DNA from: an uncultured Collinsella sp.
GTDB lineage: Bacteria > Actinomycetota > Coriobacteriia > Coriobacteriales > Coriobacteriaceae
NCBI GenBank assembly: GCA_934654605.1
Contig: CAKUGH010000065.1
Span: 1-7,656 of the forward strand
Reading direction: 5' to 3'
Length of the DNA stretch: 7,656 nucleotides
The position numbers were made by a program, and so were the translations under genes. Positions 1 to 7,656 of this stretch are shown here, piece by piece (positions within the stretch are counted from its first letter, which is position 1; each line of letters begins with the position of its first letter). A model generated the notes under the pieces. It was not told the origin of the DNA. It made no database searches and saw only the letters and a program-made list of their open reading frames with translations.

Positions 1-2008
1 AGATAAATGTGCCGTAGGTAGTGCCGCGACGGTTGCTCTCGCTAATCACCTGCTCCTCGCCGCGGCGCACCCTTCCGCTCTCGTCGAGCGAAAGCTGCGA
101 GGCGGTCATCCAATAGTAATCGTCATCTTTACGCAGGTCCTCGTCTCGATGCTTTCCGACCACGGCGATAAAACTCTCGTTGTAGCGATCCGAACCCGAG
201 ACGCTGCCCGACTTAACGTCGCTGATCCACACCTGCTCTATACCCTTGTGGTCATGCTTGTTGCTGCTGTTGTATTGCTGACCGCTCATGCTCATGGTTC
301 CGACCATGGACCCCAAGCCCTGGGCACCGCTCTGCGCCGTGTTGCAGGCAAAGTCGCGGAACACATCGCCGCCCACGAGCACCTCGTCGACCGCCGGCTG
401 CTCGGACAGGCCGTCAAGGTTGGCAGTGGCAAGGGCAATAGGCGCCAAGGTGCACGGATAGCGCTTATCCTGAGCGCTATCCTTCCATGCGCTGTTGGGC
501 ACATGCATCAGTCCATAGGAGGCGAGGAGCCCGTCTCTGTATTCCTTGCAATCGGAAAGTTTGAACTCGCCAGACTCCGAGTCAAAATACGCGTAGCGGT
601 ACAGCGCGCCGTACAGCTCCTTGCTGCCGTCATAAGCGTCGTAATCAAAAGCGCTGCGTTGCCAGTCATAGCCCGCAAGAATAAGGCCCGTGACGGTTTC
701 ACCCGTCTTCTTTCCTTCTTCATCGTAGGCGGCAAACGTGCCGAACGTCGCATTCGCAGCGACCATGGTCTTGCCGTTCGCGGAGAGGGAGATTGCGCCC
801 GCGTCACCCAGAGCATCGACATGGACGAGCGCACCCTTGGATGCATCCCACGAGAACAGCTCGCAATGCGTCGACTTATCAATATTCTTCTTGCCGTAGG
901 GTGCCGAGACCACGATGGCGAGGTCATCGCAAAAATCGCGATCGAGGTCGCCGGCCGCTAGCGAAACGACAGGAGCTGACTGAAGCTGCGTCCAGGAGTC
1001 GTTCCCGCCCTTGTTGTGCGTGGTGTAGTCCGCGGCGTTACCGGCATCGATCTTGACGACGCTCTGTTTCCAGTTGCCGCCCTCCAAGTCGTACATGTCG
1101 ACTACAGCCTTGCGCACGCCGTTCTCGTCGACATAGCAGCCCGCGTAGACAAAAAGCTCGTCGACGCCGTCGCCATCGACATCGCCCGCCTCGACATCAA
1201 AGACGGCGTCGTGCTCTTGCAGGTAACCGGCGTTCAGATACTTAAAACGGCTTCCGTCCATCATATTGGTGTTGACCGTCACCGGCAGGTGTGTGTCGAG
1301 AGTGCGCGTACGCCCGTTGCTAAACGAGTAGAGGACCAGCTCAACCTTTCCGGCGTATGACTTGCCGTCAATCGTGGTAGAAGAACTGTCGCCGTAGGCA
1401 CGAAGTTCGGCAACGCGGCTCTTTTTGCCCGTGCTGGCGTCGCTGCAGAACTCAACACTCGTGGCGTGAATGCCCGAGAAACCGTTATTGTCGTTGGCGA
1501 GTACTGTTGAGGACTCATTGTTGCTTAGGTACGACCAGGTGCCGCCACCGTAGTCGCTATGCTTGTAGAGATCGCTGTTCGTATCGAAGTTGTTGACGTT
1601 TTGCCAGAACTTTGCGGCGCCCCACACACTTCCATAGCCATCGGTGAGTTTGCTGCTGCCGCCAATGTCACCGCGCTCGACGTTCTCGAGCTTGTCGCGC
1701 AGAGTGTAGCGATTGCCATGGCTACCGTTAGCTGCCATATAGACCTCGCTGCGCGTGGCAAACGTCGTGGGGGTATCGGTGGAATAGGGGCCAACGGTAT
1801 CGGCCGGAATGTCCTCGTTCGTGCCCAGGCCCAGGTCGCTATAGTCCTGCTCGGTCATATCGGTGATTGCGGGCGTGTCCGCCGCCTGAGCAACCTGGGG
1901 TGTGGCCGTGAAGCAGGCGACGCTCGTGGCGATCAACGCAGCAAGCGCCGCCGTCCCAACAAGCGGGATTTTCGACAACCGACGAATGTAGGGGTGTGGA
2001 ACGTGCAT
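1..2008 (-). CDS. Secreted FG-GAP/VCBS-like repeat protein, C-terminus cut by the window edge
   Basis: The minus-strand frame from the ATG at 2008 stays open for 669 codons to the left edge. The protein is probably exported: residues 1-42 look like a signal peptide, with R9-R10 and K13, a hydrophobic core at about 14-31 and a likely signal peptidase I site AQA|A at 40-43. C32 lacks a proper lipobox (SVAC), so a lipoprotein is less likely. Acidic loops typical of beta-propeller FG-GAP/VCBS repeats occur at D276-x-D278-x-D280-G-x-D283 (DVDGDGVDEL) and D354-x-D356-x-D358-x-x-D361. A weaker one lies at 530-545 (NLDG then VDEVLVGG). In this family such loops bind calcium between propeller blades. 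The rest is rich in Tyr, Asp, Asn and Ser, as in extracellular proteins. A GAGG sequence six bases upstream supports the start. No catalytic domain is recognised, so substrate and partner are unknown; adhesion or polysaccharide binding would be a guess. Confidence 0.85.
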   Translation of the reverse strand, partial: MHVPHPYIRRLSKIPLVGTAALAALIATSVACFTATPQVAQAADTPAITDMTEQDYSDLGLGTNEDIPADTVGPYSTDTPTTFATRSEVYMAANGSHGNRYTLRDKLENVERGDIGGSSKLTDGYGSVWGAAKFWQNVNNFDTNSDLYKHSDYGGGTWSYLSNNESSTVLANDNNGFSGIHATSVEFCSDASTGKKSRVAELRAYGDSSSTTIDGKSYAGKVELVLYSFSNGRTRTLDTHLPVTVNTNMMDGSRFKYLNAGYLQEHDAVFDVEAGDVDGDGVDELFVYAGCYVDENGVRKAVVDMYDLEGGNWKQSVVKIDAGNAADYTTHNKGGNDSWTQLQSAPVVSLAAGDLDRDFCDDLAIVVSAPYGKKNIDKSTHCELFSWDASKGALVHVDALGDAGAISLSANGKTMVAANATFGTFAAYDEEGKKTGETVTGLILAGYDWQRSAFDYDAYDGSKELYGALYRYAYFDSESGEFKLSDCKEYRDGLLASYGLMHVPNSAWKDSAQDKRYPCTLAPIALATANLDGLSEQPAVDEVLVGGDVFRDFACNTAQSGAQGLGSMVGTMSMSGQQYNSSNKHDHKGIEQVWISDVKSGSVSGSDRYNESFIAVVGKHRDEDLRKDDDYYWMTASQLSLDESGRVRRGEEQVISESNRRGTTYGTFI

Positions 2009-2014
2009 GGGGGA

Positions 2015-2018
2015 CCTC
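2015..2018 (-). promoter_or_regulatory. Ribosome binding site of the secreted FG-GAP-like protein
   Basis: On the minus strand the start is preceded by GCGAGGTCCCCC and then ATG. The GAGG core lies six bases before the start codon. This fixes the start at 2008, and the signal peptide then begins a few residues later. Confidence 0.6.
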
Positions 2019-2040
2019 GCTTTACTCGAGTGGAGTCGGC

Positions 2041-2058
2041 TCATTTTTGCAAATGATA
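2041..2058 (-). promoter_or_regulatory. Candidate -10 box overlapped by a palindrome
   Basis: On the minus strand TATCAT (2053-2058, five of six matches to TATAAT) lies 45 bases before the start of the secreted protein. It overlaps the perfect inverted repeat TCATTT-TTGC-AAATGA (2041-2056), which could be an operator. No good -35 box is found at 16-18 bases; the position holds CACGTG. Sigma-70 use with an activator, or a different promoter, is possible. The palindrome is seen directly; the promoter is inferred. Confidence 0.3.
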
Positions 2059-2077
2059 CGTCCGACGCCCGATATCA

Positions 2078-2112
2078 CGTGTCTCATTTTCGCCAACGGC
2101 GTGTCTCATTTT
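2078..2112. repeat. Two 13-bp direct repeats, 22 bp apart, upstream of the secreted protein
   Basis: CGTGTCTCATTTT occurs exactly at 2078-2090 and 2100-2112. A shorter relative (CTCATTTTT) lies at 2040-2048. The 22-bp spacing is about two helical turns, so both copies face the same side of the DNA, as regulator sites often do. The sequence also resembles one arm of the downstream 62-bp array (CGTGTCCCACTTT at about 2323), so these may instead be decayed array units. Confidence 0.5.
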
Positions 2113-2127
2113 TTAAAAGTGGGGGTA

Positions 2128-2146
2128 TTGGACGAGAATTGTCCAA
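2128..2146. repeat. Short perfect inverted repeat, operator-like
   Basis: TTGGAC (2128-2133) and GTCCAA (2141-2146) are perfect inverted partners separated by seven bases (GAGAATT). It lies between the 13-bp direct repeats and the 62-bp array, about 120 bp before the start of the secreted protein. A regulator site is possible. It is too short and not followed by a T tract, so it does not look like a terminator. Confidence 0.35.
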
Positions 2147-2162
2147 GCTCAACTGCCATTTT

Positions 2163-2595
2163 TGCGACACATATTCCGCAGAGCTCCTCATCGGGAAACG
2201 GCATCCCACTTTGAGCCCCGATTCTGGGACGCACTTTCCACTTAGGCCCTCAACGGGAAACCACGTCCCATTTTGAGCCCCGATTCCGGGACGCACTTTC
2301 CTGTTGTGGCTCGTCGGGAAAGCGTGTCCCACTTTGGAGGCTGATTGTGGGACGCAGTTTCCCGTTGGAGCGCCTTTGGGAAAGTGCATCCCGTTTCTTG
2401 ACCGAATAATGGGACGCAATTTCCCGTTGGAACGCCTTTGGGAAAGTGTGTCCCACTTCGAACGCCCAGAGTGGGACGCACTTTCCGCAAAGCACCTCAA
2501 CGGGAAACTACGTCCCATTCCAAAGGCAAATTCCGGGACGCATTTTCCGAAAGCCTGCCCATCCGGAAAGCCCGTCCCACTTTGGACGCATCCGG
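2163..2595. repeat. Tandem array of seven 62-bp units, each a pair of inverted 15-bp motifs
   Basis: Seven units begin at about 2163, 2225, 2287, 2348, 2410, 2472 and 2534; all are 62 bp except the third (61 bp). Each holds a left motif close to GGGACGCAcTTTCCC and, 11-15 bases later, its inverse GGGAAAGTGCGTCCC, so each unit can fold into a hairpin. In the best units the stem extends through CGTTG and CAACG. A spacer of about 17 bases (for example ACTTTGAGCCCCGATTC) follows. A right arm can also pair with the left arm of the next unit, so the array is a chain of about 14 motifs in alternating orientation, on average 31 bp apart. The first unit is the most decayed. The layout resembles REP/BIME or REPIN clusters, but no RAYT transposase is present. 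The unit length is not a multiple of three, which argues against coding. Its function is unknown. Confidence 0.9.
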
Positions 2596-2638
2596 GCACT
2601 GAACCATCGACCTATCAGGCCTCCCATCAATAAAGAGG

Positions 2639-2767
2639 CGTCCTCCCGGGCGGCGGCGCACGAATTTCATCGCGAGTTCCGCACGCAAAGAAGGCCACTT
2701 AATGTGGCCTTCTTCTTGCGCAGGACTGTAAAGCAGGGAACTTCGTGCCCCGACGCCCGGGAGGACG
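2639..2767. repeat. 129-bp nested inverted repeat enclosing a terminator hairpin
   Basis: The outer arms CGTCCTCCCGGGCG (2639-2652) and CGCCCGGGAGGACG (2754-2767) are perfect 14-bp inverted partners. Moving inward, five unpaired bases on each side are followed by GCACGAA (2658-2664) with TTCGTGC (2742-2748). Next come GTTCC (2676-2680) with GGAAC (2737-2741), and then the central hairpin at 2684-2720. All arms nest about one centre near 2701, so the whole can form one long irregular stem-loop or a cruciform. It begins about 43 bp past the flavodoxin stop codon, in its 3' untranslated region. It could be a MITE with terminal inverted repeats, although no flanking target duplication is obvious, or a structured RNA ending in a terminator. 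Confidence 0.75.
2684..2720 (-). terminator. Rho-independent terminator-like hairpin after the flavodoxin gene
   Basis: AGAAGGCCAC (2689-2698) and GTGGCCTTCT (2704-2713) form a perfect 10-bp stem with the five-base loop TTAAT. CGCAA (2684-2688) and TTGCG (2716-2720) add five pairs beyond a two-base bulge. On the minus strand the stem runs into CTTCTTTGCG, a short T-rich tail, about 90 bp after the flavodoxin stop. The plus strand also has a T-rich side (TTCTTCTT), so it may act in both directions, but no plus-strand gene ends here. Confidence 0.75.
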
Positions 2768-2809
2768 TTACATTTAGAAAGATGGGCCGACCGCCGTCAG
2801 CGATGGGAG

Positions 2810-3361
2810 CTACTCCCCCAGCACGGCCTTTTTGGCGGCTGCAGCCATGTTGTCCAAATCTTCCTTAGTGGGATGATCCTTTGCGGCGACCCAGTTGTCG
2901 AGCAGCAACTTAGCGCGGGCGTTGTCGGGATCCTGCTCGAGCATGGCCTCGTAGCGTTGCTTGACCGCGGGGCCCATCTTGCCCTGGCACATGGCCCAGC
3001 CCGCAAGCTCGGCGTCATCGGCCAAATTGGAGGTCACGCGGTCGATAATCTGCTGGTAATAGCTCTGGTCGGCACCAAAGCCGCAGGTACCAAAGAGGAA
3101 AACGCGCTTGCCGTGCAAGGCAGAGAGCAACGCCGCGACCGAAGGCGTGCATGCGCCCTTGTCGCACCAAAAACCGACGAGCACCGTGTCAGCTGCGCTG
3201 GCACCCTGCGCCTCGAGCGCAACCTGCTCGGCATCCGCATCGTCGCTCAACGCCGCGGCGTGGACAAACTCAACGCCCGCAGCCTGCAGAGCGCGCTTGA
3301 TCGCGCCCGAAACCATCCTGGTATTACCGCTCTTGCTGTTAACCACCAAAGAGCACGTCAT
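2810..3361 (-). CDS. Small flavodoxin-family protein
   Basis: This 183-residue protein has a flavodoxin-like fold. The first strand LVVNS (5-9) runs into the phosphate-binding loop S9-K10-S11-G12-N13-T14, the FMN-phosphate signature. The second loop region VLVGFWCDKGACTP (60-73), with W65, and the strand-loop RVFLFGTCGFG (86-96) fit the FMN isoalloxazine contacts. A helical C-terminal extension (about 131-183) goes beyond a minimal flavodoxin. It is expected to be cytosolic and to carry electrons through bound FMN to an unknown partner. Similar short proteins in gut anaerobes are called flavodoxin family protein, and some are named BilS, the partner of bilirubin reductase BilR. No bilR is present here, so that identity is only a possibility. 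ATG at 3361 has GAGG ten bases upstream; an in-frame GTG at 3367 (two residues longer, four bases from the same GAGG) is an alternative. It appears to be transcribed alone. Confidence 0.88.
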   Translation of the reverse strand: MTCSLVVNSKSGNTRMVSGAIKRALQAAGVEFVHAAALSDDADAEQVALEAQGASAADTVLVGFWCDKGACTPSVAALLSALHGKRVFLFGTCGFGADQSYYQQIIDRVTSNLADDAELAGWAMCQGKMGPAVKQRYEAMLEQDPDNARAKLLLDNWVAAKDHPTKEDLDNMAAAAKKAVLGE

Positions 3362-3420
3362 AGTCACGTTGCCTCGTTTCCCCCAAAACTAAAGCCACTA
3401 ATGCAATTTATTAGATGAAT

Positions 3421-3448
3421 ATCTTAGTACTAACGACGCAGATGTAAA
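3421..3448 (-). promoter_or_regulatory. Candidate promoter of the flavodoxin gene with an overlapping palindrome
   Basis: On the minus strand TTTACA (3443-3448, five of six matches to TTGACA) is followed after 16 bases by TAAGAT (3421-3426, four of six matches to TATAAT). The -10 box lies about 60 bases before the flavodoxin start. The perfect 10-bp palindrome TTAGTACTAA (3424-3433) overlaps the spacer and -10 box and could be an operator. The surrounding DNA is unusually AT-rich for this window, which supports a promoter. Confidence 0.45.
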
Positions 3449-3452
3449 CCAC

Positions 3453-3469
3453 CTGCCGCTAATCGGCAG
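3453..3469 (-). terminator. Short GC hairpin just after the ABC exporter operon
   Basis: CTGCCG (3453-3458) and CGGCAG (3464-3469) form a perfect 6-bp stem with a five-base loop, three bases past the end of the second ABC gene. The minus-strand tail is GTGGTTTAC, a poor T tract, so it is at best a weak terminator. Some read-through into the flavodoxin gene is likely. Confidence 0.4.
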
Positions 3470-3472
3470 CTC

Positions 3473-5332
3473 TCACTGGGCAAACTGGCTGCGGTAGAGC
3501 TCGGCGTAGAAGCCGCCTGCTGCGAGCAGTTCGTCGTGCGTGCCGCGCTCGATAATCTCGCCGTCTCGCATGACCAGGATGCAGTCGGCGTTACGGATCG
3601 TCGACAGGCGGTGCGCCACGACAAAGCCCGTGCGGCCGGCCATGAGCTCGTCGAATGCCGCCTGCACCTGCAGCTCGGTACGGGTATCGATGCTCGATGT
3701 TGCCTCGTCCAGTAGCAGAATCGCCGGGTCGGTAAGCATGACGCGCGCGATGCACAGCAGCTGTTTTTGACCCTGGCTAAACGTGCCGCCGTCCTCGCCG
3801 ATCACCGTATCGTAGCCGCCCGGTAGCTGCACGATAAACTTGTGCGCATGCGCGCGCTTGGCCGCCTCGATAACCTGTTCGCGTGTGGCATCGGGACAAC
3901 CATAGGCGATGTTTTCGGCCACGGTGCCCTCGAACAGCCAAGTGTCCTGCAGCACCATGCCAAAGGCGCGGCGCAGGCTCGCACGCGTGTAGTCACGCGA
4001 GGAGCGGCTATCGACCGCGATGCGCCCAGCATCGATATCGTAAAAGCGCAGCAGCAGGTTGATGAGCGTCGTCTTGCCACAGCCCGTGGGACCGACGAGG
4101 GCAAAGCGCGTACCGGGCTTGGCATCAATGCAGATATCCTGCAGCAGTTTGCGGTCGGGCACATAGCTAAAGTCCACATGCTCAAACGAAACCTCACCCT
4201 TCGGGACGGCGAGCTCAATGGCATCCACAGCGTCGGGCTCCTGCTCGCGCGCATCGAGCAACGCGAACATGCGGCGCGCCGAGGCGTACGCGGTCTGGAT
4301 CTGCGTGATGACGTTCGTGACCTCGTTGAACGGCTTAGTGTACTGGTTGGCGTAGGACAGGAAGATCTGCACGCCGCCCACCGTGAGCGCCGCAGGCACG
4401 CCCGTGATCACGCCCGCGCAGCCGATAACCGCGACCACGGCATAGATGATGTTGTTGATAAAGCGCGTACCGGGGTTGGAAAGCGAACCCATAAACTGCG
4501 CGCGCTCGCCCGCCGTGTAGAGCTCGGCGTTGAGGGCATCGAAGCACTGCTGCGCATTTGGGCCATAGGCAAACGCGTCCACGAGTTTTTGCTCGCCCAC
4601 ATACTCCTCGATATGACCGCCCAGCTGCCCCTGAATACGCTGCTGAGCCGTAAAGCTCTTGTTGGACAGTTTGGCGATGGCGCCGGCAGCAAAGATGGAA
4701 AGCGGCGTGACGAGCACCACCACGAGCGTCATGGTCAGGTTGATGGAGAGCATAAACGCGAGCGTGCCCACGATGGTGATGACGCCGGTAAAGAGCTGCG
4801 TAAAGCCCTGCAGCAGGCCGTCACCCACCTGATCGACGTCGTTGACCACGCGGCTCATAAGGTCGCCGTGTGCGTGGCTGTCGATAAAGCTGAGCGGCAT
4901 ACGGCTGAGCTTGTCGCTCGCCTCCACGCGCATGTCGCGCACCGTCTCGTAGGACAGGCGGTTGACGCAATAGCCCTGCAGCCACTGGAAGGCCGCGGCA
5001 CCCACCACGACCAGCGCGAGCTTGGTGACGAGCGGCAGCAGCGCGTCAAAGTCCACCCGTCCGGCGGCAACGATAAGGTCGATGCCCTCGCCGATGAGGA
5101 TGGGTGTGTAGAGCTGCAAGATCACCGAGATGGCGGCACTCACAAACGACGCCATAAACGAAATGCGGTGCGGACGCACGTAACCCATCAGGCGACGGGT
5201 CACCGCGCCCACGGGATAGCGCTCGGGATCACCGGGCTGGCGCGGGCCATCGCCCAGGTCGTTAAGGTTATCGTTGCCGGACACATTGGCCGTCATCGTG
5301 GCGACCGAGCCGGAAGAAGTATACGGATTCAT
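3473..5332 (-). CDS. ABC exporter half-transporter, subunit with the complete ATPase site
   Basis: This 619-residue protein fuses a six-helix exporter membrane domain (about 48-350) to an ATPase domain (about 378-619). It is the second half of a heterodimeric type IV (multidrug-type) ABC exporter in the cytoplasmic membrane. Visible motifs are Walker A G414-PTGCGK-T421, Q-loop Q462 (VLQDTWLFEGT), signature F518-SQGQ, Walker B ILLLD542 with catalytic E543, and H-loop H574 (AHRLST). The Walker A, Walker B and H-loop residues are those of an active site, while the signature has Gln in place of the first Gly of SGGQ. In known heterodimers such as TM287/TM288, this variant signature pairs with the partner's degenerate site. 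An extra soluble N-terminal stretch of about 40 residues, rich in Asn, Asp and Gly, precedes the membrane part. Its start touches the stop of the first subunit. The substrate (drug, peptide or lipid) cannot be read from the sequence. Confidence 0.95.
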   Translation of the reverse strand: MNPYTSSGSVATMTANVSGNDNLNDLGDGPRQPGDPERYPVGAVTRRLMGYVRPHRISFMASFVSAAISVILQLYTPILIGEGIDLIVAAGRVDFDALLPLVTKLALVVVGAAAFQWLQGYCVNRLSYETVRDMRVEASDKLSRMPLSFIDSHAHGDLMSRVVNDVDQVGDGLLQGFTQLFTGVITIVGTLAFMLSINLTMTLVVVLVTPLSIFAAGAIAKLSNKSFTAQQRIQGQLGGHIEEYVGEQKLVDAFAYGPNAQQCFDALNAELYTAGERAQFMGSLSNPGTRFINNIIYAVVAVIGCAGVITGVPAALTVGGVQIFLSYANQYTKPFNEVTNVITQIQTAYASARRMFALLDAREQEPDAVDAIELAVPKGEVSFEHVDFSYVPDRKLLQDICIDAKPGTRFALVGPTGCGKTTLINLLLRFYDIDAGRIAVDSRSSRDYTRASLRRAFGMVLQDTWLFEGTVAENIAYGCPDATREQVIEAAKRAHAHKFIVQLPGGYDTVIGEDGGTFSQGQKQLLCIARVMLTDPAILLLDEATSSIDTRTELQVQAAFDELMAGRTGFVVAHRLSTIRNADCILVMRDGEIIERGTHDELLAAGGFYAELYRSQFAQ

Positions 5333-7213
5333 CTAGCAGCCCTCCTTTGCGCAGGTGGATGCCGGGGCGCACGCGGCGCCTGAGGCGAGCACGGGGCTTG
5401 GGGCGAGCGCGGACGCCGCGCTCCCCTGCTGGCCCTCGAGCTCTTCGCGACGAAGCTGCGACTGGCAAATCTCGCGATAGAGCTGGCAGCTTGCGTACAG
5501 CTCATCGTGCGTGCCCAGGCCCGCGACCGAGCCGTGGTCGAGCACGCAGATCATGTCGGCATCGCGCACGGTCGAGACGCGCTGGCTCACGATGACGGTC
5601 GTCAGCGGCAGCCCGCCCTCGGCGGCACCGCGCACGCTGCGTTCGCGAATGGCGTGGCGAAGCGCCGCGTCGGTCTTAAAATCGAGTGCCGAGGCGGAGT
5701 CGTCCATGATCAGAATCTGCGGCGAGCCCACTAAGGCGCGCGCGATGGTCAGGCGCTGACGCTGGCCACCGCTAAAATTCTTGCCGCCCGCCTCGACCGG
5801 GGCGTCGAGCCCCTGCGGCTTGTTGCGCACGAACTCGCTCGCCTGCGCCATATCGAGCGCCGCCAAAAGATCCTCGTCGGTCGCAGCCTCATCGCGCCAT
5901 GTCAGGTTGCTGCGGATAGTGCCACTCACCAGCGACGCACGCTGCGGAACAGTCGCAACCACATGGCGCAGCTGGTCGAGCGGCCAGGTGTGCACGTCGG
6001 TACCCATCACATTCACGCTGCCGACACCCGCATCGTACAAGCGCGGGATGAGCGAGACGAGCGTCGACTTACCGCTGCCCGTGCCGCCGATAATGCCGAG
6101 CGTTTTGCCCAGCGGCAGCTCCAGAGTCACGTCATCAACGGCGTTGGCCGCGCCCGCGCCAAAGGAGAAGCTCGCGTGGCTGAAGCTCAGCGCGGGGACC
6201 GGGGCAGCGGCGCCTGCCGCGTTCGGCTCGGGCAGAGCGACCGGCTCGTTGCCCTCGTCGGTAATGCTCGGCACGCAATTGAGTACCTCGTTGATACGTG
6301 ACGCGCTGGCGCTCGCCTTGGTAAAGACCACGACCAGGTTGGCAACGTAGACGATGGAGGTCAGGATCTGCGTCATATAGTTGACGAAGGCCATGACCTG
6401 GCCCTGCGTGAGCTCGCCCACGTTCACCTGGATGCCGCCCACCCACAGGATGGCGCACACGCCCAGGTTCATCACCAAAAACGTGACGGGGTTGAGGATC
6501 GACGAGAGCTTGCCCACCGCGATTGCGACACGCGCCTGGTCATCGGCAGCCTGGGCAAAACGCTCACGCTCGTGACTCTCGCGCACAAAGGCTCGGACCA
6601 CGCGGGCGCCCGAAAGTCCCTCGCGGCAAATAAGCGCGATGCGATCGAGCTTTGCCTGCAGCTGCTTGTAGTACGGGATGCAGCGCGCCATGACAAACCA
6701 AAACACCAGGCCGATGGCGGGCGTGCAAATCAAAAAGATCATGCCGAGCTTAAGGTCGATGGCAAGGGCCGCGACCATGGAGCCCACCGCCAGGAAAGGC
6801 CAGCGGATGAGCATACGCACGCCCAGCGCCACGGCGAGCTGCACCTGGTTGACGTCGTTGGTAATGCGCGTGATGAGCGACGGCGTGCCAAAGCGATCGA
6901 GCTCAGCATAGCTCAGCTTGTTGATGTGCTGGTAGAGTGCGCCGCGAATGTCGGTACCCATGCCCTGCGAGGTGAGCGCCGCCATCTTCTGGCAGACAAG
7001 CGTAAACGAGATGCCGATCACGGCCATGGCGCCAAGCAACATACCGTAGTGGACGACGGCGTTGACATCGTGTGCGCCGATGCCCTTATCGATCATTTGA
7101 GCTATGACCAGTGGCGTAAGCAGGTCGAAGATCACTTCGATCAACTTGCACGCAGGGCCAATCACCATATACCGGCGAAACTTACCGCCGAAACGCCTAA
7201 GCAGCTCAATCAT
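5333..7213 (-). CDS. ABC exporter half-transporter, subunit with a degenerate ATPase site
   Basis: This 626-residue protein is the first half of the heterodimeric exporter. It has a membrane domain (about 14-300, with helices near 16-38, 55-75, 130-175, 242-260 and 275-298) and an ATPase domain (about 340-590). Walker A is G376-GTGSGKS-T384, the Q-loop is Q424 and the signature F480-SGGQ is canonical. Walker B reads ILIMD504-D505, with Asp at the catalytic Glu position, and the H-loop His is Gln (SQ544RVST). These two changes mark the non-hydrolysing site of heterodimers such as TM287/TM288, BmrCD and LmrCD. The linker at about 318-342 and the tail after 590 are rich in Ala, Pro and Ser and not conserved-looking; the tail ends CAPASTCAKEGC. 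The start at 7213 is chosen because AGGGAG lies nine bases upstream and MIELLRRFGGKFRR is a typical exporter N-terminus. The frame stays open upstream to a GTG at 7363, but that stretch enters a repeated non-coding element. Confidence 0.94.
   Translation of the reverse strand: MIELLRRFGGKFRRYMVIGPACKLIEVIFDLLTPLVIAQMIDKGIGAHDVNAVVHYGMLLGAMAVIGISFTLVCQKMAALTSQGMGTDIRGALYQHINKLSYAELDRFGTPSLITRITNDVNQVQLAVALGVRMLIRWPFLAVGSMVAALAIDLKLGMIFLICTPAIGLVFWFVMARCIPYYKQLQAKLDRIALICREGLSGARVVRAFVRESHERERFAQAADDQARVAIAVGKLSSILNPVTFLVMNLGVCAILWVGGIQVNVGELTQGQVMAFVNYMTQILTSIVYVANLVVVFTKASASASRINEVLNCVPSITDEGNEPVALPEPNAAGAAAPVPALSFSHASFSFGAGAANAVDDVTLELPLGKTLGIIGGTGSGKSTLVSLIPRLYDAGVGSVNVMGTDVHTWPLDQLRHVVATVPQRASLVSGTIRSNLTWRDEAATDEDLLAALDMAQASEFVRNKPQGLDAPVEAGGKNFSGGQRQRLTIARALVGSPQILIMDDSASALDFKTDAALRHAIRERSVRGAAEGGLPLTTVIVSQRVSTVRDADMICVLDHGSVAGLGTHDELYASCQLYREICQSQLRREELEGQQGSAASALAPSPVLASGAACAPASTCAKEGC
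5341..5348 (-). promoter_or_regulatory. Strong Shine-Dalgarno inside the end of the upstream ABC gene
   Basis: AAAGGAGG on the minus strand lies eight bases before the ATG at 5332. It is also the coding sequence for the last Lys-Glu-Gly residues of the first subunit. With the stop and start touching as TAGATG, this points to translational coupling and near-equal amounts of the two subunits. Confidence 0.8.
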
Positions 7214-7222
7214 AAAAAGGCG

Positions 7223-7228
7223 CTCCCT
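7223..7228 (-). promoter_or_regulatory. Ribosome binding site of the first ABC subunit
   Basis: AGGGAG on the minus strand is separated by nine bases (CGCCTTTTT) from the ATG at 7213. It decides the start against upstream in-frame GTG codons, including the one at 7363. Confidence 0.6.
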
Positions 7229-7261
7229 ATCATCATCCACACTCAATTCGAACCATGATAG
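7227..7261 (-). promoter_or_regulatory. Inverted repeat next to the exporter ribosome binding site
   Basis: CTATCAT (7227-7233) and ATGATAG (7255-7261) are perfect inverted partners around 21 bases. The promoter-distal arm overlaps the edge of the AGGGAG sequence, so an RNA hairpin could limit ribosome access. The distal arm also reads TATCAT, a -10-like box on the minus strand, but no matching -35 box is found. Either role is speculative. Confidence 0.3.
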
Positions 7262-7319
7262 TACTGCCACCCCAGAGGATGCGTAAACAACCCAGCAAAG
7301 ACGCGAATCCTTAGACAGG

Positions 7320-7466
7320 TAAGCACCAATGCCCCGGCGCAACCAACGAGCAATACTCCACACGGGATAGAACTGTTCAGATCAATGCACCTTTACGGGT
7401 GATTTTTGGACGACGGGGTCCGGGAGGCGGCGAGGTATTTGGTAGTCGAGCGATCCCGCAGGCGAA
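7320..7466. repeat. Direct repeat copy nearest the exporter operon
   Basis: This stretch aligns without gaps to the sequence 190 bp further right. Positions 7390-7466 are identical over 77 bases, while 7331-7389 match at roughly 70 percent, and the match fades near 7320. Weak similarity (CCAGC-AAGACG near 7292) hints that the unit spans nearly all 190 bp. It lies in the leader region of the exporter operon. The offset is not a multiple of three, so it is not a protein repeat. Its function is unknown; the transcription start may lie in or near it. Confidence 0.8.
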
Positions 7467-7509
7467 GCCGAGGACCAGCGAGACGTTGCCCCATAACGCC
7501 CGAATCGCG

Positions 7510-7656
7510 GGACCCCCGATGTTTTGGCAACGCCAGCGAGCAACACAACGCACGGGATTGAATTCTTCAGATAAACGCGCCTTTACGGGTGATTTTTGGA
7601 CGACGGGGTCCGGGAGGCGGCGAGGTATTTGGTAGTCGAGCGATCCCGCAGGCGAA
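7510..7656. repeat. Second direct repeat copy, running off the window edge
   Basis: This is the partner of the copy 190 bp to its left. Its last 77 bases (7580-7656) are identical to 7390-7466 and reach exactly to the window end. It contains TTTACGGGTGATTTTTGG and then a GC-rich stretch (CGACGGGGTCCGGGAGGCGG). The stretch between the identical cores (7467-7579) contains an inverted pair CGTTGCC (7484-7490) and GGCAACG (7526-7532). No gene is recognised in 7214-7656. Confidence 0.8.

What the first reader, a model, noticed from the sequence alone, without database searches (positions are those of the whole stretch)
2163..2595. Seven-unit 62-bp array of a palindromic motif in alternating orientation
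About 14 copies of a 15-bp motif (GGGAAAGTGCGTCCC and its inverse) alternate strands in a gene-free region upstream of a secreted protein. I know of no described function for this array in Coriobacteriia. It could be a REPIN/BIME-type cluster, a multi-site protein-binding platform, or a transcribed chain of hairpins acting on the downstream gene or on the 3' end of the flavodoxin transcript.
Basis: seen in the sequence. Interest (0 to 1): 0.75.

Follow-up and report, generated by a model that had tools for sequence, protein, structure and literature searches.

The report
Phased DNA arrays with retired transposase
Gut bacteria of one Collinsella clade carry, at many spots between genes, rows of one short DNA signal that alternates direction at almost fixed spacing and is strongly conserved in place; the rows likely act as docking strips for a protein, possibly a former transposase whose cutting residues are lost in most of these genomes.

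Summary
The array is real. Window 2164-2578 holds 14 copies (one degenerate) of a 15-bp site, S-GG-AAA-N-Y-G-Y-R-T-CCC, alternating in orientation at 33- and 29-bp offsets. The family is confined to one Collinsella clade: a 48-bp dimer model finds 49-110 matches in each of 22 of 43 genus genomes and none in the other 21. Copy number at this locus varies between strains. The core is strongly conserved in place (2.7% of columns variable, spacers 29%), and partner sites do not covary, which favours sequence-specific protein recognition over a pairing RNA. Sites come mostly as whole inverted dimers, often between convergent genes; accessory genes lie inside split arrays. The same clade carries a single-copy REP-associated transposase relative (RAYT) in 21 of 22 genomes and 0 of 21 others. 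Its catalytic tyrosine is lost in 17 of 21, yet every frame is intact (median dN/dS 0.30). Best explanation: a BIME-like binding platform with this retired RAYT as predicted binder. The RAYT link rests on co-occurrence in one clade; no array lies beside its gene and binding is untested. New variant of a known kind.

The parts
2164..2578 (.). array of 14 alternating sites, period 62 bp
2164..2178 (-). site 1, degenerate, in phase
   Evidence: read; not called by the scan
2193..2207 (+). site 2
2226..2240 (-). site 3
2255..2269 (+). site 4
2288..2302 (-). site 5
2316..2330 (+). site 6
2349..2363 (-). site 7
2378..2392 (+). site 8
2411..2425 (-). site 9
2440..2454 (+). site 10
2473..2487 (-). site 11
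2502..2516 (+). site 12
2535..2549 (-). site 13
2564..2578 (+). site 14
2..2044 (-). neighbouring gene, FG-GAP protein (runs off the window); in four related loci the same gene lies between two arrays
2810..3367 (-). neighbouring gene, flavodoxin (Flavodoxin_3)

Best explanation
The array is a BIME-like row of DNA sites, conserved in place, that likely works as a phased docking platform for a sequence-specific protein, predicted to be a RAYT (REP-associated transposase relative) whose catalytic residues are lost in most of these genomes. Shown by the calls: the family, its near-fixed geometry, its confinement to one clade, strong in-place conservation of the site core, no arm-to-arm covariation, copy-number change between strains, accessory genes inside split arrays, and a single-copy RAYT that co-occurs with the arrays and keeps an intact frame although its catalytic tyrosine is gone in 17 of 21 genomes. 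Inferred: that a protein reads the sites; that the 48-bp inverted dimer is the unit read; that sites about 31 bp apart (three helical turns) let proteins line up on one face of the DNA; that the RAYT is that protein. Inferred with least support: that the platform insulates neighbouring, often convergent, genes.
For: Core columns vary in 18 of 669, spacer columns in 352 of 1204, outer flank in 260 of 1073 across 9 groups of orthologous arrays. 428 of 453 neighbour spacings are the two canonical ones within 1 bp. Of 27 arrays whose two end sites point in opposite directions, 23 are made of whole dimers and 4 are not (37 more have like ends). Middle positions of partner sites do not covary. The RAYT is at 71-100% identity in 21 of 22 array genomes; the best match in the 21 others is 41%. 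Its catalytic tyrosine is lost in 17 of 21 and the HUH motif in 11 of 21, all 21 frames intact, median dN/dS 0.30 in the lost set, while 18 of 18 other Collinsella RAYTs checked keep both. Its model matches best a solved RAYT-REP complex, 4er8. Genomes G022 and G033 have no other Y1 match and keep 70 and 60 array matches.
Against: The array genomes are one clade (RpoB 98-100% identical, others at most 92%), so array and RAYT co-occur as one event. No array site lies within about 1 kb of this RAYT. In the lost set the HTH part varies more than the Y1 part (24 of 43 columns against 45 of 140). One array genome, G032, lacks the RAYT, though its conserved upstream DNA is missing too, so an assembly gap is possible. 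Sites are recognised by their core, which biases the conservation count. The invariant core cannot exclude a hairpin with an internal loop. No binding, expression or knock-out data.
Confidence: 0.42

Rival explanations
1. The arrays are a host-maintained binding platform for gyrase, a nucleoid protein or a transcription factor and have nothing to do with the RAYT.
For: All site and spacing evidence fits any sequence-specific protein; 24 of 48 arrays lie between convergent genes, where topoisomerase action is plausible; E. coli REPs are gyrase targets (PMC3733652, passages). The RAYT has no array beside it.
Against: No candidate protein found; the family is absent from the 21 other Collinsella genomes although gyrase is universal (general knowledge).
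Confidence: 0.3
2. The arrays are leftovers of a mobile REPIN- or TIR-like family once spread by a Y1 transposase; conservation reflects recent copying, not function.
For: Inverted dimers resemble REPINs (PMC3116915, passages); other Collinsella Y1 genes have GGGAC-containing terminal repeats; a RAYT co-occurs.
Against: Conservation is seen between orthologous arrays in place, not only between copies; arrays persist where the only Y1 match is catalytically lost; in two near-complete genomes sites lie in arrays, not dispersed.
Confidence: 0.13
3. The array is transcribed and acts as a chain of RNA hairpins.
For: Neighbouring sites are inverted repeats; arrays can start within 7-60 bp of a stop codon; position 8 of the 33-bp dimer alone gave p = 0.015.
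Against: No covariation overall: 142 against 137.8 expected and 189 against 189.6; 83.5% paired against 82.8% in shuffles, reached by 92 of 500; no Rfam match; change is tolerated symmetrically on both strands.
Confidence: 0.08
4. The arrays are mainly a recombination platform through which strains gain and lose accessory genes.
For: Outer array ends around the FG-GAP gene match the ends of the undivided array in strains without it. Gene ends facing arrays have discordant neighbours in 0.41 of locus pairs (18 ends) against 0.09 (79 ends), p = 8e-6. Genes inside or beside arrays include a DUF234 ATPase, an MmeI-type enzyme and an IS3-like transposase.
Against: Loci were chosen for arrays and the ends are not independent. 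IS3-like copies are not drawn to arrays: phased sites lie by 2 of 30 fetched copies, one being the starting copy; 3 more have a single site. Homologous exchange between repeats would explain it as a side effect.
Confidence: 0.05

Closest known systems
BIME clusters of E. coli (REP and inverted REP in tandem)
   Same: inverted sites in alternating order, intergenic, often by convergent genes, tandem clusters (PMC8266576, PMC3733652, passages); copy number varies here between strains
   Different: no constant GTAG tag, no conserved pairing stem, limited to arrays, near-fixed 33/29-bp offsets; unit sequence unrelated
REPIN-RAYT systems
   Same: inverted doublet as unit; a single-copy RAYT in the same genomes
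   Different: the RAYT is not flanked by the repeat and is catalytically lost in 17 of 21
TIRYT / TIRtrons (RAYT group 1, subclass 2.1)
   Same: RAYT with C-terminal HTH; other Collinsella Y1 genes have GGGAC-containing inverted repeats; array sites read YGGGAYRC; TIR families elsewhere reported in dimers or clusters (PMC3733652, passages)
   Different: the array-clade RAYT has only isolated GGGACA motifs near it; long phased arrays and loss of catalysis were not in the passages I read; group assignment rests on domain make-up, not on a tree with reference members

Membership tests
BIME (REP clusters) | inverted palindromic units in alternating order between genes | tested here: met
BIME (REP clusters) | units tagged by GTAG or CGTC | tested here: not met
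   no constant GTAG; CGTC only where position 11 is G, about half of sites
BIME (REP clusters) | units dispersed over the genome in high numbers | tested here: not met
   exact sites 19 and 12 in two near-complete genomes, 18 of 19 and 12 of 12 in arrays
BIME (REP clusters) | gyrase binding (E. coli BIME-2) | not testable with these tools
   no binding data
REPIN-RAYT | a RAYT in the genome | tested here: met
   21 of 22 array genomes, 0 of 21 others; sub-threshold NCBIfam match, 42.6 bits against 80; best fold match 4er8
REPIN-RAYT | RAYT gene flanked by the repeat | tested here: not met
   no site by the 14 clade members examined
REPIN-RAYT | catalytically intact RAYT (HUH and tyrosine) | tested here: not met
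   intact in 4 of 21, lost in 17 of 21
TIRYT / RAYT group 1 | RAYT with C-terminal helix-turn-helix | tested here: met
   HTH_23 and related HTH models at or just under cut-off; helices in the model
TIRYT / RAYT group 1 | terminal inverted repeats with GGGGWSAS around the gene | tested here: inconclusive
   isolated GGGACA upstream in 12 of 12 clade members scanned and inverted downstream in 7 of 12; no long repeat pair
structured RNA family | compensatory change in paired arms | tested here: not met
structured RNA family | match to an Rfam family | tested here: not met
   0 matches at gathering score

The most novel reading that the evidence does not exclude
A bacterial REP system turned into host chromosome architecture: a group-1-like RAYT has given up transposition and become an array-binding protein, its repeats have become 31-bp-phased dimer lattices under selection, and these lattices mark gene borders and steer where accessory genes come and go. 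It would also supply the repeat family that RAYT group 1 lacks in the papers consulted.
Probability: 0.27. Interest if true: 0.82.

Novelty: new variant of a known kind. Interest (0 to 1): 0.62.

Why it matters
No description of this repeat system turned up in the searches, and it sits in common gut bacteria. It makes an open question directly testable: what REP/BIME-type arrays do for the host once their transposase no longer cuts. A catalytically lost but conserved RAYT in the same genomes as conserved arrays separates binding from mobility. The arrays also coincide with places where strains differ in restriction, ATPase and surface genes.

Tried and rejected
Hairpin RNA: no covariation, no Rfam match. 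Coding array: the 62-bp period is not a multiple of three and the conserved letters follow the site, not codons. IS targeting as for IS1397 (recalled; a reference title seen): phased sites by 2 of 30 IS3-like loci, one being the starting copy, single sites by 3 more. Arrays as terminators: terminator before the array at 12 of 30 gene ends, against 5 of 16 array-free convergent ends. Y1 genes as such: present in 37 of 43 genus genomes; only one subfamily separates array from other genomes. HTH as the kept part of the lost RAYT: not favoured. Spread beyond the genus: the strict pattern hits none of the 352 other genomes of the order. Terminal-repeat likeness is suggestive only: its 31 contexts are copies of about a dozen families. 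Metagenome and viral collections and the whole-database protein search were not used.

Row handling: L100 (duplicate of L005) and L004 (short) were left out of the neighbour count; L018 could not be searched as a genome. In one search RAYT frames were taken stop to stop by position and a few look mis-picked (L148, L159, L168); one search used frames anchored on the conserved start for the 21. The spacing and context counts include orthologous loci. Eight first Y1 loci had no site but one single-mismatch match in L064.

Full report
What is there. Between a flavodoxin gene (2810-3367, minus strand) and an FG-GAP protein gene (2-2044, minus strand) the window carries 14 copies of a 15-bp site in strictly alternating orientation. 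Thirteen pass a weight-matrix scan at 2193-2578 with start offsets 33 29 33 28 33 29 33 29 33 29 33 29; a fourteenth, degenerate one at 2164-2178 I read in phase from the sequence. The site consensus is S-GG-AAA-N-Y-G-Y-R-T-CCC followed by R-N-W-H-T.

A family, not a singleton. The flavodoxin protein brought 20 loci, all titled Collinsella. At this place the array ranges from none (L018) through a single site (L020) to 15 sites (L006, L017, L019). In L020 the left flank runs straight into what is the right-hand end in L010, joined at a site, as expected if repeats recombine (read by eye). A strict dimer pattern hits 21 of 43 genus genomes with 0 hits for the reversed control, and 21 of 395 genomes of the order, the same ones. 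A sequence model of the 48-bp dimer, built from 56 non-redundant dimers, finds 49-110 matches in each of 22 of 43 genomes and none in the other 21; many dimers match on both strands and 142 candidates per genome were scored. In two genomes held as near-complete contigs there are 19 and 12 exact sites (control 0 and 1), 18 of 19 and 12 of 12 inside arrays.

Geometry. In 61 sequences (window, L001-L020, L068-L107, orthologous loci included) there are 65 arrays of three or more sites, 518 sites and 453 neighbour spacings: + to - 33 (219) or 32 (3), - to + 29 (171), 28 (34) or 30 (1), together 428 of 453; about 26 slots lack a recognised site. Shuffled sequences gave 6 groups of two or more sites. 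The 33-bp offset is stiffer than the 29-bp one. Of 27 arrays whose end sites point in opposite directions, 23 run + to - (whole dimers) and 4 run - to +; 37 have like ends. With position 9 taken as centre all sites are 31 bp apart, about three helical turns (arithmetic).

Conservation in place. In 9 groups of orthologous arrays, core columns vary in 18 of 669, middle columns in 167 of 504, spacers in 352 of 1204, outer flank in 260 of 1073. An earlier count on clustered dimers gave 9 changes in 16 core columns and 132 in 18 spacer columns. Sites are recognised by their core, which biases this; but about 26 empty slots beside 518 sites are far fewer than spacer-like decay would leave (inference). 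Positions 10, 11 and 16 hold nearly only one base class, pyrimidine or purine, as expected of DNA-shape read-out (inference).

No sign of a pairing RNA. Middle positions of partner sites do not covary: 142 identities against 137.8 expected (56 dimers, p = 0.31) and 189 against 189.6 (58 dimers, p = 0.57). Paired cells are 83.5% against 82.8% in shuffles, reached by 92 of 500, and the covariation score was reached by 52 of 500; the RNAalifold covariation term is -0.11. Position 8 of the 33-bp dimer alone reached p = 0.015. The invariant core says nothing for or against pairing; a hairpin with an internal loop, as single-stranded DNA, remains possible.

Context. Of 48 arrays with a called gene on both sides, 24 lie between convergent, 17 between co-directional and 7 between divergent genes (own gene caller, orthologs included). 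A terminator precedes the array at 12 of 30 gene ends and is found at 5 of 16 array-free convergent ends. Accessory genes lie inside split arrays: flavodoxin-array-FG-GAP-array-fam3 in L006, L017, L019 and L069, but flavodoxin-array-fam3 in L003, L005, L008-L011 and L015; thiE-array-zinc-ribbon gene-array-patatin in L084, but thiE-array-patatin in L073, L090, L098 and L101 (the names thiE and patatin are my reading of the sequences). Outer array ends agree between the two forms. Gene ends facing arrays have discordant neighbours in 0.41 of locus pairs (18 ends) against 0.09 (79 ends), Mann-Whitney p = 8e-6; loci were picked for arrays and ends are not independent. Genes inside or beside arrays include a DUF234 ATPase, an MmeI-type enzyme and an IS3-like transposase.

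The transposase question. Y1 genes occur in 37 of 43 genus genomes. A tree of 45 Y1 proteins has one well-supported clade of 14, all from array genomes. Searched directly, this protein is found once at 71-100% identity in 21 of 22 array genomes, and the best match in the 21 others is 41%. The exception, G032, also lacks the upstream DNA that the 10 other genomes tested have, so an assembly gap is possible. It has a Y1 domain and HTH-like C-terminus, a sub-threshold match to NCBI's REP-associated tyrosine transposase model (42.6 bits against 80), and a predicted structure (mean pLDDT 82.8) whose best solved match is 4er8, a RAYT bound to a REP hairpin. In 17 of 21 the catalytic tyrosine is serine and in 11 of these the HUH motif is broken as well, yet all 21 frames are intact. 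dN/dS in the lost set has median 0.30 (0.19-0.52, 125 non-independent pairs); in the intact set 0.10 (5 pairs). All 18 other Collinsella RAYTs checked keep both motifs. G022 and G033 have no other Y1 match and keep 70 and 60 array matches. So arrays stay conserved where this transposase cannot cut.

What speaks against the link. The array genomes form one clade (RpoB 98-100%, others at most 92%; G034 and G036 gave no match), so the co-occurrence is one event. No array site lies within about 1 kb of the gene. In the lost set the HTH part varies more than the Y1 part (24 of 43 columns against 45 of 140). Binding is untested.

Comparison with the known (papers read in passages only). REPINs are inverted REP doublets near RAYTs (PMC3116915). 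REPs carry GTAG or CGTC tags, lie often between convergent genes, and E. coli REPs are gyrase targets (PMC3733652); BIMEs pair REP and inverted REP in tandem (PMC8266576). RAYT-like genes flanked by terminal repeats fitting GGGGWSAS are called TIRYT, some with repeat families in dimers or clusters (PMC3733652). Subclass 2.1, which takes in RAYT group 1, has a C-terminal HTH, and no REP was found near its genes (PMC6006769). Several other Collinsella Y1 genes have terminal repeats containing GGGAC, and array sites read YGGGAYRC; these contexts score nearer the array profile than background (p = 2e-5, 31 non-independent contexts), a hint that the arrays descend from such repeats. The array works like a BIME but fails the tag, dispersal and gene-flanking features, so it is filed as a new variant, not a member. 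Literature searches listed nothing that describes it.

Verdict. Real, limited to one clade, conserved in place, most likely a protein-docking array. The retired RAYT is the best candidate partner and gives a direct experiment.

Noticed in passing
window 2636-2770: A long hairpin element of about 130 nt (-89.5 kcal/mol, z -10.7). Its core pattern occurs 3-19 times in each of the 22 array genomes and once in 2 of the 43 other genomes among 65 of the family, control 0; the outer stem differs between copies but stays largely paired (by eye); the window has no Rfam match. Some copies lie as inverted pairs a few hundred bases apart. Candidate structured RNA, terminator or small mobile element.
   Followed up: partly
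window 2078-2112: Two identical 13-bp repeats (CGTGTCTCATTTT) 22 bp apart in the upstream region of the FG-GAP gene, 85% like part of an array unit.
   Followed up: no
window 7383-7656: A direct repeat of roughly 80-90 bp about 180 bp apart beyond the second ABC-transporter gene, read.
   Followed up: no
L167, L161, L142, L062, L067, L149 and other Y1 loci: Other Collinsella Y1 genes are flanked by long inverted repeats with a GGGAC core and differing arms: apparent TIRtron-like elements.
   Followed up: partly
window 2186-2590: Few stop codons in six frames over the array (11 against a mean of 23 in crude block shuffles), so long chance frames arise, such as 2084-2599 minus; probably a by-product of the motif.
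   Followed up: partly
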